DNA of 64,000 bases from Afipia sp. OHSU_II-C1 (GTDB taxonomy: Bacteria > Pseudomonadota > Alphaproteobacteria > Rhizobiales > Xanthobacteraceae), in the NCBI RefSeq assembly GCF_000497575.1, contig NZ_APJI01000014.1:124001-188000 (forward strand), given 5' to 3'. Below, one piece after another: positions 1-64,000 of this stretch. Numbering within the stretch: position 1 is the stretch's first letter; each line of letters opens with the position of its first letter. Both the position numbers and the translations under genes were made by a program. The notes below the pieces were generated by a model, which ran no database searches, was not told where the DNA came from, and saw nothing but the letters and a program-made list of their open reading frames with translations.

Positions 1-104
1 ATGACAATACGCGGAGCGCCGAGGCGTTCCAGCAGCAGGGCTGACGTATCGGCGGACGTTTATGTGCGGTGCGGGAATTGCTGCAGGGCCGCACGATACG
101 GCGC

Positions 105-165
105 GAAGCGAAGCTCAATCCGGAATCTGCGTGGGAGAGCGCGACCCCGGACTCCGCTTCGCTTC
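105..165. repeat. REP-like inverted repeat remnant
   Basis: The arms GAAGCGAAG (105-113) and CTTCGCTTC (157-165) are inverted and flanked by related CCGG sequence. The right arm resembles the repeat at 1814-1893, sharing the core CGCTTCGCT.CATCC. It lies just downstream of the stop of the small gene at 173-337. Bases 1-104 show no gene that I can support. Confidence 0.45.
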
Positions 166-172
166 ATCCATG

Positions 173-337
173 TCAGGCGCGCGATCTGCCGCGCTTCACG
201 ATATCGCCGGTGAGTTTATCGATGTTCGGTGCGGAGTCGCCCCGCAACCGTTCGACGAACCAGAATGCCCAGATCGCGGCGAACGCGAGAAAGAAGATGG
301 CTGCGCACGACAGGGCTGCTTGAAGGGCTGTGGACAT
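173..337 (-). CDS. small single-pass membrane protein (54 aa)
   Basis: This short frame starts with ATG at 337 and ends with TGA at 173-175. A clear ribosome binding site, GGAGG, sits about five bases before the ATG. The product begins MSTALQAALSC, has one hydrophobic segment at residues 5-28 (AAIFFLAFAAIWAFWFV), and then a charged 26-residue tail ending KRGRSRA. Topology therefore looks like one inner-membrane helix with a cytoplasmic basic tail. I do not recognise a family and assign no function. Support is the good ribosome binding site, the coherent membrane-protein composition, and the end immediately before a REP-like repeat. A chance frame remains possible. Confidence 0.65.
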   Translation of the reverse strand: MSTALQAALSCAAIFFLAFAAIWAFWFVERLRGDSAPNIDKLTGDIVKRGRSRA

Positions 338-543
338 GGCATCCTCCGGATCACTGCGATCATCGCAGGAGTCGGAGGCTAGACCGGTGCCCGCTTCCTC
401 GAATTGATCTGGCGCAAGCCGGAGAAAGGACGTTACGGCTTGCCGCCGGCGGAGGGAAGTTCGGGAGGCGGTGAAAGCGTTTGCGCGGGACTTATCTTAG
501 CCCGCATGGAGCGAGTGCAATGCGGGGATGACGTCGTATCCGT

Positions 544-1566
544 TCAGCGCCAGCCCAGCGCCGGGGCCACATGTTTCAGGATCGATTCAATGACATGGGC
601 ATTGTAATCGACGCCGAGCTGATTGGGCACCGTCAGCAACAGCGTATCGGCCTCGGCAATGGCCTCGTCCGTCTTCAACTGTTCGATCAGCTTGTCCGGC
701 TCTGCCGTATAGCCGCGTCCGAAGATCGCCTGCATGTCGGCCTCGATGAAGCCGATCTGGTCGCCGGCATCGCCACCGTTTCCGAAAGTGTCGCGGTCGC
801 GATCGTTCATCAGCGCGAAGATGCTGCGGCTGACAGACACGCGCGGCGTGCGGGTGTGGCCCGCTTCCTTGTAGGCTTCGCGATAGAGCCGGATCTGCTT
901 GGCCTGCTGCACATGGAACGGCTCGTTGGTCTCGTTCTTCTTCAATGTCGAGCTTTGAAGATTCATGCCGAGCTTGCCCGCCCACTGCGCGGTCGCGTTC
1001 GAGGCCGCGCCCCACCAGATGCGGTCGCGCAGGCCTTCGGAATGCGGCTCGATCCGCAGGAGGCCAGGCGGGTTGGGAAACATCGGGCGCGGATTTGGCT
1101 GCGCGAAACCCTTGCCGCGCAGCATGTCGTAAAACACCTCGCCGTGGCGGCGGCCCATGTCGGCGTCGGTCTCGCCCTCATTGGGCTGATAGCCGAAATA
1201 GCGCCAGCCATCGATGACCTGCTCGGGCGAGCCGCGGCTGATCCCCAGTTGCAGGCGTCCGCCCGCGATGAGGTCGGCGGCGCTCGCGTCCTCGACCATG
1301 TAGAGCGGGTTCTCGTAGCGCATGTCGATGACGGCGGTGCCGATCTCGATGGTGCTGGTCTTTGCGCCAACGGCGGCCAGCAGCGGGAAGGGCGAGGCGA
1401 GCTGGCGCGCGAAATGATGCACGCGGAAATACGCGCCGTCCGCGCCAAGCTCCTCGGCTGCGACGGCGAGATCAATGGATTGCAGCAGCGTGTCAGCGGT
1501 CGAGCGTGTCTGTGAATGCGCCGACGGCGACCAGTGGCCGAAGGAGAGAAAGCCGATTTTCTTCAT
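544..1566 (-). CDS. LLM-class flavin-dependent oxidoreductase
   Basis: A 340-residue protein of the bacterial luciferase-like monooxygenase superfamily, a TIM barrel that uses reduced FMN (or F420 in actinobacteria). It opens with the family pattern MKKIGFLSFGHWSPS. AEELGADGAYFRVHHF matches the usual (A/E)xxGxDxxWxxEHHF stretch. GTAVIDMRYENPLYMVEDAS and LQLGISRGSPEQV match the conserved GT.V....P...AE and G.GRG segments. Length is normal for the family. The substrate cannot be told from sequence. It stands alone: downstream is a 206-bp gap to the small membrane gene, and upstream is a repeat-rich spacer, so it is probably monocistronic. Confidence 0.85.
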   Translation of the reverse strand: MKKIGFLSFGHWSPSAHSQTRSTADTLLQSIDLAVAAEELGADGAYFRVHHFARQLASPFPLLAAVGAKTSTIEIGTAVIDMRYENPLYMVEDASAADLIAGGRLQLGISRGSPEQVIDGWRYFGYQPNEGETDADMGRRHGEVFYDMLRGKGFAQPNPRPMFPNPPGLLRIEPHSEGLRDRIWWGAASNATAQWAGKLGMNLQSSTLKKNETNEPFHVQQAKQIRLYREAYKEAGHTRTPRVSVSRSIFALMNDRDRDTFGNGGDAGDQIGFIEADMQAIFGRGYTAEPDKLIEQLKTDEAIAEADTLLLTVPNQLGVDYNAHVIESILKHVAPALGWR

Positions 1567-1684
1567 GGAGGCGGGGGACTCGTGCGTGTTCGGGTCCGCC
1601 GTAGATGGGGATTGGGTGTGTGTGGGGCAAGGTCGTGAAAGATCGTCATTGCGAGGATGGCGCGTAAGGCAAGGAGGCTAAGCG

Positions 1685-1775
1685 CGTCATTGCGAGGAGC
1701 GACAGCGACGAAGCAATCCAGCTTTTGCTTGCGGCGCATTCTGGGTGGATTGCTTCGCTGGCGCTCGCAATGACG
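1685..1775. repeat. palindromic intergenic repeat, CGTCATTGCGAG family
   Basis: A 91-bp near-palindrome opens with CGTCATTGCGAG, has the inner arms GAAGCAATCCA / TGGATTGCTTC, and closes with CTCGCAATGACG. A partial extra copy of the left end (CGTCATTGCGAGG) lies at 1644-1656. This is a dispersed repeat type common between genes of Bradyrhizobium relatives (established knowledge). Transcribed from either strand it would fold into one long hairpin. Confidence 0.8.
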
Positions 1776-1813
1776 AGCGGTTAGTGCACGCAATCTCTCG
1801 ACCGCGACGGCCT

Positions 1814-1893
1814 GTAGCCCGTATGGAGCGAAGCGCAATAAGGGTTGCGGAATATGATCGTCCCCGGATTTCGCTTCGCTCCATCCGGGCTAC
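1814..1893. repeat. palindromic intergenic repeat, GTAGCCCG.ATGGAGCGAAGCG family
   Basis: An 80-bp inverted repeat runs from GTAGCCCGTATGGAGCGAAG on the left to CTTCGCTCCATCCGGGCTAC on the right. It is a second dispersed-repeat family, placed only 38 bp from the first and 30 bp from the stop of the A/T-rich gene at 1923. The repeats thus form the boundary between the core luciferase-like gene and the accessory cassette. Confidence 0.75.
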
Positions 1894-1922
1894 GCGGGCT
1901 AGTCAAAAATCGTCGTAAAATA

Positions 1923-2600
1923 CTAGCTGTGTTGTCCTTTGAATTTTGCAAATACAGACTCGAAAATACCACGCATAACATCGACGTTATGAGGGAATAT
2001 AGGGGTAAACTTCAAATCATAATCCCGTGTGTGTTTTGCCAGTAATTTTTCGACACTTCTTGAATGCGAGGTAGCAATGAAGAAGCGGTTTTCTCTTTGT
2101 ATTTCTTCGCGAAGTCCTAAGAAGCTTCGAGCTAATCCTAAGCCGGGTTTTGAATTAACGTAGAATTTGCACTCCACCGCGAGTAGCACTTTTGATGAGC
2201 GCGGCAATACATGATTTGATCGGCAAATATCCGCTTCAGATTTGTGAATTATGGCTACGTCACATTCGTGACGAACATCCGATCTTCCAGCAACATATAT
2301 GCCCGTGTGCGCTTCGAGAATTGGACAGTTTGGGAAGATTATTTCGGCGTGGCAGTATGGATGCTTACTCCACCACAATTCGCTGGGCGAGGTTCTAAAA
2401 TAATAGTCGCTTAAAACATTATTCCCGTACACGTCTTTGAAGTTTATGGTCGCCTGTTTATTCTTTGCTGCTTCGATCGCTACTGACCAGATATATGCCT
2501 CATACAAATCGTCCCCGTTGGAAGCGCTTGTAACATTAGGAGTAATCGTGTGCGAAAGTGCTGTTTGAATTTGGTGCAAAAGACTTGCGTTGAGCGTCAT
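1923..2600 (-). CDS. PD-(D/E)XK nuclease-like hypothetical protein
   Basis: A 225-residue protein that I do not recognise by name. Residues 110-147 carry a pattern typical of the restriction-endonuclease-like fold: D114 in HECDVAII, then about 28 residues later VECKFY with E143 and K145, that is D...ExK. An acidic residue in the N-terminal helix (E34 in DDLYEAYIW) would complete the usual set. No signal peptide or membrane helix is present. Its ATG overlaps the stop of the gene at 2597-3070 by four bases (ATGA), so the two are translated together. Base composition and codon use are clearly more A/T-rich than the surrounding genes, which suggests acquisition. Nuclease activity is inferred only from the motif. 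Confidence 0.6.
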   Translation of the reverse strand: MTLNASLLHQIQTALSHTITPNVTSASNGDDLYEAYIWSVAIEAAKNKQATINFKDVYGNNVLSDYYFRTSPSELWWSKHPYCHAEIIFPNCPILEAHTGIYVAGRSDVRHECDVAIIHKSEADICRSNHVLPRSSKVLLAVECKFYVNSKPGLGLARSFLGLREEIQRENRFFIATSHSRSVEKLLAKHTRDYDLKFTPIFPHNVDVMRGIFESVFAKFKGQHS

Positions 2601-3070
2601 TGCTTGGCCTCAACTTCCAATTGGATCAATAGTTTTGCAATTTCTGCAGCGCCCAATTTTTTATGGGCTAGGTCATCGCTTCGAAAATGATACTCATCGG
2701 TCGTCTTGTCCGGGTCTGCGAAAAATACGCGTGGTTTAACAGAACCGTTCTCAAGAGTTTTTAATAGTGACTCTTGAATTTTTACTGCACCTACAACTAC
2801 AGCATTCATTGCACCGATGGCGATCTCTAGTTTTTCTAACGATGCATAGTCTTCTCGCGTCAGAAATTCGCCAGGTATAGAAGCCTTTTTAGTTTCGCGG
2901 ATTCGCTCGCCTCGCTCAATTTGCGGGCTTGGAAGGGTTGTGATGCGTCCGTGTTTTGGTTTTCCGATAATGACCTCGTCTTCAATCTGCTGAGCTACCC
3001 ACGGGAGCTTATTTTCTTGGAGCCATTGTATTATTTGATCGTACGCTTCTTTCATCAATTGATCTGACAT
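2597..3070 (-). CDS. hypothetical protein, first gene of A/T-rich cassette (157 aa)
   Basis: The frame is open further upstream from a TTG at 3109. I choose the ATG at 3070 (MSDQLMKEAYDQ) because GGAGCG lies 10-11 bases before it, and because a perfect TATAAT at 3109-3114 would leave the upstream codons untranslated or outside the mRNA. The 157-residue product has an amphipathic N-terminal helix (residues 1-30), a basic middle (GKPKHGRI..., residues 36-62) and a long helical C-terminal half. No signal peptide or catalytic motif was recognised. It is coupled by ATGA overlap to the nuclease-like gene downstream. It might be its DNA- or protein-binding partner or immunity protein, but that is speculation. 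Confidence 0.6.
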   Translation of the reverse strand: MSDQLMKEAYDQIIQWLQENKLPWVAQQIEDEVIIGKPKHGRITTLPSPQIERGERIRETKKASIPGEFLTREDYASLEKLEIAIGAMNAVVVGAVKIQESLLKTLENGSVKPRVFFADPDKTTDEYHFRSDDLAHKKLGAAEIAKLLIQLEVEAKQ

Positions 3071-3108
3071 GAAAAGTTTCGCTCCAGTCTTAAAAATATA
3101 TCGGTTCA

Positions 3109-3114
3109 ATTATA
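3109..3114 (-). promoter_or_regulatory. -10 element candidate for the A/T-rich cassette
   Basis: Read on the minus strand, the T-run of the nrdJ terminator continues directly into a perfect TATAAT, about 39 bases before the chosen ATG at 3070. No good -35 hexamer is found 17 bases upstream, where the terminator stem lies. It is therefore a candidate only. Confidence 0.35.
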
Positions 3115-3144
3115 AAAAAAAGGGCGGCCAGTAGGCCGCCCTTT
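3113..3144 (-). terminator. Rho-independent terminator of nrdJ
   Basis: On the minus strand the stem AAAGGGCGGCC / GGCCGCCCTTT encloses a TACT loop and is followed by a run of eight T. It begins 18 bases after the nrdJ stop codon. It separates nrdJ from the A/T-rich cassette that follows in the same direction. Confidence 0.9.
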
Positions 3145-3162
3145 GGTAAGTTAGATAAGTCC

Positions 3163-6100
3163 TCACGAACATCCCGTCGTGCTGCCGCACGTATCGCACT
3201 TCATACAGGTCCCGTTCCGAACCAGCGTGAAGTTGCTGCACTCGGTGCACATGTCGCCTTCGTAGCCGCGAGCCTTGGCTTCCGCGCGGCGCTCGGCCTT
3301 GCTCGGTGCGGCCTGAGCGGCTGAACCGGCTTTGCTCCACTGCTGCGCTTCCAGCTTTTCGGTCGGCGAGAGGTCGCGCGCGGGCTCCGCCACCTTGAGC
3401 GCGGCTGCGCCCTCAAGGCTGTCGCCCACATGCGTGCCGGAGAGCGCCGTCACCTTCGCGCCGCCCGCGGGTGCGCTGTCGTCGTTGGCGGAGATCGCCG
3501 CCGCGCCGCCGCGCATCACAACCAGGTTGTCCGTGCGCGAGCGGGTGAGGCCCTTCGACAGATACTTGGTCGCGCCGTGTGCTTCCGGCGCCTTGCCTTC
3601 CTCGACGCCCTTGCCCAGTGCATCGAAGCCCATGTCGCTCGGATCGACATGTCCGAGATCGAAGCGCGACATGTAGCTCACCGCCAGTTCGCGGAACACG
3701 TAGTCGAGGATCGAGGTCGCGAACTTGATCGAGTCGTTGCCCTGCACCGGGCCCGCAGGCTCGAAGCGGGTGAAGGTGAAGGCGTCGACATATTCTTCCA
3801 GCGGCACGCCGTACTGGAGGCCGAGCGAGACGGCGATGGCGAAGTTGTTGATGAAGGAGCGGAGCGCCGCGCCTTCCTTGTGCATGTCGATGAAGATTTC
3901 GCCGAGGCGCCCGTCATCGTATTCGCCGGTGCGCAGATAGACCTTGTGTCCGCCGACCACGGCCTTCTGGGTGTAGCCCTTGCGGCGATCCGGCATCTTC
4001 TCGCGCTCGCGCATCACGACGATGCGCTCGACCAGCTTCTCGACGATCTTCTCCGAGACCTGGGCGGTGCGGGCCGCCATCGGCTTCTCGTAGAGCGACT
4101 CGACCGCATCGTCCTCGTCGTCATCGTCGGAGATGAGCTGTGCGTTCAGCGGCTGGCTGAGCTTCGAGCCGTCGCGATAGAGCGCGTTGGCTTTCAGCGC
4201 GAGCTTCCACGAGAGGAGATAGGCGGATTTGCAATCCTCCACCGTGGCGTCGTTCGGCATGTTGATGGTCTTGGAAATCGCACCCGAGATGAAGGGCTGC
4301 GACGCCGCCATCATGCGGATGTGGCTTTCCACCGAGAGATAGCGCTTGCCGATCTTGCCGCAGGGGTTGGCGCAATCGAACACCGCGTAGTGCTCGGCCT
4401 TCAGGTGCGGCGCGCCTTCCACCGTCATCGCGCCGCAGATGTGCACGTTGGCGGCTTCGATCTCGCGCTTGGTGAAGCCGAGCGCGGCGAGCAGGTCGAA
4501 GCCGGGCGCGTTGATCGCTTCGGCATCGAGCTTGAGTTCGTTGCGCAGGAAGTCTTCGCCGAAGGTCCACTTGTTGAACGCGAACTTGATGTCGAACGCG
4601 GTCGGCAGGGCCTTCTCGACCTTGTCCAGCGCTTCATCGGTGAAGCCCTTGGCCTTCAGGGTCGAGCGGTTGACGCCGGGCGCCTGGCCGAGCGAGCCGT
4701 GGCCGACGGCATAGGCTTCGATCTCGGCGATCTCGTTCTCGGGATAGCCGAGGGCGCGCAGCGCTTCCGGCACGGCGCGGTTGATGATCTTCCAGTAGCC
4801 GCCGCCGGCGAGCTTCTTGAATTTCACCAGCGCGAAGTCCGGCTCGATGCCCGTGGTGTCGCAGTCCATCACAAGGCCGATGGTGCCGGTCGGCGCGACC
4901 ACCGTGGTCTGCGCGTTGCGGTAGCCGTGCTGCTGGCCGAGCTCAAGCGCCTGATCCCAGACGAACTTGGCGCGGGTCACGATGTCGCCCTGCGGGCAGC
5001 TTGCGTGATCGAGCGGCACCGGATTGACCGACAGCGCTTCATAGCCGGAGGCTTCGCCATGGGCGGCGCGGCGATGGTTGCGGATCACGCGCAGCATGTG
5101 CGCGGCGTTCTTCTTGTAGCCGGGGAAGGGACCAAGCTCCTTCGCCATCTCGGCAGAGGTGGCGTAGCTGGTGCCGGTCATCACGGCGGTGAGGGCGCCG
5201 CACAGCGCGCGGCCTTCCTTGGAGTCATAGGACAGACCCATGGTCATCAGCAGGCCGCCGATGTTGGCGTAGCCGAGGCCGAGCGTGCGGAACTCGTAGG
5301 AGAGTTCGGCGATCGCCTTCGACGGGAACTGCGCCATCATGACGGAGATTTCGAGCACGACGGTCCAGAGACGGCAGAGGTGCTCATAGGCTTCGACGTC
5401 GAAGCGGCGGGTCTGCGTGTCGTAGAACGTCAAGAGGTTCGCGGAGGCGAGGTTGCACGCCGTGTCGTCGAGGAACATGTACTCCGAGCACGGATTGGAC
5501 GCGCGGATGTCGCCGCTGGCCTTGCAGGTGTGCCAGTCGTTCATGGTGGTGTTGTAGTGCAGGCCCGGATCGGCGGAGGCCCAGGCGGCGTAGCCGATCT
5601 TTTCCCACAGGTCGCGGGCCTTCAGCGTCTTGGTCACCTTCTTGTTGGTGCGGCCGATCAGGTTCCAGTCGCCGTCGGTTTCCACCGCACGCAGGAAGTC
5701 GTCCTTCAGCGAAACCGAGTTGTTGGAGTTCTGGCCGGCGACGGTGAGATACGCTTCGCTATCCCAGTCGGTGTCGTAGGTGTCGAACGAGATGTCGGTG
5801 TAGCCCTGCTTGGCGAACTGCATCACGCGCTTGATCAGATTGTCCTGCACCAGTGCGCGGCGCGCGAACTTGATCTCACGGCGCAGCGCCGGGTTCTTCT
5901 CGGGATCGAAGCAGTCGTCGCCTGAACCTTCGCAGTTCACGCAGGCCTTCATGATGGCCTTGAGGTGCTTCTGATTGATCTTGGAGCCGGTGACGAGCGC
6001 GGCGACCTTCTGCTCCTCCTTCACTTTCCAGTCGATATAGGTCTCGATGTCCGGATGGTCGGCGTCGACCACGACCATCTTGGCCGCGCGGCGCGTGGTG

Positions 6101-6915
6101 CCGCCGGACTTGATCGCGCCCGCTGCGCGGTCGCCGATCTTGAGGAAGCTCATCAGGCCGCTTGAGCGGCCGCCGCCGGAGAGTTTTTCACCTTCGCCGC
6201 GCAGGCGCGAGAAGTTGGAGCCGGTGCCGGAGCCGTACTTGAACAGGCGTGCTTCGCGGACCCACAGGTCCATGATGCCGCCTTCGTTGACGAGATCGTC
6301 GTCCACGCCCTGAATGAAGCAGGCGTGCGGCTGCGGATGCTCGTAGGACGATTTGGACTTGGTCAGCTTGCCGGTCTTCCAATCCACATAGTAGTGGCCC
6401 TGGCCGGGACCATCGACGCCGTAGGCCCAGTGCAGTCCGGTGTTGAACCATTGCGGCGAGTTCGGCGCGACCATCTGCTTGGCAAGCATGAAGCGCAGTT
6501 CGTCGTAGAACGCGCGTGCGTCTTCTTCCGACGAGAAGTACGAACCCTTCCAGCCCCAGTAGGTCCAGCAGCCGGCGAGACGGTCGAACACCTGCTTGGC
6601 GGAATGCTCGCCGCCGATGCGCTCGGATTCGGGGAGCAGGGCGAGCGCTTCGGTATCCGGCACCGAACGCCACAGCCACGAGGGGACGGTTTCTTCCTCG
6701 ACCTTCTTCAGGCGCGAGGCGACGCCGGCTTTGCGGAAATACTTTTGCGCCAGAACGTCGGAGGCGACCTGCGACCAGAACTCCGGCACTTCAACGTTCT
6801 CAAGGCGGAACACCACCGAGCCGTCGGGGTTGCGGATCTCGCTCGTCGTCAGCCGGAAGTCGATGGCGGCGTAGGGTGACTGGTCGGCTTTGGTGTAGCG
6901 GCGTTCGATGCGCAT
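3163..6915 (-). CDS. nrdJ: vitamin B12-dependent (class II) ribonucleoside-diphosphate reductase
   Basis: A 1250-residue adenosylcobalamin-dependent reductase that makes deoxyribonucleotides with or without oxygen. Visible elements are the N-terminal region with [15 protein letters not shown] (residues 152-166), PHACF with a redox cysteine at C199, [20 protein letters not shown] (228-247), the active-site loop NPCSEY with N474, C476 and E478, and [19 protein letters not shown] further on. A TSCPD-like region follows ([20 protein letters not shown]). The C-terminal tail carries CTEC...[14 protein letters not shown], the cysteine pairs that re-reduce the active site or bind zinc. Length fits the long alphaproteobacterial NrdJ form. 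It ends at a strong terminator, so it is a single-gene unit. I found no cobalamin riboswitch upstream. Confidence 0.97.
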
Positions 6916-6976
6916 GGTAGTGCCCCGTCCTTTGCCGGCGCTCCCGTCCCTTGACGGTAAGCCGGAGATTTCAATT

Positions 6977-7003
6977 TGCGAACCGGTTCGTTCGCAGTTT
7001 TTT
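6977..7003. promoter_or_regulatory. palindrome upstream of nrdJ, operator or + strand terminator
   Basis: The arms TGCGAAC (6977-6983) and GTTCGCA (6990-6996) are inverted, with a perfect inner palindrome CGAACCGGTTCG. It lies about 65-80 bp before the nrdJ start, where an operator or leader hairpin could act. On the plus strand it is followed by six T, so it would also terminate any transcript entering antisense from the left. Confidence 0.35.
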
Positions 7004-7339
7004 GCCGTTCACGTCGTCCCGTATTCGGGTCCGAAGCCGCGGCCTGTTAACTCTGGCGGACACGATCCGGTCCCCAAAACCGGCCTTGCCCGAACGCCCC
7101 AAACTCGCCTTTTGCGCCGCGGTTTGCCGCGGTTTTGCCATTACGCCCGGATGGCTCTCCGGCTCCGAAAAAAGAGCAGACAAATCCACGTCCCGTGACC
7201 TCGACCGGTCTGACGGAGCTGCCTTCTCGACCCTTTTCGGGAGGTGCCCGGCGGGACTGAAAACCCCCGCGCCGAACAGTCCCAAAGCTAGGCCGACTCC
7301 ATCCGGCACGTCAAGGATTAGTGTCGAAACCTGAATCAA

Positions 7340-7355
7340 ATACTAAATATGGTGG
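7340..7355. promoter_or_regulatory. weak NrdR-box-like site
   Basis: ATACTAAATATGGTGG matches 12 of 16 positions of the commonly quoted NrdR consensus (acaCwAtATaTwGtgt). NrdR represses ribonucleotide reductase genes. However, the site is about 425 bp from the nrdJ start and only one copy is seen, whereas functional NrdR sites usually come in pairs. Confidence 0.2.
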
Positions 7356-7587
7356 AAAATGCGGATTTCCAGCGGAATGGATCGTCGCCGGGTTGGTTCG
7401 CATTGCGGGAAGTATCGGTGAGTCCTTGTGGATTCGGAAGACGAAATCTCACCGCTTTGTGAGTTCCTCCAAGGTTTGTCGCGGGCCTCCAAAATCGCGC
7501 CTTTGGTATGCGCGTATTTTGCGGATTTCGGGTGGATCGCGTGCCGCGTGCGTGGTCTTTCTCCCCGTCATCCACATGGTGTGGACA

Positions 7588-7751
7588 CCAGTGTCCCGAA
7601 TCCGAAGTTCGCCTGACCTTGCAGCGGGTCCAAAGCGAACTTCGGATTCGAAAGGACACTGGAAACTTATAATTCCAGTGTGGTTTTGGTTCGCAAGTCC
7701 GCAAAAGAACAAGCTGCGGGAACGATGCGGACTTGCAAACCACCACACTGG
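7588..7751 (+). repeat. 164-bp double-palindrome element, copy A
   Basis: It begins CCAGTGTCC and ends CCACACTGG, so it has short terminal inverted repeats. Inside are two hairpins in a row. The first has arms around GAATCCGAAGTTCGC and GCGAACTTCGGATTC. The second has arms around GTTCGCAAGTCCGCA and TGCGGACTTGCAAAC. They are separated by AACTTATAATT. A second copy of the same length lies inverted at 24519-24682, with the arms conserved and the loops different. The element ends 16 bp before the GTG start of the EamA gene. Confidence 0.9.
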
Positions 7752-7767
7752 TCGAAGGACCAAACCT

Positions 7768-8703
7768 GTGGATAGCCGCACACCGCCCGACGCGCTGACT
7801 GAAGCCTCGCCGGAAGAACGAGTCGCCGCACAACGGCGGACGCGGACAATCGGTTACCTGTTGCTGGTCGCAACATCCGTTGGCTGGGGATTGAACTGGC
7901 CCGTCACCAAACACCTGTTGATGGAATTGCCGCCGCTGTCGGTGCGCGGACTGTCGGGAATTATCGGCGCTGCTCTGCTTGCACTGCTGGCGCTGGTGTT
8001 TCGTCAGCCGCTGAGCGTGCCGCGCGCGATGTGGCCGCGTCTGGTGTTGCTGTCATTGCTCAACGTCACGGCATGGATGGCGCTGATGGGTCTGGCGCTG
8101 GTTTATCTGCCGGCCAGCGAAGCGGCGGTTATGGCTTATACAATGCCGGTCTGGGCCTCGGCGCTGGCATGGCCGATTCTCGGCGAGCGGATTTCGCTAT
8201 TGCGCGTCGTCGCCATGGCAATGGCAATCGCCGGACTTATCGCACTGATGGGTGGCGGGGGCATTGCCGCAAGTTACGTCAAGCTGCCTGGCATTGTGTT
8301 GGCGCTGGCCGGTGCATTCCTGTTCGCGCTGGGCACGGTGTTCGGAAAGCGCTGGCCACTCGGCTTGCCGCCCCTGACGTCGGCGGTGTGGCAGATCCTG
8401 ATCGGCTGTGTGCCGGTGGGGCTGGCGGGTCTCCTGCTCGAACAGCCGCACTTCATGGCGCTGTCATCCCTTGGCTGGACCTTGTTCGGCTATTCGATCG
8501 TGGTCCAGTTCTGCGTCGCCTACGCCTGCTGGTTTGCCGCGCTCCAGCGGTTGCCGGCATCGGTCGCCGCCATCGGGACTCTGCTGGTGCCGGTCATCGG
8601 TGTGCTGGCGTCGGCCGCAGCGCTTGGCGAGCCGCTCGGTGTCGCCCAGATTGCAGCGCTCGGGTTCACCATCGGGGGCGTCATTCTGGCGTCGCGATCC
8701 TGA
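7768..8703 (+). CDS. EamA/DMT-family transporter
   Basis: A 311-residue inner-membrane protein with about ten hydrophobic helices arranged as two EamA repeats (roughly residues 30-160 and 175-305), the drug/metabolite transporter fold. The substrate is unknown. GWGLNWPVTKHLL near the first helix and AAVMAYTMPVWASALAWPIL are typical of the family. I chose the GTG at 7768 because GAAGGA lies eight bases before it. The frame stays open further upstream, but there it translates the 164-bp repeat into nonsense. The repeat ends 16 bp before the start, so it lies in the 5' leader or promoter. No co-directional gene follows closely. Confidence 0.85.
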   Translation: MDSRTPPDALTEASPEERVAAQRRTRTIGYLLLVATSVGWGLNWPVTKHLLMELPPLSVRGLSGIIGAALLALLALVFRQPLSVPRAMWPRLVLLSLLNVTAWMALMGLALVYLPASEAAVMAYTMPVWASALAWPILGERISLLRVVAMAMAIAGLIALMGGGGIAASYVKLPGIVLALAGAFLFALGTVFGKRWPLGLPPLTSAVWQILIGCVPVGLAGLLLEQPHFMALSSLGWTLFGYSIVVQFCVAYACWFAALQRLPASVAAIGTLLVPVIGVLASAAALGEPLGVAQIAALGFTIGGVILASRS

Positions 8704-8784
8704 GAAGCGAATGTCTCAACCTGCGCAGAATGCGCCTGCAAATACTTCATAAATCGGCGCTGTAGCCCAAATACAACAGCCCCT

Positions 8785-8807
8785 GGAACCTGAGCCTGTT
8801 AGGTTCC
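8785..8807 (+). terminator. hairpin after EamA gene, possible terminator
   Basis: GGAACCT (8785-8791) pairs with AGGTTCC (8801-8807) across a nine-base loop, 80 bp after the EamA stop. No T-run follows, so termination is only a possibility. Confidence 0.3.
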
Positions 8808-8894
8808 GGCGGGCAATCGGTGGCTGACCTTGCCGCCGGGGAATGGGGTTGGGGCGTGGCGTCGATTGTTGCGGACAGGGCGTTGGAGACGCGC

Positions 8895-11309
8895 GTGCAG
8901 ACAGCGCGTGCGATGCGATTCCCTGTCATCGCGATCATGGCTGCGATTGTCGGGGCAGCTTCGTTGCCATCGACGGACGCGCGTGCGCAATTTGCCTGCG
9001 TCGGGACACTCGGCGCGAGCGACGTCACCTGCACCAATACGGGCACCACCGCCGTTCCGTTTCTTCAGGATCAACTCGGCACGTTCAATCTGACGACAAC
9101 GAGTTCGGGTCTGAGTAATGGCATCACCACGACCAGCGTTGACGGCAATGTCACCGCGACGAACTCCGGTATTAATGCCGACATGCTTGATACCTCGGCC
9201 AGTGGTCTCGGCAATGCGACATCGAACAATTCGGGCACGATCGGATCGTATATCAGCACGCTGACCGGCGCGGGGAATGCCACGTCGACCAACTCCGGCA
9301 CTGTCGGCGGAAGTGTTGCCACCACCGCCGACGGCGGAGGTAATGCGACCGCCAACAACTCCGGCGTAATCGGCGGCCTTCTCAGTACGCAGACCAACAA
9401 CGGTGGCTCCGGTTCGGGTGGCGGCAACGCGACATCGGTCAACTCGGGCACGGTTGACTCGATAGCAAACGTCACCGCCGACGGAGGCAACGCGACCGTC
9501 ATCAACAGCGGCAAGGTGCTGTTTAGCGGAAGTTGCTGCGGCCCCCCGGTCGGCATTTTCAACGCGACGGCCATGGGTGGTGACGCGACAACGATAAACC
9601 ACGGTAACGTGAATGGCGGAGTAATCACGACCACGGGACTTGGTGGAGGTGACGGCAACGCAACCCTCATCAACTATGGAACGATTAGAGGAGATGTTTT
9701 GACTCTTGCCGGCAACACAGGCGGCACGGGCAACGCAACGTTCATCAACTACGGCACGATTTATACCGATTTCCTGGGCGTTGGAGTTGGCGCTTACAAC
9801 GGGACGGTCACCGGTTACAATGGAGGCCGGATTTTTGGTGAAGTCGATGTAGCGAATGGCGGCGGTGGCGGCACGGTCGTGTTCAGCAACGCAGGTCTGA
9901 TCGATGGCACCTATGGCCTTAGCCCAACCGGCGTTGCGCTTGATCTGACCCAGTTTGATCCCGCCACGCCAACAACGCTGAACATCCTGCCGGGTTCGCG
10001 CATCGTCGGCCAAATCATTCTCAACGGTGATGTGACAGATCCGTTCGCCGTCGGCACCAGGGTCAACATTCTCAGCGGCCACGACATCTCATCGGTCCTG
10101 ACGTTCGGCGGGCCGGGCTGCGGGTGCGGGATCTTCGGTGGTCTTACCGACACCGGAGCGATTGTGAACGTCACAGGCGGCGCGCCTTACGTCATCAACG
10201 GAAACACCGTCGCAGTTCTCGACCCGACGTCGTTCGCCAACGCAGATCGCAACGTGGTCGATGTGACGCGCACGATCACCTCGCTGGTCACAAGCCGCCT
10301 GACCAATCCAGCGCCGATCGGCGGCAGTGGATCGGCGGCGATCGGTTTCGCTCCGTCGGGTAACGTCGCGCGGGACATGGCCAACGATGCGTTCTCGGGT
10401 ATTCCTGCGCTGGCTTATGCAAGCAATGATCGTGTGCTTCTGAGCAACCCAAGCTTCACCGCGGCGGATGGCACGAGTATCTGGGCGCAGGGTTTCGGCG
10501 GCCAGCGCATTCAGCAGGCCGATGCGCCGACCCTGCGCTCTGTAAGCTACTTCTATGGCGGTGTGCTCGGCATCGACAAGACGGTGCAGCCCGATCTGCG
10601 CCTCGGCGGCTTCATCGGCGGGGGCGCTATCAAGTCGACCATCGATCTGAATTCCGGCGACATCTCGAGCGATATCTTTTTTGGCGGGCTCTATGGCCGC
10701 TATGCGATGGGCCGCGCGTTCCTGGATTTCTCGCTGCTCGGTGGCTATAGCAACAACGACGTGAAGCGCACGATTGCCAATAACCTTGTGCCCGGCGGCT
10801 ATGAATACGCCGCGGGCAAATACAATGGCTGGTTCGTCAGTCCTGAAATCGCCTACGGACTGAAGCAATCGCTGGGCTATAACCTGACACTGACGCCGTC
10901 CGCGCGTGTGCGCTATCTCGCAGCCGGTTTCGGCGGTTATCAGGAAAGCGGGTCGAGCACGAATTTGACGGTGGCTTCGCGCACCTCGCACAATTTCGAA
11001 GAGCGGGGCGAACTGAAATTGACGCATACGACGAATGCCACGCCCACCGAGCAACTTCAGTTAAGCGGCTCCGCGGGCATCATTGCCTTGCAGCGCGTGG
11101 GCGACAGCAACATCAGCACTGTTTTGCTCGGACAAAGCCTCGCCTTCGCGACGCCCGGCAAGGGCAATATTGTCGGCTTCTACGCGGGGGCGGGGTTCGA
11201 CTGGCGCAACACTTCTGGCGTCTCCGTCTACGGCGCAGCTGAATTCACCGCGATGTCCGACCAGAGCCAGACCATCACGGGCCGAGGCGGCGTCAAGGTT
11301 TCGTTTTAG
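8895..11309 (+). CDS. autotransporter with beta-barrel domain (type V secretion)
   Basis: An 804-residue outer-membrane autotransporter. The GTG at 8895 is chosen because GGAG lies six bases before it; the next in-frame ATG (8913) has no ribosome binding site. A signal peptide ends around TDARAQ. The passenger (about residues 35-500) is Gly/Asn/Thr/Ser-rich with irregular repeats around NATSTNSGT and NATxNNSGxIGG, ending in a helix linker. Such repeats form a beta-helix or adhesin-like stalk. From GTSIWAQGFGGQR (about 540) to the final GGVKVSF is the classical autotransporter barrel, with terminal phenylalanine. The passenger has no visible catalytic motif, so surface adhesion is a guess. A terminator follows the stop. 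Confidence 0.9.
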   Translation: MQTARAMRFPVIAIMAAIVGAASLPSTDARAQFACVGTLGASDVTCTNTGTTAVPFLQDQLGTFNLTTTSSGLSNGITTTSVDGNVTATNSGINADMLDTSASGLGNATSNNSGTIGSYISTLTGAGNATSTNSGTVGGSVATTADGGGNATANNSGVIGGLLSTQTNNGGSGSGGGNATSVNSGTVDSIANVTADGGNATVINSGKVLFSGSCCGPPVGIFNATAMGGDATTINHGNVNGGVITTTGLGGGDGNATLINYGTIRGDVLTLAGNTGGTGNATFINYGTIYTDFLGVGVGAYNGTVTGYNGGRIFGEVDVANGGGGGTVVFSNAGLIDGTYGLSPTGVALDLTQFDPATPTTLNILPGSRIVGQIILNGDVTDPFAVGTRVNILSGHDISSVLTFGGPGCGCGIFGGLTDTGAIVNVTGGAPYVINGNTVAVLDPTSFANADRNVVDVTRTITSLVTSRLTNPAPIGGSGSAAIGFAPSGNVARDMANDAFSGIPALAYASNDRVLLSNPSFTAADGTSIWAQGFGGQRIQQADAPTLRSVSYFYGGVLGIDKTVQPDLRLGGFIGGGAIKSTIDLNSGDISSDIFFGGLYGRYAMGRAFLDFSLLGGYSNNDVKRTIANNLVPGGYEYAAGKYNGWFVSPEIAYGLKQSLGYNLTLTPSARVRYLAAGFGGYQESGSSTNLTVASRTSHNFEERGELKLTHTTNATPTEQLQLSGSAGIIALQRVGDSNISTVLLGQSLAFATPGKGNIVGFYAGAGFDWRNTSGVSVYGAAEFTAMSDQSQTITGRGGVKVSF

Positions 11310-11344
11310 GCTCGACGTCAGCCAGCATCATTCAGCACCAACAA

Positions 11345-11373
11345 GAACGGCGATGCATGGCATCGCCGTTTTC
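11345..11373 (+). terminator. terminator after the autotransporter gene
   Basis: AACGGCGATG pairs with CATCGCCGTT across a short loop and is followed by TTTTC. It lies 37 bp after the autotransporter stop and 20 bp before the end of the convergent BA14K gene. Confidence 0.65.
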
Positions 11374-11393
11374 AAATCAACTGCTGTTCAAGC

Positions 11394-11834
11394 TTACGGG
11401 CAGGGGTAGCGGTTGCCGTCGTAGTTCAGATACGTGCCGGATGCCGGATCATAAGACCGGTAGCGCCGCATGCAGTAGGCTTCCGCGTCGCCGCCATAGC
11501 CCGGCGCAACCACCACAGGGGCGGGCGCAGGATAATAGGCCGGGCCACCGTAGCCATACCCGTATCCCGGTCCGTAATAGGGATTTGCACCGGCGGCGAT
11601 AGCGCCGCCGATCAGCGCACCGGCGGCAAGCCCGACACCGAGGCCAGCACCGCCGTAGTAATATCCGCGCCGCCGCCACTGAACCTGAGTAACCAGCGAA
11701 TTGTCGACGTCGGCATGAGCCGCCGCGAGAGACTGGTTCGGCGCCAGCGGTGCAGCATGGCCGGATGACATCGCGGCCATCGGAAGCGCCAGCGCAACGG
11801 CTGCGATCGCGCATCCATTCCTAAAGGTGATCAT
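11394..11834 (-). CDS. BA14K-family exported protein
   Basis: A 146-residue protein. The ATG at 11834 (MITFRNGCAIAAV) is chosen because a purine-rich ribosome binding site (GGAG and GAGG) precedes it and a signal peptide follows directly, cut near SSGHAAP. The middle holds a Gly-rich hydrophobic stretch (GLGVGLAAGALIGGAIAAGA) and Tyr/Pro/Gly repeats. The C-terminus, YCMRRYRSYDPASGTYLNYD then GNRYPCP, is the BA14K signature, first described from a Brucella immunoreactive lectin-like protein. The molecular role is not established. A paralogue with an almost identical last 20 residues lies at 12000-12623. Confidence 0.88.
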   Translation of the reverse strand: MITFRNGCAIAAVALALPMAAMSSGHAAPLAPNQSLAAAHADVDNSLVTQVQWRRRGYYYGGAGLGVGLAAGALIGGAIAAGANPYYGPGYGYGYGGPAYYPAPAPVVVAPGYGGDAEAYCMRRYRSYDPASGTYLNYDGNRYPCP

Positions 11835-11999
11835 CTTCCTCACTCCAAGCCCGCATCGATCACTCTGCATCGGGAGCTGCGCGGGATGCGCTGCTCCATA
11901 CAGAGAATGTCAATGTTGGGTTGGATTCAGGCGCTTCTGGGGCGGTTCCATTTCAGGAACACGACCCCAGAGGCCGGAAGTCGGATATTTCGCAATGGC

Positions 12000-12623
12000 T
12001 TACGGGCAGGGATACCGGTTGCCATCGTAGTTCAGGTACGTGCCTGACGCCGGGTCGTAGGACTTGTAGCGTTGGGCGCAGTAAGCCGCATCTCCGTCAG
12101 CCGCCGGAGCGGCTGCATACTGTTCATCGTCTACGTAGGTATCCGGCGCGTATGCGTAGGAGTTATCGTAGTAATACGGGTCGTTGTAATAATACGATGA
12201 GCCGATTGCGCCGAGCGCCAGGCCTGCTCCGAAGCCATAGCCGGGACCACGCCAAGGCCTATGCCCGTGCCAATGACGGCCGCCGTTCCACTGGCCGCCA
12301 CCTCCAAGCTGGGCGACCGGACGGCCCGAGATCGCGCGATTTCCGAGGACCGCGGAAGGCGGACCGGAGAACCGAATGCCGGAGTTGCCGACACGCGGTC
12401 CACCGCCGAAGTTCGGGCGTGCCGCCATGCCACCGCCGCTGAAGCTCGGGCGGGCCATGCCTGCACCACCGCCGCGAAAACCTCCGCCGCCCCCGATCGC
12501 GGGCGCTCCGCCACGGGAGGCGCCGCCGCCGTTGAAGCGGACTTGTGCATCAGCGCTCGAGGCGACGATCACAGGGGTGATCGCAAGAAGAGCCGCCGTT
12601 CCGAAAACTTTGAGATTGATCAT
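12000..12623 (-). CDS. BA14K-family exported protein, Gly-rich paralogue
   Basis: A 207-residue protein from the ATG at 12623 (MINLKVFGTAALLAIT), with GGAG nine bases upstream. The frame is open 42 codons further, but that extension reads through the promoter-like motif and lacks a signal peptide. The signal peptide ends near SSADAQ. Residues 30-120 are a low-complexity Gly/Arg/Phe region (GGGGFRGGG types), then His/Trp/Gly, then Tyr/Asp-rich spacers. The BA14K box closes the protein (YCAQRYKSYDPASGTYLNYD, then GNRYPCP). An EcfG-type promoter lies just upstream, which suggests general-stress control. It probably arose by duplication with its neighbour at 11394-11834. Confidence 0.85.
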   Translation of the reverse strand: MINLKVFGTAALLAITPVIVASSADAQVRFNGGGASRGGAPAIGGGGGFRGGGAGMARPSFSGGGMAARPNFGGGPRVGNSGIRFSGPPSAVLGNRAISGRPVAQLGGGGQWNGGRHWHGHRPWRGPGYGFGAGLALGAIGSSYYYNDPYYYDNSYAYAPDTYVDDEQYAAAPAADGDAAYCAQRYKSYDPASGTYLNYDGNRYPCP

Positions 12624-12654
12624 CTGTTCGAACTCCGGGTGAACTTCATGAAAG

Positions 12655-12679
12655 AACGGAAGCCCACATGAGATGTTCC
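12655..12679 (-). promoter_or_regulatory. EcfG-type (general stress) promoter
   Basis: On the minus strand GGAAC (12679-12675) is separated by exactly 16 bases from CGTT (12658-12655), matching the alphaproteobacterial EcfG consensus GGAAC-N16/17-CGTT. It lies 32 bases upstream of the ATG of the BA14K gene at 12000-12623. Confidence 0.65.
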
Positions 12680-12763
12680 GGGCTTTCAAAAGTCTCAGGT
12701 TCACGTTCGCACGAGCAAACCCAATGGAGCATGAATGGATTGCGACCAAACGGTGTCGCAGGT

Positions 12764-13909
12764 TCAGCCAGCGCGGTGATGCGATACCATTGTGTGAGGC
12801 GATAGCGGGGCCTGATCCGGTTCGTTGCGCGACACGAACTCCTGGCGCTGGCGCGGCAATGCGCCGGGATACTCTTCCTGCAAGTAGGCGATCAGTTTCT
12901 CGCGCACCTCACAGCGCAGATCCCACGCCGCAGGGGCGCTTCGCGCGCTCAGCAATGCACGCAGCTCGATCGTGTGATCCCTGGTGGCGTCGCTGACCTG
13001 AAGCACCACGACGCGGCCGTCCCAAAGCGGAGAGGCGCGCGCCACTTCCATCAGTTTTTCGCGAAGCTTTTCCACCGGCACGGTGTAGTCGACATACAGG
13101 AACACAGAGCCGATCAGCGCGGAGGTTTCGCGAGTCCAGTTCTGGAATGGCTTTTCGATGAAGTAACTCAGCGGCACCACCATCCTGCGCCAGTCCCAAA
13201 GCTTGATGACAACATAGGTCGTGGTGATTTCTTCGATGGTGCCGTATTCGCCCTCGAGAAAGACGACGTCGTCGAGCCGGATCGGCTGCGCTACCGCGAT
13301 CTGGACGCCGGCGATCAGGTTGGCGAGCAGGGGACGCGCGGCGATACCGATCGCGAGACCTGCGACGCCTGCCGAGGCGAACAGACTAACGCCGTATTGC
13401 CTGACTTGCTCGAAACTCATCATCGCTGCCGCAACCGTCATGATCACGATCAGGGTGTCGGCGGCACGCTTGAGGATGCCCACCTGCGTGACATGCTTGC
13501 GCGCGAGCAGATTGTCTTCGGCCTCCAGGCTGAAGCGCCGCAGGTAAACCTGTGAACCGATCTGGGCTGCTATAAGCGCGGTCCATCCCAATAACGCGAT
13601 GAAGGCGACGTTGAGGACGTTGCTGAAGACGATCGCGGCGCGCTCTCCAATGGGCGCAACCCTGACCACGAGCGACAGAGCGAGGACGATCAAAGCAAGC
13701 CGAAGCGGCCCTTTGCTGCGGGTGAGCAGCGACCGGGTCTTGGGATGACGTACGCCGAGCGTGCTTCTGATTGCATGAACGATCATGGCGTTGGCGATCA
13801 GCGCGACGAGGATTCCACCGATCACGAGTGTGGACGCCGTCAGCCAGTTCGGCAGCAGCCAGAGCGTGTTCAGGATCTCGGCATAGCCGTCTTTGATGAC
13901 GTCGATCAT
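12764..13909 (-). CDS. MscS-family mechanosensitive ion channel
   Basis: A 381-residue inner-membrane protein with about four to five helices in the first 190 residues. The MscS pore-helix and beta-domain region follows: SLFASAGVAGLAIGIAARPL, then NLIAGVQIAVAQPIRLDDVV, and GTIEEITTTYVVIKLWDWR, all close to the family pattern. A soluble C-terminal alpha/beta part ends near residue 350, followed by a short disordered tail. It is larger than E. coli MscS because of extra N-terminal helices. Its role would be release of solutes on hypo-osmotic shock. It is followed in the same direction by the two BA14K genes, but with a 140-bp gap that contains their own promoter. Confidence 0.9.
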   Translation of the reverse strand: MIDVIKDGYAEILNTLWLLPNWLTASTLVIGGILVALIANAMIVHAIRSTLGVRHPKTRSLLTRSKGPLRLALIVLALSLVVRVAPIGERAAIVFSNVLNVAFIALLGWTALIAAQIGSQVYLRRFSLEAEDNLLARKHVTQVGILKRAADTLIVIMTVAAAMMSFEQVRQYGVSLFASAGVAGLAIGIAARPLLANLIAGVQIAVAQPIRLDDVVFLEGEYGTIEEITTTYVVIKLWDWRRMVVPLSYFIEKPFQNWTRETSALIGSVFLYVDYTVPVEKLREKLMEVARASPLWDGRVVVLQVSDATRDHTIELRALLSARSAPAAWDLRCEVREKLIAYLQEEYPGALPRQRQEFVSRNEPDQAPLSPHTMVSHHRAG

Positions 13910-14072
13910 CGTGAGGATTCCGGCAGGGGATGAGCGGTGAGGGCTATCAACGCCTCAGCGCCCCGGAGGTTCACGCATCGCACCAAGTTGCTGTTAGCAC
14001 TGGACAATTGGCACCCCGGATGGCATCAAACAGCCATCGCGCGGCTCTGCGCGCCCATTTCGGATTCTCGCC

Positions 14073-14483
14073 ATGAAGCTGTTTTTCCTACGCTTTTTCA
14101 CGTGGTGGAGCGGCACGACATTCGGCACGCTGCTCTGGACGCGGCGGTTCGGCGAGGTGGTCGGACAGGACGAGGGTGGCAACACCTACTACCGCACGCG
14201 TGGCGGCAAAATCGATCCGACGCTGGGCTTCGAGCGCCGGTGGGTGATCTACAACGGGTACGCCGAAGCGACGCGCGTTCCGCCCGCTTGGCATGGATGG
14301 TTGCACCACACTGTGGACACGCCGCCGACCGAGACCGATTACAAGCCGCGCGAGTGGGAAAAGCCGCACCGCCCGAACATGACCGGTACGCCGGCAGCTT
14401 ATCGCCCATCGGGCTCGACACTCGCTGCGGGTCGCCGGCCGAAGGCCACGGGCGATTATCAGTCTTGGACCCCCGGACAGTAA
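14073..14483 (+). CDS. NADH:ubiquinone oxidoreductase subunit, NDUFA12 (17.2 kDa) family
   Basis: A 136-residue alphaproteobacterial homologue of the mitochondrial complex I accessory subunit NDUFA12/B17.2. The conserved core is visible: GTLLWTRRFGEVVGQDEGGN, then TYYRTRG, FERRWVIYNGYAEATRVPP and WHGWLHH. The C-terminal part (KPREWEKPHRPNMTGTPAAY) also fits. Alphaproteobacterial complex I carries this supernumerary subunit away from the nuo operon. It has no signal peptide and lies on the matrix/cytoplasmic arm. The DUF2155 gene follows about 260 bp downstream, an arrangement common in this order. Confidence 0.93.
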   Translation: MKLFFLRFFTWWSGTTFGTLLWTRRFGEVVGQDEGGNTYYRTRGGKIDPTLGFERRWVIYNGYAEATRVPPAWHGWLHHTVDTPPTETDYKPREWEKPHRPNMTGTPAAYRPSGSTLAAGRRPKATGDYQSWTPGQ

Positions 14484-14743
14484 CGCCGGGGCAAACGAGC
14501 CGTCTGGTTCGGCGGGCGGTGTGAATGGCTCGCCCTTTCCCCGCCGTATTCGGCGTGTTAACCGATGATCTGCGCGCGGCCCGTTTTCTGTAGAATGACG
14601 CGGACACGATTCGGTTGAATCGCATATTGGGGCCGGATCAGTTTATGATCTTGAATGTGATCGTTCCGACAGGTGTGGAGCACTATGTTTTCCGGAAATC
14701 GCTTCGCACCCTGCGGCACCGTGCTCCTGTGAAGCTGCGCAAG

Positions 14744-15652
14744 ATGCTCCGAACCATCGCCACCTTCTCTGTCGCAGCCTTGAGCGCCACCCTGTTGATG
14801 CTGCCGGCAACGCCCGTGCACGCCCAGATCGGCAATATCTTCTCCGACAGGCCGCCGCGTCCGCCTGCCAATGTGCAGCAGCGCGGCGAGCCCATTCAGG
14901 AGCCGGAAGAGGAAGAGGTGCCCGATCTTCCTCCGCAGGGCCGTCTGCTTCCCACACCGAACCGTCCGCTGCCCCCGGGGCAGGGCGCGCCTCTGCCGGG
15001 AAATGTCCAGACCCAGCCGCTGCCGCCACCTCCAGGAACGGCGGCCGCTCCATCTCAGCCCGCCGTACCCGGACAGGGCACGCCGAACAACGCTGCGGTC
15101 AACCCGTTGCCGGGTCTGCCGCCCGGTCAGAAGCAGCCGCGCAGCGCTCCGCCAACGGCTGCAACATTGCAGCCGGGCGACGAGGTCGTGACCGAACCGC
15201 CGGCCCAGAAGATCGTCAACAAGCAGGCGGTTTTTGCGGGTCTCGACAAGATCACGGGCCGCATCATCAAATTTGACGCCGACATCGGAGAGACCGTTCA
15301 GTTCGGTGCTCTGCGCGTCAAGCCGCAGGCCTGCTACACGCGGCCATCGACCGAAGCTGCCAACACCGACGCCTTTGTCGAAGTCGATGAAATCACCTTG
15401 CAGGGCGAGGTGAAGCGAATCTTCTCGGGTTGGATGTTCGCAGCCAGCCCTGGTCTGCACGGCGTCGAGCACCCGATCTACGATATCTGGCTGACCGACT
15501 GTAAAGGTCCGTCGGCAACGGTGGCTCAACAGGAAGCGCCGAAAGCTGCGCCACCTCCGCCGCCCCAGCAGCAGCCCAAGCGGCCGGCGAAGCAACCGCC
15601 CGTGCAGCGGCCGCTGCCGCCGCCGAATCCATTCCCGCCATTCCAGCGGTAA
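14744..15652 (+). CDS. DUF2155 domain-containing exported protein
   Basis: A 302-residue protein from the ATG at 14744 (MLRTIATFSVAAL). A GTG 15 bases upstream and further in-frame starts exist, and none has a strong ribosome binding site. I chose the start that puts the signal peptide (ending TPVHAQ) at the N-terminus. Residues 30-165 are a proline-rich disordered spacer. The DUF2155 domain is about 165-275, from KIVNKQAVFAGLDKITGRI to HPIYDIWLTDCK, containing GALRVKPQACYTRP and IFSGWMFAASPGLHGVEHP. A Pro/Lys/Gln tail follows. Function is unknown; the family is periplasmic and conserved in Alphaproteobacteria. The end lies 20 bp from the convergent aat gene. Confidence 0.85.
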   Translation: MLRTIATFSVAALSATLLMLPATPVHAQIGNIFSDRPPRPPANVQQRGEPIQEPEEEEVPDLPPQGRLLPTPNRPLPPGQGAPLPGNVQTQPLPPPPGTAAAPSQPAVPGQGTPNNAAVNPLPGLPPGQKQPRSAPPTAATLQPGDEVVTEPPAQKIVNKQAVFAGLDKITGRIIKFDADIGETVQFGALRVKPQACYTRPSTEAANTDAFVEVDEITLQGEVKRIFSGWMFAASPGLHGVEHPIYDIWLTDCKGPSATVAQQEAPKAAPPPPPQQQPKRPAKQPPVQRPLPPPNPFPPFQR

Positions 15653-15672
15653 CCTCGTTCAGGCCATCGGCC

Positions 15673-16341
15673 TTAGGTCAGGCACGCCAGCGCTTCAGTG
15701 CCGGTAACGGGTCTGTCTGCGGGAAGCGCGAAGAAGTCGGCCTGTCCCGTGACCGCGTCATCGAGCATGGTGCGGTATCTGCGCCGCGGCACTTCGACTG
15801 CACCGAAGGTGCGCAGATGATCCGTCACGAATTGCGTATCGAGCAGAACGAATCCGCCGGCGACGAGGCGGGCCACGAGATGGACCAGCGCCACCTTCGA
15901 CGCATCCCGCTCGGTGTGAAACATGCTCTCCCCGAAGAATGCGCGGCCAAGGCTGACGCCGTATAGCCCGCCGACCAGTTGATCGCCATGCCAGGCTTCG
16001 ACGCTGTGGCAATGACCGATCTCGTGCAGCGATGTGTAGAGGTCGCGGATACGGCCATTGATCCACGTATCGTCGCGGCCAGGCTGTGGCGCGGCGCATC
16101 CGGCAATGGTCTGCTTGAAAGCCGTATTGACGGTGACGCGAAAGACGTCGGAGCGAACGGTACGCGCAAGGCGCGACGCGACACGGAACCCATCCAGCGG
16201 GATGATGCCGCGTTTCTCGGGCTCGACCCAGAAAATCGTAGGGTCGTCGGCGCTTTCGGACATCGGGAAGATGCCGCAAGCATACGCGCGCAGCAACACA
16301 CTCGGCGTAATTTCGGACGATGCGGCGTCGCGAGAACTCAT
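15673..16341 (-). CDS. aat: leucyl/phenylalanyl-tRNA--protein transferase
   Basis: A 222-residue enzyme that adds Leu or Phe from aminoacyl-tRNA to proteins with N-terminal Lys or Arg, marking them for ClpAP through ClpS (N-end rule). Family hallmarks: [93 protein letters not shown] and [20 protein letters not shown]. The start is the ATG at 16341; an upstream in-frame TTG is less likely. It is convergent with the DUF2155 gene. On its upstream side, a 37-bp gap separates it from the two-component operon that runs in the same direction. Confidence 0.97.
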
Positions 16342-16378
16342 GCGCAATCATAGCAGGTTGTGCGGCCTTCCGCGACCG

Positions 16379-17467
16379 TCAAGCCGTGCCGACAACCTGC
16401 TTGATTTGCGGCTGTACGGCGCTCTTCAGCCGCAGCACGATACGTGTTCCAGCGTGGGATGGATCGCGCTCGGCCTTGGTTTCGAGCTTTTGCGCCATCG
16501 CACTCACGATGCGCTGGCCCATGCCGGTGGATCGGGGATCCTGCTTTACCTGCAAGCCGACGCCATCGTCGGTGATCGACAGTTCAAGGCCGCCGTTGCA
16601 CGACCGGAGTTCGACATGGATCGGACCGGCACCGTCCGGATAGGCGTACTTGACGGCGTTCATGACCAGTTCGTTGACGATGATGCCGATCGCAACGGCG
16701 CGATCCGGGTCGATCTCGACGGGGTCGGCTTTCATCGTCAGCCGCGACATCCGGTTGCCTTCAGCGGAACGCCGCAGGTCCTCGAGCAAGGCTTCGAGAT
16801 ACTGGTTCAGCATGACCGTCTTGAGGTCCTGAGACGTGTAGAGGCGGCGATGAACCTGCGCGACCGCGGCGACGCGTCCCATCGCATTGGTTAGCGCGGC
16901 CTTCACATCGTCGTCGGCACTCGAGTTAGCCTGAAGATGCAGCAACGACGCGATGATCTGCAAGCTGTTGCCGACACGATGATTCACTTCACGCAGCAGG
17001 ACCTCGCGCTCGGCGGCGAGCGCCGCGTAGCGGTCCCGCGAAGCATGAACTTCCGCTTCTGCATCGTCGCGCGCCTTGCGCACAAGCGCTTGTTCGATAG
17101 CGCCTCGTGCAGCGACGTCGAGCAGCGCGAGAAATTCTCCCTGCGTATCCTTGACCAGATAGTCGGCAGCTCCTGCCTTCAGGGCGGTGACCGCGATTTT
17201 GCTGTCTTGCGATGCGGTCACGAAAATAACCGGAGGCGCGTCCGGAATCTTCTGTAATTCAGCAAGAGTTTCGAGGCCATCGAGACCGGGCATGTGCTGA
17301 TCCAGCGCGACGACATCGATCCCGCCTTGCTTGATGCGCGCAAGGCCGCTCGCGCCGTCAGCCGCGTGTTCGACGGCAAAACCCTGCCGCTTCAGCCCGC
17401 GCTCGACCAGCCGCGCAAGATCGGCATCGTCGTCAATGTACAAAAGAAGAGGCGTTGCAGGTTTCAT
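16379..17467 (-). CDS. receiver-histidine kinase hybrid (HisKA_2/HWE type)
   Basis: A 362-residue cytoplasmic protein with an N-terminal receiver domain (residues 1-120; phosphoacceptor Asp in VVALDQHMPGLDG, conserved Lys in ADYLVKD). A short coiled coil follows. The HisKA_2 dimerisation box is EVLLREVNHRVGNSLQIIAS, with the phospho-accepting His in NHR. The ATPase has NELVMNAVKYAYPDGAG (N box) and ITDDGVGL (G box). It has no transmembrane helix, so it takes its input from other phosphorelay proteins. Start is the ATG at 17467, overlapping the stop of the preceding response regulator by ATGA. It is the last gene of a three-gene operon. Confidence 0.92.
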   Translation of the reverse strand: MKPATPLLLYIDDDADLARLVERGLKRQGFAVEHAADGASGLARIKQGGIDVVALDQHMPGLDGLETLAELQKIPDAPPVIFVTASQDSKIAVTALKAGAADYLVKDTQGEFLALLDVAARGAIEQALVRKARDDAEAEVHASRDRYAALAAEREVLLREVNHRVGNSLQIIASLLHLQANSSADDDVKAALTNAMGRVAAVAQVHRRLYTSQDLKTVMLNQYLEALLEDLRRSAEGNRMSRLTMKADPVEIDPDRAVAIGIIVNELVMNAVKYAYPDGAGPIHVELRSCNGGLELSITDDGVGLQVKQDPRSTGMGQRIVSAMAQKLETKAERDPSHAGTRIVLRLKSAVQPQIKQVVGTA

Positions 17468-17904
17468 GTTTTGACAGGTGGAACCTTGATAACTGAAAAA
17501 AACAATCCCAGTTGGCGGATCGCGTTGGCAAAGCTTTCGTAGTTCACGGGCTTGGTAATGTAGACGTTGCAGCCCAGCTCGTAGCAGCGTTTGATTTCGT
17601 GCTCGTCGTCCGTGGTTGTCAGTACGACAACCGGCGCGCATTTGACGTGACTGTTTTCTTTGATCCGCTTGAGGATCTCGATTCCGGTCATGTCGGGCAG
17701 ATTCAAGTCGAGCAGAATCAGAAGCGCCTGATCCTTATGATCGACGCCTGAGCCGTCCTTGCCGAACAGGTATTTCACCGCATCTGTACCGTTGGTGAAC
17801 GGCAAGATCTCATTGTTGACACCGGAGCGCCGGATATTGCGCTCAATCAGGCGGGCATGGCCCTCGTCATCTTCGATCATGATGATTTTAACTGGCAGAC
17901 TCAT
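17464..17904 (-). CDS. single-domain response regulator (Rcp1-like)
   Basis: A 146-residue stand-alone receiver. Visible residues are the acidic pair in IIMIEDDEGHARLIER, the phosphoacceptor Asp in LLILLDLNLPDMTG, Thr/Ser in VVVLTTTDDE, and Lys in YITKPVNYES. The DLNLPDMTGIEILKRIK pattern is typical of the Rcp1 group that partners phytochrome-like and CHASE-type kinases. The ATG at 17904 is preceded by AAGGAAAAGAAGA and overlaps the stop of the kinase gene upstream (ATGA); its own stop overlaps the hybrid kinase start the same way. No output domain is present, so it probably shuttles phosphate between the two kinases. Confidence 0.93.
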   Translation of the reverse strand: MSLPVKIIMIEDDEGHARLIERNIRRSGVNNEILPFTNGTDAVKYLFGKDGSGVDHKDQALLILLDLNLPDMTGIEILKRIKENSHVKCAPVVVLTTTDDEHEIKRCYELGCNVYITKPVNYESFANAIRQLGLFFSVIKVPPVKT

Positions 17905-19439
17905 TCTTCTTTTCCTTGAGTTCCGAAATTCCACTTCGCAGGCAATGTAACCGTGAAAGTACTGCCTTTGTGAAGTTCTGAGGAGACGTTGATGGTGCCA
18001 CCCATGCGGCGCACCAATGCACGGACGTGGGCGAGACCGATGCCTTGTCCCTGACGATCCTGAAGACCGGCCCGTCGGAACAGGTCGAAGATCCTCTGGT
18101 GATCCTTTGGATCGATACCACGTCCGTTGTCAGTGATTTCGATGATGACAAAACCGAGCTTGAGGCGCCCCTTGATCAGGATGTCGCCTGGCACGCCCGG
18201 CTTGAGGTACTTGAGAGCATTATCAACGAGGTTGGAGAAAATTTGTTCCAATGCGAGGCGATCGCTGACAATATTGGGCAGCGGCTCGACGCGGATTTGC
18301 GCATTGGCCTCAGACGCTTGATGCGCCATGGACGAGATGATTGTCTCGATAAGTTCTCTGGTATCGACCTCTACAGGGCGAAATTCGCGCCGACCTTCGC
18401 GTGTCAGATTGAGTATGGCGGAGATCAGACGATCCATCTTGCCGATGGACGACTTGATGAATCCGAGTGCTTCTGAGAAATCCTGGGCAAGCTGTTTGTC
18501 TTCCGCCTGAAGCTCCGGCGCTGTCGCCGGATCTACATCGACGATGGGCTCGGGGACTGACGGCGCCGCCGCAGCGGCACGGCTGTATTTTGCAATACGG
18601 GTGAAGATGTCGGTGCGCAGTTCTTCGAGCTCGCTTGTGAAACCCATAATATTCACAAGCGGCGAGCGCAGATCGTGACTTACGATGTAGGCAAAGCGCT
18701 GGATCTCTTCATTCGCTTCGCGAAGATCAGCGGTGCGTGTTTCAACAGTCGCTTCGAGGTTAAGATTGTTGTCGCGCAGTTGCCGCTCGGCTTCGTCGCG
18801 CGCACGCGTCGATCGCCGCACCAGAAAAAGTGAGGCGCCAGCCAAAAGGAGCACCAGGCCTGAACCGGCTGTTGTGACAACCGCTGCGAGAGTCTGGCTG
18901 CGGTCGGCTGCGGCGGTTCGTGCCTGGAAAAGACGGTTTTCCTCCGCGCGCATGGCCGTGGCGATCTCAGTTATGCGCTGAACGGCAGTGCCACTACCGT
19001 CGCGCAACATTGCCACGCCGCCCGGAATGTCGTTCCTTTTCACGAAGTCGACAGCTTTGGTGAATTCCGTGAGACGCAATTCGATGGATTCGCGGAATTG
19101 CTTGCTGTTCTCGATCTGAACTGGGCTGTCGCTGGTCTGTCTTATGAGCGTCTCGACACCCGGCAAGATGCGTTGGATAGCAGCCTCGTGCTCCGCCAGA
19201 AATTTCGGTTGCGACGTGAGGAGGTAACCTCGGGCGGCGCTTTCTGCGCGCCGGATATCCAGCAGGACGGTCGATATCTGATTTTCGACTTCGACGGTGT
19301 GAACCACCCAGCGGCTGTCGTCGCGCGCCTTGTTCACCAGAACGATGGAAATGACGCTGATCGCGACCAGCACCAGAAAGCCCGCGGATAGCAAGGCAAT
19401 CTGCCAGAGCGTGCGCCGACGGGCCTTATCCCGTGTCAC
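17901..19439 (-). CDS. CHASE3-domain sensor histidine kinase
   Basis: A 512-residue inner-membrane sensor kinase. Two helices (about residues 12-35 and 188-210) bracket a helical CHASE3-type periplasmic domain (RRAESAARGYLLT is the typical signature). A coiled coil leads to the HisKA box AYIVSHDLRSPLVNIMGF with the phosphorylated His. The HATPase domain has NLVDNALKYLKPG (N), ITDNGRGIDP (G1) and GQGIGLAHVRALV (G2). A 60-residue insert rich in Ala/Pro/Glu lies within the HisKA region (about 290-330), which is unusual. It is the first gene of the operon, with ATGA overlaps to the receiver gene. The ligand is unknown. Confidence 0.93.
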   Translation of the reverse strand: MTRDKARRRTLWQIALLSAGFLVLVAISVISIVLVNKARDDSRWVVHTVEVENQISTVLLDIRRAESAARGYLLTSQPKFLAEHEAAIQRILPGVETLIRQTSDSPVQIENSKQFRESIELRLTEFTKAVDFVKRNDIPGGVAMLRDGSGTAVQRITEIATAMRAEENRLFQARTAAADRSQTLAAVVTTAGSGLVLLLAGASLFLVRRSTRARDEAERQLRDNNLNLEATVETRTADLREANEEIQRFAYIVSHDLRSPLVNIMGFTSELEELRTDIFTRIAKYSRAAAAAPSVPEPIVDVDPATAPELQAEDKQLAQDFSEALGFIKSSIGKMDRLISAILNLTREGRREFRPVEVDTRELIETIISSMAHQASEANAQIRVEPLPNIVSDRLALEQIFSNLVDNALKYLKPGVPGDILIKGRLKLGFVIIEITDNGRGIDPKDHQRIFDLFRRAGLQDRQGQGIGLAHVRALVRRMGGTINVSSELHKGSTFTVTLPAKWNFGTQGKEE

Positions 19440-19586
19440 GTTCGCCCTGCGGTGTTGCCGGGATAAATAAATCGCTGAAAATTCAAATTGCTACCCCTGA
19501 AACCTATTCCTAGCGTACGTGAAATATCACGCGCAAATAGGAATTTAGTTCCATGGATGGAACTCAAAATTTCAGGGTCCGGAACC

Positions 19587-20942
19587 TCAGGACGACTTGG
19601 TGTCACCGGCTGTCAGATAGTGCTCAAGCCAATGAATGTGGTAGTCGCCGTCGATGATGCTGGGTTCCCGTACCAGCCCCCGGAACAGCGGCAATGTGGT
19701 TTCGACGCCATCCACCACCATCTCGTCGAGCGCGCGCCGCAATCGCATCAGGCATTCGCCACGGGTCTTGCCATGAACGATCAGCTTGCCGACCAGGGAG
19801 TCGTAATAGGGTGGAATGACATAGCCCTGATAAACGGCTGAATCGATCCGCACGCCAAGCCCGCCCGGCGGATGGTACTGCATGATCTTGCCGGGCGAAG
19901 GCCGGAAGGAAACCGGGTTCTCGGCGTTCACACGGCATTCGATCGCGTGGCCATTGATGACGATATCTTCCTGCGCGCAGGGCAGGTCGCCGCCTGCGGC
20001 GACACGAATCTGCTCGATGACCAGATCGATCCCGGTAATCATTTCGGTGACGGGATGCTCGACCTGAATGCGCGTGTTCATTTCGATGAAATAGAACTCG
20101 CCGTCTTCGTAAAGGAATTCGATGGTGCCGACGCCGAGATACTGCATCTCGCGCATCGCCTTGGCGCAGGTTTCACCGATCTTGGCGCGTGCGGCTGCGC
20201 TCAGGATCGGCGAGGGGCCTTCTTCCCAGACCTTCTGGTGGCGGCGTTGCAGCGAACAATCGCGCTCGCCGAGGTGGATCGCGCCGCCGCGGCCGTCGCC
20301 AAGAATCTGGATTTCGATGTGGCGCGGCTTGCCAAGATATTTTTCGAGGTAGACCGAGCCGTCGCCGAACGCGGCCTTGGCCTCGTTGCTCGCGGTGGAC
20401 AGGGCGAGCATCAGATCGGCTTCAGTCTGCGCGACCTTCATGCCGCGGCCGCCGCCGCCAGCCGCCGCCTTCACCAGAACCGGAAATCCGATCTTCTTGG
20501 CGATGCCCATGGCGTCATCGCCGGGGCCGATGCCGCCGTCAGAGCCGGGCACAACAGGAATACCGAGGCGCTTGGCGGTCTTCTTGGCCTCGATCTTGTC
20601 GCCCATCAGGCGGATGTGCTCGGCCTTCGGGCCGATGAAATGCAGATTGTGGTCGGCGAGAATTTCCGCGAAACGCGCATTCTCTGACAGGAAGCCGTAG
20701 CCCGGGTGAACGGCGTCGGCACCAGTGATCTCGCATGCAGCGAGCAGCGCTGGCACGTTCAGATAGCTGTCCTTCGCGGGCGGCGGTCCGATACAGACGC
20801 TTTCATCGGCGAGGCGGACATGCATTGCGTTTGCGTCCGCAGTCGAGTGAACTGCGACGGTCGCGATGCCGAGCTCCTTGCATGCGCGCAGCACGCGCAA
20901 TGCAATCTCGCCGCGATTGGCAATCAGGATCTTGTCGAACAT
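19587..20942 (-). CDS. accC: acetyl-CoA carboxylase, biotin carboxylase subunit
   Basis: A 451-residue ATP-grasp enzyme that carboxylates the biotin on AccB with bicarbonate and ATP, the first half-reaction of fatty-acid synthesis. Seen are the N-terminal KILIANRGEIALRVLRACKE, the glycine loop KAAAGGGGRGMKVA, ERDCSLQRRHQKVWEE, the metal-binding EFLYEDGEFYFIEMNTRIQV stretch and EHPVTEM. Length equals E. coli AccC. It lies 20 bp after accB in an aroQ-accB-accC order usual for Alphaproteobacteria, probably one transcript. Its downstream side faces the two-component operon, in the same direction, across about 147 bp. Confidence 0.98.
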   Translation of the reverse strand: MFDKILIANRGEIALRVLRACKELGIATVAVHSTADANAMHVRLADESVCIGPPPAKDSYLNVPALLAACEITGADAVHPGYGFLSENARFAEILADHNLHFIGPKAEHIRLMGDKIEAKKTAKRLGIPVVPGSDGGIGPGDDAMGIAKKIGFPVLVKAAAGGGGRGMKVAQTEADLMLALSTASNEAKAAFGDGSVYLEKYLGKPRHIEIQILGDGRGGAIHLGERDCSLQRRHQKVWEEGPSPILSAAARAKIGETCAKAMREMQYLGVGTIEFLYEDGEFYFIEMNTRIQVEHPVTEMITGIDLVIEQIRVAAGGDLPCAQEDIVINGHAIECRVNAENPVSFRPSPGKIMQYHPPGGLGVRIDSAVYQGYVIPPYYDSLVGKLIVHGKTRGECLMRLRRALDEMVVDGVETTLPLFRGLVREPSIIDGDYHIHWLEHYLTAGDTKSS

Positions 20943-20962
20943 CGCAGCGCCTGACGGTGAGA

Positions 20963-21457
20963 TTATTCAATAATGACGAGCGGTTCGCCGAACTCGACCG
21001 GCTGGCCGTCTTCGACGAGGATTTGCGTGACCGTGCCGGCGCGCGTCGACGGGATCTGGTTCATCGTCTTCATCGCTTCGATGATAATGAGCGTGTCGCC
21101 GACCTTCACCTTGCTGCCGACATCGACGAACGGCTTCGCACCGGGCTCGGAAGCGCGGTAGGCGGTGCCGACCATCGGCGAGGGGACTGCGCCGGGGTGC
21201 TTGGAAATATCGGCAGGAGCGGCTGCAGCTACAACGGGAGCTGCCGCGGCAACCGGGGCAGCAGCTGGCGCAGCTTGATAGGACACCGGTGCCGCGATGC
21301 TGATGTTGCGTGCAACCCGCAGACGCAAGCCAGCGCGCTCGATCTCGATTTCCGTGAGATTGGTTTCATCGAGCAGCATCGCCAGTTCGCGAATGAGTTC
21401 GCGCTCGTCGGCCGGTTTTTCCTTTGGGGCAGATGGTTCTTTCGGCGAGGAGGCCAT
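20963..21457 (-). CDS. accB: acetyl-CoA carboxylase, biotin carboxyl carrier protein
   Basis: A 164-residue carrier. The C-terminal biotinyl domain (residues 88-164) has the biotin attachment motif EAMKTMNQI with K130. The N-terminal half has a short helical segment ([20 protein letters not shown]) and an Ala/Pro/Val-rich flexible linker (55-84). It passes carboxyl groups from AccC to the AccAD carboxyltransferase. It sits 42 bp after aroQ and 20 bp before accC on the same strand. Confidence 0.98.
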
Positions 21458-21498
21458 GTGTAATCCGAAGCTTTCTCAGTAAATGACAGGCAGGCGTA

Positions 21499-21954
21499 TC
21501 AGGCTTTCGCCTTGGCGCCGATCTTCGCGGCAAGGCCGCTGATTGCGAGGCGATAGCCATCGATTCCGAAGCCGCACAGTGTTGCCACGGCAGCAGATGC
21601 GACGAAGGAATGGTGACGAAAGCTCTCGCGCGCGTAGATGTTGGAGACGTGGACTTCGACCGTTGGAAGTTTGACGGCAACCAGCGCGTCATGGAGCGCG
21701 ATCGAGGTGTGGGAATATCCGCCGGCGTTAATGATGATACCGGCGGCCTTCTTCGCACCCGCCTCGTGCACCAAATCGATCAGTTCGCCCTCGCGGTTGG
21801 ACTGGCGGCAATCGGCCGTCAGGCCGTAGCTGGCGGCGCTGTCGTGGCAGAGCTTCTCCACGTCAGCGAGGGTGTGATGGCCATAGGTCTCCGGCTCGCG
21901 GGTGCCGAGCAGATTGAGGTTCGGCCCGTTGAGCACATAGATCGTCTTTGCCAT
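21499..21954 (-). CDS. aroQ: type II 3-dehydroquinate dehydratase
   Basis: A 151-residue enzyme of the shikimate pathway that converts 3-dehydroquinate to 3-dehydroshikimate, normally a dodecamer. The N-terminal signature [20 protein letters not shown] contains the catalytic Tyr24. [18 protein letters not shown], with its conserved His, and [18 protein letters not shown], with the second active-site His and substrate-binding Arg, are both present. It heads the aroQ-accB-accC cluster. The 222 bp upstream hold no gene. Confidence 0.97.
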
Positions 21955-22176
21955 CCGAAAACCAAATCCAGCAATGTCGGCGAAATAATGCGGGTGCGCG
22001 CAGCTTGGGGCGGTTTATAGGCAACATAGGGCCGGGAGGGAAGCCTGATCGGCTTCGCCATCCCCCGCCAAATCATTCAGAAATCACCTGAAAAGCTTGG
22101 TGGAACACTCTGAACTCACTGGTTAACCAATCTTAACGATTGTCCAGGCGGATGCTCCGCCTAAGGGCGGCCCGGC

Positions 22177-22941
22177 CTAACAGGTCGCCTTCCCGCAGCG
22201 CGCTTCCGAGATTTTCTTGGCGAGACCCGCCGCGCCGACAGCACCGACCACCACGTCCTTTCCGATCACATAGCTCGGGGTGCCGTTGAGGCCCATTTCC
22301 TCGGCGAGCTTGAAGTTCTCGTTCAGCGTCGCGTTGACCTCCGGGCTGGCCATGTCCTTCTCAAGCTTGGCCATATCAAGACCCGCTTCCTTCGCCGCCG
22401 CCATGGCGCGCGCCTTGTCGGCCTGTCCGCGCCCATTCAGCAGCTTCTGATGGAAGTCCAGATACTTCTTCCCGCTCGGGTCCTGCATGCGGACCGCGAC
22501 AGCGACCTGCGCTGCCTCCACCGAGCCCGGTCCGAGAACGGGGAATTCCTTCAGTACGACACGCAGCTTCGAGTCCGACTTCATCAGGGTGAGCATGTCG
22601 GCCATCGCGTGTTTACAATAGCCGCAGTTGTAATCGAAGAACTCGACGAAATTCACGTCGCCGTCCCGGTTACCGACAACGACACCGCGCGGCGAGTTGA
22701 AGATCACGTCTGCATTTTTCTGAACAGCGGCGCGATGCTTTTCCGATTCTGCGGCCGCCTGCCGCTTCTGCAATTCGGCCGACATCTCCTCAAGCAGCTC
22801 GGGATTGGCGACGAGATAGTCCTTGATGATCTTCTGGATCTCGCTCTTCTGCGCGTCGCTGAACGACTGCGCATACGACACGGCGGGCAGACCCAGCACC
22901 AGCGTGAAGGCGAACGGAGCAAGAGAGCGGAGCGAAACCAT
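22177..22941 (-). CDS. exported DsbA-family thiol-disulfide oxidoreductase
   Basis: A 254-residue periplasmic thioredoxin-fold protein. I chose the ATG at 22941 because AAGGA lies seven bases before it; ATGs at 22947 and further upstream have poorer spacing. The signal peptide ends at VSYAQ. Residues 30-75 form a helical N-terminal extension (KIIKDYLVANPELLEEM), as in the Com1/BdbD/ScsC branch rather than classical DsbA. The active site is FFDYNCGYCKHAM with C106 and C109; the cis-proline loop is GTPSYVIG. Two extra cysteines lie at the very C-terminus (ARCGKATC). It follows the M48 protease gene after 29 bp on the same strand, so the two are likely co-transcribed. Confidence 0.9.
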   Translation of the reverse strand: MVSLRSLAPFAFTLVLGLPAVSYAQSFSDAQKSEIQKIIKDYLVANPELLEEMSAELQKRQAAAESEKHRAAVQKNADVIFNSPRGVVVGNRDGDVNFVEFFDYNCGYCKHAMADMLTLMKSDSKLRVVLKEFPVLGPGSVEAAQVAVAVRMQDPSGKKYLDFHQKLLNGRGQADKARAMAAAKEAGLDMAKLEKDMASPEVNATLNENFKLAEEMGLNGTPSYVIGKDVVVGAVGAAGLAKKISEARCGKATC

Positions 22942-22970
22942 GAGCATTCCTTCGTGACTGTGTGGACCGT

Positions 22971-24371
22971 TCAATTCTTTATCGGCTTCGTATTAACGAT
23001 ATCGTCGGCCTTGACCCACCCGGGGGTGCCGATGGCAAACCGAGTCTTTGCGCGCGAGGCGAGATCTCGCGCCGTTTTCTGGTCTCCGCGCAGATAGGCT
23101 GCCTGGGCCGAGGCGAGATCGGCTTCTGCATAGTCGCCCTTGCGGCCATAAGCCATTGCGAGTTGCGTATAGCCGAGCGCCGCTTCCGGTTCCCGCACGA
23201 GCGCTGCCCGCAGAATCTTGATAGCTTCCTCAGCGTAAGCCTTATTGTCCGATGCCACCAAGGACTGGCCAAGTAACATCTCGATGAGCGGCGCATTGTT
23301 GGACAGTTGAACCGCCCTGCGAAGCGGCGCGATGGCCTCATTGGGCTTGGCCCCCTCAAGCAGCGCCTGACCCTTCAACTCGTAAAAGTAAGGATTGTTG
23401 GGCTGGACCTTGATCAGGGAGTCGATCTGGGCGAGGGCACTGCGCAGATCGCCGTGACGATAGGTAGCGATTGCGCGGGCGTAACGTGCGGGAAGGCTAT
23501 CGTTCGATGACGGATAGCGGCGGTAGACGGTATCGGCGCGCTCCATGAAGCCGGACACCTTGGCGCGCATCATGTCGTGGCGGAGCTGCAACGCGGGGTC
23601 GTCTTTCTTGTCCCAATATGGACTCGATTTCGCCAGTTCCTCCAGCGCCCTGACGCGTTCGGCTGGCATCGGATGCGACTGATTGTAAGGATCGGCGCCG
23701 CGCGAAGCGTACAGGCCCTGTTCGGAGAATCGCTTGAACGTTTCGTACATCCCCTTGGATGACTGGCCGGTGGCGTTGAGGAATTTCACGCCCGCCTTGT
23801 CCGCGTTTTCTTCCTGCTGCCTCTGGTAGGACAGCATCGTGCGCATGATCGCGGCCTGAGGCGCGGCGACTGCAGCAGCGCCGGCACTTCCTGCACCGGA
23901 ACGCGCGCCGGCGACAGCGGCGCCGAGGCCAAGCAGCATGGCGATGATCAACTGGGTCTGTGCTCGCGAAATCTGTTCGCGCAGTTTCGCAAGATGTCCG
24001 CCGGCAAGGTGGCCCGTTTCATGGGCCAGCACGCCAATGATCTGGTTCGGTGTATCGGATTCGCGCAACGCTCCGTAGTTCACGAAAATACGGCGACCGT
24101 CGGCGACGAAGGCGTTGAATGCCGGATCGTTGATAATGACGACCTGAATGTTTTGCTTCTCCAGCCCTGCCGCGCGCAGGATCGGGCGCGTGTAGTCGCG
24201 CAGAAGCTGTTCGGTCTCGGCGTCGCGTAGAAGAGGAGGCCCCCCTTGCTGTGCATGCGCCGGCCATGACCCGGCGAGCAGTGCCGCCGCAGTGACGACT
24301 GCGGTCGCGCGCCGCAGAACGGCGCGGATCGGCGAGCGGGTGGCTGGCGCGGTCAAGAGGGCATTTGTCAT
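22971..24371 (-). CDS. periplasmic M48 metalloprotease with TPR repeats (BepA-like)
   Basis: A 466-residue exported zinc protease. A signal peptide ends at SWPAHA (residue 40). The zinc motif HETGH is at residues 117-121, and QQEENADKAGVKFL supplies the third ligand. The C-terminal third (about 300-440) is TPR-like (SALAQIDSLIKVQPNNPYFY, APLRRAVQLSNNAPLIEMLL, AEEAIKILRAALVREPEAAL). This architecture matches BepA/YfgC, which handles stalled outer-membrane proteins such as LptD. It is upstream of and probably co-transcribed with the DsbA-like gene, which fits a joint role in envelope protein folding; that link is an inference from position. Confidence 0.92.
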   Translation of the reverse strand: MTNALLTAPATRSPIRAVLRRATAVVTAAALLAGSWPAHAQQGGPPLLRDAETEQLLRDYTRPILRAAGLEKQNIQVVIINDPAFNAFVADGRRIFVNYGALRESDTPNQIIGVLAHETGHLAGGHLAKLREQISRAQTQLIIAMLLGLGAAVAGARSGAGSAGAAAVAAPQAAIMRTMLSYQRQQEENADKAGVKFLNATGQSSKGMYETFKRFSEQGLYASRGADPYNQSHPMPAERVRALEELAKSSPYWDKKDDPALQLRHDMMRAKVSGFMERADTVYRRYPSSNDSLPARYARAIATYRHGDLRSALAQIDSLIKVQPNNPYFYELKGQALLEGAKPNEAIAPLRRAVQLSNNAPLIEMLLGQSLVASDNKAYAEEAIKILRAALVREPEAALGYTQLAMAYGRKGDYAEADLASAQAAYLRGDQKTARDLASRAKTRFAIGTPGWVKADDIVNTKPIKN

Positions 24372-24518
24372 GGCTTGGTCAGCGAGCTTGGCAATGGAGC
24401 GGCGGCCTGTAGGGTGCTAAAAACACGGTCTAACAAGACGCCGAATGCGGCGGTACAACGGCACGTTGCCGCATGCTTTCCTTGCATGCCGCGGTTCCCG
24501 AGAATAGCAGATTTCATG

Positions 24519-24682
24519 CCAGTGTGGTGGTTCGCAAGTCCGCATTACTTCTACAGCGCGCACATTTGCGGACTTGCGAACCAAAACCACACTAGAATTG
24601 TAATTTTCCAGTGTCTTTTTGAATCCGAAGTTCGCTATGGAGAGTGATGCAAACGAGGCGAACTTCGGATTCAGGACACTGG
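24519..24682 (-). repeat. 164-bp double-palindrome element, copy B
   Basis: This is the reverse complement of the arrangement at 7588-7751 and exactly the same length. From left: CCAGTGTGG, a hairpin with arms GTTCGCAAGTCCGCA / TGCGGACTTGCGAAC, an A/T-rich spacer, a hairpin with arms GAATCCGAAGTTCGC / GCGAACTTCGGATTC, and a terminal ACACTGG. Arms match copy A nearly base for base while both loops differ, so folding rather than loop sequence seems conserved. It ends two bases before the GTG of the aminotransferase and supplies its AGGA ribosome binding site. Confidence 0.9.
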
Positions 24683-24684
24683 AT

Positions 24685-25869
24685 GTGACGCTTACAGACA
24701 AGGCAAAAAGCCTTTTGACACCCTCCAGCCGCGGCAATGTTCCGCCGTTCATGGTGATGGATGTGATGGCGGCCGCCGCCAGGATCGAGGCCCAAGGCGG
24801 CCACGTGATCCATATGGAGGTTGGCCAGCCTGCGGCTCCCGCGCCGCAGACCGCAATCGCGGCTGCGCGCGCAGCCCTCGATGTCGGGAAGATCGATTAT
24901 ACCGCCGCTGTCGGCATCTCCTCGCTGCGTCAGCGAATCGCACGCCACTACCGCGAAACCTACAAGCAGGACGTCGATCCCGGGCGCATCGTCATCACCA
25001 CGGGCTCTTCGGGGGCCTTTGTTCTCGCGTTTCTGTCGGCGTTCGAGCCCGGCGATCGTGTTGCCATCACGTCTCCCGGCTATCCGCCGTATCGGCACAT
25101 TTTGCGTGCCCTCGGATGTGAGCCCGTTCTGATCGAAACGACCAATGCCACACGGCACGCTCTCACCGGAGAGATGTTGCTGGAGGCCCACCGCAAGACA
25201 CCGCTGAAGGGTGTGCTGGTCGCCAGTCCCGCGAACCCGACCGGCACCATGATGACGCGTGAGGCCATGGCGGACCTGATCGCCGCAGCGGACAGCGCAG
25301 GCATCCGCTTCATCTCGGATGAGATCTATCACGGGCTCGACTACGCGTTTCCGGCGGTGACGGCCGCCGAGCTTTCGTCCGAGGCGATCATCATCAATTC
25401 GTTCTCGAAGTACTTCTGCATGACCGGTTGGCGCGTGGGCTGGATCGTTGTGCCGGAAGCGCTGGTGCGCTCGGTCGAGACGTTGCAGCAGAACCTGTCG
25501 ATTTCCGTGCCGACCCTGTCGCAGATCGCGGCAGAAGCCGCATTCGACGGATGTGCCGAAATGGATGTCATCAAGCACGGCTATGAGGAGAATCGGCGCA
25601 TCTTGATCGAAGGGCTGCCGAAAGTCGGGCTGACGGAATTCCTGCCTGTGGATGGCGCGTTCTATCTTTATGCGGATGTCTCCAAGTTCAACGCCGACAG
25701 CTTCGAGTTTGCCAAGACCATGCTGCAGCAGGCGCATGTCGCGGCAACACCGGGCGTTGATTTCGACCCGTTCCACGGAAAGTCCTTTGTGCGTTTTTCC
25801 TATTCGCGCTCGACGCAGGAGATCAGTGAAGCCGTGACACGCATCACGCGCTGGCTCGCCAGGGGCTGA
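24685..25869 (+). CDS. PLP-dependent aminotransferase, class I/II
   Basis: A 394-residue fold-type I aminotransferase of the aspartate aminotransferase superfamily; the amino donor cannot be told. GGHVIHMEVGQPAAPAPQ near the N-terminus, YTAAVGISSLRQRIARHY, VLVASPANPTGTMM, the PLP-binding FISDEIYHGLDY, and the Schiff-base region INSFSKYFCMTGWRVGWIV (Lys in SFSKYF) are all present. I chose the GTG at 24685 (VTLTDKAKSLL) because AGGA lies eight bases upstream. In-frame starts 5' of it lie inside the 164-bp repeat and would translate its hairpin. A strong terminator follows, so the gene is probably monocistronic. Confidence 0.9.
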   Translation: MTLTDKAKSLLTPSSRGNVPPFMVMDVMAAAARIEAQGGHVIHMEVGQPAAPAPQTAIAAARAALDVGKIDYTAAVGISSLRQRIARHYRETYKQDVDPGRIVITTGSSGAFVLAFLSAFEPGDRVAITSPGYPPYRHILRALGCEPVLIETTNATRHALTGEMLLEAHRKTPLKGVLVASPANPTGTMMTREAMADLIAAADSAGIRFISDEIYHGLDYAFPAVTAAELSSEAIIINSFSKYFCMTGWRVGWIVVPEALVRSVETLQQNLSISVPTLSQIAAEAAFDGCAEMDVIKHGYEENRRILIEGLPKVGLTEFLPVDGAFYLYADVSKFNADSFEFAKTMLQQAHVAATPGVDFDPFHGKSFVRFSYSRSTQEISEAVTRITRWLARG

Positions 25870-25896
25870 TAGCCGGTTTCAACGGGCCCAAACGCA

Positions 25897-25924
25897 AAAC
25901 CGCCCGCTGTGAAGCGGGCGGTTT
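25897..25924. terminator. bidirectional terminator between aminotransferase and rne
   Basis: The stem AAACCGCCCGCT / AGCGGGCGGTTT has a four-base loop, with A-rich and T-rich flanks on both sides. It lies 28 bp after the aminotransferase stop and 23 bp from the rne stop, so it can serve both convergent genes. Confidence 0.85.
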
Positions 25925-25946
25925 ATTCATATCCTGTATTCGGCCG

Positions 25947-28900
25947 TTACTCGCCGCGGCGCGACCACCAGCCCGCGCGGCGCGGCTGGGCGGTCTCGGG
26001 TTGCGGTTGAGATGGCGCCGGTTCAGTCGAAGGTGCCGATGTCGGCGTTTGAACAGGAGCGGGCTCCGGCTCCTTCGGCGTCTCACCGAAGAAGAAGCTG
26101 ACTTTCTCGCGGACGGTCGAGCGCTTGCGTGGAGCTGCCTCGGTTTCTTCCGGAGGCGCGTTGTACTGCGCTACCGGTTCAGGTTGCGGAGCCGGAACCG
26201 GTGCAGGATGCTCCTCGCGGACCGGCTCTGCCGGTGCGGACAGATCGGCGACAGCTTCGGCAGATTCGGATTCCGGCGGCGGTCCCAGGTCGTCGGCAAT
26301 CGTCGATACCTGTCCTTCGCCCGGCTGAGCACCTTCTGCACCGCTCAGGTCATTGCCACCACGCCGACGGCGTCCACCGCGGCGTCCGCGGCGGCGCGGG
26401 CGGCGTTCGCCATTCGCGTTCTGCTCGGCGCGCGGTTCTCCGTTCTGATCGTCCTGCTCGTCGTCGCCTTCGTCGCCGTCGCTGGCTTCGCCGATGGCGT
26501 CATCCTGCGACGCGATGTTGGTCGCATCGCCGCGGTCGGCTGCCTGTGCGCCATCGCGCGCTTCTCCACCACGGCCACGCCTGCGGCGGCGGCGCTTGCG
26601 GCGCGGACCTTCTTCGCCTTCGGCGGCAGGAGCTGCGTCGGCGGATTGCGCTTCTGCGCTGTCCTCATCATCACCTTCAAACTCGGCCTCGGCTTCGAAG
26701 GTTTCGTCATCCTCGTAATCGTAGGTGTCCTCGACCGGGGCCGGGGATGCGGCGAGCTGCGCTGCAAGGATAGCTTTGGCGGCTTCAAGCGTATGAACGG
26801 CTTCGCCGCGATCGATCACGTAAGACTGCTGCCCGCTGATCGTTGCATCCGCGATGACCGCGAGCGTGACCTTGAAGCTGCTTTCGAGATCGCGCAGATG
26901 CCCGCGCTTGTGATTGAGGACGTAGAGCGCAACATCGGTGCGGGTGCGAACCGTCAGATTGTGTGTCGGTCCCTTCATCAGGGTTTCTTCGAGGCCGCGC
27001 AGCAATTGCAGCGCAACGGACGAGACCGAGCGGACATGACCGGTTCCGCCGCAATGCGGGCAGGGCTCGGTGGAGCTTTCCAGCACGCTGGCGCGGATGC
27101 GCTGGCGCGACATCTCGAGCAGGCCGAAATGCGAGATGCGTCCGACCTGGATGCGGGCGCGATCCTGCCGCAGGCAGTCGCTCAGCTTGCGCTCGACCGC
27201 GCGGTTGTTGCGCTTCTCATCCATGTCGATGAAGTCGATCACGATGAGACCCGCCAGATCGCGCAGACGCAACTGGCGTGCAACTTCCTCGGCGGCTTCG
27301 AGATTGGTCTTGAGCGCTGTGTCCTCGATGTGGTGCTCGCGGGTTGAGCGGCCGGAGTTCACGTCGATGGAGACCAGCGCTTCGGTCTGATTGATGACGA
27401 TGTATCCACCGGAACGTAGCGTCACCGTCGGAGAGAACATCGCATCGAGCTGGCTCTCGACGCCCATGCGTGAGAACAGCGGCTGGCCGTCGCGATACTG
27501 TTTCACCGCGCGAACGTTGCTCGGCATCAGCATCTTCATGAAGTCGCGGGCCTCGGTGAAGCCGGACTCGCCGGCAACAAGGACCTCGTCGATTTCCTTG
27601 TTGTAGAGGTCGCGTAGCGAGCGCTTGATCAGCGAGCCTTCCTCGTAAACGAGGGTAGGAGCCTGCGACTTTAAAGTGGTGTCGCGGACCGTTTCCCACA
27701 TCCGGATCAGGTATTCGAAGTCGCGCTTGATCTCCGGCTTGGTGCGGGACGCGCCAGCGGTGCGCAGGATGATCCCCATGCCTTCCGGCACATCGAGATC
27801 CTGGACCACGTCCTTCAGGCGCGAGCGATCCTGAGCCGAGGTGATCTTGCGGCTGATACCGCCGCCGCGTGCGGTGTTGGGCATCAGCACGGCATAGCGG
27901 CCGGCAAGCGAGAGATAGGTGGTCAGCGCGGCGCCCTTGTTGCCACGCTCTTCCTTCACGACCTGAACCAGCATCACCTGGCGGCGCTTGATGACTTCCT
28001 GAATCTTGTACTGGCGGCGCGGGCGGAAGGCACGTTCCGGCACTTCTTCCAGCACGTCGTCGCCGCCGACCGACTCGACGACTTCCTCTTCGGCATCCTC
28101 ACCGTCTTCGTCGTCGTCATCCGCATCGTCTGCGTGGTGTTCGTCATCGTCGTGAGGAGCGATAGGCGCCTCATGGGCCTCATCGTGGGCATAGTGCTCG
28201 TGCTGATGATCGTCATGCTCATGATCATCGTGCGCGTGATCGTGGGAATGATCGTCATGGGCATGGTCGTCCTGAGCGACGACCGGCGCGGACGATTCCT
28301 GAGCCGGAAGTTCCTGCGATGCGGCGACTGGCGCGGCGTCGGCATGATGCTCGTCGTGACTCTCGTTTCCGGCCGGGAGGGCCGCAACGTCACGAGCCTC
28401 ACCGGGCTGATGATCGTGTTCGGCGTGATGTACGCCATCATGCTGGTGGTCATGATCGTGATGCATGTCATCGTGATCGTGATCCGGTGCATGATCGCCG
28501 ACCTGCGAGGTATCCGCGTGCGGCTGCGTGTCGATCTCGGGGCTTGCGCCCTCGATGATCTCGCTCTGCACGCGCTCGCCACGGTCGCGGCGGCGGGAGT
28601 TGCGATGGCGGGAGCGCCGGCGGCTGGAACGGTTTTCCGATTCTTCTTCGGCTTCGCGGTGCGCGCGTTCGTCGGCCTCGATCAGCGCCTGACGGTCTGC
28701 AACCGGGATCTGATAATAGTCGGGATGAATTTCGCTGAAGGCCAGAAAGCCGTGGCGATTGCCGCCGTATTCGATAAACGCGGCTTGCAGCGACGGTTCG
28801 ACGCGCGTGACCTTGGCGAGATAGATGTTGCCGCGCAGTTGCTTGCGCTGGGCAGACTCGAAATCAAATTCCTCGACGCGATTGCCGCGGACCACGACCA

Positions 28901-28949
28901 CCCGGGTCTCTTCCGGATGGGTCGCATCGATCAACATTTTGTTGGGCAT
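25947..28949 (-). CDS. rne: ribonuclease E
   Basis: A 1000-residue endoribonuclease that starts mRNA decay and processes rRNA. The ATG at 28949 (MPNKMLIDATHPEE) matches the conserved family N-terminus; the open frame continues 34 codons upstream without family similarity. The S1 domain starts at about 35 (KQLRGNIYLAKVTRVEPSLQ AAFIEYG) and is interrupted by an insert at about 88-315 that includes a His/Asp-rich tract (144-272), before the S1 part resumes (MLVQVVKEERGNKGAALTTY). The catalytic core shows SIDVNSGRSTREHHIEDTAL and LIVIDFIDMDEKRN, and the zinc link CPHCGGTGH. The last about 300 residues are a disordered acidic/basic scaffold with poly-Arg stretches, the usual docking arm for a degradosome. 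Confidence 0.96.
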   Translation of the reverse strand: MPNKMLIDATHPEETRVVVVRGNRVEEFDFESAQRKQLRGNIYLAKVTRVEPSLQAAFIEYGGNRHGFLAFSEIHPDYYQIPVADRQALIEADERAHREAEEESENRSSRRRSRHRNSRRRDRGERVQSEIIEGASPEIDTQPHADTSQVGDHAPDHDHDDMHHDHDHQHDGVHHAEHDHQPGEARDVAALPAGNESHDEHHADAAPVAASQELPAQESSAPVVAQDDHAHDDHSHDHAHDDHEHDDHQHEHYAHDEAHEAPIAPHDDDEHHADDADDDDEDGEDAEEEVVESVGGDDVLEEVPERAFRPRRQYKIQEVIKRRQVMLVQVVKEERGNKGAALTTYLSLAGRYAVLMPNTARGGGISRKITSAQDRSRLKDVVQDLDVPEGMGIILRTAGASRTKPEIKRDFEYLIRMWETVRDTTLKSQAPTLVYEEGSLIKRSLRDLYNKEIDEVLVAGESGFTEARDFMKMLMPSNVRAVKQYRDGQPLFSRMGVESQLDAMFSPTVTLRSGGYIVINQTEALVSIDVNSGRSTREHHIEDTALKTNLEAAEEVARQLRLRDLAGLIVIDFIDMDEKRNNRAVERKLSDCLRQDRARIQVGRISHFGLLEMSRQRIRASVLESSTEPCPHCGGTGHVRSVSSVALQLLRGLEETLMKGPTHNLTVRTRTDVALYVLNHKRGHLRDLESSFKVTLAVIADATISGQQSYVIDRGEAVHTLEAAKAILAAQLAASPAPVEDTYDYEDDETFEAEAEFEGDDEDSAEAQSADAAPAAEGEEGPRRKRRRRRRGRGGEARDGAQAADRGDATNIASQDDAIGEASDGDEGDDEQDDQNGEPRAEQNANGERRPRRRGRRGGRRRRGGNDLSGAEGAQPGEGQVSTIADDLGPPPESESAEAVADLSAPAEPVREEHPAPVPAPQPEPVAQYNAPPEETEAAPRKRSTVREKVSFFFGETPKEPEPAPVQTPTSAPSTEPAPSQPQPETAQPRRAGWWSRRGE

Positions 28950-29660
28950 TTTTGAGCTCTTGACGGCGAACGGTGCGTTCGGCGGCCAGCGCATGGCGCG
29001 TAGCCGGGTCACGTAACGGTCCACCTGATTCGGGGGTGAGGGGAAGGCCAAAACGCCGCCCGAGGCACCGTGCCGATCGCAACGTCAGCGAAACGCGACG
29101 CGGAAAAGATTCGCGTCGTATCGATGCTGGCGTCGATGGGATCTTCTGACTGATCCCGTTCGGCAATAGAGTCTGGCGCATCAAGCGTCGGCCCGTCTAA
29201 TTCAATGTGGCGGCAAAGGCGCCGCCGTATCCTGCCGCCGACGTTGCCAGCGGTTTTGCTGCTGGCAGTGCCAAACGCGGCGCAAGGTGCGCGCGCTGGC
29301 TCTCGATGGTCCGCTGCCTTGCGGCAACGGTCGCCGGTTATGAAATTAGCCGCTCGGGCTGGTAACCGCCGTTCCGTATCAGCCGCGCGCTGCGCTGGCT
29401 GTGGAGGGTCGGAAGGTACGCTGGAACCTCTGATTGAATACGAGGAACTGGCGCTGCACCGGGAAGCTGAACGCGACACAACCGCAAGTTTAAACCGTCA
29501 GCCTCTCCTACATACGTCGAATGGTCGTTTCTGGCAAGGGAAGCGTCACAGCGCTGCAACACACTCGGGTAATCGTCGCGCGCTCGGTAAGGAGCCGTTA
29601 ACTGCGCGGTTCTATTGCGGTATGAGGTGTCCGGAGGCTGCGGATTCGTTGACGAGCCAC
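28950..29660. other. 711-bp divergent intergenic region, rne leader and amidase promoter
   Basis: No gene is supported here. Frames are open on both strands, including one in phase with the amidase from about 29205, but none shows family features or a good ribosome binding site. The rne side contains a hairpin at 29096-29118. In other bacteria the long rne 5' leader is cleaved by RNase E for autoregulation, so a long leader here would be expected. Confidence 0.5.
29096..29118 (-). promoter_or_regulatory. hairpin in the presumed rne 5' leader
   Basis: CGACGCG and CGCGTCG pair across a nine-base A/T-containing loop, about 150 bases upstream of the rne ATG. An RNase E feedback element is the obvious hypothesis, but nothing in the sequence proves it. 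Confidence 0.3.
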
Positions 29661-30947
29661 ATGAATTATCGCGCATTTCGGGTGGTTGCGCAGGTGTGCG
29701 CCGCAGCATTTCTGTGCCTGCCGATTCCCGAGGCGATCGCAGTCGAATCTCAGCCACCGCAGCCAGCGGTTGCGGCCGCCTTTCCAATCGCCTCCGACGT
29801 GCGCGTGGCGGGCGACGACAAGCAGACCCGTTTTATTCTCGACCTCGACCGCAAGGTTGATGCCCGGGCGTTTGTGCTCGGTGATCCGTATCGTGTCGTC
29901 GTCGATATTCCGCAGGTCACCTTCAATCTCCCCGCCGGTGTGGGAAAGGAAGGACGAGGTTTGATCCGCGCTTTTCGCTACGGCCTTGTGATGCCGGGGG
30001 GATCGCGGGTGGTTTTCGACCTGACCGGTCCAGCCAGGATTGAAAAGACCTACGTCATCGATCCGGCGAACGGGCAGCCGGCGCGCCTCGTGGTCGAACT
30101 GGCCGCGGTTGAACGATCGGCGTTCAAGGCGTCGTCTCCGGGCGCGGACAAAGTGCAGTTGCGTCCGGCAATCGTCGCCGATGCCAGTGGCGCCGCAGTT
30201 GAAACGACGGGTACGACCAAGGCCGCAAAGGTCACCGATTCCCGTCCGGTCATCGTGATCGACCCCGGCCATGGCGGCGTCGACAACGGCACACAGGCAG
30301 CTACCGGCGAAAGCGAAAAGATGCTGGTGCTGGATTTCGCCAAGGCGCTGCGGGATCGGATCGAGAAGGGCGGCAAGTTTCGCGTCGTGATGACGCGTGA
30401 CGACGACACCTTCGTTCCTCTCGGGGAACGGGTGAAGATCGCCCGCGCCAATACGGCGGCGTTATTTGTTTCCATTCACGCCGATGCCTTGCCCAAGCGG
30501 GAGGGCGATGCCCAGGGCGCGACCGTCTATACGCTGTCGGAGCGCGCCTCCGATGCGGAGGCCGAGAAACTTGCCGAGGCCGAGAACAAAGCGGACGCCA
30601 TCGCGGGCATCAACTTGACCGAGGAGCCGGCGGAAGTGGCCGATATCCTGATCGAATTGACCCAGCGAGAGACTCGAACGTTTTCAAATCGCTTCGCCCG
30701 TACCCTCGTAAACGAGATGAAGAGCGTCGCCCGCATGCACAAGCACCCGCTGAAATCAGCGGGGTTCAAGGTCCTGAAGGCGCACGACGTTCCGTCTGTG
30801 CTGGTCGAACTCGGCTACGTCTCCAACAAGGATGATCTCCAGCATCTGGTCTCCGAAAGCTGGCGGTCCCGCACTGTCGGTTCCGTCGCCCAAGCCGTTG
30901 ACGCATTTTTCGGAAAGCGCGTGGTTTCCACGGGTCCTTCCAATTAA
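29661..30947 (+). CDS. N-acetylmuramoyl-L-alanine amidase, AmiC-like
   Basis: A 428-residue periplasmic peptidoglycan amidase. The ATG at 29661 (MNYRAFRVVAQVC) starts a signal peptide ending near PEAIAVE; another ATG at 29622 is possible, and neither has a strong ribosome binding site. An AMIN domain (about 45-145; RFILDLDRKVDARAFVLGDP) targets the septum or peptidoglycan. The Amidase_3 domain (about 200-425) has VIVIDPGHGGVDNGTQAATG with the zinc His, SEKMLVLDFAK with the Glu ligand, FVSIHADALP with a second His, and VLVELGYVSNKDD with the catalytic Glu. It cuts stem peptides during daughter-cell separation. The PBP1A gene follows 195 bp downstream on the same strand, a conserved pairing. 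Confidence 0.93.
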   Translation: MNYRAFRVVAQVCAAAFLCLPIPEAIAVESQPPQPAVAAAFPIASDVRVAGDDKQTRFILDLDRKVDARAFVLGDPYRVVVDIPQVTFNLPAGVGKEGRGLIRAFRYGLVMPGGSRVVFDLTGPARIEKTYVIDPANGQPARLVVELAAVERSAFKASSPGADKVQLRPAIVADASGAAVETTGTTKAAKVTDSRPVIVIDPGHGGVDNGTQAATGESEKMLVLDFAKALRDRIEKGGKFRVVMTRDDDTFVPLGERVKIARANTAALFVSIHADALPKREGDAQGATVYTLSERASDAEAEKLAEAENKADAIAGINLTEEPAEVADILIELTQRETRTFSNRFARTLVNEMKSVARMHKHPLKSAGFKVLKAHDVPSVLVELGYVSNKDDLQHLVSESWRSRTVGSVAQAVDAFFGKRVVSTGPSN

Positions 30948-31142
30948 GCCCGTTCAGATTGAATTCGCAGGGTAATTGCTGCCGAGGCCCTAGTTTGGCC
31001 ACAGCGGCGGCTCTATAGAAAATTGGGCCAGGAAGAGACCAGAATCGATCCACGCACGGATAGCGGATGGTATAGTTCGGTTTGGAAGCCCGGTCGTGCG
31101 CCTCGGGTGATCGCGCCAGATGTTTAAAGACGGATACTGACG

Positions 31143-33635
31143 ATGCGCTTGCTACTGCGGTTCATGGGCTTTCTGTTTGCGGCTGGCACGATCGTATTCC
31201 TTGTCGGTGTTGCCGCAGTCGCTGGAGCGATCTGGCACTTTTCGAAGGACCTGCCGGACTATTCGCAGTTGCAGGACTACGAACCTGCGGTGATGACGCG
31301 TGTTCACGCCGCCGACGGCTCGCTGCTCGGTGAATACTCCAAGGAGCGCCGGCTGTATCTGCCGATCCAGGCGATTCCGAAGCCTGTCATCAATGCGTTC
31401 CTGGCTGCGGAAGACAAGAATTTCTACGAGCACGGCGGCATCGACTTCACCGGCATGGCCCGCGCCGCGGTTCTCTACGCGCAGAACTACGGGTCAAACC
31501 GCCGCCCGCAGGGGGCGTCGACGATCACGCAGCAGGTTGCGAAGAACTTCCTTCTGACCAACGAAGTTTCGTTCAACCGCAAGATCAAGGAAGCCTTGCT
31601 GGCGATGCGCATCGAGCGCACCTACACCAAGGACAAGATTCTCGAGCTCTATCTCAACGAAATCTATCTCGGCCTCAGCGCCTACGGCATTGCGGCTGCA
31701 TCGCTTGTCTATTTCGACAAGTCAGTCAACGAACTCACCATCGCAGAAGCCGCCTATCTGGCAGCGTTGCCGAAGGCGCCCTCGAGCCTTCATCCGGTCC
31801 GCAACCGTGACCGCGCCATCGAACGCCGCAACTACGTCATCGACCGGTTGGCGGAAAACGGCTGGATCAAGCAGGCCGATGCCGTTGCCGCCCGCAAGGA
31901 GCCGCTGGTGGTGACATCGCGTTCCAACGCAGCGCATATTTTCGCGGGCGAGTATTTCGCTGAAGAAGTCCGCCGCGACATCTTCGAGCGCTACGGCGAG
32001 AAGAAGCTCTATGAAGGCGGCCTTTCGGTGCGCACCTCGCTCGATCCCAAGCTTCAGATCATGGCCCGCAAGGCGATGGTGGCCGGGCTGGTCAAGTTCG
32101 ACGAAGCGCAGGGCTGGCGCGGCGCGCCGCACAAGATCGATCTCGGCGGCGACTGGGGCGTGAAACTGGCTGAGGTCAAATCGCTCTCCGATATTTCGCC
32201 GTGGCGGATGGCCGTGGTGCTTGAGACCAGCGACCAATCGGCCCGTATCGGCTTTCAACCCGGCCGTGAGCTTGGCGGCGCGGTCTCCAAGACTCGCGAA
32301 ACCGGATTGATCTCGCTGGACGGCGTCAGGTGGGCGAAGGCAGCGGCTGGTCCGACACGCTTCAAGACGCCGACCGCGGTGACGCAGGTAATTGCACCCG
32401 GCGACGTGATCTATGTCGATCCACTCCTCGACAAGGACGGCAACAAGGTCGAAGGGCAGTACCGGCTGCGTCAGGTGCCTGAAGTCTCCGGCGCGATGGT
32501 TGCGATGGATCCGTGGACCGGCCGCGTCGTGGCCATGGTCGGCGGCTTCTCGTTCGACCAGAGCCAGTTCAACCGCGCGACGCAGGCGTATCGCCAGCCG
32601 GGCTCGTCCTTCAAGCCGATCGTGTATTCGACCGCGATGGACAACGGCTACACGCCGTCGACCGTCGTTGTGGACGCACCGATCGAAATCGATCAAGGGC
32701 AGGGCGCGGGTGTCTGGCGTCCGGAAAACTACTCCACCGGCAAGTACTACGGGCCGACCACGTTGAGGAACGCGCTGATCCGGTCGCTGAACACGGTGAC
32801 GGTGCGTCTCGCGCAGGACGTCGGCATGCCGCTGATCGGCGAGTACGCCAAGCGCTTCGGCATCTATGACGAGTTGCCGAACTATCTGTCCTACGCGCTT
32901 GGCGCAGGCGAAACGACGGTGATGCGCATGGTCACCGCCTATTCGATGTTTGCCAACGGCGGCAAGCGCGTGAAGCCGACGCTGATAGATCGCATTCAGG
33001 ATCGCTACGGTCACACCATCTTCAAGCACGATCAGCGTGAGTGTCGCGGCTGCGATGCCGGCGAGGGCTGGAAGAACCAGCCAGAGCCTTCGCTGGTCGA
33101 CCGCCGTGAGCAGGTTCTGGATTCCATGACCGCCTATCAGATCACGTCGATGATGGAAGGCGTCGTGCAAAGCGGCACCGCCACCGTCCTGCGTGAAGTC
33201 GGCAAGCCGATCGCCGGCAAGACCGGCACGACCAACGACGAGAAGGACGCCTGGTTCATCGGTTTCTCGCCCGATCTCGTGGTCGGCGTCTACATCGGCT
33301 ACGACAAGCCGCGAAATCTCGGCCGAGGCGGCACCGGCGGACATCTTGCAGCGCCGGTCGTCAAAGACTTCATGAAGCTGGCGCTTGCCGACAAGCCTGC
33401 TGTGCCCTTCCGCGTGCCTGCAGGTATCAAGCTGATTCGCGTCGATGCCAAGAGCGGCATGCGCGCCGGGCCGGGTGACAGCGGCCGGACCATCCTCGAA
33501 GCCTTCAAGCCCGGAACAGCGCCGCCCGACAACTACTCGGTTATCGGCGTGGCCGACGCAGACGGGCGCTCACCGGGCGTTTCGCCGGATGCAGACCGGG
33601 CCATCTTCCGGCCGGGGACCGGCGGCCTGTACTAG
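31143..33635 (+). CDS. mrcA: bifunctional penicillin-binding protein 1A
   Basis: An 830-residue class A PBP that polymerises glycan strands and cross-links them. An N-terminal membrane anchor (about residues 8-30) precedes the GT51 glycosyltransferase, with catalytic E90 in AAEDKNFYEHGGIDFTG and GASTITQQVAKNFLLTNE. The transpeptidase has SSFK (catalytic S488, K491), SLN (548-550) and KTGTT (K693). An OB-like insert lies between the two domains. The C-terminal tail after about 760 is Pro/Gly-rich. Length and motif spacing fit PBP1A (ponA/mrcA). It follows the amidase gene and precedes prfB, all on the plus strand. Confidence 0.96.
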   Translation: MRLLLRFMGFLFAAGTIVFLVGVAAVAGAIWHFSKDLPDYSQLQDYEPAVMTRVHAADGSLLGEYSKERRLYLPIQAIPKPVINAFLAAEDKNFYEHGGIDFTGMARAAVLYAQNYGSNRRPQGASTITQQVAKNFLLTNEVSFNRKIKEALLAMRIERTYTKDKILELYLNEIYLGLSAYGIAAASLVYFDKSVNELTIAEAAYLAALPKAPSSLHPVRNRDRAIERRNYVIDRLAENGWIKQADAVAARKEPLVVTSRSNAAHIFAGEYFAEEVRRDIFERYGEKKLYEGGLSVRTSLDPKLQIMARKAMVAGLVKFDEAQGWRGAPHKIDLGGDWGVKLAEVKSLSDISPWRMAVVLETSDQSARIGFQPGRELGGAVSKTRETGLISLDGVRWAKAAAGPTRFKTPTAVTQVIAPGDVIYVDPLLDKDGNKVEGQYRLRQVPEVSGAMVAMDPWTGRVVAMVGGFSFDQSQFNRATQAYRQPGSSFKPIVYSTAMDNGYTPSTVVVDAPIEIDQGQGAGVWRPENYSTGKYYGPTTLRNALIRSLNTVTVRLAQDVGMPLIGEYAKRFGIYDELPNYLSYALGAGETTVMRMVTAYSMFANGGKRVKPTLIDRIQDRYGHTIFKHDQRECRGCDAGEGWKNQPEPSLVDRREQVLDSMTAYQITSMMEGVVQSGTATVLREVGKPIAGKTGTTNDEKDAWFIGFSPDLVVGVYIGYDKPRNLGRGGTGGHLAAPVVKDFMKLALADKPAVPFRVPAGIKLIRVDAKSGMRAGPGDSGRTILEAFKPGTAPPDNYSVIGVADADGRSPGVSPDADRAIFRPGTGGLY

Positions 33636-33657
33636 CGCAACCTGATAAAGTTGCGCT
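33634..33657 (+). terminator. hairpin after mrcA
   Basis: AGCGCAAC and GTTGCGCT pair across an eight-base loop, overlapping the mrcA stop codon. There is no T-run, so it may be a weak terminator or a 3' stabilising hairpin. Confidence 0.35.
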
Positions 33658-33724
33658 GCTCACCGTCAGCCGTTACATCCCTCACGTCCTTTGAATCGCG
33701 GTCTTGCCGCAAGCTGGAATTGTC

Positions 33725-34856
33725 ATGCGTCCTGAAATCGAACGCCTTGTTGAAGAGATCAAGCAGTCAGTCGGGCTGCTGAGGAGGCATCTTTGACGTT
33801 GATGCTGCCACGGCTCGTCTCGCCGAACTGAACGCTCTCGCCGAAGATCCCAATCTCTGGAACGATCCGCAGAAAGCCCAGAAGCTGATGCAGGAGCGGA
33901 CCTCGCTCGAGAATCAACTCACCGGCATCGGCAAGATCGAGCGGGAACTCGAAGACCAGACCGGCATGATCGAGCTTGGTGAGTCCGAGAAGGACGAGAG
34001 CGTCGTCCTGGAAGCCGAGAACGCGCTGAAGGCTTTGAAAAAGGACGTCGCGAAGCAGGAGCTGGAAGCGCTGTTGTCCGGTGAAGCCGACAGATTCAAT
34101 ACGTACCTCGAAGTCCACGCCGGCGCCGGCGGCACCGAGAGCCAGGACTGGGCCTCGATGCTGCTGCGTATGTACACGCGCTGGGCGGAGAAGCATGGGT
34201 TCAAGGTCGAATACCTTGAAGAGACCGAAGGCGAAGAAGCCGGTATCAAATCCGCGACAATCCAGATCAGCGGCCACAATGCCTATGGCTGGCTAAAGAC
34301 CGAGGCAGGCGTGCATCGGCTGGTGCGGATATCGCCGTTCGATTCCAATGCGCGGCGGCACACGTCGTTCTCAAGCGTTGCCATTTTCCCGGTGGTCGAT
34401 GACAGCATCAAGATCGATATCAAGGAATCGGACGTGCGCACCGATACGATGCGTTCGGGCGGCGCTGGCGGCCAGCACGTCAACAAAACCGAATCCGCGG
34501 TGCGGCTGACGCATATTCCGACCGGTGTTGCCGTGGTTTGTCAGGCCGGTCGTTCGCAACACAAGAACAGGGCGCAAGCTTGGGACATGCTGCGCGCGCG
34601 GCTTTATGAAATCGAACTGAAGAAGCGCGAAGAGAAGGCCGCTGCCGATCAGGCTGCCAAGACCGATATCGGCTGGGGCCATCAAATTCGATCGTACGTG
34701 CTGCAGCCGTATCAGATGGTGAAGGATCTGCGCACCGGTGTGCAGACCTCCGACACGTCCGGCGTGCTCGACGGCGATCTCGATGACTTCATGGCGGCGA
34801 CGCTGGCCCAGAAGGCCTTCGGCACTACGCCGGGCGCCATCGAGGACGTGGATTAA
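33725..34856 (+). CDS. prfB: peptide chain release factor 2, programmed +1 frameshift
   Basis: RF2 releases the peptide at UGA and UAA. The gene is in two frames: 23 codons from the ATG at 33725 ([14 protein letters not shown]...) run to an in-frame TGA at 33794-33796, and the rest continues in the +1 frame from 33795 to 34856, giving 376 residues. The codon-recognition tripeptide SPF is at residues 203-205, and the catalytic GGQ at 248-250 ([10 protein letters not shown]). The frameshift autoregulates RF2: when RF2 is scarce, the ribosome pauses at TGA and slips. Annotating only the second frame would lose the true N-terminus. It stands between mrcA and an EamA gene. Confidence 0.97.
33781..33797 (+). 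promoter_or_regulatory. prfB programmed +1 frameshift site
   Basis: The internal Shine-Dalgarno-like AGGAGG lies three bases before the slippery CTT TGA C, the same arrangement as in E. coli prfB. The zero-frame TGA is at 33794-33796 and reading resumes with GAC at 33795. Confidence 0.95.
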
Positions 34857-34919
34857 ACGCAGAACCGGGTTGTCGCGAAACGGGTGGTTTAGCCCCGGGC
34901 CTCCGCGTATGGCTTTGCC

Positions 34920-35852
34920 ATGGCTGTGGTCCAGGAAAGACTTCCCGAAACCGACCTGCGGATGGATGAGCGCGACTGGTCGCGGCTGATCTTTCTGTCG
35001 GTTCTCTGGGGCGGCACGTTCTTCTTTACCGGCGTGGCTTTGAAGGAATTGCCGCCGCTCACGCTGGTTTTCATTCGTCTGTCGGTCGCGACCCTGATCC
35101 TTCTGCCCGTGCTCTGGGCCAACCGCATCCCGTTTCCGGCGGGCATAGCGGGATGGTGGCCTTACGCGGTGATGGCACTGATCAACAATGTCATGCCGTT
35201 TTCTCTGCTTGTGATGGGCCAAACCTACATCCCAAGCGGCATGGCGGCGGTGGTGAATGCCACTACTCCGGTTTTCACCGTTCTGGTAGCTGCGGCGTTC
35301 GGCGAGGAGAGGCTGATCCTGCGGCGTGTTGCCGGAGTGCTGCTCGGTCTGTGCGGCGTTGCTATCCTGAAAGGATATGAATTCGACATCAGTTCGCGGC
35401 AGAGCATCGGCATCGCGCTCTGCCTTGGTGCTACGACCTGTTTCGGTTTCTCCGCCCTGTGGGCGAGGCGCAAACTGGGCGGTGCTCCGCCCATCGGAGC
35501 CGCGACCTTTCAATTGCTTTCAGGGGCCTTGATGATGCTCGTTCTGGCGAGCATCTTTGATCGGCCATGGCAGTTACAGATACCGGGACTGACCACATGG
35601 CTGGCGGTTCTCGGACTGGCGTCGCTCTCTACCGCGCTCGCGTTTATTCTCTTCTTTCAGATTATCGAGCGTTCGGGCGCCAGCAATGTGATGCTTGTGA
35701 CGCTTCTCGTTCCGATCAGCGCAATCCTGCTCGGTTACTTCTTCCTCGACGAAAGAATTGAAGCCCGCGAAATTGTCGGCGCACTTGTTATCGCAAGCGC
35801 TTTGCTGGTGATCGATGGGCGCGTTTTCCGTGTGTTCGGCCGGTCAGGATAA
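34920..35852 (+). CDS. EamA/DMT-family transporter
   Basis: A 310-residue inner-membrane protein with about ten helices in two EamA repeats (about 20-150 and 165-300). Typical stretches are FLSVLWGGTFFFTGVALKEL, MGQTYIPSGMAAVVNATTPV and NVMLVTLLVPISAILLGYFF. The substrate is unknown. It is not closely similar in sequence to the EamA protein at 7768-8703 beyond family features. It lies 63 bp after prfB on the same strand. The end is 12 bp from the convergent M23 gene, with no clear terminator between. Confidence 0.88.
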   Translation: MAVVQERLPETDLRMDERDWSRLIFLSVLWGGTFFFTGVALKELPPLTLVFIRLSVATLILLPVLWANRIPFPAGIAGWWPYAVMALINNVMPFSLLVMGQTYIPSGMAAVVNATTPVFTVLVAAAFGEERLILRRVAGVLLGLCGVAILKGYEFDISSRQSIGIALCLGATTCFGFSALWARRKLGGAPPIGAATFQLLSGALMMLVLASIFDRPWQLQIPGLTTWLAVLGLASLSTALAFILFFQIIERSGASNVMLVTLLVPISAILLGYFFLDERIEAREIVGALVIASALLVIDGRVFRVFGRSG

Positions 35853-35864
35853 ATCGAGCCCGAT

Positions 35865-37220
35865 CTATCCCTGACTGAGGCGGACACCGGCACGGAGAAA
35901 CTTCTGCGGGTCCACCGCATCGCCATCGATCCGTGTTTCATAATGCAGGTGAGGGCCGGTGGATCGCCCGGTGGAGCCAACTTCGCCAATCACCTGGCCG
36001 ATTGCGATCCGCTCGCCAACCTTGACGTTGATAACCGACAGATGTCCGTAACGCGTCGACAGGCCGTTGCCGTGATCTATCTCCACCATGCGGCCATAAC
36101 CGCCGCTCCATCCCGCATTGACAACCTTGCCGTTCGCGGTGGCGCGAACCGGATCGCCGGTGGAAGCGCGAAAGTCCAGTCCGCTGTGCATCGCGGGGCG
36201 ACCGAGGAAGGGATCACTGCGCACGCCGAATCCGGATGAGAATTCGACATTGCCGACAACCGGCTTGCGATAAGGCACAAGCGACAGGGTACGGGTGAGT
36301 CTATCGACCTGCGCACGCGTCAGGTTGATGCGGTAAAGCTGGCGTTCAAATGCCTCGGCGGTTGACGGCGGTTTCACCGGTATGAACGGTCCGCCCATTC
36401 CACCCTTGGGAGTTGCAGCCTCGAGCTGCGCCATATCGAGACCGAGATCTGTAATCACGCTGCGCATCCGGCGCATCCGCGATTCATAACCTTCCTCGAC
36501 GGAGTTCAGGGTCGCGGTCTGACGTCCTTCGACCTTGTCGAGTGCGGTCTGCAGGTTCGACAGGACGTTGTCGACACCGCTAGCCTTGGCAAATTCGGTG
36601 CGCGGGCGGGCAGCCGGTGGCGTTCGGGATTCAAGCCGCGCTTCGCGGTCGGGCGGTGTAACGAAGATGACCGTATCGTTGATCGGCGACGGTTTGGGCA
36701 TTCGTGTGGTCGCGCCGGCGTCGGTCGACTGCGGTCCGCGCGCCGCCGGCTTGATCGAACCGGTAGGGGCGGTATCCGGCATTGCATTGAGCGCTGCGGC
36801 ACGCTGCTCCAGCAACGCCTGCCGCCGCATGATCTGGTTGAGCTTCTGGTCGTACTGTTCCTGATCGAGGAGCTGACGGCTGGTGGTGCGATCGACGCGC
36901 GCACGTAACTCCGCAATGCGGTCCTCGTAGGCGTACTGCATCTCCGCCTGGCGGGCGATCAGGCGGGTCAGAACATCGTCGCGGAAGGCAAAATAGGTGG
37001 CCGTCGCCGCCGACCACGCGCCCATGATGACGATGGATCCGGCCACGATCCAGAACACGACCGGTCCGAACCGCACGGCCTTGCCGTGATGAACAATGGT
37101 GTAGCCATTGCGGTCGGGGCGGTGATGACCATGCGCCGGGCGCCGCTGAGGCGCCCTTGCATGATCATGCCCGTGGTGGTGTTGCGGATGCTCGGAATAG
37201 TGGGCGGAACGGCTCGACAT
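35865..37220 (-). CDS. membrane-anchored M23 family metallopeptidase
   Basis: A 451-residue protein from the ATG at 37220 (MSSRSAHYSEHPQ), with GGAG five bases upstream. A cytoplasmic N-terminus rich in His (HHHGHDH..., residues 10-45) precedes one membrane helix at about 55-77. A long periplasmic coiled coil with a disordered spacer (about 85-300) leads to the LytM/M23 domain (about 330-445): MHSGLDFRASTGDPVRA with zinc His/Asp, and GPHLHYETRIDG with the HxH motif. All zinc ligands appear intact, so it may be an active endopeptidase or a divisome regulator such as DipM/EnvC types. It is divergent from nothing close; the peroxiredoxin gene is 99 bp upstream on the same strand. Confidence 0.9.
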   Translation of the reverse strand: MSSRSAHYSEHPQHHHGHDHARAPQRRPAHGHHRPDRNGYTIVHHGKAVRFGPVVFWIVAGSIVIMGAWSAATATYFAFRDDVLTRLIARQAEMQYAYEDRIAELRARVDRTTSRQLLDQEQYDQKLNQIMRRQALLEQRAAALNAMPDTAPTGSIKPAARGPQSTDAGATTRMPKPSPINDTVIFVTPPDREARLESRTPPAARPRTEFAKASGVDNVLSNLQTALDKVEGRQTATLNSVEEGYESRMRRMRSVITDLGLDMAQLEAATPKGGMGGPFIPVKPPSTAEAFERQLYRINLTRAQVDRLTRTLSLVPYRKPVVGNVEFSSGFGVRSDPFLGRPAMHSGLDFRASTGDPVRATANGKVVNAGWSGGYGRMVEIDHGNGLSTRYGHLSVINVKVGERIAIGQVIGEVGSTGRSTGPHLHYETRIDGDAVDPQKFLRAGVRLSQG

Positions 37221-37319
37221 CGGTACTCCCGCACCGACCGAAAACTGCTCCGGACGGCTCAATTACAGGCACCGATTTGAACCGTTCATGGTTAATTTTC
37301 GGGAAACGGAATGGGATTC

Positions 37320-38039
37320 CTAGGCGAGGCGAGCCGCCGCGAGGACCTCGTCGGCATGGCCATCGACTTTCACATTGCGCCAGATTTTGACGATCCGGCT
37401 ATCGCCATCAATCAGAACCGTTGTCCGAGAAATCCCCATGAACGTCTTGCCATACATCGATTTTTCGCCCCAGACGCCATAGGCCGTCAGCATTCCGAGT
37501 TTTTCATCCGACACCAGCGGAACTGTCAGTTCATGCTTTTCGCGAAACTTCTCCTGTGCGGCGATCGGGTCGGCCGAAACGCCAAGAACGGCAGTCCGTG
37601 TTTCGGCGAAGGCATTGGCGAGCCGGCTGAAGGCAATAGCCTCAAGGGTGCATCCCGGCGTGTCGGCGCGGGGATAGAAGAAGATCACCAGTTTGCGCCC
37701 GCTGTAGTCCGCGAGCGATACGGATCCTCCGCCGTCGCGCGGCAGCGAAAACGCCGGCGCCAGCTGCCCCTCGGCGAGGGCCCCGGCATTGCGGAGGACG
37801 GGATCTGGGGTCTTCCTCGCAGGCGCCCGCTTCGGGCGGGAACGCTTGGAGGCAGCGGCTGAGGTCTTTTTTGTCGCGGGGCGTCGTGCCGCCCCGGTTT
37901 TCGCCTTGGCTTTCTTTGCTACTTTCCGGGTGGCGGCTGCACCCGCCTTTTTGGAGGGGGCCCGCTTGGCGGTCTTAGCTTTTCCGCCGTTGGGCCTTAA
38001 TGTCGATTTGGACGATTTCTTACGCGTTTTCTTGGACAT
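37320..38039 (-). CDS. peroxiredoxin (BCP/PrxQ group) with histone H1-like N-terminal tail
   Basis: A 239-residue protein in two parts. Residues 1-80 are a Lys/Ala/Arg-rich low-complexity tail (RKVAKKAKAKTG, ATKKTSAAASKRSRPKR) like histone H1 or bacterial H1-like proteins. Residues 87-239 are a peroxiredoxin: YPRADTPGCTLEAIAF with the peroxidatic C130. In BCP/PrxQ enzymes a resolving cysteine usually follows five residues later; here position 135 is Ile, and no other cysteine exists in the protein, so it must act as a 1-Cys enzyme. The tail may bind DNA and bring peroxide protection to the nucleoid; that is inference. The ATG at 38039 is the only reasonable start. Confidence 0.9.
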   Translation of the reverse strand: MSKKTRKKSSKSTLRPNGGKAKTAKRAPSKKAGAAATRKVAKKAKAKTGAARRPATKKTSAAASKRSRPKRAPARKTPDPVLRNAGALAEGQLAPAFSLPRDGGGSVSLADYSGRKLVIFFYPRADTPGCTLEAIAFSRLANAFAETRTAVLGVSADPIAAQEKFREKHELTVPLVSDEKLGMLTAYGVWGEKSMYGKTFMGISRTTVLIDGDSRIVKIWRNVKVDGHADEVLAAARLA

Positions 38040-38325
38040 ACGCCTTCCTTTCGTCGCTTTCAGCGGGGTATTTTGGGATTCGCGAGACTCGCAACCGGAT
38101 CATTAAAGCCGCCTTCTTCGGCTGGGCAAATCTGACGTCCCCGAGGTATGGTGAATAACCAGCATACAGAATTAACGACTTTCCCACGGCGGCGGCCGAA
38201 TAGCGGACGATACAGAAAACTAAGACCGGGCTTTTAGTCTGGCAGCACATCGACGGAGCGAGTCTCCAATTTGACGCTTTGACGCCCGGCGGCTCGACCA
38301 GGCTGACTATCGACACCGAGAGGCA

Positions 38326-41300
38326 ATGCCGAGATCAGAGCCCAAGAAAGCCTTCGCGAAGGCTGCAGACGAGCACCGGCATTGGGATGATTCCGGATGG
38401 AATCACCATGACGATGCGGCGTGTGATCGGGCGATCAAGCTCCTCAATCGGCCAAGCATCGGAATCCATCGCCTCACGGACTGGTTTCGCGGACTGCGCC
38501 GCAGGATCGCAGGCAGGGTGTGGATCGGACGCACTGCCGTCGTCCTGATGTCGCTCGGCCTCATATTCGCCGCGGGCTTTGGAGCGTTGTGGCTGCGGCT
38601 TGGCACCGGCCCGGTCAATCTTGATATCGTCACGCCGTGGTTGGCATCGGCGATCGAGGAGAATATCGGCCGCGACCACACCGTGGAAGTTGGAGGCACG
38701 CAGATCGAGCGTGCCGGACGGATCAGGATTGCAGTCCGGCTGCGCGACATCGTTGTGCGGGATCGGGCAAGCAATATCGTTGCGAGCGCTCCAAAAGCCG
38801 AAGTGAGACTGTCCGGTACGGCGCTGCTGATGGGGCGCTTGCGCGCCGAGACGCTTCGCCTTGTTGGAGCCGAGCTTGCCGTCAGGATCACACCCGACGG
38901 ACGCGTGATTGTTTCAACCGGTCAAAGCAACAGTCCGCTCGCGACCGGCAAGGTCCCCGTTAAGCCCGAGCCTCAAGCCGTTTCCGCCCCGCCGCCGCTA
39001 CCATTCCAGGCATCGCCGGCGCCGTCCACGGTTCCGGCCACATCGGCCGCTGCTTCGAATGGTACAGGGGGGCTGCTCGCCGCGCTTGAGTGGCTGGACA
39101 GTCTCAGCGCCAAAGGGCTTGACGGTCAGAGCCTCAACGAAATCGGATTGCGCAATGGTGTGCTGACCGTCGAGGATCAGCGCAATGGAGGCGTTCTCAA
39201 TTTCAAGAACATCAGCCTCAGCCTGCGGCGGCCTCATGGCGGCGGCGCGGCCTTCAGTGTCGGCGAGGAAGGCAAGAATGGCTGGGAGCTGAAGGTCGCT
39301 GTCGGAGCGCCGTCGAACGGTGTCCGCTCGATCGATATTAGCGCAAACAAGGTCCCGACCAACAATCTGCTGCTCGCCGCCCGGCTGAAGGACTTTACCT
39401 ATGCGGCGGACATGCCGCTCAGCGGCGAGTTCAAAGGCGAAATAGGCCGCGACGGGCTTCCAACCTACTTCCGGGGCGAGATCGTCGCCGGCAAAGGCAC
39501 GATCGTCGATCTTAACGTACCGGACTATCCGATGATGATCGACCACGCAGACGCGCGCGTCGAATGGGATGCCGGGCGCCGCGTCATGGTGGCGCCATTT
39601 CATGTGAACTCGGGCGCCAATCGCATCACGTTACTCGCGCATCTCGAGCCTCCCAACGACAGCATACCGAACTGGCAGCTAGGCTTGAGCGGAGGAACCA
39701 TTCTGCTTGCCGGTAACGACGGAGAAGCGCCCTCGATCTTCAACCGCATCGCCGTCCGACTACGGTTCGATACTGAAAACCGGCGTGTGCTCTTGACCCA
39801 GTGCGATATCAGCAACGGCGAGATAGGCATCGCTGGATCGGGCAGCCTCGATTATTCCGGCGATGCGCGTTTGAGGCTGGGCATGGCGGCGACGCCGATG
39901 CCTGTCGCCGTGCTGAAGCGCATCTGGCCCGTCCTGATCGTGCCGGAAGTGCGTGAATGGATCACGGAGCGGGTGGATCGGGGGACGGTCCAGCGGCTCG
40001 ATGTTGCCGTGAATGCGCCGGTCCATACGCTCGTGCGCGGTGGCCCGCCAATTCCGGACGATGGCCTGTCGGTGAATTTTCTGGCGACCGGTCTCACCAT
40101 TCGCCCGGTTGACGATCTGCCGCTCGTTCGTGATGGCGACATGAAGGGCCGTGTCAGCGGCCGCACCGTCAACATCAATGTCGGACAGGGCGCGGTCGAT
40201 ACGCCGGCCGGAAGACGGTTGAACATTTCCGATCTCACATTCGAGGTGCCGGATCTTGCGCCGAAGCCTGCGCCAACCAAGGTCCGCTTCCGCGTTGATG
40301 GACCGGTTCCGGCAGCTGCCGAGATTCTGCAATCGGATCGGTTGCGCGATGTCGGCGACACGGTCATCGATCCCAATTCGAGCAAGGGAACGGTGTCCGC
40401 GATCGTCACGCTTGCGATGCCTTTGAAGAACGCATTGACCAAGGCTGACACCACCTATTCGATCAATCTCGACCTTGGCGCGCTGGCCGTCGACAAGCTT
40501 GCGATGAACCAGAAGCTCGAAGCAAGCTCACTCAAGGTTGTCGCAGACAATCAGGGTTATCGGGTAAGAGGCGACGTCAAGATCGGCGGGCAGCCGGCGG
40601 CTCTCGACTATCGCAAGAACAACGAAGGCGATGCCGATGTGCGCGTTTCGGCGACGCTCGACGATGCGGCGCGTGCACGCCTTGGCGTCGATCTGGGACA
40701 GAGCCTGAGCGGCGCCATTCCCATCAAGCTGACCGGAAAGATTGCGGGCGGCGAGGGCGACAATCGAGACAACCGCTTCGGCGTCGAAGCGGACCTGACC
40801 GCGGCGCGGATTGACAATCTGCTGCCGGGCTGGACCAAGGTCGCCGGCAAAACCACCAAGATGACTTTCAACGTCGTTCAGAAACCTCAGGGCACTCGCT
40901 TCGAGGATATCGTCGTCGAGGGCAACGGCACGTCCATCAAGGGCTCGCTGGAAATCGACGAGAAGAACGACCTCGTCAATGCATCCTTCCCGACCTTTGC
41001 TCCGTCGGAGGGCGACAAGGCAAGCCTGAAGGCCGAGCGCCAGCCGGACGGAATGCTCAAGGTGACAATGCGCGGCGAAGTGTTCGATGGCCGTGGTTTC
41101 ATCAAGAGTGCGATGTCGGGCAGGGATCAGAACGCCAAGGAAAAATCCAAGAATTTTGACATCGATATCGATGCCAAGCTTGGCGCGCTCGCGGGGTTCT
41201 ATGGCGAGGCGGTTCGCAGCATTGACCTGAAGCTCACGCGCCGCGGCGGCGCGATCAGAGCGTTTTCACTCAATGGCAAACTGGGACGCGATACGCCCGT

Positions 41301-41946
41301 GATCGGCGATCTGCGCGGGCGGGCGCAGGGGCGCGATGTGATGTATCTCGAGACGAACGACGCAGGAGCGTTTTTCCGTTTCACCGACACCTATGCGAAA
41401 ATGAATGGCGGCAAGATGTGGGTGGCGGTCGATCCGCCGACATCGGATACGTCACCCCAGGAAGGATTGCTGAACGTCCGCGACTTCACGATCAAGGGTG
41501 AAGCCGCGCTCGATCGCGCGGTCGCGAACGCGCCGGGCGCGAATTCGCAGGGCGTCGGGTTCTCCGGCATGCGCGCCGAGTTTACCCGTCAGAGCGGTCA
41601 GTTGCGGGTCAAGGATGGCGTGCTTCGCGGCCCGACAATCGGTGCGACCATCGAAGGTCTCATAGATTATCCAGTCAATCAGGTGAAGATGAGTGGGACC
41701 TTCGTTCCGCTCTATGGCCTGAACAACATGTTCGGGCAGATTCCCATCGTCGGACTGTTTCTCGGCGGCGGCAGCAATGAAGGCCTGATTGGCATCACCT
41801 ACGAAGTTGTCGGAACGCCCGGAGCCCCGGTTCTCCGGGTCAATCCGATTTCGGCAATGGCCCCCGGTGTGTTCCGCAAGATCTTCGATTTCAACACCGG
41901 CCGGCAGGGTGTTCCCACCGACTTTACGACGCCGCATCAGCAGTGA
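38326..41946 (+). CDS. AsmA-like / DUF3971 large membrane-anchored protein (TamB/YhdP type)
   Basis: A 1206-residue protein with a cytoplasmic N-terminus of about 65 residues, one membrane helix (about 68-90, VVLMSLGLIFAAGFGALWLR), and a huge periplasmic part with a repeating beta-strand pattern. DUF3971-like sequence is in the first half and an AsmA-like C-terminal domain at about 1030-1190 (GVGFSGMRAEFTRQSGQLRV, MSGTFVPLYGLNNMFGQIPI). Such proteins bridge the periplasm and are thought to move phospholipid to the outer membrane (known for YhdP/TamB). An Ala/Pro linker lies at about 200-250. The stop overlaps the thioesterase start by GTGA, so the two are co-translated. Confidence 0.88.
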   Translation: MPRSEPKKAFAKAADEHRHWDDSGWNHHDDAACDRAIKLLNRPSIGIHRLTDWFRGLRRRIAGRVWIGRTAVVLMSLGLIFAAGFGALWLRLGTGPVNLDIVTPWLASAIEENIGRDHTVEVGGTQIERAGRIRIAVRLRDIVVRDRASNIVASAPKAEVRLSGTALLMGRLRAETLRLVGAELAVRITPDGRVIVSTGQSNSPLATGKVPVKPEPQAVSAPPPLPFQASPAPSTVPATSAAASNGTGGLLAALEWLDSLSAKGLDGQSLNEIGLRNGVLTVEDQRNGGVLNFKNISLSLRRPHGGGAAFSVGEEGKNGWELKVAVGAPSNGVRSIDISANKVPTNNLLLAARLKDFTYAADMPLSGEFKGEIGRDGLPTYFRGEIVAGKGTIVDLNVPDYPMMIDHADARVEWDAGRRVMVAPFHVNSGANRITLLAHLEPPNDSIPNWQLGLSGGTILLAGNDGEAPSIFNRIAVRLRFDTENRRVLLTQCDISNGEIGIAGSGSLDYSGDARLRLGMAATPMPVAVLKRIWPVLIVPEVREWITERVDRGTVQRLDVAVNAPVHTLVRGGPPIPDDGLSVNFLATGLTIRPVDDLPLVRDGDMKGRVSGRTVNINVGQGAVDTPAGRRLNISDLTFEVPDLAPKPAPTKVRFRVDGPVPAAAEILQSDRLRDVGDTVIDPNSSKGTVSAIVTLAMPLKNALTKADTTYSINLDLGALAVDKLAMNQKLEASSLKVVADNQGYRVRGDVKIGGQPAALDYRKNNEGDADVRVSATLDDAARARLGVDLGQSLSGAIPIKLTGKIAGGEGDNRDNRFGVEADLTAARIDNLLPGWTKVAGKTTKMTFNVVQKPQGTRFEDIVVEGNGTSIKGSLEIDEKNDLVNASFPTFAPSEGDKASLKAERQPDGMLKVTMRGEVFDGRGFIKSAMSGRDQNAKEKSKNFDIDIDAKLGALAGFYGEAVRSIDLKLTRRGGAIRAFSLNGKLGRDTPVIGDLRGRAQGRDVMYLETNDAGAFFRFTDTYAKMNGGKMWVAVDPPTSDTSPQEGLLNVRDFTIKGEAALDRAVANAPGANSQGVGFSGMRAEFTRQSGQLRVKDGVLRGPTIGATIEGLIDYPVNQVKMSGTFVPLYGLNNMFGQIPIVGLFLGGGSNEGLIGITYEVVGTPGAPVLRVNPISAMAPGVFRKIFDFNTGRQGVPTDFTTPHQQ

Positions 41947-42386
41947 CCGCATTTCAGGTTCAGGATCCCGATTTTGAGGCGCGTGTCCGAAGGACGTTCG
42001 CGGGTCAACCGGCGTTGACCACGCTTGGAATAACCTTGTTCAGGGTCGGGCCGGGAACGCTTGAGCTGCGGATGCCGTATGACATGAGATTCTCGCAGCA
42101 GAATGGTTTCCTGCACGGCGGGATCGTTTCTGCGGGGCTCGACACTGCGTGCGGTCTGGCGTCCTATACGCTCATGCCTGCAACAGCGGACATTCTCACC
42201 GTCGAGTTCAAGATCAACCTTCTGGCTCCCGCCAGAGGGCAAACGTTCCGCTTTGTCGGCAAGGTTGTGAAGCCCGGGCGCACGCTGGTCGTCTCGGAAG
42301 GCCATGCTTATGCCAGCGACGACGAACGGGAGAAACTCATCGCCACCATGTCAGCAACCATGATGACGATGCAGCGCCAGGATTAG
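41943..42386 (+). CDS. PaaI-family hotdog-fold thioesterase
   Basis: A 147-residue protein of the hotdog fold. The signature QQNGFLHGGIVSAGLDTACG, with HGG and the catalytic-type Asp, and VEFKINLLAPARGQTFRFVG fit the PaaI/HGG-motif acyl-CoA thioesterases. The acyl substrate is unknown. Its GTG start overlaps the stop of the large AsmA-like gene (GTGA). Co-translation with an envelope lipid-transport-like protein might point to a fatty-acyl or lipid role, but that is inference. It ends 15 bp from the convergent tyrS gene. Confidence 0.9.
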   Translation: MTAFQVQDPDFEARVRRTFAGQPALTTLGITLFRVGPGTLELRMPYDMRFSQQNGFLHGGIVSAGLDTACGLASYTLMPATADILTVEFKINLLAPARGQTFRFVGKVVKPGRTLVVSEGHAYASDDEREKLIATMSATMMTMQRQD

Positions 42387-42401
42387 GCGCCCGCCGGATT
42401 C

Positions 42402-43655
42402 CTAGACCGGCTTGAGCAGCACATGCTTCTTGCGGCCCATCGAGAGCTTGATCACGCCTTCCGGCGTCAGCTCCTTCGGTGTCAGGACCATCTTTTCATC
42501 GACGATCGCGACATCGTTGACACGCAGGCCGCCGCCCTTGATCTGACGCCGCGCTTCGCCGTTGGACGCCACAAGGCCTGCCTTGACGAACAGCCCGAGC
42601 ACCGGCGCGCTGGCATCCAGTTCGGCGCGCGAGATTTCCAGCGTCGGCAGATCGCTGGCGATGGCGCCTTCCTCGAAGGTCTTGCGCGCGGTCTCGGAGG
42701 CAGCATCCGCCGCTTCGCGACCGCGAATGAGCGCCGTCGCTTCGGTCGCGAGCACTTTCTTGGCTTCGTTGATTTCCTGGCCCTTGAGCGCTGCGAGTTT
42801 CGCAATCTCGTCCATCGGCAGGAGAGTGAACAGCTTCAGGAAGCGCTCGACGTCGCCATCCTCGGTGTTGCGCCAGAACTGCCAGTAGTCGTAGTCGCTG
42901 AGAAGGTCGCCATTGAGCCAGACAGCGCCGGCGGCGGTCTTGCCCATCTTGGCGCCCGATGATGTTGTCAGCAGCGGACAGGTCAGTGCGTAGAGTTGAT
43001 GCGTGCCCATGCGGCGGCCGAGGTCGATGCCGTTGACGATGTTGCCCCACTGGTCGGAGCCGCCCATCTGCAGGTTGCAGCCGTAACGCCGCGACAGTTC
43101 GACGAAATCGTACGATTGCAGGATCATGTAGTTGAATTCGATGAACGACAGTTCCTGCTCGCGCTCGAGCCGCATCCTCACCGAGTCCATGGTCAGCATG
43201 CGATTGATGGAGAAATGCCGGCCAACGTCGCGAAGCATCTCGATGTAGTTGAGCGCCGTCAGCCATTCCGCATTGTCGGCCATCGCCGCATCGGTTTTGC
43301 CCGCGCCGAACTTGATAAGCTTCGTAAAGGTTCCCTTGATGCTTTCCTTATTGGCGTCGATCTGCTCGTAGGTCAGAAGCTTGCGCGTCTCGTCGCGGCC
43401 GGAGGGGTCGCCCACGCGTGTGGTACCGCCACCCATCAGGACGATGGGTTTGTTGCCGGTCTGCTGAAGCCAGTGCAGCATCATGATCGAAAGCAGGTGC
43501 CCGACGTGCAGGGACGATGCCGTGCAGTCGTATCCGATATAGGCCGTCACATCGCCCTTGGCGGCAAGCGCGTCGAGACCAGCGGCATCCGATATCTGAT
43601 GGATGAAGCCCCGGGTCTGAAGGACGTTAAGGAAATCGGACGTGTAGGCGCTCAT
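42402..43655 (-). CDS. tyrS: tyrosyl-tRNA synthetase
   Basis: A 417-residue class I aminoacyl-tRNA synthetase. The HIGH-type motif appears as SSLHVGHL, in [16 protein letters not shown]. The tyrosine-binding region [28 protein letters not shown] is present, and the KMSKS loop appears as AKMGKT. A C-terminal S4 RNA-binding domain (about 350-415; [19 protein letters not shown]) completes it. Length is standard. It is divergent from anmK, the pairing commonly seen in related genomes; the 156 bp between them hold both promoters. Confidence 0.97.
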
Positions 43656-43811
43656 GGCGGCACTCTTTAAAGATTCAGCTATTTAGCGTTTATTTGGGCC
43701 TGTGGTGTATCAGGTCCGGTGTTGGATTCAACCAAGCGTATTCGGCAAAGTCTGCATCGCCTGGACTGGAAATACGCGTAAATAAGGGCATTTCTGCCCG
43801 GAGGTGAGTCG

Positions 43812-44909
43812 TTGCTGAAGGCGATCGGGTTGATGAGCGGCACGTCCCTCGATGGGGTCGACGTCGCGCTGATTGAGACTGACGGTGAGCGTATCGGTGC
43901 ATTCGGCCCGACCGGTTATCGCGCCTATGCCGACGGCGAGCGGAATCTGCTGAGGCAGGCGCTCGCCGACGCTGTCTCTGTTACCCAACGCAACGCGCGT
44001 CCCGGCAAGCTGGCTGACGCCGAGCAATTGGTGACACGCGCGCATGCCGCTGCGGTGGAAGATTTCCTGCGAACGAACAAGTTGTCTCGCGGCGACATCG
44101 ATGTCGTTGGTTTTCATGGGCAGACAGTTCTGCACCGTCCCGAACAGAAACTGACCGTGCAGATCGGCGACGGCAACGAGCTTGCGAAAGCGCTCGGAAT
44201 ACCGGTCGTTTTCGATCTTCGTGCCGCTGACGTCGCTGCGGGTGGGCAGGGTGCGCCGCTGGTGCCGGTGTATCACAGCGCCTTGGTGCGGATGCTTGGC
44301 CGTTCAGCTCCGACAGTGGTCGTGAACGTCGGCGGCGTTGCCAACATCACCTACATTGACCGCGAGACATTGATCGCGTGCGACACCGGCCCCGGTAATG
44401 CGCTGCTGGACGACTTCATGCTGCGCAGGACAGGCGAAGCGGTGGACCGCGATGGGCGCACTGCGGCCAAGGGGAGGCCCGATGGTGCATGGATCGCAAA
44501 AGCATCAAGCCGTCCGTTCTTCACTGCGCCGCCGCCGAAGTCACTCGATCGAAATGACTTTGCCGCACTGACCGTCGACGGTATGAGCACGGAGGACGGA
44601 GCGGCGACCCTGACCGCTTTCACGGCGGCTTCGATCGCGGCGATCACGCCGATGCTGCCTCAGGTTCCCGCAGACTGGATTGTGGTTGGCGGCGGCGCGA
44701 GCAATCCGACCCTGATGCGGGCGCTGAACGAGCGACTGGCGCCCGCCGCTGTCACGCGTGGTCACGAACTCGGATGGTCCGGAGATGCCATCGAGGCCCA
44801 GGCCTTCGCCTACATGGCTGTTCGCAGTCTCAAAGGGTTGCCGCTGACCTTTCCGGGAACGACCGGAGTGGCAGTGCCTCTCACGGGTGGTGTTCTCGCG
44901 AAACCGTGA
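43812..44909 (+). CDS. anmK: anhydro-N-acetylmuramic acid kinase
   Basis: A 365-residue sugar kinase of the actin-like fold. It opens and phosphorylates 1,6-anhydro-MurNAc recovered from cell-wall turnover, giving MurNAc-6-P. The N-terminal ATP loop AIGLMSGTSLDGVDVAL, VGFHGQTVLHRP, FDLRAADVAAGGQGAPLVPV, VVNVGGVANITYI and CDTGPGNALLDDF are all diagnostic. The start is TTG at 43812, supported by GGAGGTGA just upstream and by alignment of MLKAIGLMSGTS with the family N-terminus. It is divergent from tyrS. Confidence 0.95.
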   Translation: MLKAIGLMSGTSLDGVDVALIETDGERIGAFGPTGYRAYADGERNLLRQALADAVSVTQRNARPGKLADAEQLVTRAHAAAVEDFLRTNKLSRGDIDVVGFHGQTVLHRPEQKLTVQIGDGNELAKALGIPVVFDLRAADVAAGGQGAPLVPVYHSALVRMLGRSAPTVVVNVGGVANITYIDRETLIACDTGPGNALLDDFMLRRTGEAVDRDGRTAAKGRPDGAWIAKASSRPFFTAPPPKSLDRNDFAALTVDGMSTEDGAATLTAFTAASIAAITPMLPQVPADWIVVGGGASNPTLMRALNERLAPAAVTRGHELGWSGDAIEAQAFAYMAVRSLKGLPLTFPGTTGVAVPLTGGVLAKP

Positions 44910-44930
44910 CTTCATGCACTTGCATGGACC

Positions 44931-44973
44931 TTGACAATTTCATGCGCCTGCATTTAATTTAATGCAGGTGCAT
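44931..44973 (+). promoter_or_regulatory. promoter with overlapping 32-bp palindromic operator
   Basis: TTGACA (44931-44936) and TTTAAT (44953-44958), 16 bases apart, make a good sigma-70-type promoter. Over the spacer and -10 lies a near-perfect palindrome at 44942-44973: CCTGCATT (47-54) and AATGCAGG (61-68) around a TAATTT centre, extended by ATGC / GCAT at the outer ends. The position fits a repressor operator for the small ORF and GST gene downstream. TetR- or MarR-type regulators bind sites of this kind; none is encoded nearby. Confidence 0.65.
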
Positions 44974-44987
44974 GGAAGGGAATCGCG

Positions 44988-45122
44988 ATGCTGGTCGCCG
45001 AGCTTATTTTCGCAGTTCAAATCATTCGTGATGGCGTTTGGCGCTACATGCGTCAGATAACCTCGGATGTTGAAAGCGACCGACCGCCACCATGCTCGCA
45101 TGAGTGGAGGAAAATGACATGA
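44988..45122 (+). CDS. small ORF (44 aa) coupled to the GST gene
   Basis: ATG at 44988 follows GGAAGGGA with six-base spacing, a strong ribosome binding site. The product begins MLVAELIFAVQIIRDGVWRY and ends SHEWRKMT, 44 residues. An amphipathic or weakly hydrophobic N-terminal helix precedes a polar tail. Its TGA (45120-45122) overlaps the GST ATG by four bases (ATGA), and it begins 15 bp after the palindromic operator. So it looks like the first gene of a regulated two-gene unit. I do not recognise a family. It could also be a leader peptide whose translation controls GST. Confidence 0.6.
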   Translation: MLVAELIFAVQIIRDGVWRYMRQITSDVESDRPPPCSHEWRKMT

Positions 45123-45793
45123 CCGAGAAACTCAAGCTTATCAGCCATAAGCTCTGCCCCTACGTCCAGCGTGCGGTGATCTCCCTGACGGAGAAGGGTG
45201 TGCCGTTCGAGCGGATCGATATCGATCTCGACAACAAGCCCGACTGGTTTCTGAAGATTTCGCCGCTCGGCAAGGTGCCGGTGCTTCAGGTTGGCGACAA
45301 GGTGGTTTTCGAATCCGCCGTCATTCTCGAATATCTCGAGGAAACCCAGCCCAAACTGCTGCATCCGAAGGATGCACTGACCCGGGCAGAACATCGTGCG
45401 TGGATGGAGTTCGGCTCGGCGGTGCTGGGCGACATCTGGGGACTGGAAACAGTCCCAGACGAGGCGGCGTTCAACGTCAAGGTGAAGCAGGCCACCGAGA
45501 AGTTCGCACGTCTTGAAGCGCGGCTTGTCGCGAGTCCGTGGTTCGATGGCGATCAGTTCTCGCTGGTCGATGCGGTGTTCGCGCCGGTATTCCGCTATTT
45601 CGATACGATCGATCAGATCGGCGACTTCGGTATTCTCGCCGACAAGCCGAAGATTGCGCGCTGGCGCAAAAGTCTGCGCGAGCGTCCGTCGGTGGCCGGG
45701 GCTGTGAGCGTCGAATATCCCGAGTTGCTGCGTGCCTTCATGAAGAAGCACAAGTCATATCTTTCCCAACTGGACCGGCGTGCTGCTGCTTAA
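45119..45793 (+). CDS. glutathione S-transferase family protein
   Basis: A 224-residue GST. The N-terminal thioredoxin-like domain (1-80) has LISHKLCPYVQRAVI, with C13 in the position of the catalytic Cys of omega-like and some bacterial GSTs, then LGKVPVLQVGDKVVFESAVI (cis-Pro and Glu-Ser glutathione site). The helical domain (90-215) contains SPWFDGDQFSLVDAVFAPVF, the usual N-capping motif. The ATG at 45119 has GGAGG nine bases upstream; an in-frame GTG lies 15 bases earlier. It is coupled to the 44-aa ORF by ATGA overlap and ends at a strong terminator, so the pair forms one unit. The substrate is unknown. Confidence 0.92.
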   Translation: MTEKLKLISHKLCPYVQRAVISLTEKGVPFERIDIDLDNKPDWFLKISPLGKVPVLQVGDKVVFESAVILEYLEETQPKLLHPKDALTRAEHRAWMEFGSAVLGDIWGLETVPDEAAFNVKVKQATEKFARLEARLVASPWFDGDQFSLVDAVFAPVFRYFDTIDQIGDFGILADKPKIARWRKSLRERPSVAGAVSVEYPELLRAFMKKHKSYLSQLDRRAAA

Positions 45794-45813
45794 AGGCGCA
45801 GGTCCAGTAAATG

Positions 45814-45845
45814 AAAATGGCGCGGATGCTGTCCGCGCCATTTTT
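45814..45845. terminator. strong terminator after the GST gene, usable on both strands
   Basis: A perfect 13-bp stem, AAAATGGCGCGGA / TCCGCGCCATTTT, with a five-base loop and a T-run follows the GST stop by 21 bp. The symmetric A/T ends also serve the convergent hydrolase gene, whose stop is 20 bp away. Confidence 0.92.
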
Positions 45846-45864
45846 GTATCGAGAGGCTGAATGT

Positions 45865-46512
45865 TCAGCGGACGTTGGCGAGCCGCATGTCGAGATAGGA
45901 CGTCACCGACTCCATCAGCGGCTCCATCTTGTCGACGAAGAAATGGTTGGCGCCGGGAATGACCTGCTGATCGATCACGATTCCCTTTTGCGTCTTAAGC
46001 TTCTCGACCAGCGTCGTGACGTCTTTCGCAGGAGCGACGATGTCCTTGTCGCCATGGACGATCAGCCCGGACGACGGGCAGGGCGCGAGGAACGAGAAGT
46101 CGTAGCGATTGGGCTCCGGCGCGATCGAGATGAAGCCTTCGACTTCGGGACGGCGCATCAGAAGCTGCATGCCGATCCAGGCGCCGAACGAGAAGCCGGC
46201 AACCCAGCAGGCACGCGCTTCGGGATTGATGGTCTGTGCCCAGTCGAGCGCGGATGCGGCATCCGACAACTCGCCGGTGCCGTGATCGAATTGTCCCTGG
46301 CTGCGGCCAACGCCGCGGAAATTGAATCGCAGCACCGAGAACCCGCGCGCTACGAACGCGTAATAGACCTGATACACGATCGGGTGGTTCATATTGCCCT
46401 GGAACTGCGGGTGCGGATGCAGCACCATGGCGATCGGCGCGTTCTTCTGCTTCGCCGGGTGGTAGCGGCCTTCAAGACGGCCGGCAGGGCCGGTGAAAAT
46501 GACCTCAGGCAT
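45865..46512 (-). CDS. alpha/beta hydrolase (dienelactone hydrolase / YfhR-like)
   Basis: A 215-residue soluble hydrolase from the ATG at 46512 (MPEVIFTGPAGRLEG), with AAGGA six bases upstream; the frame is open further but without support. Conserved stretches are MVLHPHPQFQGNMNHPIVYQ, VLRFNFRGVGRSQGQFDHGT, the nucleophile-elbow region CWVAGFSFGAWIGMQLL (GFSFG, Ser in the usual position), HGDKDIVAP and PGANHFFVDK (His). The catalytic triad is complete. This group is annotated as a conserved alpha/beta hydrolase with unknown substrate. It is divergent from the suf cluster by about 240 bp, where I see no regulator gene. Confidence 0.88.
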   Translation of the reverse strand: MPEVIFTGPAGRLEGRYHPAKQKNAPIAMVLHPHPQFQGNMNHPIVYQVYYAFVARGFSVLRFNFRGVGRSQGQFDHGTGELSDAASALDWAQTINPEARACWVAGFSFGAWIGMQLLMRRPEVEGFISIAPEPNRYDFSFLAPCPSSGLIVHGDKDIVAPAKDVTTLVEKLKTQKGIVIDQQVIPGANHFFVDKMEPLMESVTSYLDMRLANVR

Positions 46513-46753
46513 CAAAGTTCCTTTGAAGCGTCGTTGTGCGGGCCGGCTGGCCTTAAGCAACGATATGTCTCTCGAATGTTGTCAGGGCGCGCGGTACGCG
46601 CGATGAACGGCTGCCGCGTTCTAGCATGGGGCAAGGGGCAAAAAGCAAGCATATTGAGCCTGCAGGAACTATCTAGGAGGTCCGGATTGCTGATTATTTT
46701 CATGCGATTGTGCGGTAGAGCGCCCTTCGGACCGGACTGGATCGTCAGACGTT

Positions 46754-47917
46754 ATGCGTGATCGCGTCTATCTCGACTGGAATGCCACCACGCCGTTGCG
46801 GCCGGAAGCCCGCGCGGCGATGACGGCTGCATTCGACGTCAGCGGCAATCCGTCGTCCGTGCACAGCGAGGGCCGTGCCGCCCGGAAGCTTATCGAGGAC
46901 GCGCGCGGAGCGGTCGCTGCCGCCGTCGGCGCGGATCTGCGGAATGTTGTCTTCACGTCCGGCGGCACTGAGGCGAACATGCTGGCGCTGACGCCTGGGC
47001 TGCGCCGAGGCGGCCGAGGGCCGGTGCAGCGGCTGATTGTCTCGGCCATCGAGCATCCGTCGGTACTCGCGGGAGGACGATTCGCACCCAACGCTATCGG
47101 GAGTGCGCCGGTGCTCCCCTCGGGTGTGATCGACCTGGAGAGTCTGGCAGCTTTGCTCGCGAATGGCCCGCCGGCTCTGGTTTCGGTCATGCTGGCGAAC
47201 AACGAGACCGGGGCGATCCAGCCGGTTCCCCAGGTCGCGGCGCTGGTTCATGAGGCCGGGGGCATCCTGCATGTCGATGCGGTTCAGGCATTTCTAAAAA
47301 TACCAATCAATATCAAGGCGCTCGGCGTGGATATTCTCACGGTTTCTGCGCACAAGATCGGCGGCCCCAAGGGCGTCGGGGCGGTTGTCGTCGCCGACAG
47401 ACTGGAAGGATGGAATGCGCTGGTGCGTGGCGGCGGACAGGAGCAGGGCCGCCGGGCCGGAACCGAGAATGTCGCCGGAATAGCGGGCTTTGGAGCTGCC
47501 GTCAGAGCCGCAGCCGGTTCCATGGACGTTGACGCGGCGCGCGTGAAAGCCCTTCAGGTGCGCCTTGAAGACGGCCTCAGGGACAATCGGAGCACCGTGA
47601 TTTTTTCGGACAATGCGCCGAGACTTCCGAATACCACGCTGGTATCGGCCCCCGGGCTGAAAGCTGAAACGGCGGTCATTGGTTTTGATCTCGAGGGCAT
47701 CGCGGTATCGTCAGGGTCGGCTTGTTCCTCCGGGAAAGTTCAGCCCTCCCACGTTCTCCAGGCGATGAAGGTCGATCCGGCGCTTCTGCGTGGAGCTATT
47801 CGCCTCAGCCTGGGCTGGGACAGCACAGAAGCGGACATAGATCGGTGCCTAGAGGCTTGGAGAAAGCTCTCAGGTGTATTAGGTAAAGCTCATGAAATCG
47901 GGCTTGAACGGTTCTAA
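46754..47917 (+). CDS. cysteine desulfurase, NifS/IscS-like (class I)
   Basis: A 387-residue PLP enzyme that removes sulfur from cysteine. VYLDWNATTPLRPEARAAM at the N-terminus, FTSGGTEANMLAL, IVSAIEHPSVL, HVDAVQAFLKIP, SAHKIGGPKGVG with the PLP Lys201, and SSGSACSSGKVQPSHVL with the persulfide Cys324 are all present. It is the first gene of the suf operon, 82 bp before sufB. SufS further down is a class II desulfurase, so the operon has two sulfur donors, the order usual in Bradyrhizobium relatives. No iscR/rirA-type regulator gene precedes it here. Confidence 0.93.
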   Translation: MRDRVYLDWNATTPLRPEARAAMTAAFDVSGNPSSVHSEGRAARKLIEDARGAVAAAVGADLRNVVFTSGGTEANMLALTPGLRRGGRGPVQRLIVSAIEHPSVLAGGRFAPNAIGSAPVLPSGVIDLESLAALLANGPPALVSVMLANNETGAIQPVPQVAALVHEAGGILHVDAVQAFLKIPINIKALGVDILTVSAHKIGGPKGVGAVVVADRLEGWNALVRGGGQEQGRRAGTENVAGIAGFGAAVRAAAGSMDVDAARVKALQVRLEDGLRDNRSTVIFSDNAPRLPNTTLVSAPGLKAETAVIGFDLEGIAVSSGSACSSGKVQPSHVLQAMKVDPALLRGAIRLSLGWDSTEADIDRCLEAWRKLSGVLGKAHEIGLERF

Positions 47918-47999
47918 CATTCGCGCAGTGCGTGTGTTCAAGCTACATACAACTTAAGCGGTCCACCGCGGTCCTTGAAACCGCGAGCGGAGGATTGAA

Positions 48000-49474
<1,475 letters not shown>

Positions 49475-49478
<4 letters not shown>

Positions 49479-50233
49479 CCGCGTTACTCGAAGTCAAAGG
49501 CCTCAAGGTTCAGGTGGAAGATAACGAGATTCTTCATGGTCTCGACCTCACCGTGAACCCGGGCGAAATTCACGCCATCATGGGCCCGAACGGCTCCGGC
49601 AAGTCGACGCTGAGCCATGTCATCGCCGGCAAGCCGGGTTATGACGTGACCGCCGGCGAAATCCTGTTCAAGGGCGAAGACTTGCTTGAGATGGATCCCG
49701 ACGAGCGCGCCGCCAAGGGCGTGTTCCTCGCGTTCCAGTATCCGGTGGAAATTCCCGGCGTCACCACAATGAATTTCCTGCATACGGCGCTCAATGCGCA
49801 GCGCAAGGCGCGCGGCGAGACGGAGCTGATGGCGCCTGAATTTCTCAAAAAGGTTCGCGAGATCGCCAAGTCGCTCAACGTTCCGATCGATATGCTCAAG
49901 CGCGGCGTCAACGTCGGCTTCTCCGGCGGTGAGAAGAAGCGCAACGAGGTGCTTCAGATGGCGCTGTTCCAGCCGAGCCTGTGCATCCTCGACGAGATGG
50001 ATTCGGGGCTCGACATCGACGCGCTGCGTGTCGCCGCTGACGGTGTCAACGCGCTGCGTTCGAAGGATCGCGCGATGGTCGTCATCACCCATTATCAGCG
50101 TCTGCTGAATTACATCGTGCCGGATTTCGTCCACGTCATGTCAAAGGGCCGGGTCGTCAAGAGCGGCGGCAAGGAACTGGCGCTGGAGCTGGAGAAGTCT
50201 GGCTACGCGCAGTTCGAAGACAAGGCAGCGTGA
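49475..50233 (+). CDS. sufC: Fe-S cluster assembly ATPase SufC
   Basis: A 252-residue ABC-type ATPase. Walker A is GPNGSGKST (about 37-45), the signature is [15 protein letters not shown] and Walker B is [15 protein letters not shown], followed by [10 protein letters not shown] (H-loop). It drives conformational change in SufBC2D. The ATG at 49475 overlaps the sufB stop (ATGA) and is preceded by GAAGGAAG. Its stop overlaps the GTG of sufD. Confidence 0.98.
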
Positions 50234-51570
50234 GCGATCCAATCATGAACGTTGCACTGGTTAAGCCCACGACGGACCATGCGCTTGGCGAGCTGTTCGC
50301 CGCGGCGCGGAGCCGTCTGCCCGGGTCGGGCCCGGTTACCGATGTTCGGCAGAGTGCTTTCGACGACTTCGCGCGTCTCGGCTTGCCGCATCGGCGCATC
50401 GAGGAATGGAAGTACACGGACCTGCGTGCACTGCTGCGCGAGATCGCGCCGCTGGCACCAGCGCCGGATCAGGCTGATCTCGCGCGTGCGGCCCAAGCGG
50501 TGAAGTCGCTCGGCATCGACAGCACCCAGAAGCTTGTGCTGGTTGATGGCGTGTTCGCGCCGCAGTTGTCGGACGTGACGGCGCTGGAAGCGGGTGTCCA
50601 CCTGCGAACGCTGCGTGAAGTTCTGGAAGACGGCGGCAACAAGGTCCGTGCCGATCTGCTGCAAACCAGTGTCGCGTCGGATGCGATGATTTCGCTGAAT
50701 GCCGCGCTCGCGACGGATGGCGTCGTGATCGATGTCGCCGAAGGCGCTGCGCTCGCAAAACCGATTCATATCGTTCATGTGGCCACCGACTCGGGCACGT
50801 CGCTTGTCACGCGTTCGCTGCTCAAGGTCGGGAAGGGTGCAAGCGTGACGTTCGTCGAGAGCTTCGTCGCCGCGGAAGGCGCGAAGTCCTATCAGACGCA
50901 CGATTCCGTCGTCATCTGGATCGGTGACGAGGCTGAGCTTCAGCATGTCCGGCTGATGGAGGATGCGCTCGATGCCGCCAACATCTCGACCGGCATCTTC
51001 ACGATTGGCGCCAAGGCCAAGCTCAATACATTCAATCTGACCAATGGCGGCAACGTCAGCCGCTATCAGGGCTTCATCACATTCGCCGGCGAAGGCAGCG
51101 AACTGACCACCAACGGTGTCAATCTGCTCGGCGCGCGCCGGCATGGCGATACTACGCTCGTGGTTGATCACGCGGTGCCGCATTGCTCCAGTCGCGAAGT
51201 GTTCCGCTCGGTACTGGACGATCATGCACATTCGGTGTTCCAGGGCCGCATCATCGTGCGTCCCGACGCGCAGAAGACCGACGGCAAGATGATGACCCGT
51301 GCGCTACTGCTGTCGGACGAAGCAGAAGCGGACAACAAGCCCGAGCTCGAAATCTTCGCGGATGACGTGACCTGCGGTCACGGCGCCACGACCGGTGCGC
51401 TCGATGAAAGCCTGCTGTTCTATCTCCGCGCGCGCGGCTTGCCCGAGAAGGAAGCGCAGGCGCTTCTGATCGCTGCGTTTGTCGGCGAGGCCATCGAGTC
51501 CATCGCCGACGATAACCTTCGCGACTTTGCAGTCGCCGCTGCCGAGCGATGGCTGGCGACGCGAGGCTGA
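50230..51570 (+). CDS. sufD: Fe-S cluster assembly protein SufD
   Basis: A 446-residue SufB paralogue that completes the SufBC2D complex and is linked to iron entry. The C-terminal region DHAVPHCSSREVFRSVLDDH, VFQGRIIVRPDAQKTDGKMM, ADDVTCGHGATTGALDESLL and FYLRARGLPEKEAQALLIAA are diagnostic. The start is taken as GTG at 50230, overlapping the sufC stop (GTGA); an ATG at 50245 (MNVALVKP) is the alternative. Confidence 0.96.
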   Translation: MSDPIMNVALVKPTTDHALGELFAAARSRLPGSGPVTDVRQSAFDDFARLGLPHRRIEEWKYTDLRALLREIAPLAPAPDQADLARAAQAVKSLGIDSTQKLVLVDGVFAPQLSDVTALEAGVHLRTLREVLEDGGNKVRADLLQTSVASDAMISLNAALATDGVVIDVAEGAALAKPIHIVHVATDSGTSLVTRSLLKVGKGASVTFVESFVAAEGAKSYQTHDSVVIWIGDEAELQHVRLMEDALDAANISTGIFTIGAKAKLNTFNLTNGGNVSRYQGFITFAGEGSELTTNGVNLLGARRHGDTTLVVDHAVPHCSSREVFRSVLDDHAHSVFQGRIIVRPDAQKTDGKMMTRALLLSDEAEADNKPELEIFADDVTCGHGATTGALDESLLFYLRARGLPEKEAQALLIAAFVGEAIESIADDNLRDFAVAAAERWLATRG

Positions 51571-51572
51571 TC

Positions 51573-52814
51573 ATGCATCCGGCAGTTGCCAACGGCTCAT
51601 ATGATGTCGAGCGTGTCCGCCAGGATTTCCCGGCGCTTGCGCTGAAGGTTTACGGCAAGCCGCTGGTTTATCTCGACAACGCGGCTTCGGCGCAGAAGCC
51701 GACGGCGGTTCTCGATCGCATGACCGAGGCGTACAAGTCCGAATACGCCAACGTTCATCGCGGCCTGCATTATCTTGCCAACGCTGCGACGGACGCCTAT
51801 GAGGGCGGCCGCACCAAGGTGGCGCAGTTCCTGAACGCGAAGCGCAACGAAGAAATCATCTTCACACGCAATGCCACCGAGGCGATCAATCTTGTCGCGT
51901 CGTCGTGGGGCGAGCCGAACATCAAGGCCGGCGACGAGATCGTGCTCTCGATCATGGAGCATCACTCCAACATCGTGCCGTGGCATTTCCTGCGCGAGCG
52001 CCATGGCGCAGTAATCAAGTGGGCGCCGGTCGATGACGAGGGCAACTTCCTGATCGACGAGTTCGAGAAGCTGCTCACGCCCAAGACCAAGCTGGTCGCG
52101 ATCACGCAGATGTCGAATGCGCTCGGGACTGTTGTTCCGGTCAAAGACGTCGTGAAGCTCGCGCATGCGCGGGGCATTCCGGTGCTGGTGGACGGCAGTC
52201 AGGGCGCGGTTCATCTGAACATCGATGTGCAGGACATCGATTGCGATTTCTACGTCTTCACTGGCCACAAGCTCTACGGTCCGACCGGGATCGGCGTATT
52301 GTACGCGAAATACGATCATCTGGTCGCGATGCGCCCCTACAATGGCGGCGGCGAGATGATCCGCGAGGTCGCCAAGGACTGGGTGACCTATGGCGATCCG
52401 CCGCACAAGTTCGAGGCGGGCACCCCGGCCATCGTCGAGTCAATCGGGCTCGGTGCGGCCATCGACTACGTGAATTCGATCGGCAAGGATCGTATCGCCA
52501 GGCATGAGCATGACTTGCTGGCCTATGCCACCGACCGGCTGCGCGAGATCAATTCGGTGCGCATCATCGGCACGGCAAAGGGGAAGGGACCTGTTATCTC
52601 TTTCGAAATGAAGGGCGCGCACCCACATGATGTGGCGACGGTCATAGACCGGGGCGGCATTGCTGTGCGGGCAGGCACCCATTGCGTCATGCCCCTTCTG
52701 GAGCGATTCAATGTGACGGCAACGTGCCGTGCCTCATTTGGCATGTATAATACGCGCGCTGAAGTCGACCAGCTGGCACAGGCGCTCATCAAGGCGCGGG
52801 AGCTATTCGCATGA
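51573..52814 (+). CDS. sufS: cysteine desulfurase SufS (class II)
   Basis: A 413-residue PLP enzyme. I choose the ATG at 51573 because GAGG lies just upstream; an earlier ATG at 51549 would overlap sufD by 22 bases. Seen are VYLDNAASAQKPTAVLDRM, ANVHRGLHYLANAATDAYEG, IIFTRNATEAINLVASSWG, VLSIMEHHSNIVPW, VFTGHKLYGPTGIGVLY with the PLP Lys233, and IAVRAGTHCVMPLL with the active-site Cys. Class II desulfurases normally need SufE or SufU to accept the persulfide; neither gene is in this operon. Its stop overlaps the next gene by ATGA. Confidence 0.97.
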   Translation: MHPAVANGSYDVERVRQDFPALALKVYGKPLVYLDNAASAQKPTAVLDRMTEAYKSEYANVHRGLHYLANAATDAYEGGRTKVAQFLNAKRNEEIIFTRNATEAINLVASSWGEPNIKAGDEIVLSIMEHHSNIVPWHFLRERHGAVIKWAPVDDEGNFLIDEFEKLLTPKTKLVAITQMSNALGTVVPVKDVVKLAHARGIPVLVDGSQGAVHLNIDVQDIDCDFYVFTGHKLYGPTGIGVLYAKYDHLVAMRPYNGGGEMIREVAKDWVTYGDPPHKFEAGTPAIVESIGLGAAIDYVNSIGKDRIARHEHDLLAYATDRLREINSVRIIGTAKGKGPVISFEMKGAHPHDVATVIDRGGIAVRAGTHCVMPLLERFNVTATCRASFGMYNTRAEVDQLAQALIKARELFA

Positions 52815-53191
52815 ACGACACCGTCCAGGCCGCTGAACCGGCCGGTTTGAAATTTGACACCCAGTCGGCGCTTCCGCCTGAGGAAACCGAGCGTCTCGGG
52901 ACGGATATCGTGGCCGCGCTGAAGACGGTTTTCGATCCGGAAATCCCGGCGGACATTTATGAACTCGGTCTGATCTACAAGGTCGACATCAAGGACGACC
53001 GCTCCGTGGATGTGCAGATGACGCTGACGACGCCGAACTGTCCCGCCGCCGGCGAGCTGCCGACCATGGTTGAGAACGCGGTTGCCAGCGTTGCTGGTGT
53101 GGGCCCCGTTAGCGTCAACGTGGTTTGGGAGCCCACCTGGACCCCCGACCGGATGTCCGACGAGGCCCGCCTCGTCCTCAACATGTGGTGA
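52811..53191 (+). CDS. sufT: SufT-like DUF59 (MIP18) protein
   Basis: A 126-residue protein with the DUF59/MIP18 domain (about 28-120): TVFDPEIPADIYELGLIYKV, VQMTLTTPNCPAAGELPTMV with the conserved cysteine, and VNVVWEPTWTPDRMSDEARL. Such proteins help load Fe-S clusters into target enzymes. Its ATG overlaps the sufS stop (ATGA), and it precedes sufA by 75 bp in the same operon. Confidence 0.93.
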   Translation: MNDTVQAAEPAGLKFDTQSALPPEETERLGTDIVAALKTVFDPEIPADIYELGLIYKVDIKDDRSVDVQMTLTTPNCPAAGELPTMVENAVASVAGVGPVSVNVVWEPTWTPDRMSDEARLVLNMW

Positions 53192-53266
53192 GTTGAGACG
53201 ACTCAGTTAGCTTCAGTATCTATCTGCATTTCAGGGCGGCCTTGAACCGCCACGAGGAATGAACAA

Positions 53267-53671
53267 ATGACCGGTATGACGCCAAATGCTCCCGCGCCCT
53301 CCAAGCCCGCTGTGCGCCCCCGTCCGCAGGTGATGCGTCTGACGGAAGCGGCTGCGTCGCGCGTCAAGGAACTGTCTGCGCGTGCGGACTCCGAGATCGT
53401 CGGCCTTCGTGTCGGCATCAAGAACGGCGGCTGTGCCGGCCAGTCCTACACTGTCGAGTATGCCCACGAGGTCCGTCCGACCGACGAGGTCGTGGAAGAC
53501 AAGGGCGTGAAGGTTCTGGTCGATCCGAAGGCCGTGCTGTTTTTGCTCGGCACGGAGATGGACTACAAGGCCGACAAGATGCAGGCGCAGTTCATCTTCA
53601 ACAATCCCAATCAGGTCAGCGCCTGCGGCTGCGGCGAGTCGGTCCAGTTGACCCCGGCCAAAGTCGGCTAA
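53267..53671 (+). CDS. sufA: Fe-S cluster assembly A-type carrier (SufA/IscA family)
   Basis: A 134-residue A-type carrier (HesB/IscA family). The three cluster-binding cysteines are visible: one in IKNGGCAGQSYTVEY and two in SACGCGESVQ near the end. An about 20-residue Pro-rich N-terminal extension precedes MRLTEAAASRVKELSARADS. It takes clusters from SufBC2D to apoproteins. It is the last gene of the operon; 97 bp separate it from the TfoX-like gene. Confidence 0.95.
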   Translation: MTGMTPNAPAPSKPAVRPRPQVMRLTEAAASRVKELSARADSEIVGLRVGIKNGGCAGQSYTVEYAHEVRPTDEVVEDKGVKVLVDPKAVLFLLGTEMDYKADKMQAQFIFNNPNQVSACGCGESVQLTPAKVG

Positions 53672-53768
53672 TTCACTCGGTCCGGCTTTTTAGTTTTCGC
53701 GTATTCTGGTCGCAAAACCGATACCACCCTCGGGTCGAGCCCGAGGGCAAGCTTTTGCGGAAGACGCG

Positions 53769-54245
53769 ATGGATCGCGATTATCTCATCGATCTTTTCTC
53801 TGAGTTCGGGCCCGTTGTCCTGCGCAGGATGTTCAGCGGCTACGGCATCGTCGCTGACGGTGTGAACTTCGCCATGGCGCTTCGCGCCGGCATCATCTTC
53901 AGGGTCGACGAGCAGACAGTCGCGCGTTACGAGGCCGAAGGCGCAAAGCCATTCCAGTATGAAACCCGGAACAAGACGGTCGTCGTGAAATCCTACCGGC
54001 ATCTGCCGGAGCGGCTTTACGATGATCCCGAGGAACTGGCGGTCTGGGCCCGCGAGGCTGTCGGGGCAGCGAAGCGCGCTGCTGCCAGGAAAGTTGGTGT
54101 GAAGAAGCGCTCAGGCCAGCGGAAAGCTCCGTCCAAGGCTGCCCCTCGGAAACCGAAGACAGTCAGAAAATCAAAATCGCCCGCAGTGAAGAAAGCTGCG
54201 GGCCGCAAAACGAACTCGAAACGGTCGTCCGTGAAAAAGCGCTAG
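53769..54245 (+). CDS. TfoX N-terminal domain protein with H1-like basic tail
   Basis: A 158-residue protein. Residues 1-105 are a TfoX_N domain: LIDLFSEFGPVVLRRMFSGY, GIVADGVNFAMALRAGIIFR, YRHLPERLYDDPEELAVWAR. Residues 106-158 are a Lys/Arg/Ala/Ser-rich disordered tail (KKRSGQRKAPSKAAPRKPK and so on), like the histone-H1-like tail on the peroxiredoxin at 37320. TfoX-family proteins include competence regulators, but this short form lacks the C-terminal TfoX domain, so competence cannot be claimed. Its TAG stop shares the CTAG tetranucleotide at 54242-54245 with the stop of the convergent GGDEF gene. Confidence 0.87.
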   Translation: MDRDYLIDLFSEFGPVVLRRMFSGYGIVADGVNFAMALRAGIIFRVDEQTVARYEAEGAKPFQYETRNKTVVVKSYRHLPERLYDDPEELAVWAREAVGAAKRAAARKVGVKKRSGQRKAPSKAAPRKPKTVRKSKSPAVKKAAGRKTNSKRSSVKKR

Positions 54246-55309
54246 GCGACCTGAATACGGTCGACCGGCGAGAATTCGGGATCGGCCTCGCAAATGACGC
54301 GGTTGCGGCCATTGCGTTTGGCTGCGTAGAGGCAGGCGTCCGCGCGCTCGATCAGCCGCTCGCGATCGTCGCCGGGCTGAAGCATCGATACGCCAACCGA
54401 GATCGTCACGCGGCCGAGGATTTCGCCCGTCGACTTCTTCTTCAGTTGCTTGGACATGACGGCACGGCGGATGTTGTCGGCAACTGTCAGAGCCTGACGC
54501 AAAGCGGTGTTGGGCAGCACCACGGCAAATTCCTCGCCGCCATAACGTGCGGTGATGTCCTGGCCCTTGGTGGTTTGTTTCAGCGACATCGCGACGAGGC
54601 GCAGCACCTGGTCACCGGTGAGATGGCCATAATTGTCGTTGAACGATTTGAAATGGTCGATGTCCAGCATCAGCAGGGACAACGGCTCGCCGCTTTCGGC
54701 CGCGTGCGCTACGGCGCCTTCTAAGGCGCGGTCGAAGAACTTGCGGTTTCCCAGCGAGGTGAGGGGGTCGGTCAGGCTCTCGGTGCGGATGGCTTCGAGG
54801 CTGTGCTGGAGGCTGCTGATCTGCTGCTTGGACGTTGCGAGACGCGCTTCCAGAGCTTTATTGGTTTCCTGCATCTCCCGGGTCGATGCCACGAGCGCTT
54901 CGACCACGATCTTGACCTGTTCGCGATCCCGGGCGCTGGATAGCTTCTGGGTTGCGCCTTCGAGGCTTCGTCCGAATGTCGAGGTCATTCCCAGTGCGTC
55001 CGTGATGAGATTCATCACGTCGTCGATTTCGTTGATGACGCGTGTTCCGACCGTGTCGATCCGCTCGGTGGTCCGGTTCTGGGAAAGGTAGGTTTCGTAG
55101 ATCTGCTCGAGATCGGCTTCGGTCAGTTTGCCGTTGCGCGACAGCGTCTCGTTGATGATCTTGTTGAGGGCGGAATTGTAACCAGTCGCGTAGATGTACC
55201 AAATCTCGTAGTTGCGAGGCACCGCGTTCTGGCGCAGGGATCTAATCTGGCCCAAAGCAACTTCAGCGAACGCCATGGTGCGTTCATATTCTTCCAACAG
55301 GCCAATCAC
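54242..55309 (-). CDS. GGDEF diguanylate cyclase
   Basis: A 355-residue cytoplasmic protein. The N-terminal about 140 residues are helical with no recognised input domain (YERTMAFAEVALGQIRSLRQ, NYEIWYIYATGYNSALNKII), then a coiled coil (145-178). The GGDEF domain has DPLTSLGNRKFFDRAL and the active GGEEF at 257-261 (ARYGGEEFAVVL). The inhibitory I-site RxxD five residues before GGEEF is absent (KGQD instead), so product inhibition is not expected by that route. It should make cyclic di-GMP. Similar N-terminal modules occur in alphaproteobacterial DgcB-type enzymes. It is convergent with the TfoX-like gene. Confidence 0.92.
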   Translation of the reverse strand: MIGLLEEYERTMAFAEVALGQIRSLRQNAVPRNYEIWYIYATGYNSALNKIINETLSRNGKLTEADLEQIYETYLSQNRTTERIDTVGTRVINEIDDVMNLITDALGMTSTFGRSLEGATQKLSSARDREQVKIVVEALVASTREMQETNKALEARLATSKQQISSLQHSLEAIRTESLTDPLTSLGNRKFFDRALEGAVAHAAESGEPLSLLMLDIDHFKSFNDNYGHLTGDQVLRLVAMSLKQTTKGQDITARYGGEEFAVVLPNTALRQALTVADNIRRAVMSKQLKKKSTGEILGRVTISVGVSMLQPGDDRERLIERADACLYAAKRNGRNRVICEADPEFSPVDRIQVA

Positions 55310-55441
55310 GTTCCGTGCCCTTCAAGGCAAGCTTCTGCCCGCCCTTTAACGAAATGGCTAAAAGTATTGGAGGCACGTTAAGGGACGAGAATGAATGACC
55401 CGTAAACGGTTCCAATCCGCAGACGGGTCAATTGGTTGTGG

Positions 55442-56854
55442 TCAGCCGCGGGCGCGAATGGGCCGCAGGAGGAACGCGGGCAGATGTGAATGGTCCGCCG
55501 GCTCGGCATGCTGTTCCCGGGCTGCTGCCGCAGGCATCGCGCGTCCAATGGATGGGGCCTGGGCCGGCTTTTCGGCGGCATGGGGCTTGCGATCGGCGCC
55601 GTCAGGCTTCCGGGACTTGTTGCGGCCGCCACGGCTTCGCTGTGAGTCGCGGCGCGGCTTGCGATCGTCGGGCGCACGTTCGGTCTGCTGTTCGCGGACG
55701 GGCGATGTCGCGGCTTCGGTGCTTGGAACGGGGGCAACATCGGCACGAGCGATGGGCTGGCCGATCAGTTTCTCAATCGCGGCGACGGACTTCTGGTCCG
55801 CCGGGCTGACGATCGAAATCGCGGTCCCGAGGCGTCCGGCGCGGCCGGTGCGGCCGATGCGATGAACGTAGTCGTCCGGATGATGGGGAACGTCGAAATT
55901 GAAGACGTGGCTGACTTCGGGAATATCAAGACCGCGGGCGGCGACATCGGAGGCCACCAGCAAGGGAAGTTCGCCCTTGCGGAACTGGTCGAGTGAGGCT
56001 GTTCGCGCCGACTGATCCATATCGCCGTGAAGGGCGCCGACGCTGAAACCATGCTTCTGGAGGGATTTGTAAACCACCGCCACGTCGCGCTTGCGGTTAC
56101 AGAAGATGATCGCGTTCTTGAGGTCCTTGGCGTCGCGCAGCAACTGCCGGAGCATTTCGCGCTTTTCGTGCGGTTCGCGGCCCACGCCGACCTGCGATTG
56201 AGTCACGGTGATCGCGGTGGAGGCGGGTTTGGAGACTTCTACCTTCTCGGGATTGTGAAGGAAAGTCTCGGTGATGCGCCGGATTTCCGGCGGCATGGTC
56301 GCCGTGAAGAACAGGGTCTGCCGGGTGAACGGGACCAGCTTGCAGATACGTTCGATGTCGGGAATGAAGCCCATGTCGAGCATGCGGTCGGCTTCGTCGA
56401 TCACCAGCAGTTCGACGCCGGTGAGAAGCAGGCCACCGCGCTCGGTGTGATCCAGCAGGCGGCCGGGTGTGGCGATCAGCACGTCGACGCCGCGCATCAG
56501 CTTGGTGTCCTGGTCGCCGAACGAGACGCCACCGATCAGCAGCGCGACATTCAGTTTCTGGCCGGCGCCGTACTTGTCGAAATTTTCCTTCACCTGCGCC
56601 GCGAGTTCGCGGGTCGGTTCAAGAATCAGGGTGCGCGGCATGCGAGCCCGTGCGCGGCCTTTTTCGAGCAGCGTCAGCATCGGGAGCACAAAAGCGGCAG
56701 TCTTGCCGGTGCCGGTCTGGGCGATGCCGAGCACGTCGCGCCGGGCGAGAACGTGGGGGATCGCTTTTTCCTGAATGGGGGTAGGGGTCGTATAACCGGT
56801 GGCCGCAACAGCAGCGAGAACCTTGTCGGACAGGCCGAGATTGGAAAAGGACAT
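55442..56854 (-). CDS. rhlE: DEAD-box RNA helicase, RhlE-like
   Basis: A 470-residue ATP-dependent RNA helicase. Motifs in order: Q motif at the N-terminus (MSFSNLGLSDKVLAAVAATG), AQTGTGKT (45-52), PTRELA, TPGRLLD, DEAD (153-156; VIDEADRMLDMGF), TAT (FTATMPPEI), ARGLDIP and HRIGRTGRAGR. The tail after about 370 is basic and disordered (RKPRRDSQRSRGGRNKSRK), typical of RhlE and of helicases in RNA degradosomes. Together with RNase E in the same window it could serve mRNA decay, though the genes are 26 kb apart. GAGG lies four bases before the ATG. Confidence 0.93.
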   Translation of the reverse strand: MSFSNLGLSDKVLAAVAATGYTTPTPIQEKAIPHVLARRDVLGIAQTGTGKTAAFVLPMLTLLEKGRARARMPRTLILEPTRELAAQVKENFDKYGAGQKLNVALLIGGVSFGDQDTKLMRGVDVLIATPGRLLDHTERGGLLLTGVELLVIDEADRMLDMGFIPDIERICKLVPFTRQTLFFTATMPPEIRRITETFLHNPEKVEVSKPASTAITVTQSQVGVGREPHEKREMLRQLLRDAKDLKNAIIFCNRKRDVAVVYKSLQKHGFSVGALHGDMDQSARTASLDQFRKGELPLLVASDVAARGLDIPEVSHVFNFDVPHHPDDYVHRIGRTGRAGRLGTAISIVSPADQKSVAAIEKLIGQPIARADVAPVPSTEAATSPVREQQTERAPDDRKPRRDSQRSRGGRNKSRKPDGADRKPHAAEKPAQAPSIGRAMPAAAAREQHAEPADHSHLPAFLLRPIRARG

Positions 56855-57201
56855 TGAGCCTCGAGTCGAAATCGCCGTTCGGACTCTGGAAATTTCTGTC
56901 GCGCCTCACCCCGGAACGGCACGCTTTAAGGGCACGGGGAGGGAGATATTTGCCGACAGGCGGCTGGCCAGGAAACCACGTCTCGATTCTGACCGCGTTG
57001 CAGCGGAACATAGGCCTGAAACGGTGAAAGTCAATGAATTTAGGGGCAAAAACCGCGAAAAACCTTAATCCGACAACAAGTTGAAGGGTTTCGGAGGCCT
57101 GGAATCGGGCCATATGAACCGCCTTCTTATAGCAGGCGACTATGACATACTAACCGCCGGAACCGGGCCCTTGCCCGTGGGGCGGCCAAGGGACAGGGAC
57201 C
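56855..57201. other. divergent intergenic region, rhlE / caspase-like gene
   Basis: 347 bp between divergent genes. I see no RNA gene, no convincing small ORF and no strong palindrome. The right end, before the caspase-like ATG, carries AAGGGACAGGGACC as ribosome binding site. Confidence 0.4.
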
Positions 57202-58686
57202 ATGACCAGCCATCGGATTTGGAGACTGCTGATCGGCCTCGTCGCGCTGACGGCGGCGTTTATTGCCCCTGCTCATGCCGAAAAGAGGGTGGCGCTGGTC
57301 ATCGGCAACAACGACTACCGCAACGTGCCCCGGCTGCAGAAAGCGGTGAACGATGCGCGCACCATGAGCGATGCGCTCAAGCAGCTCGGTTTCAACGTGC
57401 TGTTCGCCGAAAACCAGACCCGGCAGGCTTTCAGCGAAACGATGCTGGCGTTCGACAAGGTTGTCGAACCCGGAGACACCGCATTCTTTTTCTTCGCGGG
57501 GCACGGCTTCGAAATCAACGGTCAGAACTATCTGCTGCCGACCGACATTGCTGCGGTCACGCAGGGGCAGGAAGAACTGATCCGCGACGGTGCGTTCGCA
57601 GCCGAGCGGGTGATCTCGCGTCTTCAGGCGCGTGGCGCACGCACGTCGATCTTCGTGTTCGACGCCTGCCGCAACAATCCTTTTGAGGCGACAGGCACGC
57701 GTGCGCTCGGCGGGAGCGGAGGACTCGCTCCGATTTCACCGCCGGAAGGCGTGTTCGTGATCTTCTCGGCGGGTGCCAAGCAGACTGCGCTTGATCGTCT
57801 GAACGATAACGATCCGAATCCGAACTCGGTTTTTACCCGCAGCTTTGTGCGCGAATTGGCGCAGCCCGGACTCAATCTGGTGCAGATCGCCAAACGGACG
57901 CAGTCCGATGTACGTCAGATGACGGCGGCAGCAAGCCGGATGCAGACCCCAGCCTACTACGATCAGATCGTCGGTGATTTCATCCTGAGGCCAGCCAAGG
58001 ACAGCGAACGTGCCATCGCAGTCGAGGCGCAAACACAGGTCGCGGCGCTGCCGGTACAGCCGACGCCTCCGGTTGCGATCGACAACGGCAATGCCCCGAT
58101 TGCGAGTTTCATGCGCCACAATGGCGGATGGTCGATTGCATTCTCCATTGCCGATCCGACGCTGGCGACTTCCTGGCGGTTAGGCGAGAGCGGCGAATTC
58201 AAGGAGACGGGGTTCACCGACGCGCTCGATCCGCGAACCCGGCGCCGCATGCCGAATACCTCGATCGAACTGCCGAACGATGCTCCGGCTGCGACGATTC
58301 AGGTCCGTTACGTCGATCCGACCGGTCAGATGCAGGGACCTTTCCCAATCAAGTTCGATCCCGAGGCCGCGTTGATCGCGAGCCATCGAAAGCTGCTGGA
58401 CATGACATCGAATAGCTGGCTCGCGTTCGGCGGCTACAGCGGACCGCTGGTCTATTACTCGCAGATTTTATCGTATCGCTGCGCGATCCGCGAAATGCGC
58501 ATCGGCATCGACACGACGGTGCCGAACCAGGTGGTCAAAATTCCGCCGTGCAATCCCAGGGACCCGTCGGCGATCCCTGAAAACGCCGCGTCGTATATGA
58601 AGATTCCAGCGTCGACGCGATCCGTCTCGGTCGAATTGACCTATCAGGACGGCAGCCTCTCGGAGATCAAGAACTTCCGGCGGTAA
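57202..58686 (+). CDS. periplasmic caspase-family (C14) protein with unknown C-terminal domain
   Basis: A 494-residue exported protein. The signal peptide ends at APAHAE (about 26). The caspase/metacaspase p20-like domain (28-265) has VALVIGNNDYRNVPRLQKAV, the catalytic His101 in FFFFAGHGFEING and Cys156 in FVFDACRNNPF, both intact. A Pro/Val linker at about 275-300 leads to a C-terminal domain of about 190 residues (FMRHNGGWSIAFSIADPTLA ... QDGSLSEIKNFRR) that I do not recognise. It is beta-rich by pattern and contains two cysteines (SYRCAIREM, IPPCNPRD). Substrates are unknown; bacterial orthocaspases often cut after Arg or Lys. The FAD oxidoreductase follows after 13 bp, so both may share a transcript. 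Confidence 0.9.
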   Translation: MTSHRIWRLLIGLVALTAAFIAPAHAEKRVALVIGNNDYRNVPRLQKAVNDARTMSDALKQLGFNVLFAENQTRQAFSETMLAFDKVVEPGDTAFFFFAGHGFEINGQNYLLPTDIAAVTQGQEELIRDGAFAAERVISRLQARGARTSIFVFDACRNNPFEATGTRALGGSGGLAPISPPEGVFVIFSAGAKQTALDRLNDNDPNPNSVFTRSFVRELAQPGLNLVQIAKRTQSDVRQMTAAASRMQTPAYYDQIVGDFILRPAKDSERAIAVEAQTQVAALPVQPTPPVAIDNGNAPIASFMRHNGGWSIAFSIADPTLATSWRLGESGEFKETGFTDALDPRTRRRMPNTSIELPNDAPAATIQVRYVDPTGQMQGPFPIKFDPEAALIASHRKLLDMTSNSWLAFGGYSGPLVYYSQILSYRCAIREMRIGIDTTVPNQVVKIPPCNPRDPSAIPENAASYMKIPASTRSVSVELTYQDGSLSEIKNFRR

Positions 58687-58699
58687 GAAGGGAACGTCG

Positions 58700-59947
58700 A
58701 TGTCCTTCGAAAGCGCGAGCGGACCCGCCAGAAGGTTTCTGACGGTACAGTGCTGCATCGTCGGAGGAGGTCCGGCAGGGATGATGCTGGGCTATCTGCT
58801 GGGCCGTGCAGGAATCAAGACCGTGGTTCTTGAAAAGCACGCCGACTTCTTCCGCGACTTTCGCGGTGACACGGTTCATCCCTCGACATTGCAGGTGATG
58901 CAGGAGCTCGGGCTCCTGGACGATTTCCTGAAGATTCCGCATCAGCAACTCGCGTACATGCAAGGCATGTTCGGGAAAATTCCGATCCAGATTGCAGACC
59001 TGACGCGGCTGGACACCGCGTGCCCTTTCATTGCGCTGATGCCGCAGTGGGACTTCCTCAATTTTCTCGAAACCAAGGGCGCGCGTTTCCCGTCGCTTCA
59101 AGTCCTGAAAGATACCGAGGCGATTGAATTGGTCAGGGACGGCTCGCGCATGACCGGCGTCATTGCCAAGGTCCCGGACGGAACGCTTCAGATTTCGGCC
59201 GATCTCACTGTCGCATGCGATGGCCGGCATTCGATCATCCGCGAGCAGGCCGGGCTCAAGGTGGAAAATATCGGCGCGCCGATCGATGTGCTCTGGTTTC
59301 GCGTGGGAAAATCGAAGGCCGATAGCGACGGCATTTTTGCGCGGTTGCAGCGCGGCCAGATGATCGTGACGATCGACCGCGACGACTACTGGCAGTGCGC
59401 TTACGTGATCTCAAAAGGCAAAATCGACGACATCAAGACGCGTGGGCTCGATGCGTTCCGCGACAATGTGGCGTCTCTTGCGCCTATTCTGCGATCGCGG
59501 ATCGGCGACGTCCGGAACTGGGACGACGTGAAACTGCTGACGGTTCGGATCGACCGGCTGACGCGCTGGGCATTGCCCGGCCTGCTTTGTATTGGCGACG
59601 CTGCGCATGCGATGTCACCCGTCGGTGGCGTTGGCGTCAATCTCGCGGTGCAGGACGCGGTTGCCGCGGCAAATCTTCTGTTCGACAGATTTGGCAAGAG
59701 TGGCGGGCCTTCGCTCGCAGACCTTGAACAGGTTCAGCGACGCCGCCTGTTTCCCGCGCGAATGACGCAGACCATGCAGACGGTCATTCAGGACAACGTC
59801 ATCAACCGGGCGCTGTCGGGCGAGGACTTGAAGCCGCCGTTTGTCGCCGGGCTGATCACGGCAATGCCATGGTTGCAGGGGCTGACAGCGCGATTACTTG
59901 GGATTGGCATTCGCCCTGAACATGTGCATTCGCCCGAAGCGATGTGA
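58700..59947 (+). CDS. FAD-dependent oxidoreductase / aromatic monooxygenase-like (FAD_binding_3)
   Basis: A 415-residue flavoprotein of the p-hydroxybenzoate hydroxylase / UbiH superfamily. The dinucleotide fold is CIVGGGPAGMMLGYLLGRAG (from residue 19), with VLEKHADFFRDFRGDTVHPS. The DG motif is VACDGRHSIIREQAGL and the second FAD motif GDAAHAMSPVGGVGVNLAVQ. Length fits a single-component monooxygenase. The substrate is unknown. AAGGGA lies before the ATG, and the gene starts 13 bp after the caspase-like gene. Its end is four bases from the stop of the convergent SDR gene. Confidence 0.92.
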   Translation: MSFESASGPARRFLTVQCCIVGGGPAGMMLGYLLGRAGIKTVVLEKHADFFRDFRGDTVHPSTLQVMQELGLLDDFLKIPHQQLAYMQGMFGKIPIQIADLTRLDTACPFIALMPQWDFLNFLETKGARFPSLQVLKDTEAIELVRDGSRMTGVIAKVPDGTLQISADLTVACDGRHSIIREQAGLKVENIGAPIDVLWFRVGKSKADSDGIFARLQRGQMIVTIDRDDYWQCAYVISKGKIDDIKTRGLDAFRDNVASLAPILRSRIGDVRNWDDVKLLTVRIDRLTRWALPGLLCIGDAAHAMSPVGGVGVNLAVQDAVAAANLLFDRFGKSGGPSLADLEQVQRRRLFPARMTQTMQTVIQDNVINRALSGEDLKPPFVAGLITAMPWLQGLTARLLGIGIRPEHVHSPEAM

Positions 59948-59951
59948 TCAG

Positions 59952-60719
59952 TCACTGGACTGAATAGCCACCGTCCACCGGAATCGCGGTGCCCGTGACG
60001 AAATCGGACGCGGGCGAAGCGAGAAAGACCGCCGCTCCGGCGAGATCGTCGATGTTGCCCCAGCGTTTCGCGGGCGTTCGGTTCAGCACATTCTCGTTGA
60101 GCCCCGAAACCTGCGCGCGCGCAGTTCGGGTGAGGGCGGTGTCGATCCAGCCGGGCAGAATGGCGTTGGCCTGAATATTGTCGGCGGCCCACGACAACGC
60201 GATCGATTTGGTGAACTGCACGATGCCGCCTTTGCTCGCGGCATAGGCGGGCGCGTAAGCTGCGCCGAAGATCGATGTCATGGAGCCGATGTTGATGATC
60301 TTCCCGCCGCCGGCCTGCTTCATCGCCGGATAGACGGCCTTCGCGCAAATGAATGCGCTCGTGAGGTTGGTGTTCATCACGGTTTGCCAGTCGTCCAGAC
60401 TGAGAGCGTGGGCTGGTTGGCGGACACTCATGCCGGCGTTGTTGATCAGGATGTCGATCCGCCCCATTTGCGCGAGCGTGGCTTCAACCATGGCCCCGAC
60501 GGATGCGATGTCGGTCACGTCGACGGAGACTGCCAGCGCGCTGGCGCCAAGCGCCTCGATGTCGCGCACGGCTTCCTCGGATTTGTCCTTGTTGCGTCCG
60601 GCGATAACGATGCCTGCGCCAGCACGGGCGAGGCCTCGCGCCATCCCGAGGCCGATGCCGCCATTGCCGCCGGTGACGATGGCAATCTTACCGGTGAGGT
60701 CGAAGGGGGATTTTTGCAT
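59952..60719 (-). CDS. short-chain dehydrogenase/reductase
   Basis: A 255-residue classical SDR. The NAD(P) motif is TGGNGGIG (16-23; KIAIVTGGNGGIGLGMARGL), NNAG appears as ILINNAGMSVRQP, the catalytic Ser is in NIGSMTSIFG and the YxxxK is in YAASKGGIVQFT. The PGWIDT loop is present as LPGWIDTALT. R at position 42 in VIAGRNKDKSEEAV hints at NADPH preference. The substrate is unknown. It is convergent with the FAD oxidoreductase; 61 bp upstream the small membrane gene runs on the same strand. Confidence 0.93.
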   Translation of the reverse strand: MQKSPFDLTGKIAIVTGGNGGIGLGMARGLARAGAGIVIAGRNKDKSEEAVRDIEALGASALAVSVDVTDIASVGAMVEATLAQMGRIDILINNAGMSVRQPAHALSLDDWQTVMNTNLTSAFICAKAVYPAMKQAGGGKIINIGSMTSIFGAAYAPAYAASKGGIVQFTKSIALSWAADNIQANAILPGWIDTALTRTARAQVSGLNENVLNRTPAKRWGNIDDLAGAAVFLASPASDFVTGTAIPVDGGYSVQ

Positions 60720-60780
60720 AGTGTCTCCGCTGCGGGTCTTCGTCGCTTGCGGAGATCAAATCATACCAAACTGATGTCGC

Positions 60781-60969
60781 CTAGCGGCGTTGCGAAATCA
60801 CAATCATCAGCAATCCGGCGAGGCCAAGCGCGGCGCCATAGTAAGCCCATTGCATCTGGCTGACCATGAAACTGGACCGCGGCCAGTTCACGTAACCCGT
60901 GCCTTGGCCGATCCAGAGCAGTCCGGTGACAAGCGCCAGCGTTCCGACGATGAGGAATAGCGTTTTCAT
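60781..60969 (-). CDS. small two-helix membrane protein (62 aa)
   Basis: A 62-residue protein with two hydrophobic helices: residues 1-20 (MKTLFLIVGTLALVTGLLWI) and about 40-58 (QWAYYGAALGLAGLLMIVIS), joined by a polar loop GQGTGYVNWPRSSFMVSQM. Such short proteins are widely conserved in Rhizobiales but have no assigned function. It lies between the SDR gene and parE on the same strand, 43 bp after the parE stop side, so it could be the tail of neither; an own promoter is likely. Confidence 0.7.
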   Translation of the reverse strand: MKTLFLIVGTLALVTGLLWIGQGTGYVNWPRSSFMVSQMQWAYYGAALGLAGLLMIVISQRR

Positions 60970-61012
60970 ATGAACACTACGCCTTCGCGCCGGATTGGTT
61001 GCACTGGCGGGC

Positions 61013-63064
61013 TTACACGTCCAGCAGGTCCTCGCTGGCGAACTCGGCCTTGTCGGAAATGAAGGCGAAGCGGGCTTCGGCCTTGGTGCCCATCAGGCGC
61101 TCGACGGAATCGGCGGTGCCTTCACGATCGTCCGGCAGCAGCACGACACGCAACATGGTGCGCTTGGTGGGGTCCATCGTGGTTTCCTTCAACTGCGCCG
61201 GCATCATCTCGCCGAGGCCTTTGAAGCGTCCGATGTCGACCTTTGCGTTGGCGTGGAATTCCTTTTTCAGGAGTTCATCACGATGCGCTTCGTCGCGTGC
61301 GTACACCGTCTTGGACCCGTGGGTGAGGCGATAGAGCGGCGGCACGGCGAGATAGAGATGGCCTTCGTCGATCAGGCGCGGCATCTGCCGATAGAAGAAC
61401 GTGATGAGCAGCGAGGCGATGTGCGCACCGTCCACGTCCGCGTCGGTCATGATGATGATGCGCGAGTAGCGCAAATCCTCTTCGCGATATTGCGCGCCGA
61501 TGCCCGCTCCGATCGCCTGAATGAGATCGGCGAGCTGGGCATTGGCGGTGAGCTTGTCCTTGGTCGCGGACGCGACGTTGAGGATCTTTCCACGCAGCGG
61601 CAGGATCGCCTGCGTCTTGCGGTCGCGCGCCTGCTTGGCGCTGCCGCCTGCGGAGTCGCCTTCCACGATGAAGAGTTCGGAGCCTTCGGTCGCACTGTTG
61701 GTGCAGTCGGCGAGCTTGCCCGGCAATCGCAGTTTCTTCACCGCGGTCTTGCGCGAGGTTTCCTTCTCGGCGCGTCGGCGCAGCCGCTCGTCGGCGCGCT
61801 CCACCACGAATTCGAGCAGCTTGTTGGCCTGCAACGGATTGCCCGTCAGCCAGTGATCGAACGGGTCCTTGATGGCCTGTTCGACGATCTTCTGGGCCTC
61901 GGCGGTTGCCAGACGGTCCTTGGTCTGGCCCTGGAATTCAGGCTCGCGGACGAATACCGACAGCATCGCAGCGGCGCCGACCATGACGTCCTCGGACGTA
62001 ATGGAAGACGCTTTCTTACCCTGGCCGATACGCTCGGCGTAGTCCTTCAGGCCGCGCAGCAGCGCGCTGCGGAAGCCCGCTTCATGCGTGCCGCCGTCGG
62101 GCGTCGGAACCGTGTTGGTGTAGGACGACAGAAATCCGTCAGCATCGGCCGTCCAGGCGACGGCCCATTCGCAGGCGCCATGAGCGCCGTTGCGGCCGGA
62201 CTTGCCGGAGAAAATATCGGGGTGCACCAGTGTGTCGGCATGGATCGCTGCCGCCAGATAGTCCTTCAGGCCGCCAGGGAAATGGAAGGTGTCTTCCTCA
62301 GGAACATCATCGACGCCCTTGAGCAATTCCTTGTCACAGCGCCAGCGGATTTCGACACCGCCGAACAGGTACGCCTTTGAGCGCGCCATCTTGAACAGGC
62401 GCTGCGGCTTGAACACGGCTTTGGCGCCGAAAATATCCGTATCGGGTTTGAAGCGGATGCTGGTGCCGCGGCGGTTGTTGACCTTGCCGAGTTCTTCGAG
62501 CTTGCCCTTCGGCTTTCCGCGCTCGAACGTCATCCTGTAGAGCTTCTGGTTGCGCGCGACCTCGACCACGAGCTGCGAGGAGAGGGCGTTCACCACGGAC
62601 ACGCCGACGCCGTGCAGGCCGCCAGACGTCTCATAGACCTTGGAGTCGAACTTGCCGCCGGCATGCAGCGTGCACATGATAATTTCGAGAGCGGACTTTT
62701 TCGGAAACTTCGGGTGCGGGTCGACTGGAATGCCGCGTCCGTTGTCGACGACGGTGAGATATCCGTCAGCGCCGAGATGCACTTCAATGAAAGTCGCGTG
62801 GCCGGCCAGCGCTTCGTCCATCGAGTTGTCGATGACTTCGGCGAACAGGTGATGCAGCGCTTTCTCGTCGGTGCCGCCGATATACATGCCGGGACGGCGG
62901 CGGACGGGCTCAAGGCCCTCAAGAACTTCAATGTCGCGCGCGGTATACCCGGCCTCGGCACCTGACGGCTTGGCCGCAGCCTTCGCCGGCGCGCCCGGCT
63001 TCTTACCTGAAGAGGCGAACAGGTCCGCGTCTGTTTTCTCTTTTTTATTCAGTGATTTAGCCAT
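61013..63064 (-). CDS. parE: DNA topoisomerase IV subunit B
   Basis: A 683-residue type IIA topoisomerase ATPase subunit, which with ParC unlinks daughter chromosomes. A lysine-rich N-terminal extension (about 45 residues) precedes VLEGLEPVRRRPGMYIGGTD. VIDNSMDEALAGHA (ATP-binding Asn), DNGRGIPVDPHPKFPKKSAL, GGLHGVGVSVVNALS, the TOPRIM EGDSAGGSAKQARDRKTQAI and MTDADVDGAHIASLL (metal Asp) are present. The form lacking the long GyrB insertion, and PGMYIGGTDEKALHHL, indicate ParE rather than GyrB. Confidence 0.96.
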   Translation of the reverse strand: MAKSLNKKEKTDADLFASSGKKPGAPAKAAAKPSGAEAGYTARDIEVLEGLEPVRRRPGMYIGGTDEKALHHLFAEVIDNSMDEALAGHATFIEVHLGADGYLTVVDNGRGIPVDPHPKFPKKSALEIIMCTLHAGGKFDSKVYETSGGLHGVGVSVVNALSSQLVVEVARNQKLYRMTFERGKPKGKLEELGKVNNRRGTSIRFKPDTDIFGAKAVFKPQRLFKMARSKAYLFGGVEIRWRCDKELLKGVDDVPEEDTFHFPGGLKDYLAAAIHADTLVHPDIFSGKSGRNGAHGACEWAVAWTADADGFLSSYTNTVPTPDGGTHEAGFRSALLRGLKDYAERIGQGKKASSITSEDVMVGAAAMLSVFVREPEFQGQTKDRLATAEAQKIVEQAIKDPFDHWLTGNPLQANKLLEFVVERADERLRRRAEKETSRKTAVKKLRLPGKLADCTNSATEGSELFIVEGDSAGGSAKQARDRKTQAILPLRGKILNVASATKDKLTANAQLADLIQAIGAGIGAQYREEDLRYSRIIIMTDADVDGAHIASLLITFFYRQMPRLIDEGHLYLAVPPLYRLTHGSKTVYARDEAHRDELLKKEFHANAKVDIGRFKGLGEMMPAQLKETTMDPTKRTMLRVVLLPDDREGTADSVERLMGTKAEARFAFISDKAEFASEDLLDV

Positions 63065-63235
63065 GCTTCTTAAGTCTTGATATATCGTGATCGGGGAGCG
63101 AATCGTTGGCTGTTACTATGCCACGGTTAGGGCGGCAAATGTGACGCAGGCGGTTCCCAAACATGGCAGCTGCCGCCGTGGTATTCGAAATGAGGGGGAA
63201 CCGGCAGATTCGATAAGCCGGATTTGGGATTTCGC

Positions 63236-63754
63236 ATGACGTTCGAGGAAATGACCCGCGGGCTCGCTGAGTTTGTCCGCGACCATCAGATGTGGGCAAT
63301 GCCCATTGTCTTCGGGCTCGCCTTTGCGGAGTCGCTGGCCTTTCTCTCGCTCATCATTCCGGCGTGGGGCGCGTTGGTTTCCATCGGTGCGCTGATCGGT
63401 GTCAGCGGAATCAATTTCTGGCCGATCTGGATCGCTGCGGGACTCGGCGCGGCATGCGGCGATTGGCTGTCGTACTGGATTGGAGTGAGATTCCACGACC
63501 GCATTGCCCACATGTGGCCGATGTCGAGCTTTCCCGACATGCTGCCGCGCGCGGAACGCTTCATGAAAAAATGGGGCGTGCTCGGTATTTTCATCGGCCG
63601 TTTTTCCGGACCTCTGCGCGCAACCGTTCCCCTGGTCGCGGGCGTTGTGGAAATGGAATACTGGCATTTCCAGTTCGCGAATTTTACTTCGGCGTTCGTG
63701 TGGTCCGGTCTTTTGATGGCGCCCGGAATCATGGGCGTCAAAATGCTCATGTGA
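63236..63754 (+). CDS. DedA/VTT-family membrane protein
   Basis: A 172-residue inner-membrane protein of the DedA (SNARE-associated/VTT) family, which flips phospholipids or undecaprenyl phosphate between leaflets in studied members. From the ATG at 63236 (MTFEEMTRGLAEFV), GGGA lies six bases upstream; a GTG-like extension of four codons is possible. Helices at about 20-50, 55-80, 120-145 and 150-170. The conserved motifs FAESLAFLSLIIPAWGALV, GAACGDWLSYWIGVRFHDRI (G.xxGDxxxYxxG) and GVLGIFIGRFSGPLRATVPL (FxGRFxGPxR) are intact. It is divergent from parE. Confidence 0.92.
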   Translation: MTFEEMTRGLAEFVRDHQMWAMPIVFGLAFAESLAFLSLIIPAWGALVSIGALIGVSGINFWPIWIAAGLGAACGDWLSYWIGVRFHDRIAHMWPMSSFPDMLPRAERFMKKWGVLGIFIGRFSGPLRATVPLVAGVVEMEYWHFQFANFTSAFVWSGLLMAPGIMGVKMLM

Positions 63755-63924
63755 CAGCGCATTTCAAAACTATTCGTGATCGGGAATAGCTGTCGCGGAC
63801 CGGTGTTAAATTGACGCGCCGGTTGTCGTGTGTGGGTGTGCTGCGAATGATTTGCAACAGGGCGGCACGCTAACGACCGCGAAAAACAGCAGCATTCTGA
63901 ATTTCATCAATCGGGAGAAACACG

Positions 63925-64000
63925 ATGGATCTGACACGACGTCACGCACTGGCTGGCGCTGCTGCTCTCACTGCGGCTCCGCTGTTATCCTCCAATCCCG
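63925..64000 (+). CDS. exported protein with twin-arginine-like signal, cut by window end
   Basis: The ATG at 63925 follows GGGAGA with six-base spacing. The 25 visible codons read MDLTRRHALAGAAALTAAPL..., a Tat-type signal (TRRHALAG) and hydrophobic core. The mature protein lies outside the window, so no function can be given. The 170 bp before it hold no gene. Confidence 0.7.
   Translation, partial: MDLTRRHALAGAAALTAAPLLSSNP

Follow-up and report, generated by a model that had tools for sequence, protein, structure and literature searches.

The window, a stretch of 64,000 nucleotides from Afipia sp. OHSU_II-C1, contains two genes, here called A and B, in the interval between nrdJ and a luciferase-like monooxygenase gene (Table 1). 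An ORF scan arranged them as a two-gene operon on the minus strand, in which A precedes B. The initial annotation had noticed two ATGA-joined reading frames at this place, and both were recovered; the overlap of the A stop with the B start probably couples the translation of the two genes. Judged by eye from the relatives of A, its start is likely the ATG at 3070 rather than an alternative upstream TTG at 3109. The pair had also been described as A/T-rich, with a codon use apart from that of the core, which was borne out by GC contents of 0.431 and 0.432 and GC3 values of 0.39 and 0.43 for the two genes, against a mean GC of 0.607 and a mean GC3 of 0.71 for the 45 non-overlapping ORFs of at least 150 aa in the window. 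A and B are the lowest-GC genes in this set, the next lowest standing at 0.570, and the 7 of 630 sliding 1-kb segments with a GC content below 0.47 all start at 1701-2301.

Table 1. Features of the A/B locus, in order of position within the window
Feature	Position	Strand	Basis or remark
Luciferase-like monooxygenase gene, other flank	544-1566	-	Pfam PF00296
Two-armed palindromic repeat, distal slot edge	1814-1893	.	Sole window matches at up to 6 substitutions
Variable slot, nrdJ stop codon to distal repeat	1894-3162	.	Homology break and other cargo in relatives
Gene B	1923-2600	-	ORF, 225 aa, predicted PD-(D/E)XK nuclease-like protein
E143-C144-K145 codons, predicted (D/E)XK motif	2166-2174	-	E143 in 14/15 (D in L069); K145 in 15/15
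D114 codon, predicted metal ligand	2259-2261	-	Invariant, 15/15
E34 codon, acidic residue of conserved helix	2499-2501	-	Invariant, 15/15; helix 32-47 in model
A stop / B start ATGA overlap, 4 nt	2597-2600	-	Sequence
Gene A	2597-3070	-	ORF, 157 aa, partner, mostly helical, acidic
Intrinsic terminator-like hairpin after nrdJ	3119-3144	-	Position
nrdJ, class II ribonucleotide reductase, flanking core gene	3163-6915	-	Pfam PF02867, PF08471

The pair fills a slot whose edges were examined in turn. The nrdJ terminator named by the initial annotation corresponds to a terminator-like hairpin, called from its position, and a terminator scan gave no more such sites than shuffled sequence. Different terminator-like hairpins after nrdJ were seen by eye in several relatives. 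At the distal edge, where dispersed palindromic repeats had been claimed, a two-armed palindromic repeat is indeed present; it is not widely dispersed, with one copy in the 5.08-Mb genome besides that of the window at up to 2 mismatches. Eleven relatives were inspected for this repeat; five have it no more than about 100 nt from the inserted gene's end, and in six it was not found. Just beyond it, at 1685-1775, an inverted-looking sequence with GTCATTGCGAGGAGCGACAGCGACGAAGCAATCC was noticed by eye, perhaps a second type of intergenic repeat.

The stretch after nrdJ was compared in Bradyrhizobium sp. S69 and in 14 relatives drawn from 18 other genomes of the genus. In 14 of these 15, homology to the window stops close to the final base of the nrdJ stop codon, from 6 nt before it to 2 nt after it, and in the remaining one it stops 25 nt before that base. 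One relative (G001, locus L055) has the same flanks enclosing an AAA ATPase gene in place of A and B, and the luciferase-like protein beyond its slot is 98% identical to that of the window. In the other 13 relatives no such monooxygenase gene was found within the stretch compared, and their far flank is therefore different. Ten inserted genes from the 14 relatives were scanned; eight have a GC content of 0.44-0.48 and two of 0.56 and 0.61. Seven of the ten have a PADLOC match at E 1e-3 or better, which is weak in three cases (PDC-S31, an AriA-like ATPase, PDC-S50, a CBASS phospholipase effector, DUF4238, DitA, and PDC-M55C/HEC-05, which is GmrSD-like), and three match none.

Across the family, the GC content falls by 0.10 or more over the 900 nt that follow nrdJ in 20 of 30 genomes, the best-scoring 30 of 75 matching genomes among 80, and in 0 of 30 after either parE or mrcA, each control being the best 30 of 41 genomes and differing from the nrdJ sample; the own genome is included in all three. 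Pairs of genomes sharing the 200 nt downstream numbered 1 of 435 for nrdJ, 3 of 435 for parE and 184 of 435 for mrcA. The lack of shared sequence after nrdJ is thus not telling by itself, and it is the GC drop that is telling. Synteny of the junction, which had been proposed as a check, reveals a variable and often AT-rich slot with mostly one- or two-gene cargo. The slot after nrdJ varies across the family, its cargo in relatives is often defence-like, and it is probably an exchange hotspot. S69, with an nrdJ 88% identical to that of the window, carries A and B in the same slot (B 65% and A 37-38% identical), while relatives with nrdJ 89-96% identical carry other cargo there; repeated transfer or long-lasting exchange is the simplest account. 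In S69 a third low-GC gene of 183 aa follows A and B in the slot (L003:8767-9318); an RNxxH-like motif was seen in it by eye, and it might encode a HEPN protein.

Beyond the slot, the distribution of the pair is sporadic. Among 200 relatives searched, A and B were found in their own genome and not in the other 199, so that their presence with normal composition in all close relatives, which would have spoken against an acquired pair, did not occur. Profile matches to B were found in 5 of 397 genomes of the order, 3 of 385 in a class sample and 1 of 398 in a phylum sample, the own genome included in each. Further members came from genome contigs (3 loci), five plasmid records and one contig of a viral collection; phage records gave no match to the window B. 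The resulting comparison set of 15 B sequences includes a fragment from Ruegeria (L004) with its 5' end out of frame, and leaves out a match in genome G917, an Mrr-like protein without A. Full-length members measure 213-276 aa, and the named records with the pair belong to Bradyrhizobium (2), Ruegeria, Sphingomonas (3), Roseomonas and Polymorphobacter. Outside the window, 14 loci thus have a B with this active site preceded by an A-like frame, which argues that the pair is not a chance arrangement.

Several of these loci have features of their own. In Ruegeria sp. ANG-R (L004:7945-8040) A is open and the first part of B is read in another frame than the rest, indicating a decayed copy or a sequencing error. 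On the viral-collection contig (L011:1261-4850) the pair is followed by TIR-NB-ARC-TPR and SIR2 genes, maybe a mobile island rather than a phage. Two plasmids have a third gene directly after B, encoding a hypothetical protein whose gene overlaps B in one (L069:8788-9606) and a DUF4365 protein in the other (L071:8648-9388); these are possible extra components of some versions.

The initial annotation had noticed in B a D114 ... E143-C-K145 pattern like that of restriction-like nucleases. The residues lie as described; D114 and K145, like E34, are invariant in 15 diverged members and E143 is E in 14 and D in one, so that B carries the PD-(D/E)XK motif of D ... (D/E)XK with an acidic residue in an earlier helix; the predicted active site is well supported by this conservation. 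At the profile level the catalytic domain of B is homologous to an Mrr-like protein (hhalign, 95.5%, E 1.4e-8, over 92 columns), a target selected beforehand by a search with the B profile (E 3.1e-4), against a maximum of 2.4% for 77 control proteins. The HxxDVAv and ECK motifs are in register in this alignment. The target, labelled Mrr-like by eye, has plasmid relatives annotated as restriction endonucleases in 3 of 6 records and matches PDB 1y88 (AF1548) at E 2.2e-4. Structure prediction gave a weak model of B (pLDDT 62); judged by their titles, restriction enzymes, NucC or McrBC fill 16 of its top 18 VIA-align rows. The outcome that would have spoken against a nuclease, a predicted structure lacking an endonuclease-like fold, did not occur: the weak model ranks with PD-(D/E)XK enzymes, the active site is conserved and the profile aligns with a restriction-endonuclease-like protein. 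A PD-(D/E)XK fold is thus predicted with moderate support, and B would be expected to cut DNA. No Pfam domain was found in B over its cut-off, and 225 aa leave little room for a domain of DNA recognition.

Gene A is the more elusive partner. All 15 loci have an A-like frame before B, though in three cases this frame is incomplete, broken or unannotated. In plasmid p1 of Sphingomonas parapaucimobilis (L006) A is apparently split over two frames (L006:2677-3085) and B is intact; at L021 what seems to be the end of A lies at a contig edge, and at L070 the frame upstream of B is open, unannotated and A-like by eye. An A-like gene can be read at 12 loci, and at 11 of them its end lies -11 to +2 nt from the start of B; the exception is the out-of-frame L004. 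Homology of A was demonstrated among the nearer loci, where BLAST links the window A to the upstream genes of S69 (38% identity, E 2e-27) and SSBR45G (27%, E 1.3e-7). No BLAST homology to the window A was found for the A-like gene of L004, and profile comparison of A did not join the most diverged groups, which suggests that A either evolves very fast or is sometimes replaced. Of 66 pairs of loci, 62 have A less identical than B, a count that is partly trivial as many A pairs are not alignable; the same holds for all 12 pairs with the most similar B. The product is acidic (pI 4.3-6.0) in 11 of 12, with pI 5.5 for the window A and pI 9.3 for the exception, L004. The model of A (pLDDT 68, pTM 0.54) has helices at 3-19, 23-35, 77-108 and 132-156, and in this weak model no DNA-binding fold stood out.

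The neighbourhoods of the pair were mapped at 12 other loci, comprising all except the window, S69 and the contig-edge L021. Known defence genes lie within 5 kb of the pair at 7 of the 12: Gabija GajA and GajB (L015), a CBASS SAVED effector with ThiF and Mov34 genes (L006/L023), a DRT1a-like reverse transcriptase (L014), an MmeI-like type IIG enzyme (L013), TIR-NB-ARC-TPR and SIR2/ThsA-like genes (L011), AbiE (L069) and McrBC (L070). A DUF676/PIN-TPR-GreAB-type locus near the pair at L016 was not counted among the seven, and no known defence gene was mapped within 5 kb at L004, L005, L012 and L071. At E 1e-30 or better, 69 neighbour ORFs matched 28 PADLOC families and 77 control ORFs, drawn from 12 stretches of four of the same genomes (G269, G308, G455 and G474), matched 4, a contrast that is smaller when counted by proteins, with about 10 of 69 neighbours and 2 to 8 of 77 controls. 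The 25 neighbour families listed are each matched by one member and bear about 10 different names; MTase_II, REase_II and PDC-S06 are among the families of the pooled neighbour ORFs, given without the matching member. The four control families, with 2 matching members each, are mad3 and three models of RtcR-like regulators, which are general activators of the NtrC type. Co-occurrence of the pair in other genomes had been proposed as a check by the initial annotation, and its proposal of an acquired island is strengthened by the variable, often AT-rich slot together with the recurrence of the pair near defence genes elsewhere.

Based on these findings, a model is proposed in which A and B are an acquired, apparently undescribed defence cassette of two genes that sits in an exchange hotspot and encodes a nuclease, B, under the control of A. 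A probability of roughly 0.56 is assigned to this reading, in support of the two-gene defence or nuclease system that the initial annotation had thought possible. The cassette would arrive by horizontal transfer and settle at the 3' end of nrdJ. A, probably coupled to B in translation, would bind and control it, most likely holding B silent and releasing or directing it when infection is sensed; active B would then destroy phage DNA, host DNA or both. The pair would accordingly be anti-phage in function, with A as an inhibitor, a sensor or a specificity subunit. The acidity of A, its position before B and its fast change would favour a lock or sensor. The argument from charge is a weak one, as acidic proteins are common in bacteria, and the chief observation against an inhibitor that B strictly requires is the Sphingomonas plasmid, where an apparently frameshifted A accompanies an intact B. 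Even odds are given to a fuller version, a hitherto undescribed two-component anti-phage system of Alphaproteobacteria, in which a stand-alone nuclease, similar to NucC in size and with an Mrr-like core, is controlled by a rapidly diversifying acidic partner serving as both sensor and lock. It would be carried as a minimal cassette into a family-wide exchange slot starting at the nrdJ stop codon, where the cargo may bring its own terminator for nrdJ.

The small size of B bears also on a type IV-like restriction system, in which A recognises and B directly cuts foreign or modified DNA, with no host killing and no methyltransferase. Since B consists of hardly anything beyond a nuclease domain, specificity would be expected to reside elsewhere; its profile aligns with the Mrr-like protein, McrBC and MmeI-like enzymes occur as neighbours, and no methyltransferase recurs beside the pair by eye and annotation. 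An acidic A is, however, unusual for a DNA reader, and its weak model offers no DNA-binding fold, which leaves restriction a minority possibility. Rather unlikely as well is a toxin-antitoxin-like addiction module, in which A as antitoxin and B as nuclease toxin serve plasmid or island maintenance and not phage defence. It would account for a small, mostly acidic upstream gene that overlaps a nuclease gene with a basic product (pI > 7 in 9 of 14) and for the five plasmid records, but it sits poorly with the intact B beside an apparently broken A in L006, with the co-location with defence systems and with the failure to recognise a DNA-binding domain in A. The usual antitoxins are also smaller than A. 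That B is a nuclease of a mobile element, acting in integration, transfer or repair and riding in islands as a passenger, is improbable: recombinase, resolvase-like or transposase genes lie near L006 and L069 (annotated) and L013 (by eye), but no recombinase common to the loci was seen by annotation and eye, the window pair is flanked by nrdJ and the monooxygenase gene, and the surroundings of the pair vary widely from locus to locus. An ordinary housekeeping pair for DNA repair, of odd base composition, for which the intact operon alone speaks, can be dismissed in view of the sporadic distribution, the failure to find the pair in the other 199 of 200 relatives searched and the other genes occupying the same slot.

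If the defence reading is true, a compact two-gene nuclease system that the searched libraries missed would be added to bacterial immunity, and simple phage screens could reveal the trigger of its fast-evolving partner. The place after nrdJ would be a ready search site, and unassigned cassettes there in related bacteria would become defence candidates.

In comparison with known families, the window A and B found no match in PADLOC-DB 2.0.0 up to E 10 or in NCBIfam, nor did the window A and 20 sequences of other loci in PADLOC up to E 0.1 (L069, L070 and L071 left out); Pfam and PHROGs gave weak, sub-threshold or stray matches for the pair. The closest likeness is to Mrr-like, type IV restriction endonucleases of the PD-(D/E)XK kind, to which B aligns with D and ExK in register, but the B family is shorter, shows no recognisable further domain and has an A-like gene before it, whereas the Mrr-like protein has 312 aa and none was seen before it. 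NucC, the effector nuclease of CBASS and type III CRISPR, is among the title matches of the weak B model, but the A and B cassette has no nucleotide cyclase (CD-NTase). DUF6602 (PF20247), a member of which in L085 also has a D...ExK pattern by eye, was rejected as the family of B: the window B scores E 0.092 and 13.1 bits, below the cut-off of 27, none of 11 other B members matches at E 0.1, and hhalign of B with the L085 member gives 0.1%. Two-gene toxin-antitoxin systems share the gene order, overlap and acidic upstream partner, but no known toxin or antitoxin family was matched and A is apparently broken beside an intact B in one plasmid. No description of the A and B pair was found in the literature searched, and the papers listed there for nrdJ do not contain that word. 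Defence cassettes that are built on a nuclease and lodged in hotspots are already known as a kind; this pair and this slot appear to be undescribed in the sources searched. Core-genome defence hotspots of E. coli and P. aeruginosa are reported to combine a fixed core-gene site with variable defence cargo (PMC10121019, PMC10250203), from which the nrdJ slot differs in that its cargo is mostly of one or two genes and begins directly after the stop codon.
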